Below are positions 1 through 64,000 of a DNA stretch of 64,000 nt, piece after piece. The DNA comes from Natrarchaeobaculum aegyptiacum. GTDB taxonomy: Archaea; Halobacteriota; Halobacteria; Halobacteriales; Natrialbaceae. Positions within the stretch are counted from its first letter, which is position 1, and each line of letters starts with the position of its first letter. A program made the translations under genes and the position numbers. The stretch is from the NCBI RefSeq assembly GCF_002156705.1, contig NZ_CP019893.1:620001-684000 (forward strand), written 5' to 3'. Below the pieces are notes generated by a model. The model had not been told where the DNA came from and searched no databases. It saw only the letters and a list, made by a program, of their open reading frames with translations.

Positions 1-1
1 C

Positions 2-2311
2 TTAGCGAACCGTCGCAGGGTCGGCGACCGGTAGCTCGACGACGAACACCGCCCCGCGTGGCTCGTTGTCCTCGACCCGGACCTCGCCGTCGTACCGATC
101 GATGAGCGTCTGGACCAGATAGAGCCCGAGGCCGGTTCCAGCACTCTCGAGCCCTTTCTCACCTCGGCCGAAGATCGCTGCTTTCTGGTCGTCGGGGACG
201 CCGGGCCCGTTGTCAGCGACCTCGATGGTGACCGTGTCCGGATCGTCGGCAGCGGAGTGCTCGTCCGCCGAGACTGCCACCCTCACCTCGGGCACGGGCG
301 CGTCGTTGTGCTGGATCGCGTTCGAGAGCAAGTTCCGGAAGACCGCATCGAGCATCTGGTCACCGACGACGCTCGTCTCCGGGAGCGGCCCCTCGACGAC
401 GACGCTGGCTTCCGGATGTGCGGACCGAATCTCTTCGAGTTGGCCCTCGAGAGCTCGATCGACCCGGACGCACGTCCCGTCGACGTCGGTCTGTAACATG
501 ACTTCCGCCAGGTCGCGGGCGGTCTTCGTGAGTTCGACCGCGTTCTGGACGCTCTCGTCGACTACCTCGAGTCGGTCGCTGCCCGCCTCGTCGACGTGGT
601 CCTCGAGGGCGTCGGCGTACGCCTGGATCAGTTGCAGGTCGTTGCGGATGTCGTGGCGAACGACCTCGTTCAGCAGTTTCAGGTTGTCCCGCTGGGACTC
701 GAGACGGCGCTCGGAGGCGACCCGTTCGGTGATGTCGATGTTACTCTCTGCGATTTTCGTCACGGTTCCGTCTTCGTCGGTCATCGGTGCCGCGTGGACC
801 CGGTAGTGTCGTCGATCACCGTCCTCGTCGTAGTGGACGTGCTCGACGGCTGCCGGTTCACCCGTTGCCGTCACGTCTGCGATCGGGCAGGGAACGGCGT
901 CGTCGCCTTCGTCACACGGCCGATCACGACGATGGGTCACCTCGTAGCAGGCGTCACCTGGGTCGACGTCGGCCCGCGAGTTCATCCACTCGACGGTGTA
1001 GTCCTCGACGTCGAGGACGTAGAAGGGATACGGCAGGCTCTCGATCGCCTCGGCGAAGAACGACCGCTCGGCCTCGAGTCGTCGTTCGACCGCCCGGCGG
1101 TCGGTGACGTCGATGCCGACGCCGACTACTCGTGTCGGCTCGCCCGCGTCGTCGGTGTGGACCGTCGCTCGAGCCAGCACCCAGAGCGACTCGTCGTCGT
1201 CTCGTTGTAGCCGAAACTCGTGTTCGAATCCGTCCGCCGTCTCGAGTGCCTCGCAGACGACTTCCTCGGTGAGATCGCGGTCGTCCGGGTGAATCCGTTC
1301 GACGAACGCCTCGTCGGTCCCCTCGAACGAGCCAGGCTCGAGTCCGAGCAGTTCCTCCATCGATTCGTCCCAGACGACCCGATCGGTCTCGAGGTTCCAC
1401 TCCCAGACGCCGGCGTCGGCGGCCTCGAGCGCGAGTGAGAGTCGCCGTTCGGTCTCCTCGAGAGCCCGCGTTCGACGATGTCGTTCGGTCACGTCGACGA
1501 GGTAGCCCAGCCGGTGGCTGATCTCGCCGTCGACGCGACGGTTGGTCGTGAAGTCGAGCACCCATTTTACCTCACCGTCGGCGGTGACGACCCGGTACGG
1601 CTCGTGGCGAAAGCGGTCGGTGTCGGGATCGCTGTTGGCCTCGACCTCCGCCCAGACGCGGTCACGGTCGTCCTCGTGGATCACGTCGGCGAACGAGCGC
1701 TCGCCAGAGCGAAACGACTCCGGGTCGTAGCCGAAGACCGACGCGACGTTGTCCGAGACGAACTCGACCGGCCAGCCCGGCTCCTCTCGCCAGCGAAAGA
1801 CGACTGCCGGCCCCTGCTCGAACGCCGCCCGCTCCTCCGCGAGCGTCCGCTCGAGTCGCTCCCGGTCACGGACGTCGCTCGCGATTCCGACGAGGGCCGT
1901 AATCCGATCATCCCCGACGACCGGGCGGATCGTCGTCGGCCACGGGAGCGTCTCCTCACCTCCTTCGAGTCCGGGTTCGTACTCGACGGGCTCGCGTCGC
2001 TCGAGACACGCCCTGAGCGTCGCTTCGAGACGGCTCCCGCGTCGGTCGCCGTACAGTCCTGTCGGCGTCTCGCCGCGAGCGTCGCTCCCGATCCCCGTGA
2101 TAGACGCGTACACCTCGTTCGTGTGCGCAAGCGAGATCGTCGGCGACGCCTCACCTTCGGTGTCCTCGTCGCGCGGGTACTGGACGTCGAAGACGACCAC
2201 CGCGTCGTCGACGCCCTCGAGGACCGTCTCACAGACCGGACCCAGGGGACGTGCGCCATCACTGTTGTAGCCATCCTCGTCGTCTGACCCCACCACCTGC
2301 CGATCAGCCAT
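2..2311 (-). CDS. Multi-PAS sensor histidine kinase
   Basis: Sensor kinase of 769 residues with no transmembrane segment, so it probably acts in the cytoplasm. Four PAS-type domains follow each other (about residues 20-150, 160-280, 285-410, 415-535). A phosphoacceptor helix with His553 in RHDIRNDL comes next, then a HATPase_c domain with N box (NLLSNAIQH), G1 (DNGPGV) and G2 (GTGLGLYL). The fourth PAS has a Cys/His cluster (DACYEVTH, RPCDEG, VPCPI) that may bind a metal or sense redox; that is inference. No receiver is fused and no response regulator is adjacent, so the partner is unknown. On the minus strand CTTTTGTC lies 25-30 bases before the ATG at 2311, fitting a leaderless transcript. 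The stop lies just inside the window edge, so the gene is complete. Confidence 0.9.
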   Translation of the reverse strand: MADRQVVGSDDEDGYNSDGARPLGPVCETVLEGVDDAVVVFDVQYPRDEDTEGEASPTISLAHTNEVYASITGIGSDARGETPTGLYGDRRGSRLEATLRACLERREPVEYEPGLEGGEETLPWPTTIRPVVGDDRITALVGIASDVRDRERLERTLAEERAAFEQGPAVVFRWREEPGWPVEFVSDNVASVFGYDPESFRSGERSFADVIHEDDRDRVWAEVEANSDPDTDRFRHEPYRVVTADGEVKWVLDFTTNRRVDGEISHRLGYLVDVTERHRRTRALEETERRLSLALEAADAGVWEWNLETDRVVWDESMEELLGLEPGSFEGTDEAFVERIHPDDRDLTEEVVCEALETADGFEHEFRLQRDDDESLWVLARATVHTDDAGEPTRVVGVGIDVTDRRAVERRLEAERSFFAEAIESLPYPFYVLDVEDYTVEWMNSRADVDPGDACYEVTHRRDRPCDEGDDAVPCPIADVTATGEPAAVEHVHYDEDGDRRHYRVHAAPMTDEDGTVTKIAESNIDITERVASERRLESQRDNLKLLNEVVRHDIRNDLQLIQAYADALEDHVDEAGSDRLEVVDESVQNAVELTKTARDLAEVMLQTDVDGTCVRVDRALEGQLEEIRSAHPEASVVVEGPLPETSVVGDQMLDAVFRNLLSNAIQHNDAPVPEVRVAVSADEHSAADDPDTVTIEVADNGPGVPDDQKAAIFGRGEKGLESAGTGLGLYLVQTLIDRYDGEVRVEDNEPRGAVFVVELPVADPATVR

Positions 2312-2368
2312 ACAATTGCGTCGTCACTCGAGCGACAAAAGTGACTGGATGTCCGCGATTCTGGCGGT

Positions 2369-3253
2369 CTAGCGCGCGTCGGGTTCGAAAACAGCTGCCT
2401 CGACGTCGGTCGAAACGCCGTAGGGGGCGTCGATGGCCGCCCCCTGCGGACTCGAGTCCCGGCCCGCGTAGTGGGCCTCGAGCGAGGCGCGAACGGCCTC
2501 GCGGACGCAGGCGCGAGCCGCGGTCCCGACGACGGTGCCGCTCCCGGTGAACTGCGTCGGTTCGCCTTCCGGATCGTATCCCGCGACGATCGCGTCGGTC
2601 GTCGTCCCCGGGACGTCCGTGACCGCGAGCAGGGTCGCCGCCTTGGCCTCGGCGGCGACCGCGAGCAGGTTCGCGAGCGCGCCGTCGGCAAGCGACCGCG
2701 TGGTGCCGACGATCACGTTCACGGTGCCCCAGCCCGGCGGCTGATCCGAACTGGCCGGGTCGTCGGCGCTCGAGTCGAGGCTGTCGGGTTTCGTCGCGAC
2801 ATCCCCGCCCTCGCTCGCGTCCGGAAATCGGCCGCCGGGTGGCTCCATCGGTAGTCTGGCGGGGTTCGAGATCCCCGCGGTCGCGTAGGCCGTCACCGGA
2901 CCACAGCGAGCACCGCGAACGTCGGCCATCTCGACACCGGTCAGCAGTGCAGGAACCTCGAGCACCCGGCCGTACTCTCGACCGGGCTCACTCGCGGGCG
3001 GAAATCCCGCCCGCTCGAGTCGCTCGGCCACGTAGGTTTCGAGATCGGTCCGGTTCCACCCCTCGGGGACGGCGACGTTGTACGCACAGTCGGCCCGAAA
3101 ACGGCCGCCGTTGGCCCCGCTCGAGAGCCACTCGGCTCCCGGGTGGCGGACCTGCAGGACGCCGTCGCGACGAACCCCTGCGTAGGGGACACTCGCCTCG
3201 TCGGTCGCCGGTTCGACGATGTCGTCGGTCACACCGGTGTGATCGTCGGTCAT
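2369..3253 (-). CDS. cbiZ: Adenosylcobinamide amidohydrolase
   Basis: Cleaves the amide-linked aminopropanol side chain from adenosylcobinamide to give adenosylcobyric acid, which lets archaea salvage incomplete corrinoids. The 294-residue protein has the family's archaeal features: an N-terminal strand region (VLQVRHPGAEWLSSGANGG), a central block with GRVLEVPALLTGVEM and VTAYATAGISNPARL, and a C-terminal half with TVNVIVGTTRSLADGALANLL and ATLLAVTD. A short acidic insert near residues 145-165 looks disordered. The ATG overlaps the stop of cobD by four bases (ATGA), so translation is probably coupled. It is the last gene of the cobalamin operon. CbiZ feeds cobyric acid back to CbiB, encoded four genes upstream. 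Confidence 0.88.
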   Translation of the reverse strand: MTDDHTGVTDDIVEPATDEASVPYAGVRRDGVLQVRHPGAEWLSSGANGGRFRADCAYNVAVPEGWNRTDLETYVAERLERAGFPPASEPGREYGRVLEVPALLTGVEMADVRGARCGPVTAYATAGISNPARLPMEPPGGRFPDASEGGDVATKPDSLDSSADDPASSDQPPGWGTVNVIVGTTRSLADGALANLLAVAAEAKAATLLAVTDVPGTTTDAIVAGYDPEGEPTQFTGSGTVVGTAARACVREAVRASLEAHYAGRDSSPQGAAIDAPYGVSTDVEAAVFEPDAR

Positions 3254-4296
3254 GAGTCACGCTCGACGGCGTCGTCGACCTCGAGGGCGGCCAGCAGCCG
3301 GTCGTTCCGTTCTCGATCCTTCACCGCGACGCGGACGTGGGAGTCGAGGCCGCGGAAGGTGGTGGCGTCCCGGATCGCGACGCCGCGCTCGCGAGCGCTC
3401 GCAACGACCGCCTCGACGTCCTGATCACCGACGTCACAGCAGAGGTACGGCGCGTCGGAGGGGAAGACGTCGAAGCGCGTCTCGAGCGCCTCACGCATTC
3501 GCTTTCGCTCGCTCGCCACGCGTTCGCGCGTCTCGCGGATGAATTCGTCCTGCTCGAGGCAGTACGCGCCCACGCTGGCGGCTGGCGTGCCGAGCGACCA
3601 CGGCCGTCGCGCCGTCTCGAGCGCTTCGAGGTACTCGTCCTCGGCCACGGCGAAGCCGGCACGCAGTCCGGGCAGGCCGAACAGTTTGGTCAGCGATCGG
3701 ACGACGATCACGTGTTCGGCGTCGAGAGTCGCCGCCGACTGCAGGTCGGTAAATCCGAGGAAGGCCTCGTCGACCAGCAGAGGCGTCCCCGCGTGCCGGC
3801 AGCGTTCGACGAACACGGTCAGCGCGTCCGGGTCGATCGCCTCGCCGGTCGGGTTGTTCGGCGTGCAGACGATCGCCAGCGCACACTTCTCGAGAACGGC
3901 ATCTTCGGTCTCGAGCACGGCGTCGTGGGGAACGTACTCCGGTCTCGCCCCCTGTAACGCGATTTCACGGGCGTACTCCCCGAAACTCGGGGTCGGGACG
4001 AGTGCGCGGTCGCCGGGCTCGAGCGTGAGTTCGATCGCCAGCCGAATCGCGGCCAGCCCGCCAGCCGTGGGGACGATCTGGTCGGGATGGACGCCGACGA
4101 ACGCCCCCGCTGCCGCGCGAAACTCGCGGTAGTCGTCGTCCGGGTACCGGCGCGAGCGCTCGAGGGCGTCGGCGTAGACCGCCTCGACGCCGTCGGGCGC
4201 GAACGGGTTCGTGTTGGCCGAGAAGTCGAGGAGCTCACGGTCGGATTCGCCGCCGTGAGGGACCCGACTGCCCGCGCGGACCGCGTCAGGGTCCAC
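3250..4296 (-). CDS. cobD: L-threonine-O-3-phosphate decarboxylase (CobD-type PLP enzyme)
   Basis: Fold-type I PLP enzyme of the histidinol-phosphate aminotransferase family, expected to make (R)-1-amino-2-propanol phosphate for the CbiB step. Family signatures are LLDFSANTNPF near the N terminus, CTPNNPTGEAID, LVDEAFLGF and RSLTKLFGLPGLRAGF with Lys204 as the PLP Schiff-base lysine. The start is placed at GTG 4296. The open frame extends further upstream, but that part lies wholly inside cobT and resembles nothing. GTG 4296 gives 348 residues, typical for the family, and a short overlap with the cobT stop. Histidinol-phosphate aminotransferase is the alternative reading, but its place between cobT and cbiZ supports the cobalamin role. 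Confidence 0.85.
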   Translation of the reverse strand: MDPDAVRAGSRVPHGGESDRELLDFSANTNPFAPDGVEAVYADALERSRRYPDDDYREFRAAAGAFVGVHPDQIVPTAGGLAAIRLAIELTLEPGDRALVPTPSFGEYAREIALQGARPEYVPHDAVLETEDAVLEKCALAIVCTPNNPTGEAIDPDALTVFVERCRHAGTPLLVDEAFLGFTDLQSAATLDAEHVIVVRSLTKLFGLPGLRAGFAVAEDEYLEALETARRPWSLGTPAASVGAYCLEQDEFIRETRERVASERKRMREALETRFDVFPSDAPYLCCDVGDQDVEAVVASARERGVAIRDATTFRGLDSHVRVAVKDRERNDRLLAALEVDDAVERDS

Positions 4297-5359
4297 CGTC
4301 GGCCCCCGCGGTCGCGTCGGCGTCCGCGTCTGCACCGTGGCCGCTCCCAGCAGCCGACTCGAGGTCGACGCCGTCGGCCCCGATCCCGAGGCGAGCGCAA
4401 ACGGCCTCGAACCGGTCTCGAACGGCGGCCATCTCGCCGTCGTCGACGAGCGAGAGAACACCGCCCATGCCGACGCCCTCTTTCGCTTCGCCAGCGCAGT
4501 AGCGCTGCATCGAGACGTGTTCTCGACCCCGGAAGCCGGGATCGGTGACGGTCAGGTCGCAGTCGAGCCGGTCACAGGTCGCCTCGAGATCCGCACTCGG
4601 ATCCTCGGCGACGAACGAGGTGGTCGCGATCGAGAGTGGGTCCTCGACCCCGGCGTGGCGCAGGGCAGCCGCGATGGCGACCATCTGGGTGCCGCCGCCG
4701 AGGGTGACGTCCGTTCCCGAGTCGAGCGCCCCGGCGGCGATTCCGGCCACGGTCGCCTGGACGGGGTCGCCGACCGCACCGATCGCGCCGAGCGGATCGT
4801 CCTCGCAGGCGGCAGGTGCGAGGTCGCTCGCCTCGAGTGCCGTCTCGACGACGGCTTCCTTGCGCTCGAGGGGGTTCTCGGGCAGCGAGGAAGAGACGCC
4901 GGCGGGTTCGCCGAGCGCGGTGAGCACGCCCAGCGCGGTGGTCGTCCCGCCGGGGACGGTCTCACCGACTACGACCTCGTCGTCGGGCAGGCTGGCCCCG
5001 AACTCGCGGGCGCGCTCGAACACCGCCGACGCGTCGGGGACGGCGGTGGGTTCGCGGACGTCCGCACCGGCCGGGACCGAGAGGTCGACCGTGGGTGAGC
5101 CCGTGGGTCGTGCGAGACCGGCGTCGACGACGGTCAGGTCGAAGTCGACGACCTCGCGGACGGCGCGGGTGACGGCCGCGGGCGTCGGACAGCCCGTCGG
5201 CGAGACTGGCGTCACCGGCGAGACCGTCGGCCGGCCGTACTCGAGGATTTCGATGTCTGCGGAGGGCGTCTGGGCCATCAGTTCCGGCGCGGCCCCGGCG
5301 GCGCTGATGCCGTCGATCAGGGCCGTCTCGGTCGTTCCGGCGGCGAGAATTACGCGCAT
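4286..5359 (-). CDS. cobT: Archaeal CobT-type nicotinate-nucleotide:base phosphoribosyltransferase
   Basis: Predicted to activate the lower-ligand base to its alpha-riboside 5'-phosphate, the substrate that CobS joins to adenosylcobinamide-GDP. The 357-residue protein matches the archaeal branch of CobT. It opens MRVILAAGTTETALIDGISAAG and carries SPVTPVSPTGCPTP, LPDDEVVVGETVPGGTTTAL, ENPLERKEAVV and a glycine-rich LGGGTQMVAIAAAL. The C terminus ends in a low-complexity Ala/Asp tail. The ATG overlaps the cobY stop, since ATGCGCGTAA contains both signals. The archaeal CobT branch is functionally less well studied than the bacterial one, so the base used cannot be told from the sequence. Confidence 0.82.
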   Translation of the reverse strand: MRVILAAGTTETALIDGISAAGAAPELMAQTPSADIEILEYGRPTVSPVTPVSPTGCPTPAAVTRAVREVVDFDLTVVDAGLARPTGSPTVDLSVPAGADVREPTAVPDASAVFERAREFGASLPDDEVVVGETVPGGTTTALGVLTALGEPAGVSSSLPENPLERKEAVVETALEASDLAPAACEDDPLGAIGAVGDPVQATVAGIAAGALDSGTDVTLGGGTQMVAIAAALRHAGVEDPLSIATTSFVAEDPSADLEATCDRLDCDLTVTDPGFRGREHVSMQRYCAGEAKEGVGMGGVLSLVDDGEMAAVRDRFEAVCARLGIGADGVDLESAAGSGHGADADADATAGADGGP

Positions 5360-5979
5360 CGTCGATCACCTCTCTCGAGGTGCTCGTCGGCGAGCTGGGC
5401 ATCTGTCAGTCGGTTCACGTTGATCGCCAGTCGCGTGTCGTAGGAAACTGCTGTCATGGATTCGTCAGTGGTGCCGACGACGTTGACCCCGGTCGGCGCG
5501 AGGTGGTCGCGAGACTCGAGCGTCGCGTCGACGCTGACGCCGAGTCGACGTTTCAGTGCGACGGGGACGCAGACGGTCCGCGAGGCCGGGTCCGCCCCCT
5601 GACGTGCGAGTACCCGGTCGATCACGGGTGCCTCGAGCAACGGTAGATCCGCGGCGACCGACAGCACCGGCGGTTCGATTTCGGGGCGCTCGAGCAGCGC
5701 CAGGAGGTCGGCGACGTAGCCCTCGCCCGGCGTCTCGATGACGGTGACGGGATCGGTGTCGCGGCCGGCGTCGGGAACGCCAGCAGCCGTTTGCTCGAGG
5801 TGGGCCCGCGTCCCGGGGGCGTTCGGCGAGACGGCCGCGTAAACCGTCTCGACGCGACTCGAGGCGAGCGCCTCGCGAACGCGGTCGACCATCGGGACGC
5901 CCGCGATCGGGTGCAGGGGCTTCTCGTGGCGGCTCTCGAGGCGGCTGCCCTCACCGCCGCACATCAGGAGAGCGTCCAC
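5350..5979 (-). CDS. cobY: GTP:adenosylcobinamide-phosphate guanylyltransferase
   Basis: Archaeal replacement for the nucleotidyltransferase half of bacterial CobU. It transfers GMP to adenosylcobinamide phosphate. The 209-residue protein begins VDALLMCGGEGSRL, the nucleotidyltransferase signature, followed by EKPLHPIAGVPMVDRV. LSVAADLPLL has the Asp-rich metal-binding position typical of MobA-like enzymes, and the C terminus ends INVNRLTDAQLA, a usual CobY ending. The start is GTG 5979 because the preceding frame is inside cobS and lacks similarity. It overlaps cobS by 16 bases and cobT by 10, which fits a tightly coupled operon. Confidence 0.88.
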   Translation of the reverse strand: MDALLMCGGEGSRLESRHEKPLHPIAGVPMVDRVREALASSRVETVYAAVSPNAPGTRAHLEQTAAGVPDAGRDTDPVTVIETPGEGYVADLLALLERPEIEPPVLSVAADLPLLEAPVIDRVLARQGADPASRTVCVPVALKRRLGVSVDATLESRDHLAPTGVNVVGTTDESMTAVSYDTRLAINVNRLTDAQLADEHLERGDRRCA

Positions 5980-6725
5980 ACGATCACCCCCGCGTGGACG
6001 CCGACGACGCGGCCGACCTCCGTGGCCGCGCCGAAGACGTCGCCGTTGATTCCGCCGAGGTTCCGGGTCGCCCAGAGCCACGGGAGCCCGGCACCGGCGA
6101 GCCCCGCGACGAGCGCGACGGCAGCGGCTCCGTGGGGCCAGGTGAGGACCGCCGCAGGCACCGCCAGCGCCGCCGGCGCGACGAACGCGGCTGGCGTCGC
6201 CGCCTCGGTGAACCGCGATCCCATCCCCTCGTGGCTCGCCCGTCCGAAACAGGCCATCGCGGCCATCCCGACCCGGGAGCCGACCTCCGCGGCGATCACG
6301 ACGCCGACCGCGGTCGCGACCGGGAGGGCAGCGAGTCCGAGGCCCGCGAGTCCGAGGCCGACGAGTACGAGGCCGACCGCGAGGACCGCTCCCACGCCCG
6401 TCGTCGTGTCCTTCAGCACCTCGCGGCGTCGGTTCGCGTCGCCGTGGACGACGAACGCGTCACCGAGATCCGCGACGCCGTCTACGTGGTGGATTCCCGT
6501 CACGAGGTACACCGCGAGCACGTACGCGAATCCGACGGTCGGGTCCGGGACCCGTGCCGCAGCGAGCAACGGGAGCGCCACGAGAACGCCGGCGAGGTAG
6601 CCGACGACCGGGAACGCCGCGGGCGTCCGCTGTAAGGCCTCCCAGTCGCGCTCGTCGAACGAGACCGGGAGCCGCGTCAGGAAGCCGACGCCGCCGCGAA
6701 CCGCACGCGGGAACCGCCGACTCAT
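5964..6725 (-). CDS. cobS: Adenosylcobinamide-GDP ribazoletransferase (cobalamin 5'-phosphate synthase)
   Basis: Integral membrane enzyme that joins adenosylcobinamide-GDP to alpha-ribazole 5'-phosphate. The 253-residue protein has the family motif FLTRLPVSF near the N terminus, YLVTGIHHVDGVADLGDA with the acidic metal-binding residues, and RREVLKDTTTGVGAV. Six to seven hydrophobic segments follow. The start is ATG 6725, which overlaps the cbiB stop as ATGA; an in-frame ATG 15 bases upstream lies inside cbiB and is less likely. Codon use and base composition match the neighbours. The product, adenosylcobalamin 5'-phosphate, needs a phosphatase; see the HAD gene at the head of this operon. Confidence 0.9.
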   Translation of the reverse strand: MSRRFPRAVRGGVGFLTRLPVSFDERDWEALQRTPAAFPVVGYLAGVLVALPLLAAARVPDPTVGFAYVLAVYLVTGIHHVDGVADLGDAFVVHGDANRRREVLKDTTTGVGAVLAVGLVLVGLGLAGLGLAALPVATAVGVVIAAEVGSRVGMAAMACFGRASHEGMGSRFTEAATPAAFVAPAALAVPAAVLTWPHGAAAVALVAGLAGAGLPWLWATRNLGGINGDVFGAATEVGRVVGVHAGVIVWTLS

Positions 6726-7756
6726 CGTCGCACCTCCCACACCGGGTCGTACTCGAGCGGCGGTCGCTGCCCCGGCATCGTCACGCTATTGGCCAGTCCA
6801 GTCCCCGCGAGCGCCTCGAGCACCACTCCCGTCGAGACGACGACGAGCACGGCCAACACGACCGCGACGATGGCGGCGATCCCGACGAGCCGAACTGCCC
6901 GTTCGCCGTCGGCGAGAGTCGGGAAGTCGGCGTCGGTGTTCAGGTCGTAGGCACCCCGCTTCTCGAGGCGGACCTCGAGGACGGCGGCGAGCGTCGCCAT
7001 CGGCCAGCCGGAGTTCGGCGAGGCTGGCGTTCGTGCCCACCGTCGGACCCGCCACGGAGCGAGCGGGCGTCCGACAGCCAGCGCGAGCGCGAGTGCGCTC
7101 ACCCGGGCCGGGAGCCACATTACGAGGTCGTCGAGCCGAGCGCTCGCCGTCCCGATCGGTTTCGAGGGGTAGCCGAGCATCGAGTCGAGCGTGTTGACGC
7201 CCTTGACCCACGCGGCTCCGGCCGCCGCGAGCGGCAGCGAAACGGGCGCGAGGAGGGCGAACGCGAGCAGCCCGGCCACCAGTCCGTCCGCGAGGTTTTC
7301 GGCTGCGCTCTCGAGTGCGCCGCTCCGGAGTTGCGCCGGCGAGAGTGCCGAGACGTCTCGTCCGACGAGCCCGCGGATCTCCTCGCGGGCCGTCTCGAGG
7401 TCGCCATCCGTCGCCTCGAGCACCGTCGTCGTCAACTCGAGCAGCGAGCGGAGGCTGATCGAGAAAAAGAGGACGAGTCCCGCGAGGGCGACACCGACGA
7501 ACAGGTGGATCGAAAGCCCGGCGAACACGACACCCGCCGCCGCGCCCGCTGGGACGAGCGGTGCGAGCAGCGCGACGGCGACGCCCACGAGGCGCTGGCT
7601 CCGAGTGGAGTCGGTCCACTCGTGATCGAGCGCGCCGACGAGGCGACCGAACCAGGCGACCGGATGCCAGGCGGTCGGAGGCTCGCCGACGAGTCGGTCG
7701 AGCGCGAACGCGAGGGCGATCGCCGCGAGCGCGGCCAGCGTCCCCGTGACCGTCAC
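6722..7756 (-). CDS. cbiB: Adenosylcobinamide-phosphate synthase
   Basis: Membrane amide synthase that attaches aminopropanol phosphate to adenosylcobyric acid. The 344-residue protein has the CbiB hallmarks: ALDRLVGEPPTAWHPVAWFG at residues 18-37, four or five hydrophobic helices, AAENLADGLVAGLLAF, AWVKGVNTLDSMLGY and DLVMWLPARVSALAL. The start is GTG 7756, inferred from the GTGA overlap with the stop of the HAD gene. It uses the product of CobD (amine donor) and of CbiZ or de novo synthesis (cobyric acid), and passes adenosylcobinamide phosphate to CobY. Confidence 0.92.
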   Translation of the reverse strand: MTVTGTLAALAAIALAFALDRLVGEPPTAWHPVAWFGRLVGALDHEWTDSTRSQRLVGVAVALLAPLVPAGAAAGVVFAGLSIHLFVGVALAGLVLFFSISLRSLLELTTTVLEATDGDLETAREEIRGLVGRDVSALSPAQLRSGALESAAENLADGLVAGLLAFALLAPVSLPLAAAGAAWVKGVNTLDSMLGYPSKPIGTASARLDDLVMWLPARVSALALALAVGRPLAPWRVRRWARTPASPNSGWPMATLAAVLEVRLEKRGAYDLNTDADFPTLADGERAVRLVGIAAIVAVVLAVLVVVSTGVVLEALAGTGLANSVTMPGQRPPLEYDPVWEVRR

Positions 7757-8442
7757 GTCTGCCCCTCCACGACCCGTTCGAGTCGATCGGGCACCGCCTC
7801 GAGCGTGACGGTGTCTCGTTCCGACCGACCCGTCGAGGTCCGGTTCCCGGGACCGCCGTCGGCTGTCGCGAGTACGAGTGCGGTGCCGCCGACGTCCTCG
7901 ATCCCGCCGTCTGCCTGCGGATCGTCGCCCACGTGCACGAGGTCGGCGACCGACACGCCGAGGCGCTCGGCCGTCACCGCGAAGATTTCGGGAGCCGGCT
8001 TTCGCCAGCCACAGTCGACGCTCGAGACGACGGCGTCGAACCCTGCGGCTTCGAGGCCTGTCTGCTCGAGCGTTCGCTCGACGAGCCCGGGCACGCTGCA
8101 GTTCGAACAGACGGCGACGGGACCACGCTCGCGTGCTGTGGCGACGGCCGCACGCGCGCCCGGTCTGACCTCGACCGACGCGTCGAACGCCGCGATCACG
8201 GCCGCACGCGATACCTCGTGATCTGCGACGACGCCGCGGCTCTCGAGGGCTCCTGCGACGTGGTCGACCAGCGAGAGTTCGCGCCCCGGCGGGAGGTCGT
8301 GGTGCAACTCGCCGTAGGCGTCCTGCCAGTCGTCCGGCACCGTCACGCCCCGGGCCTCGAGTTCCGCGCCGACGGCGGTCGCTGGCGTTGCGGGTCGCTC
8401 TGCGGCGACGAGCGTCCCGAAGAGATCGAACGATACACCCAC
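7753..8442 (-). CDS. HAD-superfamily hydrolase, candidate cobalamin-pathway phosphatase
   Basis: First gene of the cobalamin operon, 229 residues. All four HAD motifs are present: motif I FDLFGTL (nucleophile Asp6, Thr10), motif II VCSNCS, motif III Lys in GWRKPAPEIF and motif IV HVGDDPQADGGIEDVG. The cap between residues about 15 and 90 is helical, as in class I phosphatases. The start is GTG 8442, directly before the beta strand leading to the nucleophile. The ORF stays open upstream, but that part shows no recognisable family. The four-base overlap with cbiB indicates co-translation. I infer that it may remove the phosphate from alpha-ribazole phosphate or adenosylcobalamin phosphate, because no CobC or CobZ homologue was seen in the operon. 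A generic HAD phosphatase remains possible. Confidence 0.75.
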   Translation of the reverse strand: MGVSFDLFGTLVAAERPATPATAVGAELEARGVTVPDDWQDAYGELHHDLPPGRELSLVDHVAGALESRGVVADHEVSRAAVIAAFDASVEVRPGARAAVATARERGPVAVCSNCSVPGLVERTLEQTGLEAAGFDAVVSSVDCGWRKPAPEIFAVTAERLGVSVADLVHVGDDPQADGGIEDVGGTALVLATADGGPGNRTSTGRSERDTVTLEAVPDRLERVVEGQT

Positions 8443-8590
8443 GGTCGTGAGACTAGCGCAAGTCGACTTTAATTTCGCGGTCGCCGGGACTCGAGACCGG
8501 TCTGCAACCCACGACTGTCGCGTCGCTATTCGGGTGTGACCACCAATCGCGTCGCTGTCCGGACGTGATAGACAAGGAGAGAGAAGCGGC

Positions 8591-9202
8591 TCAGGCGAGT
8601 CGAGCGAACGCCAGGTTGCCCGAGATGTTCTTGATGTAGATCTCGACGACGTCGCCCTCTTCAGCGCCGGGGACGAAGATGGTGTACTTGCCTTTCTCGG
8701 CGACTCCGTCGCCCTTGCGGCCGGTGCCGGTGATCTCGACGGTGTAGGTCTTGCCCTCCTCGACGGCCTCCTGTTGTTGTTGCTGCTGGCTGGCCGTCGA
8801 CCGCTTGGTGACGGGGCGGAACGCGCCACAGGCGTCACAGCGCAGCATCGGCGTTCGGTCCTCGCGGACGAGGCGGGTGTCCGGCAGGCCACACTCCGAA
8901 CAGAGGACGTACTCGTCGACGTAGGCGTCGACCGCCGCGTCGAAGTCCTGCTGGGAGAACGTGCCGTTGTATCGGCCACGACCGTCCTCGAGTTTGCCGC
9001 TGGTCCCCATTTCGCGCTGGACGAACCGGTGGAGGTGATCGTCCTCGCGAGAGAGGACGTCGGCGATCTCCCCGAGGTTCGTGAATCGGGTGAACGCGCC
9101 GTCTTTCTGTGCCTGTGCGTCCGGGATCTGCAGGCGCTCCTCGTCGCCTCCGATGTCCGGGACCTCATCCATCGCTCGCTCGAGACTCGACTCGTAATCC
9201 AT
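8591..9202 (-). CDS. Translation initiation factor aIF2 subunit beta with C-terminal TRAM domain
   Basis: Beta subunit of the archaeal initiator-tRNA-binding factor aIF2. Residues 1-135 carry the IF2B/IF5 core (FTRFTNLGEIADVLSRE, HLHRFVQREMGTSGKLEDG) and a four-cysteine zinc site (CSECG ... CDACG). A glutamine-rich linker of seven Gln in STASQQQQQQ leads to a TRAM domain (about residues 148-203, ending in EGDVVEIYIKNISGNLAFARL), a small beta-barrel RNA-binding module. The fusion is known from haloarchaea and makes the protein longer than the usual 135-140 residues. A TATA-like ATTTACG lies about 25-30 bases before ATG 9202. It lies upstream of the cobalamin operon on the same strand, separated by 148 bases. 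Confidence 0.93.
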   Translation of the reverse strand: MDYESSLERAMDEVPDIGGDEERLQIPDAQAQKDGAFTRFTNLGEIADVLSREDDHLHRFVQREMGTSGKLEDGRGRYNGTFSQQDFDAAVDAYVDEYVLCSECGLPDTRLVREDRTPMLRCDACGAFRPVTKRSTASQQQQQQEAVEEGKTYTVEITGTGRKGDGVAEKGKYTIFVPGAEEGDVVEIYIKNISGNLAFARLA

Positions 9203-9371
9203 ACACGACGAGAAACGACGCTGACGTAAATCGGTTCTGCTATTGCGGTTCGGGGGAGTCGATATCCGCGGTCGGACCGACGCTGTGTGTCGATCCGACC
9301 CGGATTCACTGGTCTGGGTCCGGGTTCGAGACTCGGTGATCGACGCCGATGGCCTTCACCGTCGTTCCGCC

Positions 9372-9764
9372 TCAGAGTGCGTCGCCGCCCCGTTCGCTCG
9401 GCGATCCCTGCTTCTCCGCATCGAGCGACGTCAGGTCACGCTCGGGGTTGGCTTCGCTCGCGCTCCCTGCCTGTCCCGTCAGTTCTCCGTAGACGGCCTC
9501 GCGCACTTCTTCGGGATCGTCGTACGTCTCGCCGGCGAGCCGGTCGAAGACGCTTCCGAGTGACTCGGTCTCGTTCGAGACGTCGATCGGATCGTTGCCG
9601 TACTCGGCGGCGATCTCCTCGCTCGTCACCGGATACTCGAGATCGAGGTCGTCGATCCGGGTTCCGACGGCCTCGAGGATCGACTCGGTGCCCGCTGCTC
9701 GCTCGGACTTGCGTTCTTCGGCGCGGTCCTGTACGCGGTCGCGGTTCGGTCCGTCGTCGCTCAT
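9372..9764 (-). CDS. Small acidic haloarchaeal protein (DUF5789-like)
   Basis: 130-residue hydrophilic protein without signal or membrane segment. Its core, IDDLDLEYPVTSEEIAAEYG, followed by DRLAGETYDDPEEVREAVYG, resembles a family of small haloarchaeal proteins that I recall as DUF5789; this family call is from memory. The N-terminal 30 residues are charged and probably coiled or disordered, and the C terminus is low in complexity. The ATG at 9764 is chosen because residues encoded upstream are Arg- and Pro-rich and unlike a haloarchaeal protein. The function is unknown. A regulatory or chaperone-like role would be a guess. Confidence 0.7.
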   Translation of the reverse strand: MSDDGPNRDRVQDRAEERKSERAAGTESILEAVGTRIDDLDLEYPVTSEEIAAEYGNDPIDVSNETESLGSVFDRLAGETYDDPEEVREAVYGELTGQAGSASEANPERDLTSLDAEKQGSPSERGGDAL

Positions 9765-10040
9765 GAGCGGCCCTCTGCCGGGCCGAGCCAAAAGGGGCCG
9801 GCCGGCGGTTGCGGGCCGCAGTTCGTAGCTGTGACGACGGTTCACGACCGTTCGAGATCGGCCGACGTCTCCCACGTTGCTATGTATCAGCGACCGTTTT
9901 TGTGGCTCGAGTTCCAATAGATATCTGACCCTGGTGACCAGTGGCGCGTTGCCCACGGCTACTGCTTTTCCAGGGTCTCCCTGTGCCGCCAGCGACGGCA
10001 CTCACGGTAGAACCAGTGTTCGACGGTGCTGGCTACAGAC

Positions 10041-10670
10041 CTACTGGCCACCCTCGAGGTAGGTCACCGCCTCCTCGTCGCTCACCTGGCCGAACGTGCG
10101 GTAGAACTGCCCGACTGCGCGGAAGTCGGCGGGCGTCTGGAGAGCGATCACCTCGTCGGCCTCGGCCTCGAGGGTGGCCATCGAGTCGGGCGAGCCGACG
10201 GGCACTGCCAGCGTGACGGACTCCGCGTCGGCTTCCCTGACCTGTCGAAGACAGGCCCGAGCCGTCGCCCCCGTCGCCACGCCGTCGTCGACCACGACGA
10301 CGCGCTTTCCCGCGAGATCGGCGACCCCGGGGCCGCCGCGGTACCGTTCGGCCTTTTCCCGGGCGTTTTCTGCTTCCTCCTCGCGGATCTCCTCGAGGTA
10401 CCCCTCCGAAACGCCAAGCCGGTCGACCAGGTCGTCGTTGTACCAGACGCTCCCGTCGCTGGCGACCGCGCCGATCGCCAGTTCGGGGTTCCCCGGCGCG
10501 CCGAGCTTGCGCGCGACGACGACGTCGAGGTCCGCTTCGAGTGCCTCCGCGACCGGTGCCGCGACCGGGAGCGCGCCGCGTGGGATTCCGAGGACGACGT
10601 CGGCCGCGAGTCCCCGGCGCTCGAGTTCCGCTGCGAGCCGTTCGCCAGCGTCTGTTCTGTCGTCGAACAT
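10041..10670 (-). CDS. Phosphoribosyltransferase-domain protein
   Basis: 209-residue type I phosphoribosyltransferase fold. The PRPP-binding loop is VVVVDDGVATGATARAC, the classic pattern of four hydrophobic residues, DD and a GxTG-like turn. The N terminus (RLAAELERRG, VLGIPRGALPVAAPVAEAL, VVARKLGAPGNPELAIGAV) matches the branch often called predicted phosphoribosyltransferase, COG1926, whose substrate is not established. A helical insertion rich in Glu and Lys (GYLEEIREEEAENAREKAERY) precedes the strand leading to the loop. On the minus strand AACATAGTA lies about 25-33 bases before the ATG, consistent with a leaderless transcript. It is divergent from the nnrD-like gene. Confidence 0.85.
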   Translation of the reverse strand: MFDDRTDAGERLAAELERRGLAADVVLGIPRGALPVAAPVAEALEADLDVVVARKLGAPGNPELAIGAVASDGSVWYNDDLVDRLGVSEGYLEEIREEEAENAREKAERYRGGPGVADLAGKRVVVVDDGVATGATARACLRQVREADAESVTLAVPVGSPDSMATLEAEADEVIALQTPADFRAVGQFYRTFGQVSDEEAVTYLEGGQ

Positions 10671-10842
10671 GGTCGAGGCTACGTGACCGAGCTACTATGT
10701 TTTGTCGTGGCATGCGTCGGGCCACAGTGGCTCGCTATTCGCGATCGAATGCCGAGCTCGAGGTAACTCCGCTGGGATACGCCCGACCAGCGCCGGAAGA
10801 CGCCTGCCGAACCGCTACCGGGACGCCGACGAGAGGGCCTGC

Positions 10843-11616
10843 ATGGTACGACTGCAGCGAACGCTCTCGAACGTCTCCAGAGGTGGCAACGACAACGGTC
10901 GCGTCGGGATCGTTGCAGGGGCTGTGGCGTATCCGAATCGGCCCGCGCTGGTAGGGCAGGCGGCGATGCGAACCGGCTCGGATCACGTCCGGGCGTTCGT
11001 CGCTGACCCGATCTACGAGATCGTTGCGAGCCACGACCCGAACCTGCTCGTCGACCGCTACGCTGGCGAGCAGTTCGAGGAGACGGCCGTCGAACGCACC
11101 CGCGAGATGGGCGACTGGGCCGACGCGCTCGTGATCGGGCCTGGGCTCACCGACGCCGATCCCGACGCCGTTCGCGAGACCGTCGACTCCGTCGACGTCC
11201 CGATCGTCGTCGACGCGCTCGCGATCGAGCCCGCACTCGAGGCGGACCTCTCGAATGCCGTCCTCACGCCGAGCAGCGCCGAGGTCGACCCGATCCGCGA
11301 GGAGTACGGCTCGCTCGAGGCCTTCACGACGGAGACGGGTGCGGTCGTCACGTCGACCGGCGAGACCGACGAGATCGTCGCCGACGGTGATCGGCTCGCG
11401 AACGAGACGGGAACGCCCGCACTCACCGTCGCCGGGACCGGTGACACGGTGGCCGGCATCGTCGCGTCGCTGCTCGGTCAGGGGTGTGATCGGACGGAAG
11501 CTGCCGAACTCGGCGCGTGGGTTCTCGGAAAAGCCGGCGAACTGGCCACGGCCGAGTTCGGCCCCGGAATGGTCGCGACGGACGTTATAGATCGGATTCC
11601 CGACACGATTCGCTGA
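10843..11616 (+). CDS. ADP/ATP-dependent NAD(P)H-hydrate dehydratase-like protein
   Basis: Ribokinase-fold protein of 257 residues related to the YjeF C-terminal (NnrD) family, which repairs hydrated NAD(P)H. Visible features are GNDNGRVGIVAGAVAYPN, DALVIGPGLTDADPDAV, VPIVVDALAIEPAL, and the anion-hole/catalytic motif LTVAGTGDTVAGIVASLLGQG, with the catalytic Asp in GTGD. The usual TPHPGE motif reads TPSSAE, which is unusual and could weaken substrate binding. At about 257 residues it is slightly shorter than typical single-domain NnrD, and the epimerase half (NnrE) is not present here. ATG 10843 is chosen over earlier in-frame ATGs because similarity starts after it. Confidence 0.75.
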   Translation: MVRLQRTLSNVSRGGNDNGRVGIVAGAVAYPNRPALVGQAAMRTGSDHVRAFVADPIYEIVASHDPNLLVDRYAGEQFEETAVERTREMGDWADALVIGPGLTDADPDAVRETVDSVDVPIVVDALAIEPALEADLSNAVLTPSSAEVDPIREEYGSLEAFTTETGAVVTSTGETDEIVADGDRLANETGTPALTVAGTGDTVAGIVASLLGQGCDRTEAAELGAWVLGKAGELATAEFGPGMVATDVIDRIPDTIR

Positions 11617-11680
11617 CGCCGACGCGGAGCGCACTCGAGTGGGGACAATCGTTACCACACGGGTCGTTCTAGAGTGACGT

Positions 11681-12403
11681 ATGAACGAACCGGCGTCCGG
11701 GCGTTCGAGGGGAACCGACGAGGGCCAGGACCAGAACCGTGACCACGAAATCGCCCATCCCGTCTTCGCCGCGCTGTACGACCTGCTCCCACAGTCACCG
11801 CTGTTGGGTCCCCACCGCGAGTACCTCGCCCGCGACCTCTCGGGGCGGGTCCTCGAGGTGGGCTGTGGCACCGGCGAGCAGTTTCGGTTCGCCGCCGACG
11901 GGGCCAACGGCGACCTCGAGTATCACGCGGTCGAGCCCGATCCGTACATGCGCAACCGAGCCGTCGGGAAGGCTCGCGAGGCCGACCTCGCCGTGGACCT
12001 CCGGGACGCCCGCGCCGAATCGCTCCCCTATCCCGACGACGCGTTCGACGTCGTCTGTTCGGGGGTCGTCTTCTGTACTGTCCAGGATCCCGACGCCGCG
12101 CTCGAGGAAGTTGCGCGGGTACTGAGCCCCGGCGGTGAGTTTCGCTTCCTCGAGCACGTCCGGTCAGACGGCTGGCGTGCACAGGGGCAGGCGCTGTTGA
12201 CGCCGATCTGGGCGCGGGCTGCGGGTGGCTGTCACCTCGATCGGAATACGGTCGAACGGTTCGTCTCCCACGATGCGTTCGCGGTTACGGACGTCGAGCG
12301 GCTCGAACTCGGCGTCTTCCCCGTGACCCCGATCGTCCGCGGGACGCTCCGCCGTCGATGTGAGGGGGGTGTAACCGTACCGGGGCTCGGCTCGTTCGGC
12401 TGA
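11681..12403 (+). CDS. Class I SAM-dependent methyltransferase
   Basis: 240-residue Rossmann-fold methyltransferase. Motif I is GRVLEVGCGTGEQF. The acidic end of strand 2 is YHAVEPDPYM, and motif IV/post-I is ARAESLPYPDDAFDVVCSGVVFCTVQDP, followed by ARVLSPGGEFRFLEHVRSDG. This pattern is that of UbiE/Methyltransf_11 enzymes acting on small molecules or lipids. The C-terminal segment LTPIWARAAGGCHLDRNTVERF is shared by many small-molecule methyltransferases of this type. The substrate cannot be read from the sequence. It stands alone between nnrD and a small membrane protein gene. Confidence 0.85.
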   Translation: MNEPASGRSRGTDEGQDQNRDHEIAHPVFAALYDLLPQSPLLGPHREYLARDLSGRVLEVGCGTGEQFRFAADGANGDLEYHAVEPDPYMRNRAVGKAREADLAVDLRDARAESLPYPDDAFDVVCSGVVFCTVQDPDAALEEVARVLSPGGEFRFLEHVRSDGWRAQGQALLTPIWARAAGGCHLDRNTVERFVSHDAFAVTDVERLELGVFPVTPIVRGTLRRRCEGGVTVPGLGSFG

Positions 12404-12492
12404 ACGATTCGCACCAACCGTCGACTCCGCCCCAGCCGTCGACCGGAAACTGCAGGTGTCAACCGTTTCCCCCACTCGACCCTAGGGTAGGC

Positions 12493-12771
12493 ATGTCCGA
12501 ACCCGATCGAGAACCGACCGAGAAACCGACCCACGATAGCGCAGAGGCCACCCACGAGGGGCAGTGGATGGCGCGAAACTGGCTCGCGATCGCCGCCGTC
12601 TCGATCCTCGGATTGCTCCTGCTGACCGTCGGTATGCTGCAGGCGACCGGACTCGTCTCCGTCTTCGCCCCGGTCGCAGACACCGAAACCCAGCAGTGGG
12701 GCGCCTTCGCCGTGCTGGCTCTGGGCTGGGTCCTTCTCGCCGGCTGGAGCTGGAGCGCGGTCACCGGCTGA
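12493..12771 (+). CDS. Small membrane protein with two transmembrane helices
   Basis: 92 residues. A charged N-terminal tail (about 30 residues, cytoplasmic by the charge rule) precedes two hydrophobic helices, about residues 31-52 (LAIAAVSILGLLLLTVGMLQ) and 70-90 (WGAFAVLALGWVLLAGWSW). I do not recognise a function. The ATG has few alternatives, and its acidic Glu- and Asp-rich start is typical for haloarchaea. The downstream gene is on the opposite strand, so the two genes converge with six bases between them. Confidence 0.7.
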   Translation: MSEPDREPTEKPTHDSAEATHEGQWMARNWLAIAAVSILGLLLLTVGMLQATGLVSVFAPVADTETQQWGAFAVLALGWVLLAGWSWSAVTG

Positions 12772-12777
12772 CTCGCG

Positions 12778-13266
12778 TCAGCGACAGTACGACCAGTCCT
12801 GGGGCTGTGAGTCGCTTTCCGCCCCGTTCGACGAACGCGCCCCTCGAGTCTCGGTCCCCGCAGGGCTCCCTTCGGGACGCTGGTTGCGCCGGTCGCGCTG
12901 GTCGCGCTGGTCGGGGCCACTCGAGCCAGTCGACCGGTCGCGCGCGAGAAAACACGTTTCGCTGCAGTAGTGGATCTCGAGGGTCGCGACGGCCGTGTCG
13001 ATCACGCGGCTCAGTCGGTACGCACGTGGTCCGATGTACTCGTTGCAGGTCGCACACCGGTCGTTCATCCGGATCGAGGCGTGCTCGTCCGGCTCCCGTT
13101 CTGCCCCGCGCTGGGCGTCGTCGTCTGCTGGACGTCGTCTGGACGCGCCGTTCGACGGTTCGGTCCGGGTGGCCGACGCCACCTCACCGTCACCGCTCTC
13201 GACCGCGTGCTCGGTCGTCTCGAGGCGTCCGGCTCCCGCAGGTGGGTCGGCGTTTCCGTCTCTCAT
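12778..13266 (-). CDS. Small four-cysteine zinc-finger protein
   Basis: 162-residue hydrophilic protein whose only ordered part is a treble-clef-like zinc finger: RCATCNEYIGPRAYR, then EIHYCSETCFLARD, giving CxxC...CxxxC. Similar fingers occur in small haloarchaeal proteins (a DUF7576-like family by memory). Both flanks are low-complexity and rich in Arg, Asp, Ser and Gly. The ATG at 13266 is preferred over one at 13308 because the upstream residues are not haloarchaeal in character. Its function is unknown. Nucleic-acid binding is plausible but unproven. Confidence 0.65.
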   Translation of the reverse strand: MRDGNADPPAGAGRLETTEHAVESGDGEVASATRTEPSNGASRRRPADDDAQRGAEREPDEHASIRMNDRCATCNEYIGPRAYRLSRVIDTAVATLEIHYCSETCFLARDRSTGSSGPDQRDQRDRRNQRPEGSPAGTETRGARSSNGAESDSQPQDWSYCR

Positions 13267-13410
13267 ACTCCGGTGGCCCACGGCGTGATACAAATACGCA
13301 CGGCACACTTTCAGGAACTGATGACTGTCTTCTGGTGTGAGCGGTGTCGGAACCGGCCCTCGAGTCGAGTACCGGGAGACCGACGATTCCGCGGAACGAC
13401 CGACCCGGCG

Positions 13411-13443
13411 TTATCGGTGTTGATAGCTGCCGAGCCAATTATA
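13411..13443 (+). promoter_or_regulatory. cheW1 promoter with TATC-N6-GATA element and TATA box
   Basis: TTATCGGTGTTGATAG at 13411-13426 is a near palindrome (TATC-N6-GATA). Ten bases later AATTATA at 13437-13443 is a TATA box, and ATG 13473 lies about 30 bases beyond it, which fits a leaderless cheW1 transcript. The same element at the same distance from a TATA-like box is found before cheY and pilB. Its place just upstream of TATA/BRE is where archaeal activators bind. That it is an operator is inference. Confidence 0.55.
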
Positions 13444-13472
13444 CCACAGGGCTGTGATTGGATCCAGCAACG

Positions 13473-14114
13473 ATGGCTCCGGACCTCCCCGAGAAATTGC
13501 TCGGCATCGACATCGACCCCGTCGCCGATCAACGTGACACCGACCGCACCGACCGGGACGAACCCGAGGAACGCCGCCGGGTCATCCGGTTCGACGTCGG
13601 CGAGCACCAGCTGGCCGTTCCTGTCGACGACGTGGCCTCGATGACCGACGCCCCGACAGCCCTGACCGAAGTGCCGCGAACGCCCGCAGCGATCGAGGGC
13701 GTCACCGACCTCCGCGGTGAGATCACGGCCATCCTCGAGTTGCGGACGTACTTTCCGTCCGACCGCGACGCGCCCGGAGAACAGAAACTGCTGATCCTTG
13801 ACTGCCCGGACGACGAACAGCCTGCAGCCTTCCGGGTCGATAACGTACGATCGGTCGACGCGATTCCGGAGCGAAACGTCCTGCAGGTGTCCGACCTCGA
13901 GGGTCGATCGATCTCCGCCGATCCGCTCGAGCACCCGCTGGTGACGGCGTTGCTCGAACGAACTCGTCGGCAGCGACCGACCGGTGACGTGGTGCCGTCG
14001 GCCGATGTGGACCGCCAGCGTCTCGAGGAACCGCGGGAGGTCGTCGAGATCGTTCCGCTCGTCGACGTCGACGCTGCCCTCGCGGCCGCGGGCCATCGCG
14101 TGGCTGCCCGATGA
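13473..14114 (+). CDS. cheW: Chemotaxis adaptor protein CheW
   Basis: Scaffold that links transducers to the kinase CheA. The 213-residue protein has one CheW domain at about residues 35-175: RRVIRFDVGEHQLAVPVDDV, EVPRTPAAIEGVTDLRGEI (the receptor-binding RG motif) and ILELRTYF. A 30-residue acidic N-terminal tail and a 35-residue C-terminal extension (ending in VDVDAALAAAGHRVAAR) are longer than in most CheW proteins. The start is ATG 13473, which sits one leaderless spacing from the TATA box; ATG 13458 in the same frame is possible. The gene is separated from cheY by a 198-base promoter region, so it forms its own unit at the head of the che cluster. Confidence 0.9.
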   Translation: MAPDLPEKLLGIDIDPVADQRDTDRTDRDEPEERRRVIRFDVGEHQLAVPVDDVASMTDAPTALTEVPRTPAAIEGVTDLRGEITAILELRTYFPSDRDAPGEQKLLILDCPDDEQPAAFRVDNVRSVDAIPERNVLQVSDLEGRSISADPLEHPLVTALLERTRRQRPTGDVVPSADVDRQRLEEPREVVEIVPLVDVDAALAAAGHRVAAR

Positions 14115-14240
14115 CCGCGTTCGATTCCCGCGCTCGAGACGTTCAGTGAACCGGCAAGGTGGGATCGATTTACCGCAGCTACTGGATCAACACGGACCCC
14201 AAAACCGCCGCCTGCTGCCGATTCAGGCCGTATTTGGCGG

Positions 14241-14276
14241 TTATCATCGCTGATAATGGAGAGATAGCATTTATGG
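14241..14276 (+). promoter_or_regulatory. cheY promoter with perfect TTATCA-N4-TGATAA palindrome
   Basis: TTATCATCGCTGATAA at 14241-14256 is a perfect inverted repeat with six-base arms. TTTATG at 14270-14275 is the best TATA candidate, about 13 bases downstream, and cheY starts at 14313. The element is the best copy of the three seen (also at 13411 and 34194). It should drive the cheY-cheB-cheA-cheC1-cheC2-cheD-cheR transcript. The palindrome is seen directly; its use is inferred. Confidence 0.55.
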
Positions 14277-14312
14277 TAGCGGTTTCGGTAGTAACCGGTG
14301 GTGTACAACTGA

Positions 14313-14675
14313 ATGTCGACAGGGGTTCTCATCGTAGACGACTCTCATTTTATGCGGAACTTGCTCCGACAAATATTAGAGCAGGATTGCCGCATCGTTG
14401 GGGAGGCCACGAACGGCGCGGAGGCGGTCAAGCTGTACAAAGAGCGTGATCCCGACGTCGTCATGATGGACATCGTCATGCCGAAGTGCAACGGCATCAA
14501 GGCGACTGCGGCCATCAAGAAGATCGATCCCGACGCGCGGGTGATCATGTGTACGAGCGTCGGCCAGCGCGAGAAGATGAAACTCGCGGTGAAGGCGGGG
14601 GCCGACGGCTACGTGACCAAACCGTTCGAAGAACCGAGCGTCAGGAAGGCCCTCACCGACGTCGCCGTGGTATGA
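14313..14675 (+). CDS. cheY: Chemotaxis response regulator CheY
   Basis: Single-domain receiver of 120 residues that carries the phosphate signal from CheA to the archaellum motor, in archaea through CheF adaptors. All receiver residues are present: Asp9 and Asp10 (acidic pocket), Asp53 in VMMDIVMP (phosphoacceptor), Thr81/Ser82 in MCTSVG and Lys103 in VTKPF. The stop overlaps the start of cheB by four bases (ATGA). No cheF and no archaellum gene lies in the window, so the output partner must be elsewhere. A perfect palindrome precedes its promoter. Confidence 0.96.
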   Translation: MSTGVLIVDDSHFMRNLLRQILEQDCRIVGEATNGAEAVKLYKERDPDVVMMDIVMPKCNGIKATAAIKKIDPDARVIMCTSVGQREKMKLAVKAGADGYVTKPFEEPSVRKALTDVAVV

Positions 14676-16144
14676 CGCGCGTACTCGTTGCCGACGACCC
14701 ACTCGAGCTGGGGACGGTCGTCGCCAACGCCCTCGCCACTCGAGCCGAGGTGCTCCACGCGACGGACCTCGTTCCGGCGACTGGATCGGGCTCCGAGACC
14801 GACGATACGACCACGCTCTGTGAAACGGTCGCTCGCTGTCGGCCAGCGCCGGACGTCGTCGTCGCCGCCTGGCCGACCGTCGATCGGGCCAGACTCGACG
14901 CCCTCAGGCGCCTGCTCGGCTCCGATCCAGTGGCGACACTCGTAATAACCGCCGCGGTCGAGCCCGCGGTCCGGACGCAACTCGAGGCGGTGACCTGCGA
15001 CGCCGTCGACGTCCTGCACACGGAAACCACGGACCTGTCCGCGCTGGACGATGCGTTCGCCGAGACGCTCTGCGATCGGATCACAGCGCTCTCGGACGCG
15101 ACCGTCTCCTCGCTCGCAGTGGCACAGACGGCGGCGACGGCGAGTTCGATCCAGTCGGCACACGCAGTCTGTGCGGACTCTCGAGCGACTGCCGATTCGG
15201 GAGCCGGTGCCCGTGTGGGTGGGACAGACGCTGGAAGCGCGATGGCGCGTTCGGGGCGGGCCACGAACGGAACCACGACCACGACCACGAACGGCGCGGC
15301 AGTTTCCGCCGGTGAGACTGCCGGCGGAAGCGTCGACGGAATTGCCCCGAAACCACTCGAGAAGCCAACGCCGCGACGCCCCAACCAGTCAGCAGCGGAG
15401 CCTACCGGGGAACACCAGACGGACGAAATCGGGGCCGTCTCGGAGCAGACGGGTCCCGAGTCGAGCGAACGGGCGTCCGAGAGAACCGAACCGACGGCGC
15501 ACCCGACCGAGTCGCGGGACGGCGACCGAGCAGGTCACGTGACCTCGAGAACCCCCGGCGTCCCGCCGACGGTCGTGATCGGTGCGTCGACCGGCGGCCC
15601 CGCCGTCGTCGAGGGCCTGCTCGCGAGACTCCCGACGACCCTCGAGGCCCGCGTGTTCGTCGTCCAGCACATGCCCGGGGTGTTCACCGGACGATTCGCC
15701 GACCGACTCGACGCCGCGAGCGACTACGCAGTCGTCGAACCGGCCGACGGCAAACGGGTCGACCCCGGAACGGCCGTCGTCGCACCCGGTGATACCCACC
15801 TCCGCGTTCGGGACGACGACGGACTCCGCGTGACGCTCGAGGAGGCCCCGTCAGGGCTCACGCGACCGTCGATCGACGTCACGATGGAATCCGCCGCCCG
15901 GACGGTCGACGGCCCGCTCTGTGGCGTCGTCTGTACCGGGATGGGCCGGGACGGCGCGGCCGGAATCGAAGCGATTGCCGCCGCTGGTGGGCACACGATC
16001 GCCCAGGACGAAGCGACCAGTTCCGTCTTCGGCATCCCGGGTCAGGCGATCCGCACCGGGTGCGTCGACGAGATCGTCCCGGCGGACCTGCTTCCAGATC
16101 GCGTCGTCGAGGCGCTCGGAGGTGACCAGCGTGGCGATGGATGA
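14672..16144 (+). CDS. cheB: Protein-glutamate methylesterase CheB with degenerate receiver
   Basis: Demethylates (and deamidates) transducers in adaptation. The C-terminal methylesterase (about residues 295-485) is intact: GASTGG with Ser306, QHMPGVF with His333 and GMGRDGA with Asp427 make the triad. The N-terminal domain (residues 1-140) has a receiver layout, but the phosphoacceptor position reads VVVAAWP with Ala66 where PDVxxLD is expected, and the conserved Lys (VTKP) is replaced by LHTE. Only the Asp8/Asp9 acidic pair survives. A 155-residue low-complexity linker rich in Thr, Gly and Glu joins the domains, so at 490 residues the protein is much longer than usual. Control by phosphorylation is probably lost. 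The stop overlaps cheA. Confidence 0.93.
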   Translation: MTRVLVADDPLELGTVVANALATRAEVLHATDLVPATGSGSETDDTTTLCETVARCRPAPDVVVAAWPTVDRARLDALRRLLGSDPVATLVITAAVEPAVRTQLEAVTCDAVDVLHTETTDLSALDDAFAETLCDRITALSDATVSSLAVAQTAATASSIQSAHAVCADSRATADSGAGARVGGTDAGSAMARSGRATNGTTTTTTNGAAVSAGETAGGSVDGIAPKPLEKPTPRRPNQSAAEPTGEHQTDEIGAVSEQTGPESSERASERTEPTAHPTESRDGDRAGHVTSRTPGVPPTVVIGASTGGPAVVEGLLARLPTTLEARVFVVQHMPGVFTGRFADRLDAASDYAVVEPADGKRVDPGTAVVAPGDTHLRVRDDDGLRVTLEEAPSGLTRPSIDVTMESAARTVDGPLCGVVCTGMGRDGAAGIEAIAAAGGHTIAQDEATSSVFGIPGQAIRTGCVDEIVPADLLPDRVVEALGGDQRGDG

Positions 16145-19100
16145 TCGAACCGAGTTCGTTCAGGAGAGCGCCGAGCGGATCACCCAGCTGAACAACGACC
16201 TGCTGGCCATCGAGCGCGATCCCGACGACGAAGAGGCCATGCGTCGGCTCTTCCGGACGGCCCACACCCTCAAGGGTAACGCTGGCGGTGCCGGCTTCGA
16301 CGCGGCGAGCGACCTCGCCCACGCGCTCGAGGACCTCCTCGAGGCGGTTCGATCGGGGCGAGTGGACGTGACTCCGGCGTTGATGGACGTCGCCTTCGAC
16401 GCCGTCGACGAACTCGAGTCGATGGTCGACGAGGCGGCCGAAACGGGCCAGATCGCGACCGATCCCGGCCCGACGATCGAAGCGGTCAGCGAGGTCGTCG
16501 AACGGGAGACTCACTCGGGGGCCACGACGGTCACCGGGCCGACGAGCGACGAGATCGACGCGGTACTCACGGGTCTCGAGCCCCCGACAGCACCGGACTT
16601 CGAGACGTACCTCGTCCGACTCGCGGTGACCGAGTCCGAATCGGGGGCAGTCACCAACGGCGTGCGGGTTCTCGAGGCCCTGATCGACGCGTTCGACGTA
16701 CTCGGGACCGATCCCGGCCGGGACGCACTCGAGGACGGTACCTACGGCGGGCGATTCGACGCCGTCTTCGCCAGCGCAGTCGGCGAGGAGGCGATCACCG
16801 CTGCCCTCGAGCCGATCGAGGTCGTCGCCGACTTCGCGATCGAGCAGGTGAGCGACCGGTTCGACGCACTCGCGGCGGCAGCCGACGACGAGGACCCGAG
16901 TGCGGACATTTCGACCGAGGAAGCAGCTGACCTCTCGGTCGACGAACTGCTCGACGAGTTCGAGGAGTTCGACGATCTGGACGAGAAGGTCAAAGAGGTC
17001 GAAGGCGACGACGACCTCGAGGTGTTCGACGAGATGGGTGAAGCCGGTTCGTTCGACGACCTCTTCGAGGATGCCGACGTCGAGCCGGAACCTGCCGTGA
17101 CCGACGACTCGCCGGCGGACGGCACGGCGTCGGCCGACAGCCACCGTGCGACCGGTGGGGACGACCGGGTGAAGACAGAGACGGGCACCGACACCGCCCA
17201 GACCGGTTCCACCGCCGCGTCGGCAGACGCAGACGACGAGGTCGACGACGCCGAAGCCGTCTTCGCCGAACTCAAAGAGGAAGTCGAACCGGTCGGCTTC
17301 GACGAACTCCAGGCGGAACTCGAGGAACTCGAGTTCGACGAGTTCGAGGAAGAAGAGATCGGGATGGACGAGCTACTGGCTGAAACCGGCGATATCGACG
17401 ACGCGTCGGACGCGGTTCCAGCCGCTGGGGCCGAAGAGTCGGTCGAAGAGACGACGTCGGCTGCCGACCCGGCCACGGCCGACCTCGAGACCGACGACGC
17501 GTTCGATCCCGCGGAGCCAGAACAGGAGCAACCGGCCGCCGACGTCGACGAGATGGCCGTAGCCGACGAGCCAGCGTCTGCAGCGGACGCAGACTCCGAC
17601 CTCGACCCCGTCTTCGACACCGGGGTAGAAATCGAACCGGAGCTGTCCCCGTCAGATCCGGACCCCGGAGACGAGACCGGTGACGACTTCCTCGAGAACA
17701 TGGAGGCGGCTGCCGGAACCGAACCCGACCGAGAGGAAGATCCCGACGTCGTCGACGCGTTCGACGATGCCGCAGACGCGTCCGCATCAGCCTCAGCGTC
17801 CGAGGATCGACTCGAGGAGCCGGACGAGTACGTCGGATCCGACGCCGACGCAACTGATACCGACGACTTCGAGACGCCAGATCGGTGGGTTGACGACGAC
17901 CAGCGCGACTGGACCGACGCTGATGCAGACGACGAACTGGCCGACTCGAGTGCCGACGGCTGGGCCGACGCCGAGGCGGACGACGAACTGGCCGACTCGA
18001 GTGCCGACGGCTGGGCCGACACCGAGGCGGACGACTGGTCGGAGCGATCGGACGACGAGTGGACCGGATCCGATTCGGTCGACTGGGCCGACCACGCGAC
18101 CGGGTTCGATTCAGGAACCGGCGCTGAGGACGGGGCCGACCCCGATACCGACGACGCGCCCGAGACCGACGACCACGAAGCCACCGTGGACGTGCAAGGA
18201 GATGTCGAGGTCGACGCAGACGACCTCGACGACTCCCTCGAATCCACTTCCGTCTCCGAGTCCGAGTTTGGACTCGGGCTCGACGACTCGGCCGGCTTCG
18301 AGGCGGCGTCCGACCCCGATAGCGAATTTGGGTTCGACGACTCGGCAGACTCGGGATCGACGTCCGACCCTGATAGTGAATTCGGGTTCGACGACTCGGC
18401 CGACTTCGAGACGGCTTCAGGTCCGGACACGGAGTTCGGGTTCGACGATTCGGGCGACGACGCTGGATTCGAGGCCGACGATTCGTTCGACGTGACTGAC
18501 TCTTTCGAGGCCGGCACCGATCCCGGATCTGCGTTCGAGGCCGGCACCGATCCCGGATCAGAGGCCGACTCCGAGTCCGAATCACATCCCGACGAAACGA
18601 GTCGAACGATCGTCGAGGAGCCGGACATCGAGATCCCCGACATCACGGTCCCGCCCGAGACGGGAGACCGGTCGAGAGACGACGACGAGATCCAGTCGAT
18701 CCGGGTCGACGTCGAGCAGATCGACGACCTTCTCTCGCTCGTCGAGGGACTCGTCACGACCCGCGGTCGGCTCCGACACGCCGTCGAGACCGACCTCGAC
18801 CGAGCCGCACTCGAGCGCGAGGTCGAGGGACTCGACTCGCTGGTCACCGACCTGCAGGGAACCGTCATGGACGTTCGGCTCGTGCCCCTCGAGACGGTTA
18901 CCAGTCGGCTCCCCCGGATCGTCAGGGACGTCGCACGTGACCAGGACAAGGAGGTCACCCTCGAACTGTCTGGGATGGACGTCGAACTCGACCGGGCCAT
19001 CCTCGAGCGACTGCGCGACCCGCTGGTTCACCTCGTCCGAAACGCGGTCGACCACGGGATCGAGTCGCCCGCGGCCCGCGAGGCCGCCGGCAAACCGATC

Positions 19101-19940
19101 GAAGGACAGGTCGAGGTGACCGCCACGCGCTCGCGCGATCGGGTGACGATCACGGTCGCCGACGACGGTCACGGACTCGAGCCGGACGCGCTCCGAGAAG
19201 AGGCCGTCGAGGCGAACGTCATAGAGCCCGCTGCTGCCGAGGCCCTCACCGACGAGGAGGCCCTCGAACTGGCGTTCCACCCCGGCCTCTCGACGGCCGC
19301 GGAGGTGACCGACGTCAGCGGTCGCGGGGTCGGAATGGACGTCGTCAAACGGACGATCGAGGACGTCGACGGGACGATCGCGATCGACAGCGCGCCCGGT
19401 GAGGGGACGACCATCCGACTCACCCTGCCGGTCTCGATCGCAATCGACGACGTCCTCTTCCTCGAGGTCGGTGACCTCGAGTTCGGCGTCCCGACCAGCG
19501 TGGTCCAGGACGTCGAGCCGATCGAGGCGACCGAGACGATCGACGGGGAACGCGTCTTGCCGGTCGAGGGCGAGGCCTACCCCGTCCTCTCGCTTGCGGA
19601 GACGTTTGGAATCGGTGACGAAGCCGCAGGCGAGGTCGCCGCCGGTGCGGGAAGCGAAACGGCGACCGACGGCGGTGACTCGTCCCGACTCGAGGGTGGG
19701 GAGTCCGCCGGTCGGGCCACCGCACTCGAGACGGGACGATCGAGCGCACCCGACGGGATGCTACTGCGCATCCGCGAGGACGTCAGACCGGTCGCCATCG
19801 AGTGTGATCACGTCCGCGATCAGCAGGAGGTCGTCGTCAAACCCTACGTCGGGTTCATGGGCGACGTGCCTGGTCTGAGCGGGGCGACCGTCCGCGGACG
19901 CGGTACGGTCGTGAACATTCTCGACGTGACCACGCTATGA
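16137..19940 (+). CDS. cheA: Chemotaxis histidine kinase CheA with very long acidic linker
   Basis: Kinase of 1267 residues that phosphorylates CheY. The Hpt domain has His43 in RTAHTLKGNAGG. A CheY-binding-like P2 region follows at about residues 140-245. Residues about 251-848 are an acidic linker with short tandem repeats. The core then reads: P3 dimerisation helices (DEIQSIRVDVEQIDDLLSLV), the P4 HATPase domain from about 960 (LVRNAVDHGIESPAAR, VADDGHGL, DVSGRGVGMDVVK) and the P5 CheW-like domain from about 1090 to the end. Many CheA proteins are 650-750 residues. ATG 16137 starts eight bases before the cheB stop; GTG 16131 is an alternative. No residue needed for kinase activity looks missing. 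Confidence 0.95.
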   Translation: MDDRTEFVQESAERITQLNNDLLAIERDPDDEEAMRRLFRTAHTLKGNAGGAGFDAASDLAHALEDLLEAVRSGRVDVTPALMDVAFDAVDELESMVDEAAETGQIATDPGPTIEAVSEVVERETHSGATTVTGPTSDEIDAVLTGLEPPTAPDFETYLVRLAVTESESGAVTNGVRVLEALIDAFDVLGTDPGRDALEDGTYGGRFDAVFASAVGEEAITAALEPIEVVADFAIEQVSDRFDALAAAADDEDPSADISTEEAADLSVDELLDEFEEFDDLDEKVKEVEGDDDLEVFDEMGEAGSFDDLFEDADVEPEPAVTDDSPADGTASADSHRATGGDDRVKTETGTDTAQTGSTAASADADDEVDDAEAVFAELKEEVEPVGFDELQAELEELEFDEFEEEEIGMDELLAETGDIDDASDAVPAAGAEESVEETTSAADPATADLETDDAFDPAEPEQEQPAADVDEMAVADEPASAADADSDLDPVFDTGVEIEPELSPSDPDPGDETGDDFLENMEAAAGTEPDREEDPDVVDAFDDAADASASASASEDRLEEPDEYVGSDADATDTDDFETPDRWVDDDQRDWTDADADDELADSSADGWADAEADDELADSSADGWADTEADDWSERSDDEWTGSDSVDWADHATGFDSGTGAEDGADPDTDDAPETDDHEATVDVQGDVEVDADDLDDSLESTSVSESEFGLGLDDSAGFEAASDPDSEFGFDDSADSGSTSDPDSEFGFDDSADFETASGPDTEFGFDDSGDDAGFEADDSFDVTDSFEAGTDPGSAFEAGTDPGSEADSESESHPDETSRTIVEEPDIEIPDITVPPETGDRSRDDDEIQSIRVDVEQIDDLLSLVEGLVTTRGRLRHAVETDLDRAALEREVEGLDSLVTDLQGTVMDVRLVPLETVTSRLPRIVRDVARDQDKEVTLELSGMDVELDRAILERLRDPLVHLVRNAVDHGIESPAAREAAGKPIEGQVEVTATRSRDRVTITVADDGHGLEPDALREEAVEANVIEPAAAEALTDEEALELAFHPGLSTAAEVTDVSGRGVGMDVVKRTIEDVDGTIAIDSAPGEGTTIRLTLPVSIAIDDVLFLEVGDLEFGVPTSVVQDVEPIEATETIDGERVLPVEGEAYPVLSLAETFGIGDEAAGEVAAGAGSETATDGGDSSRLEGGESAGRATALETGRSSAPDGMLLRIREDVRPVAIECDHVRDQQEVVVKPYVGFMGDVPGLSGATVRGRGTVVNILDVTTL
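17928..18029 (+). repeat. Two 51-base tandem repeats inside the cheA linker
   Basis: Two direct copies, 17928-17978 and 17979-18029, encode the 17-residue unit DDELADSSADGWADAEA, the second with T for A near the end. The copies differ at one base or so, which suggests recent duplication or gene-conversion homogenisation. The units sit in the disordered acidic linker of CheA and keep the reading frame. Confidence 0.9.
18282..18443 (+). repeat. Three 54-base tandem repeats inside the cheA linker
   Basis: Units 18282-18335, 18336-18389 and 18390-18443 encode 18-residue repeats of the form DDSAxFExASDPDSEFGF; a partial fourth unit (DDSGD) follows. The units have diverged more than the 51-base pair upstream, so they are older. 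Two further 30-base direct copies (18504-18533 and 18534-18563, FEAGTDPGSA-like) come after. All keep frame, so linker length can vary without breaking the kinase. Confidence 0.85.
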
Positions 19941-20058
19941 TCGCAGGCGAGATCGAACGCGAACGGTGGACGAGAGCGGGAACGAGCACGCCCAGGTACA
20001 GGAGTACGAGCACGAACGCAACCGCGGACGCGAACGCGAACACGGAGACGAGAACACA

Positions 20059-20664
20059 ATGACGATGATGGTCGACATTCGAAAGTTGAGTTTCATAAAC
20101 GAGATGGCGAAGGTCGGGACGAACGGCGTCGCCGACAACATGAGCAAGTTGACCGGCGAAGACGCCCGGATGGAGGTCACCAAGACCAACTTCGTCGACG
20201 TCGACGACATCGAGTCACAGCTCGAGCCCGGCAAGCGCGTCGGGGTGCGAGTGCGACTGCTGGACCCGCCACACGGACACATCCTCATCCTCTTCCCCGA
20301 GGCGAGTGCGAAGAAGATCACGGCGATCATGTTGAACGACGTGGTCGACGACATGTCGAACGTCTCTGGAAAGATGGCCAGAAGCGCCGTCGAGGAGATG
20401 GGCAACATGATGGCCAGCGGCTTCATCGACGGCTGGGCGGACGTCCTCGGGCGGATGATCGACGTCGCCGCCCCCCAACTCGTCTACGCCCCTGCCGAAG
20501 ACATCGTCACGCGAACCGCGAGTCTGGGTGACGACGATCTCGCGTTGTTCTTCGACTCTGACCTGACGGTGCCGAGCTACCAGATCGAAGCCGAAATCTA
20601 CGCGTTCCCCGACCTCGCGGAGTTCGTCGAAATGGTCAACGCCATCGACGTCCAGCCGGCATGA
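20059..20664 (+). CDS. cheC1: CheY-P phosphatase CheC (single domain)
   Basis: Removes phosphate from CheY-P and partners with CheD. The 201-residue protein keeps the phosphatase signature S-x3-E-x2-N in RSAVEEMGNMMASGF, with LILFPEASAKKITAIML before it. Only one signature is clearly kept. The start is ATG 20059 (MTMMVDIRKLSF); a GTG at 19966 would add 31 residues encoded by a repetitive Glu/Arg-rich stretch after the cheA stop and is less likely. The stop overlaps cheC2 by four bases. The 118-base space after cheA is the largest gap inside the operon. Confidence 0.9.
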   Translation: MTMMVDIRKLSFINEMAKVGTNGVADNMSKLTGEDARMEVTKTNFVDVDDIESQLEPGKRVGVRVRLLDPPHGHILILFPEASAKKITAIMLNDVVDDMSNVSGKMARSAVEEMGNMMASGFIDGWADVLGRMIDVAAPQLVYAPAEDIVTRTASLGDDDLALFFDSDLTVPSYQIEAEIYAFPDLAEFVEMVNAIDVQPA

Positions 20665-21941
20665 AACTCGACGTCAACGCTCTCGGGACGTTCTACCGGA
20701 TGGCTCGAGAAGGGACCGGGCTGGCTGCCGGCCGCCTGACACACATGACGGGTGTCGAGACCCGGGTCGGCGTCACGAAGCTAAACTTCATGCGCGGGCG
20801 AGAGATCCGCCGAGAGCTCACCGACGGCTCGCCGAAAGTCGGCGTCCACGTCGGACTCACGGGTGCCATCGACGGCTCGTCGATGGTCGTCTTCGATCGA
20901 GAAGACGCCCATCGGATCGTCGAACCGCTGGTCGCGGAAGCGGCCCCCGAAGAGTCCGAGGACGGGGACGACGAGGCCGACGGCGAGGAGTTCGACCGCA
21001 TGCGCGAGAGCGCCATCACCGAGGTTGGACAGGTCATGAACAGCGGCTTCGTCGACGGCTGGGCGGACGTCCTCGAGTCGGTTATCGACGTCTCGACGCC
21101 GACCCTGCTCGAGGGTGAATCGGCGGATCCGTTCGTCACCGATGTCGTCGACTCACCGGGCGCAGACGACCTCGCGTTGCTCTTCCAGAGCCGGATCGAG
21201 ACCGTCGACGCCGAAATCGAGTTCGAACACTACCTCTTTCCCGACCGGGCGTCGATGGCCGACCTGCTCGACCGAATCCGGACGAGCGACGGCATCGACT
21301 ACGACAAACTCGACGGCTTCGACCGGATGGCCGAACGCGGCGCGGAGGAGATGGCCAAGACGGCGACGACGCTGACGGGGATCGACACCCACGTCGAGAT
21401 CCGGCGGCTCAACTTCGTCTCGCTCGAGGCGATTCCCGAGCAGGTGCCCGACGAGCGACTCGTCGGTGTCGCCTTCGAGTTCGAGGGCGTCCCCAGCGGC
21501 TTCCTGTTGTTCCTCTTCGACGAGGAGTCGGCCCACGAGATCGTCGACGCGATGGTGCCGATGGCGCTGGACGACGTCGATCCAGACGGCTTCGACGAGA
21601 TGGGCCAGAGCGCCATCGAGGAACTCGGGAACATCATGGCCAGTGGCTTCCTCGACGGCTGGGCGAACGTCCTCGACACGACGATCGACCACTCGACGCC
21701 GGAGTTCGTCCACGACATCGGGACGGCCGCCGTCGACCCCGTGGTCGTCCGGCTGGGTGAGTCTCAGGAGTACGCCTTCGTCTTCGACACCCTCGTCGTC
21801 GCAGACGGGCAGGCCTTCGACTGTGAGGTGTACGCCATCCCCGACGAGTCGGACCTCGAACGTGCGCTGAACGACCTCGACGTCGATCGGATCGAGGACG
21901 AACCCACGACCGCCGAATTCGGCGAAATCGAGCACACATGA
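20661..21941 (+). CDS. cheC2: Two-domain CheC-type phosphatase
   Basis: 426 residues made of two CheC domains in tandem, about 1-200 and 215-420. Domain 2 has a full phosphatase signature, QSAIEELGNIMASGFLDGW. Domain 1 reads ESAITEVGQVMNSGF, so the signature Asn is Gln124; Ser117 and Glu121 remain. Domain 1 may therefore be weak or inactive and serve for CheD or transducer binding. An acidic stretch around residues 94-112 (SEDGDDEADGEEFD) lies just before the domain 1 signature. The order cheC1-cheC2-cheD with overlapping stops and starts supports a shared complex. Haloarchaea often carry several CheC paralogues. Confidence 0.9.
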   Translation: MKLDVNALGTFYRMAREGTGLAAGRLTHMTGVETRVGVTKLNFMRGREIRRELTDGSPKVGVHVGLTGAIDGSSMVVFDREDAHRIVEPLVAEAAPEESEDGDDEADGEEFDRMRESAITEVGQVMNSGFVDGWADVLESVIDVSTPTLLEGESADPFVTDVVDSPGADDLALLFQSRIETVDAEIEFEHYLFPDRASMADLLDRIRTSDGIDYDKLDGFDRMAERGAEEMAKTATTLTGIDTHVEIRRLNFVSLEAIPEQVPDERLVGVAFEFEGVPSGFLLFLFDEESAHEIVDAMVPMALDDVDPDGFDEMGQSAIEELGNIMASGFLDGWANVLDTTIDHSTPEFVHDIGTAAVDPVVVRLGESQEYAFVFDTLVVADGQAFDCEVYAIPDESDLERALNDLDVDRIEDEPTTAEFGEIEHT

Positions 21942-22456
21942 AGACCTACGGCAGCGAACCGGGCGCTCCGTCGCCGGTCCGGGTTGGTATCTCCGAACTG
22001 GTCGTCAGCGAGGGCGACGATACACTGACGTCCTACGGACTCGGGTCGTGTCTGGCCATCGCCCTCTACGACCCGGACGAAGAAATCGGTGGCCTCGCTC
22101 ACGCGATGTTACCCTCCGGTGACGCCGTCGAGAACGGCGACGCGAAACCGGGAAAGTACGCCGACACCGCGATCCGGGCACTGCTCCGGCGGATGGTCGA
22201 ACGCGGCGCCACCTACACCGCCGTCGAGGCCAAACTCGCCGGCGGCAGCGACATGTTCGAGTTCGAGAGCTTCGGCGACGGCGTCGGCCGGCGGAACGTC
22301 GCCGCAGCCCGCGCAGAACTCGAGAAACTCGGCGTGCCGATCGTCGCCGAAGACGTCGGCGGTGAGCACGGTCGAACCGTGACGTTTACCCCCGGGACGG
22401 GGGAACTCCTCGTCAAGACGGCAGACGAGGCCGAACACGGAGTGAAACACCTGTGA
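21938..22456 (+). CDS. cheD: Chemoreceptor glutamine deamidase CheD
   Basis: Deamidates Gln to Glu at methylation sites of transducers and, with CheC, links CheY-P level to adaptation. The 172-residue protein has the catalytic Cys in YGLGSCLAIALYDP, the catalytic His in GGLAHAMLPS and the downstream Thr/Ser block. KLAGGSDMF and GRRNVAAARAELE are typical of the family. Start and stop both overlap the neighbours by four bases. With CheB apparently uncoupled from phosphorylation, the CheC-CheD branch could be the main feedback route; that is inference. Confidence 0.95.
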   Translation: MKTYGSEPGAPSPVRVGISELVVSEGDDTLTSYGLGSCLAIALYDPDEEIGGLAHAMLPSGDAVENGDAKPGKYADTAIRALLRRMVERGATYTAVEAKLAGGSDMFEFESFGDGVGRRNVAAARAELEKLGVPIVAEDVGGEHGRTVTFTPGTGELLVKTADEAEHGVKHL

Positions 22457-23253
22457 CAGACGACGCGTTCGACGCTATTCTCTCGTTCGTCGAGGACGAA
22501 CTCTCGTTCGCGACGAGCCACTACAACGACAGCTATCTCGATCGACGGATTTCCTCACGTATCCGCCGAACCCGCACCGGCGACTACGCCGAGTACTTCG
22601 ACCTGCTCCGGGGCGACCCCGACGAACAGCAGGCGCTCGTCCAGTCGATGAGCATCAACGTCACCGGCTTCTTCCGAAACCCGGACGTCTGGGAGGGGAT
22701 CAGAACCGTCCTCCGGGAAATCGCCTCCGAGCAGGACGAGATCCGGATCTGGAGTGCCGCCTGCGCCGACGGCCGGGAACCGTACTCACTCTCGATGCTG
22801 GTCCACGACGACCCCGCTGTCGACGCCTCGAGCGTCCGGATCCTCGGAACCGACATCAGCAGACCCGCCCTCGAGACGGCTCGCAGCGGCATCTACGAGA
22901 CGTCGCGCACGGTCGACGTCGGCGAGCAACTCTCCTTTCTCGACGACCCGGCCGAGTACGTCGCAGTCGACGGCGACACCTACCGGATCGCACCGCAGGT
23001 CAAACGACCCGTCGAGTTCGAGCGCCACGACCTCATCAACGACGACCCGAAGTCCGGGTTCGACCTCGTGGTCTGTCGGAACCTCTTTATTTACATCGAC
23101 AACGCCTACAAGGCCTCGATGCTCGGGTCGATCGCCGAATCGATGCGCCCGGGCGGGACGCTCGTCATCGGGAAAGCAGAGACCATCCCACCGAACCTCA
23201 AGTCTGCGTTTTCGGTCCGGGACGCCCGGCTTCGCATTTACGACCGGGAGTGA
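22453..23253 (+). CDS. cheR: Chemoreceptor glutamate methyltransferase CheR
   Basis: Methylates transducer glutamates with S-adenosylmethionine. The 266-residue protein starts at a GTG that overlaps the cheD stop. The N-terminal helical domain holds SHYNDSYLDRRISSRIRRT, and NVTGFFRNPDVW is the family's linking motif. The SAM-binding loop IWSAACADGREPYSLSML differs slightly from the classic CSTGEEPYS. LGTDISRPALETAR and VVCRNLFIYID complete the Rossmann core. It ends the che operon; 91 bases separate it from the next gene, and I see no promoter element of the che type there. Confidence 0.95.
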   Translation: MTDDAFDAILSFVEDELSFATSHYNDSYLDRRISSRIRRTRTGDYAEYFDLLRGDPDEQQALVQSMSINVTGFFRNPDVWEGIRTVLREIASEQDEIRIWSAACADGREPYSLSMLVHDDPAVDASSVRILGTDISRPALETARSGIYETSRTVDVGEQLSFLDDPAEYVAVDGDTYRIAPQVKRPVEFERHDLINDDPKSGFDLVVCRNLFIYIDNAYKASMLGSIAESMRPGGTLVIGKAETIPPNLKSAFSVRDARLRIYDRE

Positions 23254-23344
23254 CTCGGCCGGAAAACGTGGTGCGCTCTGGGGACTTTCGTCTGCTGACG
23301 AACGACCGACCGTTACATGACCGTCGACCGAGAAAGGCGAGTGA

Positions 23345-24736
23345 ATGACCGGCCTCGACCTCAGCTCGTACGTCAGCCGATCGCGGGCGCTGTGTGCCGC
23401 TTCACCCCCGGCGTCCGTCCACGAAACCCGGACGCTCCTCGTCGATCCGCTGCTCGAGACGCTCGACTGGGACGTCCACGCCCCGTCGACCCGAGCGGAC
23501 GTCTCCGTCGACGACTGTGCACTCGAGTACGTCCTCCCGGTCGACGGCGTGCCAGCGCTGTTCGTCGCCGTCGATCCGTACGACGAGTCACTCGCCGAGG
23601 AACGCGGACTGGCACTGCTCGAGGCCATGCGCTGGTCCGACGTCGACCGGGCGATCTACACCAACGGCCGCTCGTTTCTCTTCCTCGCCGGCACGAGTGA
23701 GACCGACCGGTTCGCCTGCCGACTCTCCGAACTCCCCGAAAGAACCACCGACGTGGTCGACTTTACACGCTCTGCACTCGCCGCGCACCTCGCCGACCGG
23801 GGCCGCTCGGCCGTCGCCCGGACGCTCGCGCTCGAGCGCCGCGACCTCGTCGCATCGATCGTCGAACAGGTTTCGACACGGGTCGATCACCGGACGGATG
23901 CGAGCACGTTCGTGGGGCCAACCGAGCGGTTCGTCGACCAGTTGATCGTGTCGTTCGCGAGCGATCATCCGGCGCTCGAATCGGGGAGTGGTGACGCTCC
24001 TCGCGACGTCACGTTCGAGTTCGTCGACGCGTCGGCCGGCGGTGACGAATCGCCGGTGACGGAACCCGGGGCCTCGAGCGCACCGAACGCAGCCGGCCCG
24101 GAGGCCGACCACCGGTCAGAGCAAGACGCGCCATCGGCTGCCGATGCGGACTCGAGCGACCTCCCCGCTTCGCGGTGGACGACCGCTGGCGAACAGCCTG
24201 CGAGTAACCGCTCGAGCGCGGACTCAGGGGCCAGCGCAGCCAGCCCGCCGACGGAGGATGCGGAATCGTCACCGGAGACGGACGGCGAACCCGGCGAGCC
24301 GGTGAAATCGAACCGACCAGCAGGTCGTGACGGTGCCGGCGACAGCGATGGTGACAGTACCGATGGCGGCGACAGCGCCGACGACGGCGAGTACGTCGTT
24401 CGATTCTTCAACGACCGCGGGTCGATCGGCGCCATCGGCGGCTCGAGTTCCGCCGGCGGCCTCGTCTACGCGACTGAATACCTCCTCGGGCACGGGCTCA
24501 AAGGCGTCTCGTTGCCGTGGGGCCCCGACGAGGGGCCGACGGTCCTGAACGACGACCCGACGCGAGCCGATGGCTCGCCGATGGTGAATCCGACCCAGCT
24601 CTCGAACGGCTGGTACCTGGAACTCGGTGGTGACCGCGACGATCACCGCGCCCGGGTCGAACAACTTGCTTCTCGCGCTGGGCTCCGTGCGATGGTGACC
24701 GGCGACTGGGAGTCAGACGGCGACGCGGATGGCTAA
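23345..24736 (+). CDS. HsdR_N/PD-(D/E)XK-fold protein of unknown function next to che
   Basis: 463-residue protein of unknown function. Residues 25-130 resemble the N-terminal nuclease fold of type I restriction HsdR subunits (TRTLLVDPLLETLDWDV, DDCALEYVLPVDGVPALFVA, YTNGRSFLFL). The catalytic ExK position reads AVD (Ala75, Asp77), so nuclease activity is unlikely. Residues about 220-340 are low-complexity linker. The C terminus (about 350-463) is a compact domain with VVRFFNDRGSIGAIG, KGVSLPWGP, SPMVNPTQLSNGWYLELG and VEQLASRAGLRAMVTGDW. The gene follows cheR on the same strand with a 91-base gap and converges on the pilin operon. I recall proteins with this two-ended layout in haloarchaea but no assigned role. 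Confidence 0.75.
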   Translation: MTGLDLSSYVSRSRALCAASPPASVHETRTLLVDPLLETLDWDVHAPSTRADVSVDDCALEYVLPVDGVPALFVAVDPYDESLAEERGLALLEAMRWSDVDRAIYTNGRSFLFLAGTSETDRFACRLSELPERTTDVVDFTRSALAAHLADRGRSAVARTLALERRDLVASIVEQVSTRVDHRTDASTFVGPTERFVDQLIVSFASDHPALESGSGDAPRDVTFEFVDASAGGDESPVTEPGASSAPNAAGPEADHRSEQDAPSAADADSSDLPASRWTTAGEQPASNRSSADSGASAASPPTEDAESSPETDGEPGEPVKSNRPAGRDGAGDSDGDSTDGGDSADDGEYVVRFFNDRGSIGAIGGSSSAGGLVYATEYLLGHGLKGVSLPWGPDEGPTVLNDDPTRADGSPMVNPTQLSNGWYLELGGDRDDHRARVEQLASRAGLRAMVTGDWESDGDADG

Positions 24737-24760
24737 TCGATCCAGTATAGCGTCGGTCGA

Positions 24761-25537
24761 TCAGTAGTCGACTTCGACCTCGACGATCGTGAGAACGACT
24801 CGATCGGGTTCGTGCTCACCGTCCCAGCCCTCGAGGACGTCGTCCCAGGCGTCGCCGTAGCGGGTGTCCGGATCCTCGGCCCGAATCTCGAGGTCGTCGC
24901 CCTCGAGCACTTTCGTCGTCCGATCCTCGACGTGCATCGAGACGCCGATGCTCCCGTCGCTCCGGAGCGAGCGTTCGTCGGCGTCGATCGCGACCAGCGA
25001 GATGACCGCCGTGTCCGTCTCCTCGTTGTACCTGATCGGCGGGTACTCGCGGACGACGCTGTCGACCTCGCCGTCGAACTCGGTCGCGCGGATCACGCCG
25101 CCGCTCTCGTAGGCGATTTCCTCGCTGCCGTGTTCGTACCGGAAGGTTCCGAGGGTGAGTTTTCCGTCGTCGGTGACGTTCTCGAACTCGGGGTGTTCGT
25201 CCTCGAGCGGGCGGTCGTTGGCGGTGATGTTGAGCGTCGTTCCGTTGGGGCTCGTCACCACGGATCCCGACTGCATCGCGATCTCACCGTAGCGGTGCTC
25301 GACGCCGTCGTACCGGACGACATCGTCGAAGTTCTCGGCCAGTGCGCTCATCGCTCGTTCGGCGTTGTTCACCTGCTCGAACTCCTGATACTCTTCCATC
25401 GCCTGGAAGGCCGTCATCGAGAGGAGACCGACCGACGCGAGGATGATGCCAAAGACCATCACGAACGCCAGCACCTCGGAGACGCCGCGATCACCGTCTC
25501 TCGAGTCAGCTCCCGGGGTGAACGCCTGCGACTTCAT
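24761..25537 (-). CDS. Pilin-like protein with class III signal (DUF7289-like)
   Basis: 258 residues, last gene of the pil operon. The N terminus reads DRGVSEVLAFVMVFGIILAS: a charged stretch, Gly, then a hydrophobic helix of about 22 residues, the layout of an archaeal prepilin cut after Gly by PibD. This is the closest of the five to a classical pilin. The rest is an extracellular acidic beta-rich domain (GTTLNITANDRPL, GGVIRATEFDGEVDSVVREYPPIRY). The start is ATG 25537. It overlaps the upstream gene by four bases. The family number is from memory. A minor pilin or pilus-tip role is inferred from the PilB/PilC context. Confidence 0.75.
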   Translation of the reverse strand: MKSQAFTPGADSRDGDRGVSEVLAFVMVFGIILASVGLLSMTAFQAMEEYQEFEQVNNAERAMSALAENFDDVVRYDGVEHRYGEIAMQSGSVVTSPNGTTLNITANDRPLEDEHPEFENVTDDGKLTLGTFRYEHGSEEIAYESGGVIRATEFDGEVDSVVREYPPIRYNEETDTAVISLVAIDADERSLRSDGSIGVSMHVEDRTTKVLEGDDLEIRAEDPDTRYGDAWDDVLEGWDGEHEPDRVVLTIVEVEVDY

Positions 25538-26064
25538 CGGGTCACCTCCTCGAGCGTGATCTCTTCGTTCCCTTCGTCGTAGCGGACTTCGATCGTGCCA
25601 CCGGGGACCGCGGCGTCGGTGTCGAGGGCCGTCTCGTTCGACACCGGGACGTGCGTCGTCACGTCCGCGTCGGTCGCGGTCAACTCGAGACAGGGATTCG
25701 TGCTGTTGATCAACGGTGCTTCACTGTTGCACGTGTCCGAATCGAGTATTTCGACGGTGTACCCGGAGTTCGCGACCGTTCGCGGGTGATCGGCGACGAC
25801 AGTCACGCTTCCATCACCGTCAGGTGCCAGCCGGTCGACACTGCCGACCTCGCCGGCGAGTCGTTCGCCGATCGTCTCGAGAGAGGTCTCGGCAGACCGG
25901 TCTGTCTCGGTCTCGAGCATCCCGCCGGCGCTGGTGACGAGCATCGCCACGAGGATGGTCGTGATGGCGATGGTCAGGACGTGGGTGATCGCGATCGAGA
26001 CGGCGCGATCGTCACCTGTGAGTGAGTTCGTCGAAGCTGTGGACTCGCGTCTGGATCTGGTCAT
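25534..26064 (-). CDS. Pilin-like membrane-anchored protein (DUF7266-like)
   Basis: 176 residues with one N-terminal hydrophobic helix preceded by DDRAVSIAITHVLTIAITT. The residue before the helix is Ala rather than Gly, so PibD processing is less certain here. The exported part has two Cys (DSDTCNSE and STNPCLEL) that could form a disulfide, and a pattern of alternating strands. ATG 26064 overlaps the stop of the preceding gene (ATGA). The family name is from memory; the function is unknown beyond the pilus-like context. Confidence 0.72.
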   Translation of the reverse strand: MTRSRRESTASTNSLTGDDRAVSIAITHVLTIAITTILVAMLVTSAGGMLETETDRSAETSLETIGERLAGEVGSVDRLAPDGDGSVTVVADHPRTVANSGYTVEILDSDTCNSEAPLINSTNPCLELTATDADVTTHVPVSNETALDTDAAVPGGTIEVRYDEGNEEITLEEVTR

Positions 26065-26873
26065 CGTTGCTCACCGTAGACGTTGATCTCCCTGTTCTCG
26101 TCGTGATACGAGACGGTACTCGACTCGTAGGTAACGTCGAGTGTCACCGCAAGCACGTCGTCGTTTGACGATTCGTAGTAGACGCTGCCATCTGAAACAG
26201 CAGCATCGAGTTCGATGTCATCGTACGTCTCTCCATCCTCGATGGGGTCCAGTGCCGGCTCACAGTCACTGTCCGTCGGAGCGGAGACGGATCCGGTAAC
26301 GAGATCGACTCGCGCTGTATCGCTCTGGATCTCACAGGATCCACTGGGGCTGTCGACGTCGTAGGACCCACTGATTCCCTCGATTGTGATCGCCTCGAGT
26401 GAACCGGAGCGGTTTGCCACGATCGTGACCTCACCAGTGTCGTCTGCCAGCTCGAGTTCGAAATGACCGATCTCATCGCTGTCGACGATCGTTTCATCGT
26501 TATACGATGAGAGGTCAGCGCCGGCCGTTCCGCTGGTGACGTCGTCGACCCCGGCGTCGACGAGTACAGGCTGGCTGTTGACTTTCGTTTCCCGATACTG
26601 GTCGAACAATTCGTCCTCGAGAACGTCCTCGAAGTCACTACTCATCGATCCGCCAGCGTTCGCATACAGGGCAAGGTCGACGACCGCCGCCTCGAGTTCC
26701 TGATCGACCAGTTCGGCATCTGCGGTGCTCTGGCTGGTCGAACTCGAGGAGATCGTCTCGGTGTAGAGGACGCCGTTGAAGACGACGACGACGCCGAGGA
26801 CGATGAACGCGATGACGACGGCGGCGATGAGGATGATCTGGCCGCGGTCGCGACGCTGGTCGTCGATCACCAT
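26061..26873 (-). CDS. Pilin-like membrane-anchored protein (DUF7261-like)
   Basis: 270 residues. The N terminus is MVIDDQRRDRGQIILIAAVV, that is DRG before the hydrophobic helix of about 22 residues, the same class III-like junction as its neighbours. The exported domain is Ser-, Asp- and Val-rich with two Cys (SGSCEIQS and DSDCEPAL). The ATG overlaps the upstream stop by seven bases (TGGTGATC). Codon use is somewhat less GC-rich than in the flanking genes, which is common for haloarchaeal surface proteins. The function is inferred only from the operon. Confidence 0.72.
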   Translation of the reverse strand: MVIDDQRRDRGQIILIAAVVIAFIVLGVVVVFNGVLYTETISSSSTSQSTADAELVDQELEAAVVDLALYANAGGSMSSDFEDVLEDELFDQYRETKVNSQPVLVDAGVDDVTSGTAGADLSSYNDETIVDSDEIGHFELELADDTGEVTIVANRSGSLEAITIEGISGSYDVDSPSGSCEIQSDTARVDLVTGSVSAPTDSDCEPALDPIEDGETYDDIELDAAVSDGSVYYESSNDDVLAVTLDVTYESSTVSYHDENREINVYGEQR

Positions 26874-27502
26874 ATGGTCAGTCGCACCTCCACGACGTTG
26901 TACACTGGTTCGTTCGGTTCGGCTTTCGGAATGGTTCGAGCGTCTCCGTTGACGTCGCTGACGTTCATCCAGTTACTCCCGTCGTACGCTTGATCGTCGT
27001 CGAGGACTGCGATCGTGTAACTCGCCGTCTGGGCCCCACTCGAAGGACTTCCCTGATAGACGAGCGATTTCGTTTCGAAGTCGCCGTCGTCGTCCGTGTA
27101 GTGGATCTCGACGTTGTAGTTCCACCCTTGCTGGGCGAAACTCTGGTTCATGATTTGCCCGAGCGTCGAGACGTTTGCGAACTGATCGGTCGAGTAGGTT
27201 CCGTTGTCCGCTTCTCGATTCGGATTCTCGCTGATATCGGTGTCACCGAATCCGCCCTCACCGTCCCAGTAGAGGATCGTTTCGGTCAGATCGCCGTCCT
27301 GATCGGCGACGACGAGGGCATCCTGTGCTTCCTGTTGCATCTGGGCCTGGATCGATCGGTCGGCTAACCCGCCGGTCGACGGCGTCAACACCACTGCCTG
27401 CAGTGCGAACAGAACCGCCATCACGAGGACCATCGCACTGATGAACCCCTCGAGCGTGTAGGCCTGGCCGCGATCTGCCATCTCGTTGTTCGGCCCTTTC
27501 AT
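26867..27502 (-). CDS. Pilin-like membrane-anchored protein (DUF7288-like)
   Basis: 211 residues from ATG 27502. MADRGQAYTLEGFISAMVLV is a textbook junction: DRG, then Gln, hydrophobic residues and Glu at position 5 after the predicted cut, as in type IV pilins. The exported part has N-glycosylation sequons (NGT, NVS, NQS) and several aromatic strands. A GTG at 27511 that overlaps the upstream stop is the alternative start. It should be a PibD substrate assembled by the PilB/PilC pair encoded upstream. No further function is visible. Confidence 0.75.
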   Translation of the reverse strand: MKGPNNEMADRGQAYTLEGFISAMVLVMAVLFALQAVVLTPSTGGLADRSIQAQMQQEAQDALVVADQDGDLTETILYWDGEGGFGDTDISENPNREADNGTYSTDQFANVSTLGQIMNQSFAQQGWNYNVEIHYTDDDGDFETKSLVYQGSPSSGAQTASYTIAVLDDDQAYDGSNWMNVSDVNGDARTIPKAEPNEPVYNVVEVRLTIW

Positions 27503-27504
27503 GA

Positions 27505-28056
27505 TTACCACACCGTCACCTCGAGTCGGCAGGCCGGCTCACAGTCGCCCGGATCGGCCGACGTGTCGTCGACCGTTACGATCCGGGCGGAACTCGCCGC
27601 CGGCTGGCCGTCGTAGGGCTCACCGCCGGAGAGTGCGGTCGCATTGACTGGCTCGCCCTCGAGCGTTTCGATCGAGACGTTGACCGAGTCGAAGATCACG
27701 TCTTCGCTCGACCGGAGTGCCAGTGTATCGGTCAGGTTCTCCCCGGTGTACTCGGCCTCGAAGACCGCTCGATCCAGTTCGTTCGAGCCGTTCACACTCT
27801 CGGTATCGTGGACGATCTGATTCGCGATTCGTTCGGCCTGCGCCGTTTCCGAACCGCCGACGGCCGAATCGTACGGCGTGAGGATCGACGGTAGAAACGA
27901 GAAGACGAACGCGACGGCGAGGATGAACACGCCGATCCCGATCACGAAGTCCTGAGCGGTCTGACCGCGGTCGCGGCTACCGCCGTCTGGGTCGCCGACC
28001 CCCAGCTCGAGTGAGATCGTCCGGTCGCGTCGATCGCGATTCCCTGCCCCGGACAT
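27505..28056 (-). CDS. Pilin-like membrane-anchored protein (DUF7287-like)
   Basis: 183 residues. A 30-residue charged leader ends in SRDRGQTAQDFVIGIGVFIL, so the DRGQ junction and hydrophobic helix match the other members of the set. The exported domain carries sequons (NGS, NLT, NVS) and a Cys pair near the C terminus (GDCEPACRLEV). It is the first of the five after pilC, with one base between the two genes. All five share the DRG/DRA-helix architecture but little else in sequence, as expected for a set of minor pilins. Confidence 0.75.
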   Translation of the reverse strand: MSGAGNRDRRDRTISLELGVGDPDGGSRDRGQTAQDFVIGIGVFILAVAFVFSFLPSILTPYDSAVGGSETAQAERIANQIVHDTESVNGSNELDRAVFEAEYTGENLTDTLALRSSEDVIFDSVNVSIETLEGEPVNATALSGGEPYDGQPAASSARIVTVDDTSADPGDCEPACRLEVTVW

Positions 28057-28057
28057 A

Positions 28058-30124
28058 TCAGGCCACCATCGTCCAGCCTATCAGCGCGATCGTCGAGAGC
28101 AAGATCACGTACTTCAGGCCACTCAGAATGTCTGCGTCACGCATATAGCCACAGATGAATCCGGAGAGGATCCCTTGCAACGTGATCGCGTGGAAAAACA
28201 GCGTCGACAGCATGTCGACCTGGATGTTGGCGGCCATGTCCGCGTCCCCGAGTGCACCGCCAGCGCCCGCGTCGTCGACGCCTTCCGTGTCACCCGGCTC
28301 GAGGCCCGCCATCGTGTCGATGAACTGCGTCTGGAGGATCGCGATCACCGCCAGGACGGTCAGGAAGGTCATGATGATGATCACGACCTGCATCCGGGTG
28401 CGGGACTTGCGTTCGCGCTCGATGTCGTCGTGGTTTTCACTCGCGCGGGCGGCCGTCCGGAGCACGTCAGAGATTTCGTTCGACGCCTCCTGTGCTTCCG
28501 TGATCAGCCGCGTCGTCCGGGCGAGCCGTGGGATGTGGTACTTGTTGTTGAACTCGATGAGCGCCTCCTTCAGACTCGTCCCGTAGTTGACCTTGGTGTG
28601 CATCTCCTCGAACTCGCGAGCTAACTTGCCGGTCGTCGTCTCCGCGACGGCCTGCAGGGACTCGAGTAGCGTCAACCCGGTGTCGTTCGCACTCGAGAGT
28701 TTCCGCAGGTCCTCGGAGAGCTGGCTGATGACGGCGTTTCGGTGCCTGACGTTCCACTCTCGGAAGATCGACAGCGGAATGGCGATGATGTAAAGCGGCG
28801 CGTAGAGGTAGATGAACGTTCCCCAGACGGGGTTGTCGATCATCGCTCCCCACGAGGTGGGTGCCGAGCCGATCATGATCGCCGTTGCCACCAGTACCAG
28901 CGACGCGGGGACCGTCAACGCCAGCGTGTACAGCGGGTTGTCCCGGAAGAAAATGTGGGGGCGTCGCAAGACCGACATCGTCTCGTGGGTTCCCTCCCGG
29001 CTCTTGATCCGATCGAAGACGCTGTGCTCGCCAGTGAACTCCTCGACGAGCCCGAGGTCTAAGACGCCACCGCCCTGGGACTCCTGAACGCGGTGGTCGC
29101 TGTCGTCCATCGCGAGGTAGCCGTCGCCGGGCTCGTCGTGTTTCACCGTCGAGACGAGCACGAGGAAGCCAATCCCCAGCAGCGGGATGAGCGCGTACAC
29201 CGTCATGTACAGCATCTCGTTGGTCACGTCCGCCTGCGGGATCATCTGCATCACGACCATGATGATGATCAACAGCAACGGAAACAGCGACAGCGTCATG
29301 TACATCTCGCCGAACAGCTCGAGCGTCTCGAGGGTGAGCTCCTGTTCCTGTTTGGCCGTGCGCATGTGGAGTTCCTTCTTGTCCTCGAGGAAGTGTTGCA
29401 TGTCACCGCCGCTGTTGATGATCGAAAGCATGTCGGTGAGAAACTGCGAGAGTTCGTCACTCGGCGTCTCGAGGGCCTGCTTGCGGACGGCCGTCCGGTA
29501 GTCGACGTCGAAGTACTCTGTCTCTTTGACGATCGACTGGAACTCCATCGCGACCTCGCCGTAGGTGTCGTCGGCCTCGGCCATCGCCTCGATGATCTCG
29601 AGCTGGTTCAGCCCGCCCACCGAGAGGGCGTACATGAACGACACCGAGTCGGTCAGCAGCATGTTGATCTCGCGTTTGCGCGCCGACGCCCGCGAGTACG
29701 GGATGGCGACGAGCGAGCCAAAGCCGAGACCGAACCCGATCGATCCCAGAACGAGGCCGATCACGAGGATCAACGCCGGAATCCGGAGCAGTTCGATGAT
29801 CGCGAGCACCGTCTCGTTGCCCACCGGAATGCCGATGATGTGGTCGATCTGGATCAGCCCGGTGCCGAACAGACCGTACCCGAGCAAGATCCCCAGCAGC
29901 CACAGCGCGAGCCCGCTGATGAAGCCGACGCCGAGGGCTCGAGAGAGGTAGAGTTCGACGGTGTCGGTCATCCGGGCCTGGGCGAGTTTGGTTTCGACGT
30001 CGGCGACGAACTCGCTGTCTTCGCTGAAGAGTCGGTCGTACAGTGGGTAGAAGTACTCACCGAGTCGATCGGAGCCTGCTGATACCTCTCCTGCACCCGG
30101 CGCGTCGTCTGTCTGCAGGCTCAT
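28058..30124 (-). CDS. pilC: Type II/IV secretion membrane platform protein PilC (TadC/T2SSF)
   Basis: Inner-membrane platform on which the pilus or pseudopilus is built. The 688 residues contain two T2SSF domains (about 130-340 and 460-680) and eight to nine hydrophobic helices. Typical helices of the first domain are DSVSFMYALSVGGLNQLEIIEAMA and FLTDMLSIINSGGDMQHFLED; of the second, EDLRKLSSANDTGLTLLESL and EFNNKYHIPRLARTTRLITE. ATG 30124 overlaps the pilB stop by four bases. Two-domain fused PilC proteins of this length are usual in haloarchaea. It should work with the PilB ATPase and the five pilin-like proteins downstream. Confidence 0.93.
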   Translation of the reverse strand: MSLQTDDAPGAGEVSAGSDRLGEYFYPLYDRLFSEDSEFVADVETKLAQARMTDTVELYLSRALGVGFISGLALWLLGILLGYGLFGTGLIQIDHIIGIPVGNETVLAIIELLRIPALILVIGLVLGSIGFGLGFGSLVAIPYSRASARKREINMLLTDSVSFMYALSVGGLNQLEIIEAMAEADDTYGEVAMEFQSIVKETEYFDVDYRTAVRKQALETPSDELSQFLTDMLSIINSGGDMQHFLEDKKELHMRTAKQEQELTLETLELFGEMYMTLSLFPLLLIIIMVVMQMIPQADVTNEMLYMTVYALIPLLGIGFLVLVSTVKHDEPGDGYLAMDDSDHRVQESQGGGVLDLGLVEEFTGEHSVFDRIKSREGTHETMSVLRRPHIFFRDNPLYTLALTVPASLVLVATAIMIGSAPTSWGAMIDNPVWGTFIYLYAPLYIIAIPLSIFREWNVRHRNAVISQLSEDLRKLSSANDTGLTLLESLQAVAETTTGKLAREFEEMHTKVNYGTSLKEALIEFNNKYHIPRLARTTRLITEAQEASNEISDVLRTAARASENHDDIERERKSRTRMQVVIIIMTFLTVLAVIAILQTQFIDTMAGLEPGDTEGVDDAGAGGALGDADMAANIQVDMLSTLFFHAITLQGILSGFICGYMRDADILSGLKYVILLSTIALIGWTMVA

Positions 30125-33100
30125 GCGTCTCGGTCCTCCGCAGCGTCAGCCGGCGACCCGGTCTCTGCCGCCGATTCGGTTTCCTGATCGTCCGTAGTGA
30201 TCCCGTTGTCCCCGTCGTCTGAATTGGCGTCCCCCGCGAGACTGTCACCGAAGACCGACGGCGACCTCGACCTGTCGGTCGAGTCGCCAGCGGCGTCGAA
30301 CAGCGAACCGTCGTCGCCGTCGGTGTCGTCGACCGCGTCGGGGTCGTCACCGAAGGGCGCACCTGCTCCGGACCCGAAGATCGAATCGCTCTCGTTCGGG
30401 TCGGTGGATTCCGCCGGCGTCTCCGACTCGGCGGTGGGTGCTGGCGACGAGTCAGCGTCGGTTTCGGGCTGGGCCGGTGTCGGTTCCTCACCGTCGGCTG
30501 GTTCGGCACGGTCGCCGCTGGTCGATTCGTCCCGGCCGACTGGCTCGCCGTCCGGTTTCTCGTCGGCATCGGCGTCTCCCCCGGCCGTTGAGTGGTCGCG
30601 TTCGTCACCTGCGTCGGCGGCCACTCGAGTGGCGTCGGTCGATTCGTCCTCGACCCCGTGGTCGGCCGCTGTCTCGTTCGGTTCAGGGCTGGTCCCTTGC
30701 GTTCCGTCGAGAGCAGTGGCAGGCGAGCCAGTCGATTCGACGTCTGGGGGGGACTCGGCCGTCGTCTCGGGAGTTTCACCGGACGGATCGACGTCGCCGG
30801 TGGTAGATCCACCGGCGTCGTCTCCGCCGTCCTCGCGGTCGGCGCGGTCTTCGTCCGAACTGGACGGCAACTCGAGTCTTCCTTCCGGAAACATCGAGCT
30901 GCTGTCCGTCGGTGCGGCGGTGCCGGCGCCACGGTCGCCCCAGCTCGTTCCGGCTGTCTCGGAGCTGCGGCCGTCGTCGATCTGTTCGAGGGTCTCGCCC
31001 ATGTCGTCGAAGAGCGTGTCGAGCTCTTCGGCGTCAGCTTCGATCGAGTCGGCCGTCCGCTCGTCGTCTCTGGCAACCGGCAACTCGGAATCGGTACCCT
31101 CGGCAGCGCCGACCTCGCTTGCGCTCGCCGGTTCGGTGTCCGTTCCTGGCAATGCCGAAGGCGCCTCGCCGTCCTCGAGTGCCTCCGTCTCGTCGTCTGC
31201 GTCGCCCTCGAGTGACGCGTCGGCGGTGTCGAACCCGCCGTCGTCGGTCAACCAGGCTGGCTGCTCGCCTGCGTCGCCGCCGGCGAGCGGGCTCGAGTCG
31301 TCGACCTCCCAGCTCTCGTTGCCGAACGTGTCCTCGAACTCGACCGTTTCGCCCTCGAGGTCGCTGGGTTCCGACCCGGCGGGTGACGGATCGTCCATCG
31401 ACGGTGCAGACTGGACGCCGCCGAGGGCGCTCGCGAGGCCACTGGGAACCTGCCCGCGGTACTCTTCGAACAGCGACTCTTCGGCTCGCTCGAGGATGTC
31501 CGTCGAGAGGTTGTAGGTCTCGTCGGTCGCGTCGGGACGCGGGACGAGTTCTTCCTTCTCGGGATCGACGTCGATCAGGACGCTCTCCATCTCCCGGAGG
31601 TCCTCGAGACTGTCCTCGAGGTGCCCGTTCGCGATGAGCGTGAGGATCGTATCGGGATCGTTGATGAACGCCTGTACCGTGGCGGCGACCTCGGCGTAGG
31701 TGTTGAGCCCGTTCTTGATGAGATAGGCGAGGATGACCTGCCGCTTGAACAGCTCCGTCTCGAGTTTCTCGCGGGACCAGCCCCGGTCGAAGCGGATCTC
31801 TTCCAGGGTGTTGGAGTCGCCCATCTTGAGGAACTCGTCGGTCTCTGCTTGCCACTGGTAGACGTCCTGAACGTTGATCTCGTCGTGTTCGGCCTCGTAG
31901 TGGTTGATCTCGGTCAGGGACTTGTTCCGCCGGACCTTCCGTCCCTGCACCCGGGTCTGGGTCTGGATCGAGACCAGATCCAGCGCGGTGAACATCGTCT
32001 TCGAGACGTTGATCGGGTCCGTCGTAAACCGCTTCAGGACCTCGTCGACGGAGTCAGCGTGGAAGGTGGTGTAGGTAGTGTGGCCGGTCGACATGACCTG
32101 GAAGAGGGTCCGACCCTCCTCACCACGGATCTCACCCATCACGATGTAGTCGGGGCGCTGCCGGAGCGCGGCCTCGAGCAAGTCGAACTCGTCGACGTCG
32201 CCCTGTTCGTCGTCGGAGAACGAGGGTCGGGTGACGCTGGCGATCCAGTTTCGCTGGGGGAGTTCGACCTCGCGGGTGTCCTCGATGGAGACGATTTTCG
32301 CGCTGCTCGGGATAAACAGCGAGACCGCGTTCAGCGAGGTCGTCTTCCCGGACGCAGTACCGCCGGCGAAGATCAGGCTCTTGTGGTTCTCGATGGCGAG
32401 CCAGAGGAACGCCATCTCCTCGAGCGAGAAGGTGTTCCAGTTGATGAGGTCGATCGGGGTGAAGGGGACGTCCTTGAACTGACGGATGGTGTAGTTGGTC
32501 CCGTGGTCGGATACCTCTTTTCCGAGTGTCAGTTGTGCACGCGAGCCGTCGGGGAGGGTCGCGTCGACCTGCGGGAGTCGCTTGCTGATCCCCTTGCCGG
32601 ATCGCTGGGCGAGTTTGACGACGAAGTCGTCGAGTTCCTCTTTGCCGTGGTAGATGTTCGAGATGATCTGCTCGTACTCGGAGTGGTAGACGAAGACGGG
32701 CGAGTTGTACCCGTCACAGGAGATGTCCTCGACGTTGATGTCGTGTTTGATGCCGTCGATTCGCTCGTATCCGATGAAATCGCGCTTGAGCAGGTACAGG
32801 AGTTTCTCGACCTGATACTCGTTCAGCGTGCTCGGATCCTCTGCGAGGATGACCGGTTCGGGTCGAACCGAGATCCCCTCGAGTTCGGTGTTGCCGCCGC
32901 TGCCCTCTTCTGGGACCGCCGGCCTGGCTTCGTCACTCGAGTCTGCGCTCGCGGGTAAGTTCTCGGTCGCGTCCGAATCGTTTCCGTCTCCATCGCCGCC
33001 GCCGTCACTCGAGAACAGCGACTTGATCGAGTCGAGCAGTCCCGATCCGGAGCCGTTTCCAGAGCCGGAGTCGTCGCCCGGTCCCGACGAGTCCCCCGAC

Positions 33101-34149
33101 CGCGTCGGCGTCGCTCTCGAACGGAGACCCCCGCCCGGCTTTTCGAAGAGATCGTAGCGTTTGAGCAGCCGTCTGGTCTCGGTTTCGATGACGGATTTTC
33201 GTCCGTCCTCGGTGTTGTTCTCGGAGATGCTCTCGTCAGAGTACTTGATCGCCGTTCGCAGTTTGCCCGAGAGGAACTCCTTGAGTTCGGTCTCGATTTC
33301 GTTTAAGTGCGGCTCGATCACGTAGTACTTCTTCTCGTTTTCCTTCTCCGAGTGGAAGATGACGACGTACGTGTAGGGTTTGTTCACCCAGTAGCGCTCG
33401 ACCTCCCGGAAGTGGGTCTTCTTCTCGAGCGGGACGGCCTTCTCCAGGTCGTACCGGTTGGCGACGGTGGTCGTGTCGTCCGTATTCGAGAAGAACGCAT
33501 CTTCGTCGATGTCTTCCTGGACCGACACCGTCCGTTGCTCGAGAACGTCGTCGAGTGCCATCGCAGCGTCGCCGGCGGCAGAGAGCCGCGCCTCGAGGTC
33601 GTCCGGGTCGAAGCCGAGTGCCTCCGCTTCGTCGTGCCGGACGATCTCACCGCTTTTGTTTCGTGGGCGGCTCCCGTCGTCGTCGTAGTAGTACTCCCAC
33701 TTGTAGTGTTCCCAGGTCCAGACGTCCTTGGTGACCGGCGTCGTCTCCGGGTCGACGTACTCGAGAAAGCGCTCCTCGAGGACGTCCCGGTTGTCGCCAG
33801 CCAGCGCCAGGACCCATTCTTCGAGGTCGTCGGGGTGGAAACCGAGGTAGGCTTCCGGGTCGAACGAGACGGCGTCCCAGTCGTCGCCGCGAGGAACCGT
33901 CGGCTCCGCTCTCTCGTCCGTGTCGAGCCCCAGCTGTGCCTCGGGTCCGGTTCCCGACGGGTATAGCGACGCCACCTCGTCGCCGTACCCGTGTTCGTCC
34001 ATGAAGTCCGCCCACGTATAGTCGCCGACGCGGGCGGGATCGTCGCCCGCGCCGGCGGTGCCCTCGCGATCGTCGTCCGACGCGCCGTCGGATGCGTCGC
34101 CAGTGGAAAAGTCCCCGGCATCCGACTGGTCGGCCTCGTCAATAGCCAT
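30121..34149 (-). CDS. pilB: Type II/IV secretion ATPase PilB (VirB11/GspE family) with acidic C-terminal tail
   Basis: Cytoplasmic ATPase of 1342 residues that powers pilin assembly. The N-terminal domain (1-340) holds WVNKPYTYVVIFHSEKENEK and LGFHPDDLEEWVL; an acidic Ser/Gly linker follows at 345-425. The ATPase core has Walker A GGTASGKTT with Lys602, the Asp-box segment IVSIEDTREVELPQRNW, Walker B PDYIVMGEIRGEEGRTLFQ and the His-box STGHTTYTTFHADS. From about residue 870 to the end runs a 470-residue Asp/Glu/Ser/Thr-rich tail with no visible domain. ATG 34149 is chosen over an upstream TTG at 34158 because it fits leaderless spacing from the TATA-like AATTTTTT. First gene of the operon. 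Confidence 0.94.
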   Translation of the reverse strand: MAIDEADQSDAGDFSTGDASDGASDDDREGTAGAGDDPARVGDYTWADFMDEHGYGDEVASLYPSGTGPEAQLGLDTDERAEPTVPRGDDWDAVSFDPEAYLGFHPDDLEEWVLALAGDNRDVLEERFLEYVDPETTPVTKDVWTWEHYKWEYYYDDDGSRPRNKSGEIVRHDEAEALGFDPDDLEARLSAAGDAAMALDDVLEQRTVSVQEDIDEDAFFSNTDDTTTVANRYDLEKAVPLEKKTHFREVERYWVNKPYTYVVIFHSEKENEKKYYVIEPHLNEIETELKEFLSGKLRTAIKYSDESISENNTEDGRKSVIETETRRLLKRYDLFEKPGGGLRSRATPTRSGDSSGPGDDSGSGNGSGSGLLDSIKSLFSSDGGGDGDGNDSDATENLPASADSSDEARPAVPEEGSGGNTELEGISVRPEPVILAEDPSTLNEYQVEKLLYLLKRDFIGYERIDGIKHDINVEDISCDGYNSPVFVYHSEYEQIISNIYHGKEELDDFVVKLAQRSGKGISKRLPQVDATLPDGSRAQLTLGKEVSDHGTNYTIRQFKDVPFTPIDLINWNTFSLEEMAFLWLAIENHKSLIFAGGTASGKTTSLNAVSLFIPSSAKIVSIEDTREVELPQRNWIASVTRPSFSDDEQGDVDEFDLLEAALRQRPDYIVMGEIRGEEGRTLFQVMSTGHTTYTTFHADSVDEVLKRFTTDPINVSKTMFTALDLVSIQTQTRVQGRKVRRNKSLTEINHYEAEHDEINVQDVYQWQAETDEFLKMGDSNTLEEIRFDRGWSREKLETELFKRQVILAYLIKNGLNTYAEVAATVQAFINDPDTILTLIANGHLEDSLEDLREMESVLIDVDPEKEELVPRPDATDETYNLSTDILERAEESLFEEYRGQVPSGLASALGGVQSAPSMDDPSPAGSEPSDLEGETVEFEDTFGNESWEVDDSSPLAGGDAGEQPAWLTDDGGFDTADASLEGDADDETEALEDGEAPSALPGTDTEPASASEVGAAEGTDSELPVARDDERTADSIEADAEELDTLFDDMGETLEQIDDGRSSETAGTSWGDRGAGTAAPTDSSSMFPEGRLELPSSSDEDRADREDGGDDAGGSTTGDVDPSGETPETTAESPPDVESTGSPATALDGTQGTSPEPNETAADHGVEDESTDATRVAADAGDERDHSTAGGDADADEKPDGEPVGRDESTSGDRAEPADGEEPTPAQPETDADSSPAPTAESETPAESTDPNESDSIFGSGAGAPFGDDPDAVDDTDGDDGSLFDAAGDSTDRSRSPSVFGDSLAGDANSDDGDNGITTDDQETESAAETGSPADAAEDRDA

Positions 34150-34175
34150 TGGATTCAACCAGACCCCCTCCCTTC

Positions 34176-34209
34176 AAAAAATTCAGGTGCCGATTATCAG
34201 ACCTGATAC
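34176..34209 (-). promoter_or_regulatory. pilB promoter with TATC-N6-GATA element
   Basis: Read on the minus strand, GTATCAGGTCTGATAA (34209 to 34194) is a near-perfect palindrome. Ten bases later AATTTTTT (34183 to 34176) serves as TATA-like box, and ATG 34149 follows about 30 bases downstream of its centre. The element matches those before cheW1 and cheY in sequence and spacing. It could also act on the divergent kinase gene at 34434, but that start is 225 bases away. Confidence 0.55.
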
Positions 34210-34433
34210 CCTCACCGGTCAATTACCCCGTCCGTATCGCCGTAATTTCAGTGTCTCCGACACGTCCGACGGAGAATGCCCATCGGTTATTACTCACTCG
34301 CTGACAGTTCTATCCGGATCGCGTGGAACGTATTTTTGCCGGCAGAAGCGTAATATTTGCGTCGGCTCGCCCGGCCTCGGACCCCCGACGGCGAGACGGC
34401 GGCGAGGGTGAGGTTCACGGAAACGAGACGGCT

Positions 34434-36806
<2,373 letters not shown>

Positions 36807-36874
36807 CTCGAGGTACCCACGGTGGACTCCCGTCATCACCCACGTTCATGGTCTCCCGGCGCGACGCGTCGGTC

Positions 36875-37642
36875 ATGACAGACCTGTTCGACCTCGAGGG
36901 ACGGGTCGCCCTCGTCACGGGGGGCGGCCGCGGCATCGGCCGAGCGATCGCCGTCGAACTCGCCGCTGCGGGGGCGACCGTCGTCCCGGTCGCGCGCTCG
37001 AGTGACGAAGTGACCGCAGTCGCCGAGACGATCGACGCCGACGGTGGGGAGGCGATGGCGATGACGGCCGACGTAACCGACGAGTCGGCGGTCGACGACC
37101 TGATCGAGGAGACGGTCGACACCTTCGGCGGCCTGGACGTCGTCGTGAACAACGCCGGGATCAACCCCGCGTCGGCTCTCGGACGCCCGGAGACCGTCTC
37201 CCGGGACGGACTCGAGTCGGTGCTCGAAGTCAACCTCGAGGGTGCGTTCTCGGTGACGGCCGCCGCGGCCGACGCGCTGAAAGCGAGTGACGACGGCGCG
37301 GTCGTCAACGTCGCCAGCGTCGGCGGCGTCGTCGGCCTGCCGCGTCAGCACCCCTACGTCGCCTCCAAGCACGGTCTCGTCGGCCTCACGAAGAGTATCG
37401 CCCTCGACTGGGCACCCGACGTCCGCGTCAACGCCGTCGCACCGGGGTACGTCTCGACGGCCCTCACCGAGGAACTCGAGCGAGACGACGACCTCCGACG
37501 ATCGATCCTCGAGCGCACGCCGCTCGAGCGGTTCGCCGATCCCGAGGCCATCGCCGGTCCGGTCGTCTTCCTCGCGAGCGACGCCGCGAGGTTCGTCACC
37601 GGGACCTGCCTGACCGTCGACGGCGGGTGGACGGCCCGATAG
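36875..37642 (+). CDS. Short-chain dehydrogenase/reductase
   Basis: Classical SDR of 255 residues. The cofactor motif is TGGGRGIG at about residues 14-21, and an Arg in PVARSSDE after strand 2 suggests NADP preference. NNAGI and the catalytic Ser (NVASVGG), Tyr and Lys (YVASK) follow. The PG motif is VAPGYVSTALTEEL. The closing TGTCLTVDGGWTAR is typical of FabG-like and polyol or 3-oxoacyl reductases. The substrate cannot be assigned. ATG 36875 is preferred over one at 36848, which adds nine residues with no similarity. Confidence 0.9.
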   Translation: MTDLFDLEGRVALVTGGGRGIGRAIAVELAAAGATVVPVARSSDEVTAVAETIDADGGEAMAMTADVTDESAVDDLIEETVDTFGGLDVVVNNAGINPASALGRPETVSRDGLESVLEVNLEGAFSVTAAAADALKASDDGAVVNVASVGGVVGLPRQHPYVASKHGLVGLTKSIALDWAPDVRVNAVAPGYVSTALTEELERDDDLRRSILERTPLERFADPEAIAGPVVFLASDAARFVTGTCLTVDGGWTAR

Positions 37643-37747
37643 CGGTCGATCTGGACGGTATCGTCGTTCAGACCAGTCGTGAACGCCGCGTTCACGGTGG
37701 GTGAGGACGCGAGCGTCGGTACCAGCCTCCACCGTTGCTGTCGCCAT

Positions 37748-37787
37748 CCAAATATATTAGGGATCAGGAACTTCTTCGTTCACGAAC
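37748..37787 (+). promoter_or_regulatory. TATA box and short inverted repeat before the HalOD1 gene
   Basis: AAATATATTAG at 37750-37760 is the clearest TATA box of this region. GTTCACGAAC at 37778-37787 is a small palindrome near the expected transcript start. Together they suggest a regulated promoter for the HalOD1 gene, with a transcript start near 37780. Confidence 0.4.
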
Positions 37788-37869
37788 AATCAGTGATGTT
37801 GGACGAGTGATGAGCATTCGGAGACAAAATACCATGAATAACCATAGGAATCGCGGTGAAATAATCCCG

Positions 37870-38145
37870 ATGTACAAAGTCGATCTGGAACACCACATCG
37901 ACCAATCGACGAGCCATACGGTGGTCAGCAGTGTCGCGTCCCTTGCCGACACGGAACCGGACCAGCTCGAGCCCCTGTGGTACAGCGTGAATCCGGAAGC
38001 GCTGGATTCGTTCGTCGCTCACGCTACCGACGCGGGGACGTCGTGCCGGGTCGCGTTCCAGTACGAGGGCTACGACATCGAAATCGTTGGGGACGGGTCG
38101 CTTCGAATCGCGCCAATCGAAGACCGATCGACGAGACGCGTGTAG
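37870..38145 (+). CDS. HalOD1 output-domain protein
   Basis: Single-domain protein of 91 residues of the halobacterial output domain 1 family: VSSVASLADTEPDQLEPLWYSVNPEALDSF, then VAFQYEGYDIEIVGDGSLRI. HalOD1 often follows receivers or PAS domains in haloarchaeal signalling proteins, and stand-alone copies are common; the mechanism is not known. Three in-frame ATGs upstream (37735, 37810, 37834) exist. The TATA box near 37755 excludes the first; ATG 37870 is where similarity starts, but 37810 or 37834 is possible. This stretch is AT-richer than its neighbours, as is usual near haloarchaeal promoters. Confidence 0.75.
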   Translation: MYKVDLEHHIDQSTSHTVVSSVASLADTEPDQLEPLWYSVNPEALDSFVAHATDAGTSCRVAFQYEGYDIEIVGDGSLRIAPIEDRSTRRV

Positions 38146-38250
38146 TCACATCCTCCCGCCACAGCCACGTTCTTTCGTATCATCTCGTCCCTTCCTGACA
38201 GCACTGACTAGAGTGGGTATTTACACTATCTCGAAAGTATAAAATATACA

Positions 38251-38544
38251 GTGACAATTTGGAACCGAGTCGTTCACGGCGAGCCTCTGGGGTGGGGACA
38301 TGCGTCGCTGTATTTCGTCACTGCACTGGTCTCGTTCTGTCTGTACGGCTACTCGCTTTTCTTTACCACTGGCGGAACCGTCGTCGCGCTCTTTTTCGGG
38401 GCTGCATTCGGCCTGATGGGGGCAGCCGAAACGCCGGCGACGACGCGACGGGTCGCAGGAATACTGCGAGTTGCTGCACTCGGAATCTGGCTGTTGCTGC
38501 TCGCACTGACGCTGACCGATCCAGCACTGCTCTGGGGTACCTAA
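38251..38544 (+). CDS. Small membrane protein with three hydrophobic segments
   Basis: 97 residues, starting at GTG 38251. Three hydrophobic helices are visible: ASLYFVTALVSFCLYGYSLF, GGTVVALFFGAAFGLMGAA and VAALGIWLLLLALTLTD. TATTTACA at 38218-38225 would be the TATA box of a leaderless transcript. A second AT-rich stretch, TATAAAATATAC just before the GTG, lies too close for this start. I do not recognise the family. Confidence 0.6.
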   Translation: MTIWNRVVHGEPLGWGHASLYFVTALVSFCLYGYSLFFTTGGTVVALFFGAAFGLMGAAETPATTRRVAGILRVAALGIWLLLLALTLTDPALLWGT

Positions 38545-38560
38545 CAGGAAGACGGCCGCG

Positions 38561-38923
38561 TTACGGACGCTCCTCGAGGACGACCCGATCACCGGGTTCG
38601 ACCGCAGACGCCCGACCGGCCGGCAACTCGAGGATGAGGTCCGCCTTCGCGCGGGCGAGTCCCAGCCAGGGGCGGAGCCGTTCGACGCGTTCGACGACGC
38701 CGTCGGTGACCCAGATCACGTCCAGCGGGACGAAGACGAACAGCATGTGGACGTCGCGCGTGGACGCCGAGTCGAAGGGAAACGCCAGCGCGTAGTCGTC
38801 GGGGAGCGACCGCCTGAACATCAGACCGCGGGTCTGGCTGACGAGCGTGTCGGCGACCTCGACCTCGCTGGCCAGTACCGAACCGTCGCTCGACCCCGCC
38901 GCCGGATGGTGAACCACGCGCAC
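38561..38923 (-). CDS. DUF192 family protein
   Basis: About 120 residues from GTG 38923. The DUF192 core is clear: VEVADTLVSQTRGLMFRRSL, then DVHMLFVFVPLDVIWVTDG and AKADLILELPAGRA. This small beta-barrel family is often exported or membrane-linked in other organisms; here no signal is visible. Its biochemical role is unknown. The frame continues upstream through Arg-rich sequence that overlaps the next gene and is unlikely to be translated. It is divergent from the HNH-type gene at 39036. Confidence 0.8.
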   Translation of the reverse strand: MRVVHHPAAGSSDGSVLASEVEVADTLVSQTRGLMFRRSLPDDYALAFPFDSASTRDVHMLFVFVPLDVIWVTDGVVERVERLRPWLGLARAKADLILELPAGRASAVEPGDRVVLEERP

Positions 38924-39035
38924 GACCTCGAGTCGGCAGCGAGACGACAAAAGTGTTCTCGCCTTCTCTCCCCGTCGCGTGACCGATCCGGGCGATACGT
39001 TCAAACCGACGCGTTCGCAACGGCCCCACGAGCAC

Positions 39036-39683
39036 ATGGAAAAGACGCCACGGGGTACGTCGGTGGGGGTCGACGACCCGTACGCGTTCGTAGGCATCTG
39101 TGACCACCTCACGAGCGAGGGGCGCTGCCGGTACGCCTACGATCACTACGGCCACGACCCCGAGTTCGCCCGCGAGCGTGCGATGGACGACTACCAGTGT
39201 CCGATCGTCGATCCGGAATCGGACCAGGACCTCGCGTCCGGTCCCCGCGCACCTCCGCTCGAGTCCGGGCCCCCCGAAGACGTCGACGCCGAGACTCCGG
39301 ACGACAGCATGAACTCCAGCGAGACACCACACTGGGGCGATTGCCCGCACTTTCGCTGTCGGAATCGCGACCGCGAGTGTGTCCGCTGTGGTCTCGAAGA
39401 AAAGCGCATCGCCCACGACGACGAGCGCCCGCTGCTCGAGGAACACCATCTATCCTACGCACGCGACGGCGAGACGCTCTCTCACGAGATCACCGTCTAC
39501 CTCTGCCGCTGGTGTCACGCGAAGGTGCACAACTCCTGGGCGCGGATCACCGACGACGCCGTGCCAGACCCGGAGGCGATCGCCGAACTCGAGGGTCGGC
39601 GGAGCCGCGAGCACGACGAACTGGGGTTCGAGTCGGCCGCAGAGCGGTTCGAGACGGGTGCGGATCGTGAACGGCGTCAGTGA
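39036..39683 (+). CDS. HNH-motif, zinc-binding protein
   Basis: 215 residues from ATG 39036. The N-terminal part has Cys/His-rich sequence (GICDHLTSEGRCRYAYDHYG, YQCPIV). The middle is CPHFRCRNRDRECVRCG, a likely zinc ribbon. The C terminus has an HNH-endonuclease pattern: LEEHHLSYAR, then EITVYLCRWCHAKVHNSW. The HNH core residues (His-His, Cys-x2-Cys-His, His) are present, so nuclease activity is possible, though many HNH proteins in haloarchaea are uncharacterised. An alternative GTG start at 38979 would overlap the divergent DUF192 promoter. Confidence 0.7.
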   Translation: MEKTPRGTSVGVDDPYAFVGICDHLTSEGRCRYAYDHYGHDPEFARERAMDDYQCPIVDPESDQDLASGPRAPPLESGPPEDVDAETPDDSMNSSETPHWGDCPHFRCRNRDRECVRCGLEEKRIAHDDERPLLEEHHLSYARDGETLSHEITVYLCRWCHAKVHNSWARITDDAVPDPEAIAELEGRRSREHDELGFESAAERFETGADRERRQ

Positions 39684-39704
39684 GAACGGCGAGCGCCGTG
39701 ACGC

Positions 39705-39902
39705 CTACTCGAGAATGTCGCCGATGCGCCGGGGTTCGCCCTGCAGATTGGGCTGTTCGGCAACGATCTTCAGCACTTCGTGATCGGTCACGTCGTAGTA
39801 GGACTTCTCCGTAGCTTCCTCGATGAGGTCGCGCTCGAGGCGGAACTCGGTGCCTTCGTAGACGACGTCGACGCCCTCCTCGTCGAAAGCGAGCGTGGTC
39901 AT
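39705..39902 (-). CDS. Small haloarchaeal protein (DUF5800-like)
   Basis: 65 residues from ATG 39902: TTLAFDEEGVDVVYEGTEFR, then a helix DLIEEATEKSYYDVTDHEVL and EQPNLQGEPRRIGDILE. I recall this as a conserved small haloarchaeal family, DUF5800. It has no membrane segment and no metal-binding pattern. ATG 39902 is the only start that keeps the haloarchaeal acidic character. The function is unknown. Confidence 0.75.
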   Translation of the reverse strand: MTTLAFDEEGVDVVYEGTEFRLERDLIEEATEKSYYDVTDHEVLKIVAEQPNLQGEPRRIGDILE

Positions 39903-40124
39903 GTTCGAAGATACGTGCCGGCCCGGTAAAAGGAGGCCGAAAGGGCTCGAGCGCCGCTCGTGTACCGACCGTCCACGGTTCTCGTGACCAACCCACATTG
40001 TGTGTCACACTCATCCCGAATGTGCCGGTGGCTCGAGCTGTCGTCGTAGGAGTGGGAGATATTTTCCGCTATCGGCGACGGAATCGACAACCGTTAACTG
40101 TGCGAGGTGCCACCTGTCGAACGA

Positions 40125-40265
40125 ATGCCGACCGAGCTGTGGAGACGGACCACGGGCGTGGTCCAGGCGCGCTGGAACTCCCTCGAGCGGGACTGGCAGA
40201 GCGTCGCCATCGGTGCGATGATCGTCGTCTCCGTCGGACTGTTCGACCTGCAGATCCCGTGGTGA
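40125..40265 (+). CDS. Putative 46-residue single-helix protein upstream of the YeiH-type gene
   Basis: A 46-codon ORF begins MPTELWRRTTGVVQARWNSL and ends in a hydrophobic helix, SVAIGAMIVVSVGLFDLQIPW. Its stop lies four bases before the GTG of the transporter gene. It has haloarchaeal codon use and the positive-inside charge pattern, and it could be a small subunit, a translationally coupled leader, or a broken-off N terminus. An 11-base direct repeat (GATCCCGTGGT then GATCCCGTGGC, 40253-40274) spans its stop. I cannot assign a family. Confidence 0.45.
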   Translation: MPTELWRRTTGVVQARWNSLERDWQSVAIGAMIVVSVGLFDLQIPW

Positions 40266-40274
40266 TCCCGTGGC
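40253..40274 (+). repeat. 11-base tandem repeat at the mini-ORF/YeiH junction
   Basis: GATCCCGTGGT (40253-40263) is followed at once by GATCCCGTGGC (40264-40274). The first copy supplies the last codons of the mini-ORF, the junction makes its TGA stop, and the second copy supplies the GTG start of the transporter. It looks like a small slippage duplication. Confidence 0.85.
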
Positions 40275-41265
40275 GGCGCGTCGATACCTGCCGGGCCTCG
40301 CGATCCTCGTTTTCGGTGCAATGGTGGCCCGTGCCATCGAGGGACTGGGCGGTCCCAACCACCTGCTCGTCGCGATCGGCCTCGGGTTCGTCCTCGCGAA
40401 CACAGTCGACCTCCCAGAGTCGCTCGAGCCGGGAATCGCTACGCACAAGCTCTGGCTCGGGGCAGGGATCGTCCTGCTGGGCGCGTCGCTGTCGGTCGAC
40501 TCGATGCTCGCCGTTGGCGCGCCGGTGCTGGCGATCGTCGTCGGCGTCACCGCGGTGACGCTGCTGGTCGTCGAGGCGCTCGCGCGGAACGTTTTCGGAC
40601 TGGCCGACCGCCTCTCGTCGGTGCTCGCTGCCGGTGCGAGCATCTGTGGCGTCTCGGCGGTCGTCGCCGTCGCCGGGACGATCCGGGCTCGAGAGGAGCA
40701 GGTCGCCTACGCCGCGGCCACGGTCTTGCTGTTCGACGCGATCACGATCGTGGTCTTTCCGATCGTCGGCGATCTGCTCGACCTCTCGGGGGTCGTCTTC
40801 GGGATCTGGGCCGGTGTCAGCATGTTTTCGACCGGGCCGGTCGTGGCGGTGGGGTTCGCCCACTCTGAGGTGGCCGGCCAGTGGGCGACGACAACGAAAC
40901 TCGCGCGCAACGCCTTGATCGGCGTCGTCGTCCTCGCGTATGCGAGCTACTACGCACGCGGGGAACCCGGCGGCCAGCAGGGCGGTCGACGGTCGCTCGT
41001 CCTGCTCTGGCGGTCGTTCCCCAAGTTCGTCCTCGGTTTTCTGGCGCTCGCTGCGCTCTCGTCGCTGGGGGTCTTCACGGCCGGCCAGCAGGCGTCGATC
41101 GAGAACGCCTACGGCTGGCTGTTCCTGCTCGCGTTCGTCGGCCTCGGCACCGAGATCAAACTCGCCGACCTTCGCCAGACCGGGTCGACGCCGGCGATCG
41201 TCGTTCTCGTGGCGCTGCTCGTGGCAAGCACCCTCTCGCTGGCGGCGCTCACCGTGGTCCTGTGA
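40270..41265 (+). CDS. YeiH/UPF0324-type putative sulfate exporter family transporter
   Basis: 331-residue membrane protein with nine to ten hydrophobic helices. The family hallmarks are ILVFGAMVARAIEGLGGPNH, ESLEPGIATHKLWLGAGIVLLGASL, VLAAGASICGVSAVVAVAG with the conserved SICG motif, and TTKLARNALIGVVVLAYA. The family is annotated as putative sulfate exporter, but direct transport data are few. The start is GTG 40270. A helix-encoding mini-ORF precedes it. An acidic/Gly/Gln loop (GEPGGQQGGRRS) lies between late helices. It reads toward pstS but is separated by 375 bases. Confidence 0.85.
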   Translation: MAARRYLPGLAILVFGAMVARAIEGLGGPNHLLVAIGLGFVLANTVDLPESLEPGIATHKLWLGAGIVLLGASLSVDSMLAVGAPVLAIVVGVTAVTLLVVEALARNVFGLADRLSSVLAAGASICGVSAVVAVAGTIRAREEQVAYAAATVLLFDAITIVVFPIVGDLLDLSGVVFGIWAGVSMFSTGPVVAVGFAHSEVAGQWATTTKLARNALIGVVVLAYASYYARGEPGGQQGGRRSLVLLWRSFPKFVLGFLALAALSSLGVFTAGQQASIENAYGWLFLLAFVGLGTEIKLADLRQTGSTPAIVVLVALLVASTLSLAALTVVL

Positions 41266-41640
41266 CGTCCCAGTCGACGAACGAAGCCTCGGTCCGCACA
41301 GACCGGGTGTAAGACGCACGCCGGTACCGGTAGCATTCTCCGCATCACCTTCAACCGACCGTGGAGCGGGTAATCACGGCTATTTTCCCCCTCTCCGATG
41401 GCGTAACCAATCTCATTTCAGTGGAATCCGTCGTCGCAGGCCAGTGCCGACGATATCTCCCAGCGGCGACAACCGGCCACGCTGGGCTGCTGGCGGGTTC
41501 GAGCGGTGACTGCGTGTCTCTTCGCCAGGAGTGGGTGAGGATTTCTCACACGCCGTGGAGAGTTTTGCGACATTCGCGTTGAACGCCCCAGATTTGCTGG
41601 CTCAGAAGCTGATACAAGTAGATAGCCAACAAGGGGTAGT
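41266..41640. other. Intergenic region upstream of pstS
   Basis: 375 bases without a convincing gene. An ORF of 73 codons at 41361-41582 has no haloarchaeal acidic bias and is rejected. A hairpin-like inverted repeat, GTGAG-GATTT-CTCAC, lies at 41535-41549, and GATACAAG at 41611-41618 is a plausible TATA box 23-30 bases before the pstS ATG. Phosphate-responsive control is expected here from other haloarchaea, but I cannot point to a defined Pho site. Confidence 0.5.
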
Positions 41641-42621
41641 ATGACGCAGAACTACTCTCGACGTTCTGTGGTACAGCTCGCAGGTGCCGGCTCAGCGCTC
41701 GCGCTTGCCGGCTGTACCAGCTCTAACGGCGGCTCGAGCAGTGCCGTCCGTATCTCTGGCGGCGTCGGCCCGCTCCCGATGGTGGAGGTCTGGGCAGACA
41801 TTTACAGCGACGAGACGGACACGACGTTCGACATCTCCGGCGGCGGCACCGGCGTCGGCGTCTCGGACCTCTTCAACGAGCAGGTCGACATTGCGATGAT
41901 GGGCCGCGATCCGTACGACGAAGAGGTAGAGCAGGGGCTGTTCGCCGTGCCGATGCTCATCGACACCGTCGTCGGGACGATCAACGAGAACAACCCCGTC
42001 TTCGACGAGATCCAGGAGAACGGCCTCACCCGCGAAGACCTCGAGGCGGTCTTCACGAAAGAGATCACGAACTGGGGCGACCTCGTGGACGCCGACGTCG
42101 ACGAGGAGATTACCGTCTACGGCCGCTCTGACTCCTCGGCGGCGTACGAACAGTGGGGCGACTTCCTCGGTGGGGAAGACGACGCCTGGGCCGAGAGCGA
42201 ACTCGAGAACCTCGCCGATGCCAACCACAACGGCGACCAGGCGGTCGCCGAAGCTATCGGCCGGGAACCGAACGCTATCTCGCTGAACAACATCAACTAC
42301 GTCTACGCGCTCGACAGCGGCGAACTCGAGAGCCCCGTCCGCCCCATCCCGCTCGATCAGGACGGTGACGGTCTCTCCGACGAGGAGGACTTCTACGACA
42401 CCCGCGACGAGTTCCTCGCCGCAGTCGAGGAGGGTCGATACCCGGCTCCGCCAGCCCGCGAGATGTTCCTCGCCGCGAACGGCGGATTCGAGGACGAGGC
42501 CTACGACTTCGTCGAGTGGGTCCTCTCTGACGGACAGGAGTACGTCCGAGACAACGGCTACGTGCCACTCGAGGAGGACCGCCTCGAGGAGGCCCAGAAC
42601 AATCTGGCCGGGGAGGCGTGA
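41641..42621 (+). CDS. pstS: Phosphate ABC transporter substrate-binding lipoprotein
   Basis: Captures phosphate outside the cell and hands it to PstCA. The 326-residue precursor has a Tat-type signal (SRRSVVQLAGAGSALALAGC) with a lipobox ending at Cys. The PstS fold is evident from GGVGPLPMVEVWADIY, DISGGGTGVGVSDLF with the Gly-rich phosphate loop, IAMMGRDPYDEE, FTKEITNWGDL and TVYGRSDSSAAYEQW. An EF-hand-like loop, DQDGDGLSDEED, near residue 240 may bind calcium. First of the four pst genes; a nine-base gap precedes pstC. Confidence 0.94.
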   Translation: MTQNYSRRSVVQLAGAGSALALAGCTSSNGGSSSAVRISGGVGPLPMVEVWADIYSDETDTTFDISGGGTGVGVSDLFNEQVDIAMMGRDPYDEEVEQGLFAVPMLIDTVVGTINENNPVFDEIQENGLTREDLEAVFTKEITNWGDLVDADVDEEITVYGRSDSSAAYEQWGDFLGGEDDAWAESELENLADANHNGDQAVAEAIGREPNAISLNNINYVYALDSGELESPVRPIPLDQDGDGLSDEEDFYDTRDEFLAAVEEGRYPAPPAREMFLAANGGFEDEAYDFVEWVLSDGQEYVRDNGYVPLEEDRLEEAQNNLAGEA

Positions 42622-42629
42622 CCTGATCG

Positions 42630-43586
42630 ATGTCGGCTTCGACGGAATCGGGGGATGGAACCGACGGTGCGACGGCGAGCGACGAGCGCATCGGCCGTCG
42701 GCTGCTCACCGAGCGGGTGAGCAGCCTCTGGCTAACCGGTGCCGGCTACTTCGCTATCGCGCTGTTCGTCCTCATCGTCCTGACGCTGGTTTACCAGTCG
42801 CTTCCGCTGCTCTCTGAGTACTCGGTAGTCCAGATGCTGACCTCCTCGAACTGGAGCCCACAGCAAAACGAGTTCGGATTCCTCCCGGCGATCGTCGGGA
42901 CGATCTACGTGACGATCCTCTCGATGCTGATGGGCGCGCCGATCGCGATCCTCGCGGCGATCTACATCGCCGAGTTCGCCGAGGGCCGGACGAAGACGAT
43001 CGTCTCGTCGTTCATCGACGTACTTGCGGCCATCCCGAGTGTCATCTTCGGGCTGGTCGCGCTGATCGTCGTCGTTCCGCTGGTCGGTGACTATATCGCA
43101 CCGGCGGTGGGCTCCGGTGCGACCGGCCTCGGCATCTTCACCGTTTCGCTCGTGATGGCGATCGTCGTCACGCCGTTCATCATCTCCCTGTCGGTCGAAT
43201 CGCTCGAGGCGCTGCCGGACGAACTCCGGGAGACGTCGCTGGGTGTCGGCGCGACCCAGTGGGAGACGATCCGGATCGTCCTGCTCCGTGCAGCGGGGCC
43301 GGGAATCTTCTCGGCGATCCTGCTCGGGTTCGGTCGCGTCTTCGGGGCGACGATCGTCCCGGCGATGCTGATCGGCGGACAGACCCAGATTCCCGACTCG
43401 CTGTTCGCGACCGGCCAGACCCTGCCGACGTTGATCGTCAACGACTTCGGTGAGTTGATGTCCGTACCGATTCGCCAGTCGGCGCTGATCTTCGTCGGCC
43501 TCGCGCTCGTGATCGTCGTCTGGCTGTTCAACTTCGGCGCGATGCTCCTTCGCAAGCGACTCCAGCAGAGGTGGCAGTACCAGTGA
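42630..43586 (+). CDS. pstC: Phosphate ABC transporter permease PstC
   Basis: 318-residue permease with six transmembrane helices. An acidic 30-residue N-terminal tail precedes TM1 (YFAIALFVLIVLTLVYQSL). The binding-protein-dependent transport motif (EAA loop) reads ELRETSLGVGATQWETIRIVLL. FLPAIVGTIYVTILSMLMGAP is the usual family start of the permease domain. The stop codon overlaps the start of pstA by four bases. Together with PstA it forms the channel energised by PstB. Confidence 0.94.
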   Translation: MSASTESGDGTDGATASDERIGRRLLTERVSSLWLTGAGYFAIALFVLIVLTLVYQSLPLLSEYSVVQMLTSSNWSPQQNEFGFLPAIVGTIYVTILSMLMGAPIAILAAIYIAEFAEGRTKTIVSSFIDVLAAIPSVIFGLVALIVVVPLVGDYIAPAVGSGATGLGIFTVSLVMAIVVTPFIISLSVESLEALPDELRETSLGVGATQWETIRIVLLRAAGPGIFSAILLGFGRVFGATIVPAMLIGGQTQIPDSLFATGQTLPTLIVNDFGELMSVPIRQSALIFVGLALVIVVWLFNFGAMLLRKRLQQRWQYQ

Positions 43587-44446
43587 TCGACCGCCACGCC
43601 AGACAGCGACTGTTCGGCTATCTCGCACGGGGTGCCGCGGCGCTCGTCGTCGCCGTGATGGTACTGGTCGTCGCCGTGACGATCTACCGCGGTGGTCGGG
43701 TGTTTATCACCGATCCCGCGATCATGATCACGCCGCCCGGCTCGCGATACATGCTCGAGGGCGACGGTGGCTTCCTCCACGCCGTCCTCGGCAGCATCTT
43801 CATCGTCGGGCCGGCGACGGTCGTCTCGATGACGCTCGCGGTCTCGACGGCGATCTACCTCCAGAGTGACTACTCGAGCGAACGCTTTTCCGACGCGGTG
43901 AACATGTTCCTCAACGTCCTCTGGGCGACGCCGCCGATCGTCTACGGTGTGTTCGTGCTGACGATCATCATCGCGGTCGGCGCGCGGACGAGCCTGTTCT
44001 TCGGGATCGTCGCCATCGCGATCTTCCAGTACCCGATCATGACGCGCTATACGGACGAGGCGCTTCGATCCGCCCCCGATGCGGTGAAGGAAGCGACCTA
44101 CGGTCTGGGCGCGACGCGGTTCGAGACCGCGCTGATGACCGTCCGCGCGGCGCTACCGGGCGTCATCGCCGGGGTCATCATGGGATTCGCCCGCGGAATC
44201 GGCGACGCCGCGACCGTGCTGTTCACCAGCGGCCGGAGTACGAACATGCCTGCAGGACCGTTCGAGCCGGCGACGACCCTGCCGGTACTCATCTTCGATC
44301 AGGCGATGTCGTTCAACGCCGAGGTCCGATCGCACGCCTACGCGGCGGCGTTCGTCCTCATCGTGGTCGTCCTCGGCCTGATCGTCGTCTCGAAACTGCT
44401 CGCCGGACGCTACGCCAGGTACACGCCAGGAGGGAGACACTCATGA
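43583..44446 (+). CDS. pstA: Phosphate ABC transporter permease PstA
   Basis: 287 residues with six transmembrane helices. The start is GTG 43583, overlapping the pstC stop (GTGA); a GTG four codons earlier is possible. Family features are DGGFLHAVLGSIFIVGPATVV, the EAA loop VKEATYGLGATRFETALMTV and ARGIGDAATVLFTSGRSTNM. It pairs with PstC in the membrane. It overlaps pstB by four bases. Confidence 0.93.
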   Translation: MIDRHARQRLFGYLARGAAALVVAVMVLVVAVTIYRGGRVFITDPAIMITPPGSRYMLEGDGGFLHAVLGSIFIVGPATVVSMTLAVSTAIYLQSDYSSERFSDAVNMFLNVLWATPPIVYGVFVLTIIIAVGARTSLFFGIVAIAIFQYPIMTRYTDEALRSAPDAVKEATYGLGATRFETALMTVRAALPGVIAGVIMGFARGIGDAATVLFTSGRSTNMPAGPFEPATTLPVLIFDQAMSFNAEVRSHAYAAAFVLIVVVLGLIVVSKLLAGRYARYTPGGRHS

Positions 44447-45294
44447 CGAACGCTGCACTCACCACCGACGAACTCGCCGTAACGTACACCGGAAACAGAA
44501 ACGTAGAGGCCGTAAACGGCGTCAGCCTCGAGTTCAACGAAAACGAACTGACCGCCATCATCGGCCCCTCGGGCTGTGGGAAGTCGACGCTGTTGAAGTC
44601 GCTCAATCGACTCCACGAGATCCAGCCGAACGTCGAAATCGACGGTGACGTCAGGCTCGACGGCCAGTCGATCTACGACACCGACGAGCCCGTGCCGGAG
44701 ATTCGTCGGCGTATCGGCTACGTCCCACAGGAACCGACGGCGCTGCCGCTGACGATCTACGAGAACGTCGCCTACGGGCTGCGGATCACCGGCGACTACG
44801 ACTCGAAAGCGGACCTCGACGACCGCGTCGAACGTTACCTCCGGACGGTCAACCTCTGGGACGAGGTCGCAGACAGACTCGACGAGCCGGGTGCGGAACT
44901 CTCCCGTGGCCAGATCCAGCGGCTTTGCCTCGCACGCTCGCTGGCCGTCGAACCCGAGGTACTGCTCTGTGACGAGGTGACCTCTGCGCTCGACCCCATC
45001 TCGGCCGACCGCGTCGAGGAGACCCTCGAGTCGCTCAACGAAGAGTACACGATCGTCATGGTCACTCACAGCATGGACCAGGCCAGACGGCTTGCCGACC
45101 GCGTCGCGTTCCTCTACCTCGGTGACCTCGTCGAGGTCGACGAGACGGAGTCGTTCTTCGAGAACCCGAGTGACGAACGGACGAAACGATTCGTCGCGGG
45201 ACACACCGCCGTCGCCAGCGCAGACGACGCGACCCCTGCCGACGATCCAACCCGCGAGGGCGAACGGTCGGTCGTAAACCCGGTCGAACGGTGA
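44443..45294 (+). CDS. pstB: Phosphate ABC transporter ATP-binding protein PstB
   Basis: 283-residue ATPase of the phosphate importer. Walker A is GPSGCGKST, the Q-loop lies in GYVPQEPTALPLTIYENVA, the signature is LSRGQIQRLCLARSLA (LSRGQ in place of LSGGQ), Walker B is LLCDEVTSALDP and the switch His lies in MVTHSMDQARR. The acidic C-terminal tail of about 30 residues is a haloarchaeal addition. It ends the pst operon; no phoU follows, and a transducer gene converges from the other side after 45 bases. Confidence 0.95.
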   Translation: MTNAALTTDELAVTYTGNRNVEAVNGVSLEFNENELTAIIGPSGCGKSTLLKSLNRLHEIQPNVEIDGDVRLDGQSIYDTDEPVPEIRRRIGYVPQEPTALPLTIYENVAYGLRITGDYDSKADLDDRVERYLRTVNLWDEVADRLDEPGAELSRGQIQRLCLARSLAVEPEVLLCDEVTSALDPISADRVEETLESLNEEYTIVMVTHSMDQARRLADRVAFLYLGDLVEVDETESFFENPSDERTKRFVAGHTAVASADDATPADDPTREGERSVVNPVER

Positions 45295-45339
45295 TCAGAC
45301 CGGCCGAACGACGGTAACTGCTTTCACAGGATCGAACGT

Positions 45340-47724
45340 TCAGTCGTCGCCCGTGGAAACGAGATCACCGCCGCCAGCCACCGCGGACGCGTCCGCGCGC
45401 GTCTCGAATCGTGCCAGCTGTGACTGCAGATCGGCCGCCTGCTCGGAGAGCGATTCGGAGCTGGTCGCGATCTGCTGGATTGCACTCGCCTGTTCTTCGG
45501 AGGCTGCAGAGACGTTCTGTGCTTCCTGGGCTGCCTGATCGCTGACGGCTGCGACGTCGTCGACGGTCTTTGCGACTTCCTGGGCGGAGGCCGCCTGATC
45601 GCTGGTCGCGTCGTCGATCGTCTGGATCCCCGAGTTCGTCTCCTCGATCCGATCGACGATCTGTTCGAGCGTCTCGACGGTTTCGTCGATCGTCTCTCGG
45701 CCTTCGACGACGCCGGATTGCATCTCCTCGAGGTCGGCCGCGACGGACTCGGTCGACGTTTCGACGGCGTCGATGAGACCTTCGACTTCGGTGGTCGCTT
45801 CGGCAGTTTCCTCGGCGAGGGATTTGACCTCGCTCGCGACGACGGCGAAGCCGTCACCGTTTGCGTTCGCGGTGGCAGCCTCGATCGAGGCGTTGATCGC
45901 GAGCAGGTTCGTCTCGTCGGCGATGTCGTCGATCAACTCGACGACGTCGCTGATCCGCTCGACTTCTTCCCGGAGCGCCGCCATCTCCTCGACCGTCTCC
46001 GTCGCTTTCGACTCGATCGCGTCCATCGTCTGGATGGCGTCGTCGGCTTGCTCCGTCCCGTGCTGGCCCATCCGCTCGGCCTGGGCCGACTGGTCGGCGA
46101 CGGTTTCGGACATCGACGTGATCTCCTCGATCGTCGCCGAGAGGTCGCTCATTTCAGTCGCCGCCGTCGCGAGCTGTTCGTTCTGTCGGTCGGCACCCGC
46201 CGAAATCTCCTCTGTGCTCTCGGCGACTGCCGTACTCGAGTCTTCGATCTCCCGGGTTGCGACGGTCATCTCGGCGCTCTCTGCCTCGACCTCGCTGGCC
46301 AGCGCCTGGACGTCGACCACCATGGTCTCGAGGTCTGTGAGCATCTGGTTCAACGACTCGCCGATCTCGGTCATCGCCTGACTCTCACTCGCCGTGTCGA
46401 GTCGACGCGTCAGATCGCCGTCGGCGACGGCCTCGATCGTCTCGCGATAGTCGGCTGCTTTCTCCTCGAGGTGGCGACTCAACGTTTCCGCCTCGGCTTT
46501 GGCCTGCTGGGCTTCGGCCTGGGCGGTTTCGGCTGCCTCCTTCGACTCCCGTGCCCGCTCGCGTTCGCGTTCTGCTTCCTCGGCTCGCTGCTCGACCTCG
46601 TCGAGCTGTTCGCGCAACGTGTCCCGGATCCGCTCGAACAGCCCCGACAGCTGGCCGAACTCGTCGGTTCGGGACTGGTCGATCTCTACTTCGAGGTTGC
46701 CGCGTTCGATCTCCTCGGCGTACTCGGTAACGTTACCGAGTGAGTTGTTGACGTCTCTCGAAACCAGTCCCCCGACGAGGACGAAGCCGACGACGGTAAT
46801 CGCGAGCAACAGAACGATGCTCTGTCGAACGTCGTCGAGGGTGCCGTACACCGTCGATTCAGGTGCGAGAACGGTCACAGCCCAGTCGAGTTCCTCGGTC
46901 GGGACGGTCGCGACGACGACCGACTCCTCCTCGACCAGGTCGTGCTTGATCGTCGCCGCGTCCATCCGGGGTTCGTCCAGTTCGTCCTCGAGTTCCGGGA
47001 GTTCGTCGAGCACTCGATACTGCTCGAGCAAGCTGTCCGTATCCGGTGAGGTGGTCAACTTGCCGGTCTCGGTCGAGTAAATCTCCATGGCGCCGCCGTC
47101 GACGGGCGCTTCCAGCAATTGACCGCGCTCGGTGATGTCGGTCGTGATGACGACCACGTGGCTCTCCTGGCCGTCGACGGGACTGGCGAACCCGATGAGG
47201 TTCTCGTCGCCGAGTTCGTAGGGTTCGAACGCTCGAGCGTCATCTGCACCATCGAATTCATCAGGGTCGACAGCCCACGTCTGGACCTCGGAATCGATCT
47301 CTTCGCCCTCGCGTGCGGTGTCCGTGCTGAGTTCGATGACTCCCGCCTCGAGGTCGACGTAGTGGACCGCATTCGTCGTCTCAGACGCGTGCTCGAAATA
47401 GTTCTCGAACTCGGCCCGCATCGCGTCTTCGTCACCCTCGGCCACGCTTCTCGAGGCTGACATCCGTGCGGCCTCGTCATTTCGGCCCGCGAGCAGGCTA
47501 TCGATCTCGGCCGCCTCGGCCTCCGCGGCGGACTGAAGCGTCTCCTCGGTTTCGTCCTCGACGCTCGCCTGCACGTCACCGAGTGTTACGTATCCTACGC
47601 CCAGCAGGACGAGCGTGACCACCAGAAATGCGACACCGATCTTGAATATGTACCGGCTTCGGAATCCCGCGGTGAGCCTCCCCACGAGAGACTCCCCCGT
47701 CGTCTCCGACTGTGCCCTTTTCAT
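45340..47724 (-). CDS. Methyl-accepting taxis transducer with extracellular Cache-like sensor
   Basis: Halobacterial transducer of 794 residues. TM1 (about 29-51, [20 protein letters not shown]) and TM2 (about 302-325, [18 protein letters not shown]) flank an extracellular sensor of about 250 residues that looks like a dCache domain. HAMP domains follow TM2 and at about 455-500 ([12 protein letters not shown]). A long coiled coil rich in Glu, Ala and Arg precedes the signalling hairpin, with the tip [19 protein letters not shown]. Glu/Gln pairs for methylation are present. It should signal to the CheW/CheA of the same genome. Its place beside pstSCAB suggests, but does not prove, phosphate-related sensing. 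Confidence 0.93.
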
Positions 47725-47915
47725 GATGGGAACTCCCGTAGTTTTTTCTTAGTTCTACTGGCCAGAGAATAGGAAGAAAGATAATAGCATTTCCGAGAGC
47801 GGTGCCATCCGATGGGCACCCTGATCCGTCGGTCCGCGCGAGGTCGTACTCGTTTGCCCGGTCGCTCGAGCGCGGTGACAGAACGTACTTGGTGGTGTAC
47901 TCGCTACGGGGCGGT

Positions 47916-49067
47916 ATGAGCGATGGTGAATTCGAGGGATACGGTGGACGATACGTCCCGGAGATGCTCGAGGACCCACTCGAGGAACTGGCTGATGCTT
48001 ACGACGAGGTCGCGGCGACCGAGGAGTTCCAGACTGAACTGCGCGCCCTGCTCGAGGGCTATGCCGGTCGGCCGACGCCGCTCTATTACGCCGAAAACCT
48101 GAGCGAGCGCTACGGTACCGAGATCTACCTCAAGCGCGAGGACCTCCTCCACGGCGGCGCACACAAGATCAACAACGCGCTCGGTCAGGCCCTGCTGGCC
48201 AAACAGTCGGGCCGCGATCGACTGATCGCCGAAACTGGTGCCGGTCAGCACGGCACGGCGACCGCGATGGTCGGCGCGCTCATGGGCCTCGAAACGGAGA
48301 TCTACATGGGCGCGAAAGACGTCGCCCGCCAGGAGATGAACGTCTTCCGGATGCGCCTGATGGGTGCCGAGGTCAACGAGGTCACTCGCGGCGATCAGGG
48401 CCTCGCCGACGCCGTCGACGCCGCACTCGAGGACTTCGCGAAGAACGTCGAGGACACCCACTACCTCGTCGGGAGCGTCGTCGGCCCGGACCCGTTCCCG
48501 CGGATGGTCCGTGACTTCCAGTCGGTCATCGGGCAGGAAGCACGCGAGCAGATCCGGGACGCGACGGGCGACCTTCCAGACGCCGCGGTCGCCTGCGTCG
48601 GCGGCGGCTCGAACGCCATCGGCCTCTTCCACGCCTTCCGCGACGACGACGTCGACTTCTTCGGTGCCGAAGGCGGCGGGAAGGGTGCCGACTCGAGCGA
48701 ACACGCAGCCCCCCTGGCGGCAGGGAAAGACGAGGTCATCCACGGGATGAAAACGCGCGTGATCGACGACGACGTCTCCGTCCACTCCGTCTCCGCCGGA
48801 CTGGACTATCCCGGTGTCGGTCCCGAACACGCCATGTTCCGCGCTGTCGGCCGCTGTGAGTACACCGGCGTCACCGACGAGGCCGCGCTGGCCGCGTTCC
48901 GCGAACTCGCAGAGACCGAAGGGATCGTTCCCGCCCTCGAGTCGAGTCACGCCATCGCTCGCGCGATCCAGCTCGCCGAGGACGGCGACCACGAGACGAT
49001 CCTCGTGAACCTCTCGGGACGGGGCGACAAGGACATGGAGACTGCCGCAGAGAAGTTCGATTACTGA
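47916..49067 (+). CDS. trpB: Tryptophan synthase beta chain
   Basis: PLP enzyme of 383 residues that condenses indole with serine. Features are [40 protein letters not shown] with the PLP Lys after His, [10 protein letters not shown], the phosphate-binding loop [10 protein letters not shown] and [16 protein letters not shown] 47916 is preferred because it begins the conserved N terminus; earlier in-frame starts add Arg-rich sequence. It stands alone, without trpA or trpC beside it, whereas haloarchaea usually carry a trpCBA operon. It may be a second copy. Confidence 0.94.
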
Positions 49068-49082
49068 ACGCGAGCAGGTCCG

Positions 49083-49496
49083 TCAGTCCGTTTTCTCGCG
49101 CACCTCCTCGGCGAGCGTCGCCGCCCGGTCGTCGTCGAGCCCACGTCGAGGGAGCGACAGCGACACCTCGTCGTCCGTAAACCGGGGCACGAGGTGAACG
49201 TGAGCGTGGTCGATAGTCCCGACGAGCGGGCCGGTGGTGTGGAAGACGCTGAACCCGTCCGCCTCGAGCGTCGACTCGAGAGCCCGTGCGACGGTCTGAA
49301 CGGTTTCGAAGACGGCGAGCCCAGTTTCGCCCGCTGCGGTCAGGACGCCGACCTCGTGGGTTTTCGGGACGATCAGGCTGTGGCCCCGGACAGCCGGCTG
49401 GTGATCGAGGAAGGCGATCGTCTGCTCGTCTTCGTAGAGGACGTGAGCGGGCCGCTCGCCGCCAGCGATCTCACAAAAGTTACACTCGTCGGCCAT
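49083..49496 (-). CDS. HIT-family hydrolase with zinc CxxC
   Basis: 137-residue histidine-triad nucleotide-binding protein. The triad is DHAHVHLVPR near the C terminus, preceded by HQPAVRGHSLIVPKTHEVGV. The N-terminal CNFCEIAGGERPAHVLYEDE has the CxxC of the zinc-binding HIT branch. It likely hydrolyses adenosine 5'-monophosphoramidates or related nucleotides. TATATAT at 49520-49526 gives a leaderless start at ATG 49496, which settles the start. Confidence 0.92.
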   Translation of the reverse strand: MADECNFCEIAGGERPAHVLYEDEQTIAFLDHQPAVRGHSLIVPKTHEVGVLTAAGETGLAVFETVQTVARALESTLEADGFSVFHTTGPLVGTIDHAHVHLVPRFTDDEVSLSLPRRGLDDDRAATLAEEVREKTD

Positions 49497-49576
49497 GTTG
49501 GTTTTCTGGACCGAATCACTATATATCCTCTCACGGCCGCCGAACGCATCGGTCCCGGATTGCACCTGTGGTCCTG

Positions 49577-50638
49577 TCAGAACAGCCCCGCCGACTCCTG
49601 GACCGATCGGTAGATCGTCAGGTAGCGGTCACGAACGGTCGCCTCGTCGTAGTCGGCGAATCGGTCGTCGAAGTCGCGCTGTTCTAGCTGGCCGGCGTCG
49701 ACGATCGCGTCGGCGAGTTCCTCTGCACTCGTCGTCCGGAATCCCCGGTCCCAGCCCTCGACGAGTTCGTGAGCACTCGAGTCGGTGTGATACTCGACGA
49801 TGCCCACGCAGCCGGCGGTCAGTGCCCACAGCATCTCGGTTGGAAAGACGCAGTGTTCGGCCGTCTGGACGAAGACGCGCGCGCCCCGGTAGGTGGCGAT
49901 GCGGTCTTCGAGCGAGCAGTCGCCGGCGAAGGTGACCCGGTCGTCGATCCGCAGGTCGCTCGCGAGGCGTTCGTAGGCGTCCCGCTCGGGCCCGTCGCCG
50001 ATCACGGTCGCGCTCCAGTCGCGGTCGCGGAGTTCCGCGAGCGCGAGAAACAGGCTCTCGAGGTTGGCGTCTTCGTCGAGGTCGCGGGCGTACACCACGT
50101 CGACCGGGTCACCGGGGTCGACCGATCGAATGCGAGCGACGTCGATGGGGTTGGGGACGACGTCGACGTCGTCGCCGTCGGCACCGAGTTCCCGGACCCA
50201 CGTCCCCACGAGTTCCGATGGGGTGACGATCCGGTCGGCCCACTTCGCCGCCCGTCGGCTCCACCAGTCGTTCGGGACGCCGCCAGCACCGTACCACTCG
50301 AGGACCGTCGGCACGCGGGCCAGCGTCGTCCCCGACCGCGCGGCGAGTACCTGTTTGGCGGGATCGGCGCTCAGGTGGACGACGTCGGCGTTCGTCCGTG
50401 CGAGTTCGGTCGGCAACTTCGCGAGGAATTTGCCCTGGGACTCGAGGTCGGGGGCCAGTCCGTGGTAGGTAATGCCGTCGCGTTCGAACGTCGGCAGGTC
50501 GCCCTCCCAGAACCGCGCGCAGTAAACGTCGATCTCGTGGTCCTGATCCTGGAGTAGCTGGAGGATCCGGTGCAGTCGCCGGTTCGTCTCGGCGTCACGG
50601 TGATAGACCGTTTCGAACGAGACGACGGCGATCTCCAT
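49577..50638 (-). CDS. Glycosyltransferase family 4 protein
   Basis: 353-residue GT-B fold glycosyltransferase. The N-terminal Rossmann half has MEIAVVSFETVYHRDAETNR and ADVVHLSADPAKQVLAARSG. The C-terminal half holds VVPNPIDVARIRSVDPGDPV and the donor-binding SATVIGDGPERDAYERLASD, DDRVTFAGDCSLEDRIATYRG. The GT4 E-x7-E region reads EHCVFPTEMLWALTAGCVGI, where the second acidic position is replaced. The sugar and acceptor are unknown; surface glycan synthesis is a reasonable guess. It has no membrane anchor. Confidence 0.85.
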   Translation of the reverse strand: MEIAVVSFETVYHRDAETNRRLHRILQLLQDQDHEIDVYCARFWEGDLPTFERDGITYHGLAPDLESQGKFLAKLPTELARTNADVVHLSADPAKQVLAARSGTTLARVPTVLEWYGAGGVPNDWWSRRAAKWADRIVTPSELVGTWVRELGADGDDVDVVPNPIDVARIRSVDPGDPVDVVYARDLDEDANLESLFLALAELRDRDWSATVIGDGPERDAYERLASDLRIDDRVTFAGDCSLEDRIATYRGARVFVQTAEHCVFPTEMLWALTAGCVGIVEYHTDSSAHELVEGWDRGFRTTSAEELADAIVDAGQLEQRDFDDRFADYDEATVRDRYLTIYRSVQESAGLF

Positions 50639-50782
50639 ATCGACACGGGACGAAGCGGTAGCTTAAAAATCATCTCCATTCTGAACGCGTCGACGGCGTT
50701 TTACACGACCGGACGGTGCTGGACAGTGTCAACCACCGATAGAGTGGTTTATATTCTAACACGTATAGTTCCGTACTAACTG

Positions 50783-51253
50783 ATGGCGAACGCGCTTCTC
50801 GAGTCGGTTCGAGACGACGATGGGTGGACGTTTCTCGACGGCCGAAGAGCGGAGCTGGGCTGGCTGCTCGCACTTCTCCCGCTGTACGGCCTGTGGATCA
50901 CCGTCCGGGTCGGGCTGCCGCGACTCGAGGACTGGTGGGTCGTGCTCGTGCTGGGATGTGTGCTCGGGACGCTGTGGACCACTACGCGTCGAGACGCGAT
51001 CGTCGATCGACTACCGTCGATGCCGGTCGCCCTCCCGGGAGTGTTCTCTATCGTCTCGTTCGTCGCCGGCGTGTTCGGGAACCCGCTGTTCGAGGCCGTG
51101 CTGACGGCAGACCCGTTCGTCGTCTTCGCTCTCTCCTGTGGCGGAACGGTCGTCCTCGTGTACCTCACCCGACTACTGTCGCCGTTTCATCCCGGCCTCG
51201 CCGACTCGACCCGCGGCCTCGAGTCCCCGCCACCGCTCGGGATCGACGACTGA
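50783..51253 (+). CDS. Membrane protein of unknown function
   Basis: 156 residues with four hydrophobic segments: WLLALLPLYGLWITV, WWVVLVLGCVLGTLW, LPGVFSIVSFVAGVFG and FVVFALSCGGTVVLVYL. The N-terminal 25 and C-terminal 25 residues are polar. I do not recognise the family. TTTATATT at 50748-50755 lies 28-35 bases before the ATG, so the start and a leaderless transcript are well supported. Confidence 0.7.
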   Translation: MANALLESVRDDDGWTFLDGRRAELGWLLALLPLYGLWITVRVGLPRLEDWWVVLVLGCVLGTLWTTTRRDAIVDRLPSMPVALPGVFSIVSFVAGVFGNPLFEAVLTADPFVVFALSCGGTVVLVYLTRLLSPFHPGLADSTRGLESPPPLGIDD

Positions 51254-51317
51254 CGGGACCTGCGCTAGCTGACTGCCCCGTCGATGCGCTTTTGTCAACC
51301 GCGCGTAACCACAGCGT

Positions 51318-52253
51318 ATGCCCTCCAGACGACGCGTTCTGCTGACGACCGGAGTCGCGTTCGCCGGCCTGTTCGCCGGCTGTGTCGAACCCGGCGGTGC
51401 GCTCGAGATGGTTCCCGTTCCGACGGACGAGGGAGTCGGTCGCGAGGCCACCCGGCCGATCGACGAGACCCGCGACCCAGATCTCGCGGCGTTGGTCGCG
51501 GACGCCCTCGAGAACGACGGCACGAGCGTCGAGGGCGAACGACCCCCGTTCCGCCCGGATCGGCCGATTGCGTTCGGCGGCGGCGTGTACGGCGTCGAGT
51601 GGACCGTCGAAGACGAGCGGACGGAGTCCGGATACCTCGTCTCGGCCGTCGTCGGAGACGTAGACGACGAAGACCGGGGAGCCGAGGTCGGCTTCGAGGA
51701 CTTGCCTGCAGTCGACCAGAAGGCGCTTGCCGACCTCCCCGACCTCGTCGCGGAGTATCGACGAGACGATCATCCAGCGGACCAGCCACTCGGAACCGAC
51801 GGCACGTTCACCCACGAGGACGACCGCGAGGACTCGGTCCTCGTTCCCGATCAGGAGTACGAGGTGATCGTCGTCGACGGCGAACCAGTCGCCCTCGAGA
51901 TCCGCCCTCACGAACGGGTGGTCGAGACATACCGGTACGACCTCGCGGTGCTCGGGGAGTCACTCGCGGACTACGGCGCGACGCTTCGGGAGCGAGAGTT
52001 CGCACTCGAGGGGCTGACCGACGACGAGCGTGAACTGGTCGAGGAAGCGATCGAAAACGGACAGGCCGTCGTTGGGAGAGACGACGGGGCGTTCGTCGGC
52101 GTCGGCGAGAGGCTGCTCGAGCACGAGCCGATCTACGAGGACGACTACACTGGCGAATGGCTCGTCAGTTACGAGGGAGCCTCCTACTGGACGATACTCG
52201 ATGCACTCCGGACGCAGGAACTGGTCGACCGGCTCGGCGGAGACGGCAACTGA
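51318..52253 (+). CDS. Tat-exported lipoprotein of unknown function
   Basis: 311-residue precursor. SRRRVLLTTGVAFAGLFAGC is a twin-arginine signal with lipobox Cys near residue 22, so the protein should sit on the outer face of the membrane by a lipid anchor. The mature part is very acidic, with a strand-rich middle (FGGGVYGVEWTVEDERTESG, EYEVIVVDGEPVALEIRPHE) and a helical C-terminal half. No enzyme motif is visible. I do not recognise the family. Confidence 0.75.
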   Translation: MPSRRRVLLTTGVAFAGLFAGCVEPGGALEMVPVPTDEGVGREATRPIDETRDPDLAALVADALENDGTSVEGERPPFRPDRPIAFGGGVYGVEWTVEDERTESGYLVSAVVGDVDDEDRGAEVGFEDLPAVDQKALADLPDLVAEYRRDDHPADQPLGTDGTFTHEDDREDSVLVPDQEYEVIVVDGEPVALEIRPHERVVETYRYDLAVLGESLADYGATLREREFALEGLTDDERELVEEAIENGQAVVGRDDGAFVGVGERLLEHEPIYEDDYTGEWLVSYEGASYWTILDALRTQELVDRLGGDGN

Positions 52254-52261
52254 TCGGAACT

Positions 52262-52600
52262 CTAGAACAGCGAAAGCTCGCCGGTCACTCGATCCACGCG
52301 GTCGTCTGCTGCCGGCCCGACGGCGAGTGCAGTGACGGTTCCCGGCTCGAGTTGCGTGTGGCCAGCGTCGCGGACGACCGCGTTGGGGATCCCTTCGCTG
52401 TCGGCGATTGCGGCGAGTTCGTGAAGCTGGCGTTCGCTCTCACCTTTGAGGACGACCTTCTTCTGGCCGCCACGTTTCCACTGGTCGCGAAGCTGGGCGT
52501 CTGCCTTCTCGTAGGCCGACAGGGAGGCGTGGGCGACCTGCGCGGCGAGCTTCCCTTTCCCCATGCCGATATCGGTGCGAGCGACGATGGCCTGTTTCAT
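52262..52600 (-). CDS. pth2: Peptidyl-tRNA hydrolase type 2
   Basis: Releases tRNA from peptidyl-tRNAs dropped by ribosomes. The 112-residue protein starts [20 protein letters not shown] and continues [29 protein letters not shown] and [16 protein letters not shown], all typical of archaeal Pth2. ATG 52600 is chosen because the frame upstream lacks similarity. It converges on the lipoprotein gene at 51318 with eight bases between them. Confidence 0.96.
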
Positions 52601-52739
52601 GCCGACAGACTCGAGGGCGGGGGCTAAAGCACCGGCGATCCAGCGGTTCCGGGAGCGACAGTACCGGTTCGGACCCACGGCAGGCGTCCGCGAGGCCCGG
52701 TGCGTCATCTATTTCCGTCGCGGCTGGATAGATCAGAAT

Positions 52740-53360
52740 ATGCAATCGACGCGGCGCGCGTTTCTCGGGGCCACGGCTCTCGGCCTCGGTGCGTCACTCG
52801 CGGGCTGTCTCGGCAGCGACGAGCCACCAGAGCCACCCGTCGCTGGCGACCCCGACGCAGACGTGACGGTGACCGTCTACGAGGACTTCTCCTGTCCAGC
52901 CTGCCGGGACTTCAAACTCGGTGCCTACCCGACGCTCCGGGAGGAGTACCTCGAACCGGGGCTCGTCCGCTACGAGCACCGCGACTTTCCCGTCGTGGAC
53001 GACTCCTGGTCGTGGTACGTCCCGAGTGCCGCACGCGAGGTCTACGAGACCGACGGTAACGAGGCGTTCTGGGAGTTCTCGAGCGCGATTTACGAGTATC
53101 AACGCCAGTACTCCTTTGACGTGATCGAGGAGGTCGCCGACGACCTCGGACTCGACGGCGCGGGCGTTCGGGAAGCCGCCGAAGACGAGACCCACCGGGA
53201 CGTGATCGAAGCGGACTCCTCCTACGGGCAGTCAAACGGCATCCAGGGGACCCCGACGGTACTCGTCGACGGCCAGGCCGTCGAGTTCTACCAGAGTCAG
53301 GACTTCGGCCAGATGGCACTCGAGGAGACCACAGCGGCAATCGACGCCGCCCTCGAGTGA
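52740..53360 (+). CDS. Exported DsbA-like thioredoxin-fold lipoprotein
   Basis: 206-residue precursor. STRRAFLGATALGLGASLAGC is a Tat signal with a lipobox. The thioredoxin-fold domain has the redox motif CPAC in VYEDFSCPACRDF, a helical DsbA-type insert and the cis-Pro loop in GIQGTPTVLVDG. The layout matches the Thioredoxin_4/DsbA branch found in haloarchaea, which probably forms or repairs disulfides outside the cell. The partner oxidase is not in the window. Confidence 0.88.
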   Translation: MQSTRRAFLGATALGLGASLAGCLGSDEPPEPPVAGDPDADVTVTVYEDFSCPACRDFKLGAYPTLREEYLEPGLVRYEHRDFPVVDDSWSWYVPSAAREVYETDGNEAFWEFSSAIYEYQRQYSFDVIEEVADDLGLDGAGVREAAEDETHRDVIEADSSYGQSNGIQGTPTVLVDGQAVEFYQSQDFGQMALEETTAAIDAALE

Positions 53361-53438
53361 CCGGCAGTTCTCACAGTTCCCCGATGCGTTCCGGAACGTA
53401 CCGGGAGATTTAGGCCACCGCCGTTCGATCCGTCAGAT

Positions 53439-54041
53439 ATGATCCTCTCCGACGCGGACATCCTCGAGCGCCTCGAGGACGGCGACCTCGTGGTCGATCC
53501 CCTCGACGATCCGGAGCTACAGATCCAGCCCGCGAGCGTCGACCTCCGACTCGGCCGCGAATTCCTCGAGTTTCGGCGGACGAACATCCCCTGTATCCAT
53601 CCGAATTCGGAGCGCGAAGTCGACGAGTACGTCACCGAAACGGTCGTCGACGACGGCGACGACTTCATCCTCCACCCGGGAGACTTCGTGCTCGGGACGA
53701 CCTACGAGCGCGTCGAGATTCCCGCGGACCTGCTCGCCCACGTCGAGGGGCGGTCTTCGCTCGGTCGACTCGCGGTCGTGGTGCACGCAACAGCGGGTTT
53801 GTGCGATCCGGGGTATAGAGGCCAGATCACCCTCGAGCTCTCGAACCTCGGGAGCGCGCCCGTCGCGTTGACGCCGGGAATGCGTATCTCCCAGCTCACC
53901 TTCACGGAACTCAAGACGGCCGCCGAGCGCCCCTACGGGAGCGACCGCGGCTCGAAGTACCAGGACCAGGACGGACCGCAGGCTTCCCGTATCGGCAACG
54001 ACCACGAGTTCGGGGGCGACCAGCTCGATCCCCGGGACTGA
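53439..54041 (+). CDS. dcd: dCTP deaminase
   Basis: Converts dCTP to dUTP for thymidylate synthesis. The 200-residue protein has the family motifs [45 protein letters not shown] with the catalytic Glu position downstream in ITLELSN, and GMRISQLTF. Some archaeal enzymes are bifunctional dCTP deaminase/dUTPases; that cannot be told apart here. ATTTAG at 53408-53414 is a TATA-like box 25-31 bases before the ATG. Confidence 0.94.
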
Positions 54042-54090
54042 TTCGTTCTCGGGACCCGAGTCTGCGCAGTTTTCAGGCCGAAGACGGCGG

Positions 54091-55413
54091 TCACGTATCC
54101 GGGTTCGGTCGCGGAAGTGCCCGTTGCCGTCGCGGCGGAACGAAATAGTCCCCCCAGTGTCGCAATCTGACGTACCTGAGGATGCCGTTTCCCTGGCGGG
54201 GTCCGACGCCGTACTGGCGGAACTCGTCGCCGGCCATCGCTCGTCGCACGCGTCTGAACTCGGATAGCTCTCGCTGGAGAGAGACGAAGTGGAGCCCGCA
54301 GACGTCGCCGTCGGTCGTGTTCACGTCGCGACGCAGGAGGACGGGGTCGCCGTCATCACGGGCTCGAGCGAGTTTCTGCGCGTGGCCGACGATGCCGCGC
54401 TCGCGGGCGTCATCGGCGATCCGATCGACGGTCTCGAGGACGCCGGGATCAGTTCCGAGTCGGTCGCCGTACTTGCCGACTGCCTCCCTGTCGGCGTGAT
54501 CCGGGCTGAACAGTCGCGCGACGCGCTGGTCGTGACTGCTCGCTTCGAACCAGCTTCCGAGCTCCAGCTCGAGCGTCTCGACGTGCTGGGTCGTTCCGCC
54601 GGCGAACGGGCCGTCTGCGATCGTCACCCGGTCCTCGGTCGCCTGGCTCTCCCGGAAGCCCGACCGGAAACCCATGAAGAACGGTGCCTCCTCGGGGACG
54701 GGGTCTCCGTCTGGGAGCCCCTCGAGTCCCTGCTGTCGTTCGGCCGGTAGTCCCGGCCCGACGAATCCCGTTCGCCGGTCGACGCGCTCGAAGACGTCCG
54801 CGAGCGACCCCGATAACGAGGTGCCGTCGAGGCGTTGGCGGTCGCCGAACAGCGCTTCCTCGACGGCGAGGACGACGGCAGCATCGTCGCTCGCGAGGTG
54901 CAACAGGGCGTCGTTCGTCGCCACGGTCACGTCGCTCTCGGCGGCGAGGACGGGCATCGGGTCGGGCTCCGGCAGGGAGACGCCCTCGAGCGACGCGTCG
55001 AATCGGTCGACGTAGGCTCGCGTGTAGCCGAGCGTGAAGAGGACCCCCTCGGGACCCCACGCGACGGCGCGCTCGAGATCACGGAGCGTCGTCTCGACGG
55101 TCTCGCGGGCCGAACCGTCGGGACCGCCCCGGAGCGAGAGCTCGAGAAAGACGTGATGGGCCGGCGGACGGACGTTCCCGTCAGCATCGTGAGCCAGCGC
55201 GTCGTTCCAGGCGTGCTGGCCGTCGGGAAGCGAAGTCGGATCGTCGACGCCCGGTGGGACGTCAACCGAGCTGTCGGACTCGAGGCAGGCTGCGAGTGCG
55301 GCGCTGGTGCCAGCTGCGACTGCCGCGGCTCCCGCGCGCAAGAGGGCTCTGCGCGATTGCCCGTCTGGCGACGGCGGGGTGACTGCCGTTCGATCGTCTG
55401 GGGCTGGGTCCAT
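54091..55413 (-). CDS. Tat-exported DyP/EfeB-like protein with altered GxxDG motif
   Basis: 440-residue precursor with a Tat signal (SRRALLRAGAAAVAAGTSAA). The mature part resembles dye-decolourising haem peroxidases of the EfeB type. The proximal haem ligand is His344 in VGHAQKLARA, followed by DPVLLRRDVNTTDGD and LHFVSLQRELSEF, which match the EfeB segments around RRGYSY and LLFVCYQHD. The distal GxxDG motif reads MGFRSGF, so the catalytic Asp is Ser251, though the next block (FAGGTTQHVETLELELGSW) aligns with EfeB. Peroxidase activity is therefore doubtful, but haem binding or iron release is possible. ATG 55413 is preferred over a TTG at 55440. It follows the amine oxidase-like gene after 42 bases. 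Confidence 0.75.
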   Translation of the reverse strand: MDPAPDDRTAVTPPSPDGQSRRALLRAGAAAVAAGTSAALAACLESDSSVDVPPGVDDPTSLPDGQHAWNDALAHDADGNVRPPAHHVFLELSLRGGPDGSARETVETTLRDLERAVAWGPEGVLFTLGYTRAYVDRFDASLEGVSLPEPDPMPVLAAESDVTVATNDALLHLASDDAAVVLAVEEALFGDRQRLDGTSLSGSLADVFERVDRRTGFVGPGLPAERQQGLEGLPDGDPVPEEAPFFMGFRSGFRESQATEDRVTIADGPFAGGTTQHVETLELELGSWFEASSHDQRVARLFSPDHADREAVGKYGDRLGTDPGVLETVDRIADDARERGIVGHAQKLARARDDGDPVLLRRDVNTTDGDVCGLHFVSLQRELSEFRRVRRAMAGDEFRQYGVGPRQGNGILRYVRLRHWGDYFVPPRRQRALPRPNPDT

Positions 55414-55455
55414 CGTTGTGCTGTAATTCGTCGCTCGCAATCGCTCGTCGCCCGA

Positions 55456-57381
55456 TCAGTACCCCGAGAGGTGTATCTCCGCCGCCGTGACGAAGTTCGA
55501 CACTCCCGACGGGTACGGAAGCTGGTCGATCGGCCCGATCATGAGCAGCCAGACGACGAGGCGTTCTCCCTGGATAGACCGGGCGTCGACGTACTGGGCC
55601 GGGTGGGCGAACTCGAACGGCGGCTCCGGTTCGGACAGCCGGTGAGCGGGGTACTCACCCGGCCCGATTTCGGACTCGTCGCGCCGGACGACGACGAGCT
55701 CGAGGTCCTCTCGGAGCGGAATGTCGATCGTTTCAGCCCCGTCCGGATTCCGAAAGCGGGCGATCGTTCCGGGCTCGCCCTCGAGGTAGAACTCCGAGTC
55801 GGGGGTCGTCCACTCGTCGCCGTCGAAGAGTTCGACCGCGGCGCCGTCGTCCGTGCCGGGAGTCACGTCGATCGCCTGCGCCGAGACGTAGTGCTGGACG
55901 ACGGGTGGGTCGTAGCTGCCGTCGTCCTCGTAGGTGTCTGCGTTCGCTTCGAACTTCTCCGTGAAGTGGGTGAGAAATCCCGGACCCGCCCGCCGGAAGA
56001 TCGGCGAGAACACGCCGTCCTCGTAGAACTCGTAGGCGATGTCGTAGTTGTACGGCCCGAAGCGCAGTCCGGAGTGAAAGTCGACGCTCTCCGTGCCGAT
56101 CGCACTCGAGTGGTAGTGCGTTTTGAGCTGAAACCCGCTGGGGACGTCGCCGCGGGCGGGGAAGTCGAGCCGCCCGAGCATCCCGGGACCGCCGGATTCG
56201 TCGCTGTGGACGTCCCAGAAGAGAAGGTCGCCGTTGAACACGGTGTCGCCGTCGGGAAAGTACCACTCGTAGGTGTTTCGCCCGTCTCGTGGTGGCATGT
56301 AGTAGCCCGTGAACGTGACCGGGGTATCGAGTGCCTCGAACACTGGGGCCCCCTCGTAGGACGCCGACATGGAGACGCCGTGGGCCGTCGTCGGCTCCCA
56401 CTCGATCGCCCAGCCGTCTCGATCGAAGGACTCCGGCGGGTGCTCCATCCGGTGGAACCCCTCGTTGGCCGTGTAGTAGGGCCGTAGTTCGGTCGGCACG
56501 TCGGGGACGGCCTCGAGTACCGACTCGGAGGCCGGCTGAACGGTGTCGACGAGGTCGTAGAGCGGATACTCCACGGCGTGGTCGAGAACCGAGACGTCCA
56601 CGAGTTCGGGTCGCTCCGGGTCCGAGCCGTCGATGAGTGCGCTGACGACCCGGACCGCGTCGCCGTCGGCGACGTGCAAGACCGCAGAGCCACCGTTGCC
56701 GTGCGGGAGGTCTGCCAGACCGAGCCCGGTGTAGCTGCCCGAGGCACCCTTCCAGGACGGGTACCACTCCAGGTCGCTCACGTCCCCCAGGGACTCGCGC
56801 ACCACGCCGGTCTCGAGAATCGCCTGCCCGATGGCCATCTGGTAGGGAGTCTGGGTAACCGTCCAGCTGACGTCCTGTGGATCGGTGATCTCGAGGGCGA
56901 CGAGGTCGTCGCTGCGCCGGTCGACGACCCCGAAGACGGTCTGTCGGTTTTCCGCCGTCACGTCGAAGGTTGCCTCGTCGCCGTCGGGAAATCCCTCTTC
57001 GACCACGCTGAGGCCGGTCGGCCCCTGAATACTGACCGTCTCGAGGTGGTTCGTGAGTACCTCGTAAGCTTCGAAGCCTCCGACCCAGTCCTCGACGATG
57101 GAGTGGACTTCGGGATCGGCAAGCAGGGTTTCGACCGCCCGTCGTTTCCGGCCAGCGTGGATTCGTTCGTACGTGTCTCCCTCGAACTGCCGGACGGAGG
57201 CGAACTCGGCGGTGTCGAACCTGAGACTCGAGCCGTCGCCAGCCGGTGGGTCGCCTCGATCTGGGCTGCTCGAGGGATCTTCGGTCTCGCCAAACTGGCT
57301 GCACCCTGCGAGCGCCGTCACACTCCCGGCGAGTACGGCCCCCTTCACGTACCCGCGTCGAGATATCTCGCTATCGGTCAT
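55456..57381 (-). CDS. Tat-exported copper amine oxidase-like protein with altered copper ligands
   Basis: 641-residue precursor with an RR signal and lipobox (SRRGYVKGAVLAGSVTALAG, Cys next). From about residue 320 on it follows the copper amine oxidase fold: GWAIEWEPTTAHGVSMSASY, the topaquinone segment GPYNYDIAYEFYEDG with Tyr446, PPVVQHYVSAQAIDV, and RLVVWLLMIGPIDQLPYP. In true enzymes copper is held by HxH and a later His; here the first is Val495, the second His497 is kept and the third position appears to be Asp619. The topaquinone Tyr is kept. Cofactor formation needs copper, so either another metal is used or the protein is not an oxidase. The N-terminal 300 residues have the N2/N3-like strand pattern. 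Confidence 0.7.
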   Translation of the reverse strand: MTDSEISRRGYVKGAVLAGSVTALAGCSQFGETEDPSSSPDRGDPPAGDGSSLRFDTAEFASVRQFEGDTYERIHAGRKRRAVETLLADPEVHSIVEDWVGGFEAYEVLTNHLETVSIQGPTGLSVVEEGFPDGDEATFDVTAENRQTVFGVVDRRSDDLVALEITDPQDVSWTVTQTPYQMAIGQAILETGVVRESLGDVSDLEWYPSWKGASGSYTGLGLADLPHGNGGSAVLHVADGDAVRVVSALIDGSDPERPELVDVSVLDHAVEYPLYDLVDTVQPASESVLEAVPDVPTELRPYYTANEGFHRMEHPPESFDRDGWAIEWEPTTAHGVSMSASYEGAPVFEALDTPVTFTGYYMPPRDGRNTYEWYFPDGDTVFNGDLLFWDVHSDESGGPGMLGRLDFPARGDVPSGFQLKTHYHSSAIGTESVDFHSGLRFGPYNYDIAYEFYEDGVFSPIFRRAGPGFLTHFTEKFEANADTYEDDGSYDPPVVQHYVSAQAIDVTPGTDDGAAVELFDGDEWTTPDSEFYLEGEPGTIARFRNPDGAETIDIPLREDLELVVVRRDESEIGPGEYPAHRLSEPEPPFEFAHPAQYVDARSIQGERLVVWLLMIGPIDQLPYPSGVSNFVTAAEIHLSGY

Positions 57382-57528
57382 CGTGGCTGCGATATGTCAT
57401 CCCAGTATAGGTGGTTTTGGTCGTTTCTCAGTTTCCCAGTTTGCAGCTCCCCGTGACACCCGGTTCGTGGTCCCACCAGCACGATCACCCTACAGTTATC
57501 CCAGCCCCGACCGTACCCGTCGACAGGA

Positions 57529-58428
57529 ATGCAATTCGTCGAAGAGATCGTCGTCGACGAGTTCCTCCCCACCGTCCGATCGTTGCTGGCGGGGGAACTC
57601 CGCGAGCGGGGACTCACCCAGAGTCAGGTAGCCGAGGTGCTCGGGATCAGCCAGAGTGCCGTCTCGAAGTACGCCCACGGCGAGGTCGCGACCAACGACC
57701 GGATCGCCGACGACGAACGCGTCGAGGCACTCGTCGCCGAACTCGCCGAGGGGCTGGCCTCCGGTGCCGTCTCTCCCGTCCAGGCGCTGATCGAAATCGA
57801 GGTCCTGATCCGAGACCTCGAGAGCGGCGGCGACCTGCTCGCACAGCTCCACGAGGAGGCCGTCCCGGAACTGGCCGATCACAGTGCGAGTTTCCGCGTT
57901 CACGACCCCGAAAGCGACCTGCGGACCAGCGAACGGGTCCTCTCGTCGCTCCGACGGGGCCTTCGCATCCTCGAGACGGCAAGTGGCTTCGCGAGCCTGA
58001 TCCCGGCGGTGGGGTCGAATCTGGTGGCCTGTACGCCCGACGCCGAGGACGTCGACGACGTCGCCGGCGTCCCCGGACGCATCTTCGACGTCAAAGGGCA
58101 GGCCTCGATCCCGGCCGACCCGGAATTCGGCGTCTCCGAGCACGTCGCGACCGTCCTGCTGGCCGCCCGCGAGAACGGCGCGGACGTCTCGGCGGCGGTC
58201 AACATCCGGTACGACGAGGACCTGCTCGAGGCCCTCGACGACCACGGAAACGTCACCGCGGAGTTCGACGAGTCGGGAGACATCGCCGAGAGTATCGCCG
58301 ACGCCCTCGAGGCGGAACCGGAGGCGACGGTGCTGTACCAGACCGGCGGCATGGGCATCGAACCGCTGATCTACGTGCTCGGGACCGACGCCGAGTCGGT
58401 CGCCGACGCCGTTCGCGAACTGCTCTGA
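57529..58428 (+). CDS. thiR: Thiamine-responsive transcriptional regulator ThiR (HTH plus ThiN)
   Basis: 299-residue regulator. Residues 1-80 form a helix-turn-helix of the Xre/HTH_3 type (GLTQSQVAEVLGISQSAVSK). Residues about 130-299 are a ThiN domain (GRIFDVKGQASIPADPEFGV, EHVATVLLAARENGADVSAAV, ATVLYQTGGMGIEPLIYVLG), the thiamine-phosphate synthase fold used here for ligand sensing. A protein of this design represses thi4 and thiC in Haloferax volcanii; by homology the same role is expected, and thi4 is 3 kb away in this window. The ThiN catalytic residues are not expected to be needed. One base separates it from the next gene. Confidence 0.9.
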   Translation: MQFVEEIVVDEFLPTVRSLLAGELRERGLTQSQVAEVLGISQSAVSKYAHGEVATNDRIADDERVEALVAELAEGLASGAVSPVQALIEIEVLIRDLESGGDLLAQLHEEAVPELADHSASFRVHDPESDLRTSERVLSSLRRGLRILETASGFASLIPAVGSNLVACTPDAEDVDDVAGVPGRIFDVKGQASIPADPEFGVSEHVATVLLAARENGADVSAAVNIRYDEDLLEALDDHGNVTAEFDESGDIAESIADALEAEPEATVLYQTGGMGIEPLIYVLGTDAESVADAVRELL

Positions 58429-58429
58429 G

Positions 58430-59149
58430 ATGCCCCTCGATCGGCTCGCTGAACGCGTGGGCGCAACCGACGAAACGACCCAGGAGTTCTACGGCCGCTG
58501 GGCCGGCCTCTACGACGTGATCGCTCGTTACACCCCCGGCGTCCCCGCACTGCGACGGCGAGCGGCCACCGCCTGTCGACTCGAGTCCGGCGATACCGTC
58601 GTCGAGATGGGCTGTGGAACGGGTGCGAACCTGCCGTCTCTCCGGAAGCGCGTCGGTCCCGAGGGGACGGTCATCGGCATCGACGTCACCGGGCCAGTGC
58701 TCGAGCGGGCGCGCGACCGGACGGCCCGCTACGACAACGTCCACGTGCTTCGCGGTGACGCGACGCGACCGCCGCTGCCTGACGAACTCGAGGAAGCCGG
58801 ACTCGACGTCGACGCCGTGCTCGCGACGTTCGTCGTCGGTATGCTCGAGGACCCGGCGGGTGCGGTCGACGACTGGTGCGACCTCGTGGGTCCGGGCGGG
58901 CACGTCGTCCTCGCGAACGCGGCCCGGAGCGAGGTGTGGTACGCACCGCCGATCAACGCGGTGTTTCGGGCGGTCGTCGTCCTCTCGACGCCGCCGACGA
59001 CGAAACTGCGATACGAGGACGACCCACATCTGCGACTCGATGCAAAGATCGACGCCGCCCATCGCCGGTTGCGGGACCGGTCGGTTGCCATCGCAGACGA
59101 GACGCACATCTTCGGGGTCGTTCGGCTTACAGGTGGCAGGCTCGAGTGA
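58430..59149 (+). CDS. Class I SAM-dependent methyltransferase
   Basis: 239-residue Rossmann methyltransferase. Motif I is DTVVEMGCGTGANLPSL, motif II IGIDVTGPVLERARDR, and motif III VLRGDATRPPLPDEL with FVVGMLEDPAGAVDDWC. A C-terminal segment (PINAVFRAVVVLSTPPTTK) is common to haloarchaeal UbiE-like enzymes. The start is one base after the thiR stop, so it is likely co-transcribed with thiR; a link to thiamine is not obvious. The substrate is unknown. Confidence 0.85.
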   Translation: MPLDRLAERVGATDETTQEFYGRWAGLYDVIARYTPGVPALRRRAATACRLESGDTVVEMGCGTGANLPSLRKRVGPEGTVIGIDVTGPVLERARDRTARYDNVHVLRGDATRPPLPDELEEAGLDVDAVLATFVVGMLEDPAGAVDDWCDLVGPGGHVVLANAARSEVWYAPPINAVFRAVVVLSTPPTTKLRYEDDPHLRLDAKIDAAHRRLRDRSVAIADETHIFGVVRLTGGRLE

Positions 59150-59217
59150 GTGCCGGTCAGAGCAGTACCTCGGGGAGCAGTCGCTCACGACCGTCCACGG
59201 CCCGTGGCATCATCTGG

Positions 59218-59433
59218 TCATCTTGTCCGTCCAAGCAGGAGGTACAACACCACCCCGAGGGGTGGTGCGAGGACCACGGCGAGCGCCCAGAGCGTGGGCG
59301 ACTGGTCACTCCGTTCTGTTGCGTCCTGATACGTCCAGATGATCGCACCGAGGTACGCGAGTCCGAGCAAGAGGAAGAATATCGATCCCTCTCCCGTTCC
59401 AGGTCGTGTCTCGAGTGCGGAAGCCGAAATCAT
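59218..59433 (-). CDS. Small PLDc_N-like membrane protein
   Basis: 71 residues with two helices (FFLLLGLAYLGAIIWTYQDA and WALAVVLAPPLGVVLYLLLG). The pattern TYQDAxxR, then LWALAVVLxPPLGVVLYLLLGR, is that of the small phospholipase D N-terminal-like family. Such proteins are common in haloarchaea and have no known role. AATATTAT on the minus strand about 30 bases before the ATG gives a leaderless promoter. Confidence 0.75.
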   Translation of the reverse strand: MISASALETRPGTGEGSIFFLLLGLAYLGAIIWTYQDATERSDQSPTLWALAVVLAPPLGVVLYLLLGRTR

Positions 59434-59552
59434 TAGTATCCAACCACTAAATTAATGGCATAATATTTCTACTGGGCGAAAATATGTCGAGTCGGATCAC
59501 CTCTTGAACCGCTCAGTAGAAAAGATGGTCCTCAGCTGGAACCTATCCGAAC

Positions 59553-59963
59553 TCAGGCAGCCGCCTCGAGCCCGTGGTACGCTCGAATCGCGTCTCGAGC
59601 CTCCTCGGGGAGCGGTGCAGACGTGCCCGAATCTGGGTCGATGTGAACCAGCGTGGTCTCGGCGGTCGCGGCTACGTCGTCGTCGACGCGGATCTCGTAG
59701 CTCATGACGATGCTCGAGGTGCCCAGCCGTTCCACCCGGAGGGCGACCGTCGGCTCGTGGTCGGCGAGGATCGGTCGCACGTAGTCGATCTCGAGGTTGG
59801 CGATGACGAACGAGAGGTTCTCGGCGGCGATTCCGAGGACCTCGTCGAGGTAGGTGGTCCGGGCCGCCTCGAGATAGGTTGCGTAGACGGCGTGGTTGAC
59901 GTGGTTCAGGGGGTCGAGATCGCGAAAGCGGACGGAGATGTCGTAGGTAAACTCTTCACTCAT
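59553..59963 (-). CDS. Hotdog-fold acyl-CoA thioesterase (4HBT family)
   Basis: 136 residues. The 4HBT signature is VRFRDLDPLNHVNHAVYATYLEA, with Asp in the catalytic position and the Asn-His pair. AARTTYLDEVLG and IDYVRPILADHEPTVALRVE follow. Proteins of this type hydrolyse acyl-CoA esters. ATG 59963 is selected because the frame upstream has no similarity. The acyl group is unknown. Confidence 0.9.
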   Translation of the reverse strand: MSEEFTYDISVRFRDLDPLNHVNHAVYATYLEAARTTYLDEVLGIAAENLSFVIANLEIDYVRPILADHEPTVALRVERLGTSSIVMSYEIRVDDDVAATAETTLVHIDPDSGTSAPLPEEARDAIRAYHGLEAAA

Positions 59964-60117
59964 GTGCTGTTGGAATCGACTCGCACAGATGAGGTCACCG
60001 ATTGCAGTCGGCAGCTGGGTTCCAGCCGGCATCCCAGAGACACGAGTCTGATCGCGTTCGGCCTGTTGTCACGGTCCCCGCGAATACGAATATCTGTCTT
60101 GCCACCGAAACACCTGT

Positions 60118-60507
60118 ATGTCCAAATCGGAATCGGAGAACGTCGATATCCTCCGCGAATCGATCGCGTACCACAACGATCCAGAGAGCCGGGATCGGTA
60201 CCTCGAGTGCTACGACGAAACCGTACGCATCCACGGTGCCGACGTCGACGGTCTCGAGGAACTGCGGGAGTTTTATCGTTTCGTCTGGGATACGATTCCC
60301 GATCTGACGGTCACGATCGAACACGCGATTGCCGACGACGACGAGGTCGCGGTCCGGTACACGTGGCGTGGCACGCACGCAGAGACGGGCGACCCCGTCG
60401 AACTCGACAGCGGTCTCACGTGGTACCGGTTCGAGGACGGCAAGATCGTCGAACGATGGATCGCCCGGGGGACGGCAACGGCGATCGCCGACATCGTCGA
60501 CCCCTGA
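60118..60507 (+). CDS. SnoaL-like ester cyclase/NTF2-fold protein
   Basis: 129 residues in a cone-shaped NTF2 fold. NVDILRESIAYHNDPESRDRYLECYDE is the N-terminal helix pair, VWDTIPDLTVTIEHAIADDD the central strands, and VAVRYTWRGTHAETG, then LTWYRFEDGKIVERW, the family C terminus. The SnoaL-like family ranges from polyketide cyclases to unknowns in archaea. A role cannot be assigned. Confidence 0.8.
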   Translation: MSKSESENVDILRESIAYHNDPESRDRYLECYDETVRIHGADVDGLEELREFYRFVWDTIPDLTVTIEHAIADDDEVAVRYTWRGTHAETGDPVELDSGLTWYRFEDGKIVERWIARGTATAIADIVDP

Positions 60508-60522
60508 CGACGACTGGCCTGC

Positions 60523-61290
60523 TCACTCGAGTCCGTACCGGGCCTCGTGGGTCGGACAGAACTCGGGGTCGCGTAACTGCGCACCGATCAGGTCCTCGTG
60601 GTAGTGGGCGTTGAAGAGTCGACAGCGCTCGTCGTCACAGAACGGCTCGCCCGTCTCGAGGTAGTCGACGGCTTGCAGGAGGTATCCCTTCAGCGCGTCG
60701 GTCGTCCGCGGGTCGTCCTCGACCAGGAAATCGCCGTCGACCTGATTCTCGAGGACCTCGCGCGGCGGGGCGTCCCCGGAGAGCAGCGCGTGGCGTTGTT
60801 TTTCTTTATAGTAGGCCTCGGGCTTCGCCGGAGCCTCGTAGAGGCCGGGCACGGAGACGATCGCAGGCTGGCCCAGTACGGTGACTCGCTTGTGCCAGCG
60901 CCCGTCGTGGTCGCCCCAGGTCCCGATCGCCCGGTCGAGGACCACCACGTGGAGCGTCTCGAGTCCTCGTTCCTCGGCCGGAAGCGCGGCGTTGAGCGCC
61001 CGCTGGACCTGAATCCCGTCGTAGAGGACGCCCCCCTCGCGCTCTGGATGCTCGAGTGCGCGTTCCTCGTACCGGACCGTTCCGAGCATCGTGTTCCCCG
61101 TTCGGCGATCGTACGGCGAGAGAACTCGCGCCTCGGCGAATCGCTCCGGGAGGTCGTCGGTCCGATGGACCTCGAGGAATCGGTCCTGGACCTCGATGGC
61201 GGGGTCGATGCGAGGCTCGAGCCAGTCGGCGACGGCGTCGACGTCGACGACGGTCGACGGGGCACGGTAGCAGACGACGCGTTCGGGCAT
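60523..61290 (-). CDS. Haloarchaeal protein related to putative metallopeptidases, function unknown
   Basis: 255 residues. I recall members of this conserved haloarchaeal family being annotated as putative metallopeptidases, but the family number is from memory and uncertain. Conserved blocks are YDRRTGNTMLGTVRYEERAL, LHVVVLDRAIGTWGDHDGRW, KRVTVLGQPAIVSVPGLYEA and a C-terminal Cys/His region FCDDERCRLFNAHYHEDLIG, then FCPTH. The Cys and His could bind zinc. No HExxH motif is present, so a peptidase activity is not supported by what I can see. The N terminus MPERVVCYRAPSTVVDVDAV is short and defined by ATG 61290. Confidence 0.65.
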   Translation of the reverse strand: MPERVVCYRAPSTVVDVDAVADWLEPRIDPAIEVQDRFLEVHRTDDLPERFAEARVLSPYDRRTGNTMLGTVRYEERALEHPEREGGVLYDGIQVQRALNAALPAEERGLETLHVVVLDRAIGTWGDHDGRWHKRVTVLGQPAIVSVPGLYEAPAKPEAYYKEKQRHALLSGDAPPREVLENQVDGDFLVEDDPRTTDALKGYLLQAVDYLETGEPFCDDERCRLFNAHYHEDLIGAQLRDPEFCPTHEARYGLE

Positions 61291-61369
61291 TCGTTTCTGG
61301 GAGTGATGTGGGTAGTGTCAGTCGACGGACGGTGCGTGTCGGTGGTGCCGGAACCGTTCCCGTCTCGTG

Positions 61370-62299
61370 TCAGTCGTCGGCCGGCGCGGCCCGCGAGGTG
61401 ATGTCGACGGGGTCGGCGTCGACCTCGAGTTCGTCGAGGGCGACCTGTGCGGCGCGTTTGCCGGAGACGAGCATGGCACCGAAGGTCGGGCCCATGCGCG
61501 GGAGGCCGTAGGCGGTGGCGACGGCCATGCCGGTGGCGATCAGGCCGTCGTGGACGAGGCCGGTGTGTTCGACGACGGCGTCCTCCGATTTGCCGACCCA
61601 CATCGAGTCGTGGCCAGGGGAGTCGTGACCGGGGGCGCCGTAGGTATCCGCGTCGGTCTGGTCCATGACCTGGCCGCGTTCGCGGGCGTCTTGCACGCCC
61701 GGCGCGTTGAGCACGCCGCGCTCGTCGAGTTTCGTGATCGCCATCGCGTCGTGGCCCGTCGCGTCGATGACGAGGTCGGCCTCGACGGCGATGGGGTCGA
61801 CGCAGGTGATCTCACGCGGGAGTGCGTGGACCGGCGTCCAGTTCATCACGATCCCCGAGACCTTGTGGTCCTCGCGGATGACGATGTCCGTGAACTCGGT
61901 CATGTTCTGCATCTTCGCGCCCGCGTCACAGGCGGCCTTGATGAGGCCGGAACAGGCCTCTGGGCCGTTGGCGACGTACAGCCCTTCGCTGTCCTGGGAC
62001 TGCTTGTAGGAGACGTCGAGTTCCTCGAGGACGTTCTGGGCCGGGTCGCGTACGGTGACCTTGTTCATCAGGAAGCCACCGAGCCAGAAGCCGCCGCCGA
62101 GGTAGTTGTTCTTCTCGACGACCATCGTCTTCACCCCGCGTTCCGAGAGTTCTTTGGCCGCGGTCAGCCCCGACGGGCCGCCGCCGACGATGATTACGTC
62201 CGAATCCGAGAAGTCCATGAACTCCTCGGTCCACTCCTGGCCGATCGCTCGCGTTACGTCCGCTTCACCGACGTCGCTGAACTGGTCGAAGTCGCTCAT
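61370..62299 (-). CDS. thi4: Thiamine thiazole synthase Thi4
   Basis: Makes the adenylated thiazole precursor of thiamine from NAD, glycine and sulfur. The 309-residue protein has the GGGPSG dinucleotide-binding motif near residue 39, [14 protein letters not shown], and the conserved Cys166 in [15 protein letters not shown], so it belongs to the Cys-type of Thi4, as in Haloferax, not the His-type of methanogens. [10 protein letters not shown] and [19 protein letters not shown] complete the family pattern. The promoter on the minus strand has GTTTTTCACC upstream. It should be a target of ThiR. Confidence 0.95.
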
Positions 62300-62470
62300 A
62301 CAACTAGGTGGTACGATTGGGTGGTGAAAAACCTGTCGCGTTCCCCTGCCGGTTGCCGGTACTCTCGTTCGACTCGAACGGCGATCCTACGGGTTCACGC
62401 GTCGCTACTGGCCGGATCAGAACGAAGAACCGAGATGGAAACGTGAGGCCGAAACGCGAGAACCGACCGT

Positions 62471-63538
62471 TCAGAGCGGTTCGTCGCCGTCGATAATCCG
62501 CTTTGCGCGGGCGGCGAGTGCGGGGACGCGCGCTTCCATCTTCGGGTACATCGGGTTGTCGCTGTTGCCCTCGAGGTACCGTCGGAAGAACATCTCGCCG
62601 AGGCCAGCGAGTTTGTAGACCGCGAGCGTGCGGTAGAAGCGTTCGTGTTCGAACTCGAGGCCGGTGAGTTCTTCCCACCGAGAGACGAGTTCGACGCGGG
62701 TCGGGTAGCCCTCGCGGGTCATGAAGCGATTTGAGAGCTCCGGCATCTCGGGATCCGGATCTTTGGCGTCGTACCAGTAGGAGAGCATCCAGCCGAGGTC
62801 GGCCCGTGGGTCCCCGAGCGTCGACATCTCCCAGTCGAAGACGGCGACGAGTGCTGGCTCCTCACTGGGACCGAACATGACGTTGTCCAGTTTGTAATCG
62901 CCGTGAACGAGCGTGTGTGGGTGTTCCTCGGGGACGTTGTCCCGGAGCCAGTCACCGACCTCACGGAGGTCCGGAACCTCGCGTTCGTCTTCGGTGACCT
63001 CGAACGCCCACGCCAGTTGCTTGCCCCAGCGGTCGACCTGGCGCTGGGTGTACCCCGCAGGCTTCCCGAACTCGCCGAGACCGATCTCCTCGTAGTCGAG
63101 CCGGTGGATTTTTGCGAGCGTATCGACCAGTTCTTCGCCGATCCGCTGGCGGTGGTCGGGATCGGCGAACCGATCCGGTTCGTCGTCACGGAGGACGTCC
63201 CCCTCGAGCCGTTCCATGACGTAGAAGTCGCTGCCGATGACGTCGTGGTCCTCGCAGGCGAGGACGGGATCGGGAACCGGGACGTCGGTCTCTGAAACGG
63301 CGTTCATCACGCTGTACTCGCGGATGACGTCGTGGGCGGTGTCTGCGGTCTCGCCCGGTGGCGGCCGGCGGACGACCAGATCGCGGTCCCCCCAGGTGAC
63401 GAACAGCGTCTCGTTCGAGTGGCCTTCCTGGTGTCGGTGCACGTCGTAGTCGTCGGCCTCGCCGAGGTTGTCGGCGAGGTACGCCGCGAGGGCGTCCTCG
63501 TCGACGAGGCGGTCGTAGTAGGATTCGTTCTCGGTCAT
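62471..63538 (-). CDS. Aminoglycoside-phosphotransferase-family protein (ACAD10/11-kinase-like)
   Basis: 355-residue APH-fold kinase-like protein. DYDVHRHQEGHSNETLFVTW and DLVVRRPPPGETADTAHDVI form the N-lobe; the catalytic loop is VHGDYKLDNVMF and the metal-binding segment VFDWEMSTLGDPRADLGWML. It resembles the kinase-like half of ACAD10/11 and bacterial homologues that phosphorylate hydroxyacyl-CoA, so a role in fatty-acid breakdown is inferred. Its start is ATG 63538, with a perfect inverted repeat about 75-100 bases upstream. The upstream gene idi is divergent. Confidence 0.88.
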   Translation of the reverse strand: MTENESYYDRLVDEDALAAYLADNLGEADDYDVHRHQEGHSNETLFVTWGDRDLVVRRPPPGETADTAHDVIREYSVMNAVSETDVPVPDPVLACEDHDVIGSDFYVMERLEGDVLRDDEPDRFADPDHRQRIGEELVDTLAKIHRLDYEEIGLGEFGKPAGYTQRQVDRWGKQLAWAFEVTEDEREVPDLREVGDWLRDNVPEEHPHTLVHGDYKLDNVMFGPSEEPALVAVFDWEMSTLGDPRADLGWMLSYWYDAKDPDPEMPELSNRFMTREGYPTRVELVSRWEELTGLEFEHERFYRTLAVYKLAGLGEMFFRRYLEGNSDNPMYPKMEARVPALAARAKRIIDGDEPL

Positions 63539-63611
63539 GGTGGCTGTTTTCGTCCATCGCGGCGGGCGGAGCTGGGACCGCCCCCGTAGGACGATCCACA
63601 GTCGCCATGAT

Positions 63612-63635
63612 GGGATACGATATCACTAGTATCCC
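63612..63635 (-). promoter_or_regulatory. Inverted repeat GGGATAC-N10-GTATCCC upstream of the phosphotransferase-family gene
   Basis: Two perfect seven-base arms, 63612-63618 and 63629-63635, are separated by ten bases containing GATATC. The element lies 74-97 bases before ATG 63538 in an AT-rich stretch between two divergent genes, which is a usual place for an archaeal operator. No known regulator site is matched. Confidence 0.5.
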
Positions 63636-63826
63636 GATTAACGAAAATAGTTTTGTCTCGTCTCGTTTCTTACAACGTTCATCTCGTGTGAACGTGTCAC
63701 ACCCGAGAGCGTTCGGTTGGCGTGAGTCCGCGAGCGTGGTCCTGACCGGCTTCGAGAGTGGCTCTTCCAGACCACGCCGAGTCCGTTTGGGGCCAGGATT
63801 ATTGGCCAGCCCTCCGATGGAGGACT

Positions 63827-64000
63827 ATGGCCGCAGACAGTCCCGAGAACCACGAGAACGCCGCCCAGCAGGTCGTCGCCGTCGACGCGAACGACGAACG
63901 ACGCGATGTCGTCAACCGGCTCGAGGCCCACACCGGTGAGGGAATTCGCCACCGGGCGTTCACCTGCCTCGTCTTCGACCGGGAGGACAACGTGTTGCTC
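63827..64000 (+). CDS. idi: Isopentenyl-diphosphate delta-isomerase type 1, 5' part
   Basis: 58 codons are present before the window ends. DRVV-like charged sequence leads to DVVNRLEAHTGEGIRHRAFT, then CLVFDREDNVLL, the start of the Nudix-fold IDI domain, in which the HRAF segment holds a metal-binding His. Type 1 IDI interconverts IPP and DMAPP for the archaeal lipid pathway. ATG 63827 is preceded by a purine-rich GGAGG at 63819-63823, a plausible Shine-Dalgarno site. The gene is cut by the window end, not broken. Confidence 0.85.
   Translation, partial: MAADSPENHENAAQQVVAVDANDERRDVVNRLEAHTGEGIRHRAFTCLVFDREDNVLL

Follow-up and report, generated by a model that had tools for sequence, protein, structure and literature searches.

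A predicted haloarchaeal lipoprotein with remote resemblance to copper amine oxidases, a missing copper site and a conserved gene partner

The locus and its protein family

The window, by which we mean the whole stretch of DNA analysed (64,000 nucleotides), lies on the 3.93 Mb haloarchaeal chromosome of Natrarchaeobaculum aegyptiacum. It contains a real open reading frame at 55456-57381, with the limits given to it in the initial annotation, whose product resembles copper amine oxidases (CAOs). The genes and features concerned are the following (window positions):

55456..57381, minus strand: CAO-like protein of 641 aa, placed in clade A by the family alignment
57301..57381, minus strand: Tat signal with lipobox, residues 1-27 (SRRGYVK...LAGC, Cys27), read from the sequence
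55414..55455: intergenic gap of 42 bases between the CAO-like gene and the DUF7405 gene
54091..55413, minus strand: DUF7405 (PF24152) partner, DyP/EfeB-like, with a Tat signal (Pfam E 4e-142)

The signal of the CAO-like protein combines a twin-arginine pair, invariant in 26/26 aligned sequences of the family, with a lipobox whose Cys27 is kept in 18/18 clade-A orthologues, and the product is predicted to be an exported Tat lipoprotein, membrane-anchored and extracellular. Both the Tat export and the two-gene unit with the DyP-like gene, as initially proposed, are borne out, the two genes lying on the same strand and separated by the short gap listed above. Divergent from the CAO-like gene, at 57529-58428 on the plus strand, lies a gene for an HTH-ThiN fusion (HTH_3 with thiamine-phosphate synthase ThiN), probably a thiamine-related regulator, which is common to a genome of the same genus (L068) and was seen at none of the other clade-A loci.

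Relatives were gathered from whole genomes and plasmids, which yielded 58 distinct full-length sequences, all of them haloarchaeal and carried in RefSeq under the name hypothetical. They fall into clade A, which is that of the window protein (18 sequences), clade B (29), clade C3 (6) and a divergent clade D (5; 27-29% identity); in a tree of 26 sequences the window's group received support of 100/100, and the C3 branch was also supported. The viral contigs searched held no relatives, and a phylum-wide profile search added to the known members only matches confined to the signal region. A true copper amine oxidase was likewise not found in the N. aegyptiacum genome. Broken or truncated copies of the CAO-like gene occur in Natrinema-type genomes (L204, in three pieces; L067 and L021, C-terminal remnants), indicating that some lineages can do without it.

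Remote kinship with copper amine oxidases

The kinship with CAOs is remote, since no CAO model and no CAO of the PDB was matched by sequence. A Pfam search with the window protein gave no match at E<=1 to PF01179 (CAO), a model that haloarchaeal CAOs match at E ~1e-150, and no CAO was found either in a sequence search of the window protein against NCBIfam models and PDB chains or in a search with a 26-sequence family profile. Comparison of the family profile with haloarchaeal CAOs by hhalign gave E 0.027, which is not significant alone. For the first family set, scores of 26-28 were observed and shuffled CAO profiles reached up to 32.5; a broader family set of lower redundancy scored 32.6 with 26 CAOs (maximum of 23.1 among 25 block-shuffles) and 29.1 with another CAO set (null maximum of 30.7). 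As profile-profile scores alone are not decisive, collinearity and fold matches had to be considered as well.

AlphaFold models were built from the window protein and five close relatives (six sequences). The full-length model was of low confidence (pLDDT 40), and its top ten Foldseek matches in the PDB were all CAOs (E 7e-5 to 2e-3), spanning 650-750 columns with low TM-scores; this result suggests local structure in the right order rather than a trustworthy fold. A domain-only (D4) model (pLDDT 32) gave no CAO in Foldseek and nothing useful. When four segments (D3 start, D4 start, quinone motif and third-ligand region) were aligned separately, the best place of each was the collinear CAO position, as exemplified by the family stretch DARSIQGERLVVWLLM, which pairs with the CAO stretch ADRDIVDEDVVVWYTL. 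Similarly, GPYRYLIDWNFHDDG of the divergent relatives matches CAO motifs such as GNYDYIFNWYFYQD ungapped, down to the Trp located six positions past the quinone tyrosine, and fits the CAO pattern GNYDYxFxWxFYxDG in the Tyr444 register.

It could be argued that the motif resemblance and the Foldseek matches of a low-confidence model are coincidental and that no relation to CAOs exists, as sequence profiles miss CAOs, shuffled CAO profiles sometimes score equally high and the D4-only model finds none. However, with full-length fold matches that are CAOs throughout the top ten, four collinear segments and a motif of the divergent clade that fits the CAO motif ungapped, we regard coincidence as very improbable. 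Taken together, CAO ancestry of this haloarchaeal family appears highly likely to us, and there is moderate evidence, in part from modelling, that the window protein may adopt a CAO-like fold (D2-D3-D4). The CAO kinship and block order first read from the window protein are supported indirectly by collinear segments and fold matches, with no sequence-level match to CAO models or to CAOs of the PDB. Formal membership of the CAO family is not claimed, since the window protein shows neither a PF01179 match nor the three-His set nor the consensus motif.

Active-site counterparts and family-specific histidines

The active-site copper of CAOs generates the quinone and assists in the passage of electrons to O2, and a tyrosine of the Tyr284 type hydrogen-bonds the quinone; a three-His copper site is taken to be needed for both topaquinone (TPQ) formation and oxygen use. 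The corresponding and family-specific positions of the window protein are as follows:

56302..56304, minus strand: Tyr360, aligned with AGAO Tyr284 by hhalign; 53/53 outside the divergent clade
56266..56268, minus strand: Glu372, tentative equivalent of the AGAO catalytic base Asp298, placed by eye
56206..56208, minus strand: His392, candidate ligand; 53/53 outside the divergent clade
56110..56118, minus strand: His422-Tyr-His424, family-specific HxH, candidate ligands; 47/47 in clades A and B
56074..56076, minus strand: His436, family-specific; 47/47 in clades A and B
56014..56058, minus strand: Gly442-Gly456 GPYNYDIAYEFYEDG, counterpart of the TPQ motif by hhalign
56050-56052, minus strand: Tyr444, aligned with the TPQ tyrosine by hhalign
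55891..55899, minus strand: Val495-Gln-His497 at the CAO HxH position, first His lost and second kept
55516..55551, minus strand: Trp611-Pro622 WLLMIGPIDQLP, third-ligand region (CAO WxTxGxxH), His absent; independent segment alignment

The motif GPYNYDIAYEFYEDG is present in the window protein as initially described, but its Tyr446, then taken to be the topaquinone residue, gives way to Tyr444. All hhalign alignments run ungapped through the motif and place Tyr444 on the TPQ tyrosine with high posterior confidence, so that Tyr444 aligns with AGAO Tyr382 and Tyr446 with Tyr384; the motif of the divergent relatives also favours Tyr444, and Tyr446 was rejected as the TPQ site. Both tyrosines are conserved in 52/58 relatives. 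The CAO consensus TPQ motif is absent: in the profile register Tyr444 is flanked by Pro443 and Asn445, with Pro443 (P in 52/58) standing for the Asn that precedes the CAO quinone, and in the Tyr446 register N-Y-D is present and Thr is not. Glu372 lies 12 residues past Tyr360 (14 in CAOs) and is placed with low alignment confidence; its position is E or D in 53/53 sequences outside the divergent clade (53/58 overall).

On the copper side, positions 495, 497 and 618 correspond to His431, His433 and His592 of CAO. Throughout the 18 distinct clade-A orthologues, 495 is V, L or I, 497 is His and 618/619 are never His; the window protein reads LMIGPIDQLP in the third-ligand region, where CAOs have WxTxGxxH (I618/D619), and does not contain the three His ligands of CAOs (HxH and a later His). 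His is found at 495 in 0/58 relatives and at 618 in 0/58, a single relative of the 58 having His at 619, one column off the third-ligand position, and 497 is His in some other relatives in addition to 18/18 of clade A. The initial claim that the protein has lost two copper ligands therefore stands in so far as two of three equivalents are missing in clade A; it does not stand as an individual loss, since the whole haloarchaeal family is without the CAO copper site. As judged from these alignments, the missing ligands are a family property and not a chance oddity of one sequence, suggesting that the substrate/quinone side (Tyr360, Tyr444, Tyr446 and tentatively Glu372) was kept and the copper side lost.

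The family possesses conserved His of its own. His392, His422, His424 and His436, together with Asp434, are invariant in the 47/47 sequences of clades A and B, and His593 also belongs to this set. All 52 proteins that keep Tyr444/Tyr446 also have His424, and the 6 without these tyrosines lack it; this co-loss seems to be one event, so the association is suggestive only. These His may provide a candidate metal site, and one could imagine that the copper site was relocated, the protein being a copper oxidase with His392, His422, His424 and His436 as ligands, a cofactor on Tyr444 or Tyr446 and the DyP-like protein for maturation. The invariance of the four His and the exact coincidence of His424 with both tyrosines would agree with this, as would the finding that TPQ formation in two CAOs tolerates other metals (PMC3382800) and the precedent of DtpA-GlxA in Streptomyces, where a Tat-exported DyP-type peroxidase is needed with an extracellular oxidase bearing a tyrosine-derived cofactor (PMC4736821). 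We nevertheless hold relocation to be clearly unlikely, as the structural model that would bring the His close to the tyrosines is of low confidence, His and Tyr seem to have been lost in C3 in one step, and Pro443 stands in place of an Asn that, when mutated to Ala in HPAO, allows only 5-10% TPQ to form (PMC3382800). Since an alternative metal site or partner-assisted maturation may apply, the earlier statement that the cofactor should not form without copper does not follow.

Conservation also bears on whether the protein is a pseudoenzyme or scaffold, whose CAO fold would be retained for a binding role, either to capture a substrate or to hold the partner, with no catalysis. The tyrosines or the base position are also lost in some clades, as this would allow, but we consider it quite improbable, given how strongly clades A and B conserve polar residues of ligand type and how fixed the redox partner is. 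In the divergent relatives (L205-L209), the Tyr-x-Tyr motif and His424 are retained, a deletion takes out the Tyr360 region and the other conserved His are lost. As clade C3 is without Tyr444/Tyr446 and the divergent clade without Tyr360, Glu372, His392, His422 and His436, a single quinone chemistry cannot cover the whole family.

Gene partners and proposed function

In 18/18 clade-A genomes, the gene immediately downstream of the CAO-like gene encodes DUF7405 in the same orientation, some 5-46 bases away, and the outer neighbours of these pairs vary; the co-occurrence that had been suggested as a check of the gene pair is hence found throughout clade A. An adjacent copy exists in 0/40 non-clade-A relatives, the nearest being 3.9 kb away. 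The CAO-associated copies form their own branch, and pairwise identities of the CAO-like protein and DUF7405 co-vary (r=0.91, to which shared ancestry contributes). The window's DUF7405 gave a sub-threshold match to Dyp_perox_C (19 of 20 bits), and its best NCBIfam match, TIGR01412 (EfeB), was weak. The DyP motif GXXDG reads GFRSG in this protein and GF.[SA]G in 26/26 aligned copies, all of which also contain VGH[AST]QK with an invariant His, a candidate haem ligand. The notion of an altered DyP protein peculiar to the window locus was consequently abandoned, GF.[SA]G being normal for DUF7405, a family present in 172/194 haloarchaeal genomes and with a second gene elsewhere in the same genome. 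In the openly accessible literature searched, we found no mention of DUF7405 and nothing on copper amine oxidases together with haloarchaea.

A type-1 copper protein adjoins or is fused to 20/40 non-clade-A relatives and 0/18 members of clade A, window included. The arrangements comprise a divergent halocyanin (12), a downstream neighbour in clade B (1), an N-terminal fusion (4) and a downstream neighbour in the divergent clade (3), the cupredoxin gene directly following the CAO-like gene in three of the five divergent relatives. PF00127 scores over its cut-off in the fusions L025, L212 and L213, and L211 was recognized only by a family-built model; the His, Cys, His and Met ligands are visible in the fused domains (L025/L066, L212, L213, L211). 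With 10-15 PF00127 genes in the sister-clade genomes tested, random adjacency would amount to a few per cent; the window's genome has only two matches. Some of the copper-protein-linked genomes are closely related, the independent events numbering fewer than 20. The occurrence of four distinct layouts nevertheless favours a functional link between CAO-like and type-1 copper proteins, though lying next to a copper protein is no proof of electron transfer.

One or two aldehyde dehydrogenases adjoin 7 clade-B genes, usually with an HTH regulator. A conserved cluster (L056, L059, L062, L063, L111, L232) comprises halocyanin, CAO-like protein, aldehyde dehydrogenase, HTH regulator (no Pfam match) and a second aldehyde dehydrogenase, an arrangement that we take to be reminiscent of tynA-feaB-feaR. 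Among the CAO loci read, the tyramine oxidase of a Phyllobacterium plasmid adjoins an aldehyde dehydrogenase gene. As to the initial idea that the pair may do something other than oxidise amines, the aldehyde dehydrogenase and blue copper neighbours of the sister clades rather suggest a dehydrogenase. A function of the window protein built on the regulator or the aldehyde dehydrogenases was rejected, as it is not transferable from clade B, where alone these genes occur.

Our preferred reading, to which we assign a probability of about 0.4, is that the window protein is a membrane-anchored extracellular redox protein of CAO fold that has lost the CAO copper site and relies on an external one-electron partner. 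The copper half of the CAO site would be gone and the substrate-half counterparts (Tyr360, Tyr444, Tyr446 and tentatively Glu372) would stay; electrons would be passed to a dedicated partner, which would be the DyP-like haem protein DUF7405 in clade A and, in other clades, a type-1 copper protein that is either encoded next door or fused, and the activity would be that of a dehydrogenase, not an oxidase, on amines or other substrates. The direction of electron flow, the substrate and any quinone on Tyr444/446 are things we infer.

Methylamine dehydrogenase carries a tryptophan-derived quinone, and MauG builds its cofactor. Together with amicyanin this enzyme, in which amine oxidation delivers electrons to a type-1 copper protein (PMC12723479), would be a working analogue of the proposed dehydrogenase; unlike it, the window protein is of unrelated descent and its clade's partner is DyP-like, not a cupredoxin. 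By such analogy, the family might constitute a new class of archaeal exported CAO-derived dehydrogenases, in which copper was given up and the electron-accepting role passed to a blue copper protein (separate or fused) or to a DyP-like haem protein, which might in addition assemble the tyrosine-derived cofactor in the manner of MauG; we put this forward as a rather doubtful extension. With DtpA-GlxA the locus would share the pairing of a DyP-type Tat-exported protein with an extracellular protein (PMC4736821), but GlxA belongs to the radical copper oxidases resembling galactose oxidase and not to the CAOs, and DUF7405 is without GXXDG.

Compared with CAOs themselves (PF01179 with PF02727/PF02728; AGAO, HPAO and the tyramine oxidase TynA), the family is akin in apparent fold, block order, the GxYxYxxx[WY]xFxxDG motif, the counterparts of Tyr284, the TPQ tyrosine, Tyr384 and perhaps the catalytic base and, in one of its clades, aldehyde dehydrogenase neighbours. 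In contrast to CAOs, it is without a detectable sequence match and without the three-His set, has Pro for Asn before the quinone and would be a Tat lipoprotein with a fixed redox partner; a signal sequence is absent from those haloarchaeal CAOs that were examined. A CAO-fold family without the copper site, with substrate-side tyrosines and a redox partner, would illustrate how an oxidase can be converted to another use and would allow partner-dependent chemistry to be put to the test; it would also offer a first functional lead for the nearly universal haloarchaeal protein DUF7405 and for a family that RefSeq calls hypothetical.

The company of DUF7405 at other loci has to be set against this redox reading. 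Ordinary copies, including the second one of this genome, are often found beside a P19-like lipoprotein (Iron_transport PF10634 with DUF7350; 9/17 loci), and this usual iron-binding neighbour points to metal handling. The pair could thus serve metal acquisition, the invariant His/Asp/Glu of the CAO-like lipoprotein capturing surface iron or copper and DUF7405 oxidising or reducing the metal as EfeB does in EfeUOB. In favour, DUF7405 is DyP/EfeB-like, TIGR01412 being its best though weak NCBIfam match, the CAO-like protein occupies the P19 place in clade A, and EfeUOB systems (EfeB being a DyP peroxidase) have P19-like and cupredoxin components, cupredoxins being known in iron-oxidising uptake systems (PMC11966278). 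We judge metal acquisition unlikely, however, since neither a permease gene nor a P19-like one turned up next to those clade-A pairs that were examined, the CAO-like protein is without a counterpart in Efe systems, aldehyde dehydrogenases lie beside clade B and metal capture needs no conserved CAO substrate-side tyrosines.

The second DUF7405 gene of the window's own genome (L142, C1:3852000-3866000; 4846-7536, minus strand) is located directly before a His-rich P19-like lipoprotein gene (Iron_transport with DUF7350). The DUF7405/P19-like pairing, recurrent in several haloarchaea, would seem to be a so far undescribed module for the uptake of iron or copper.
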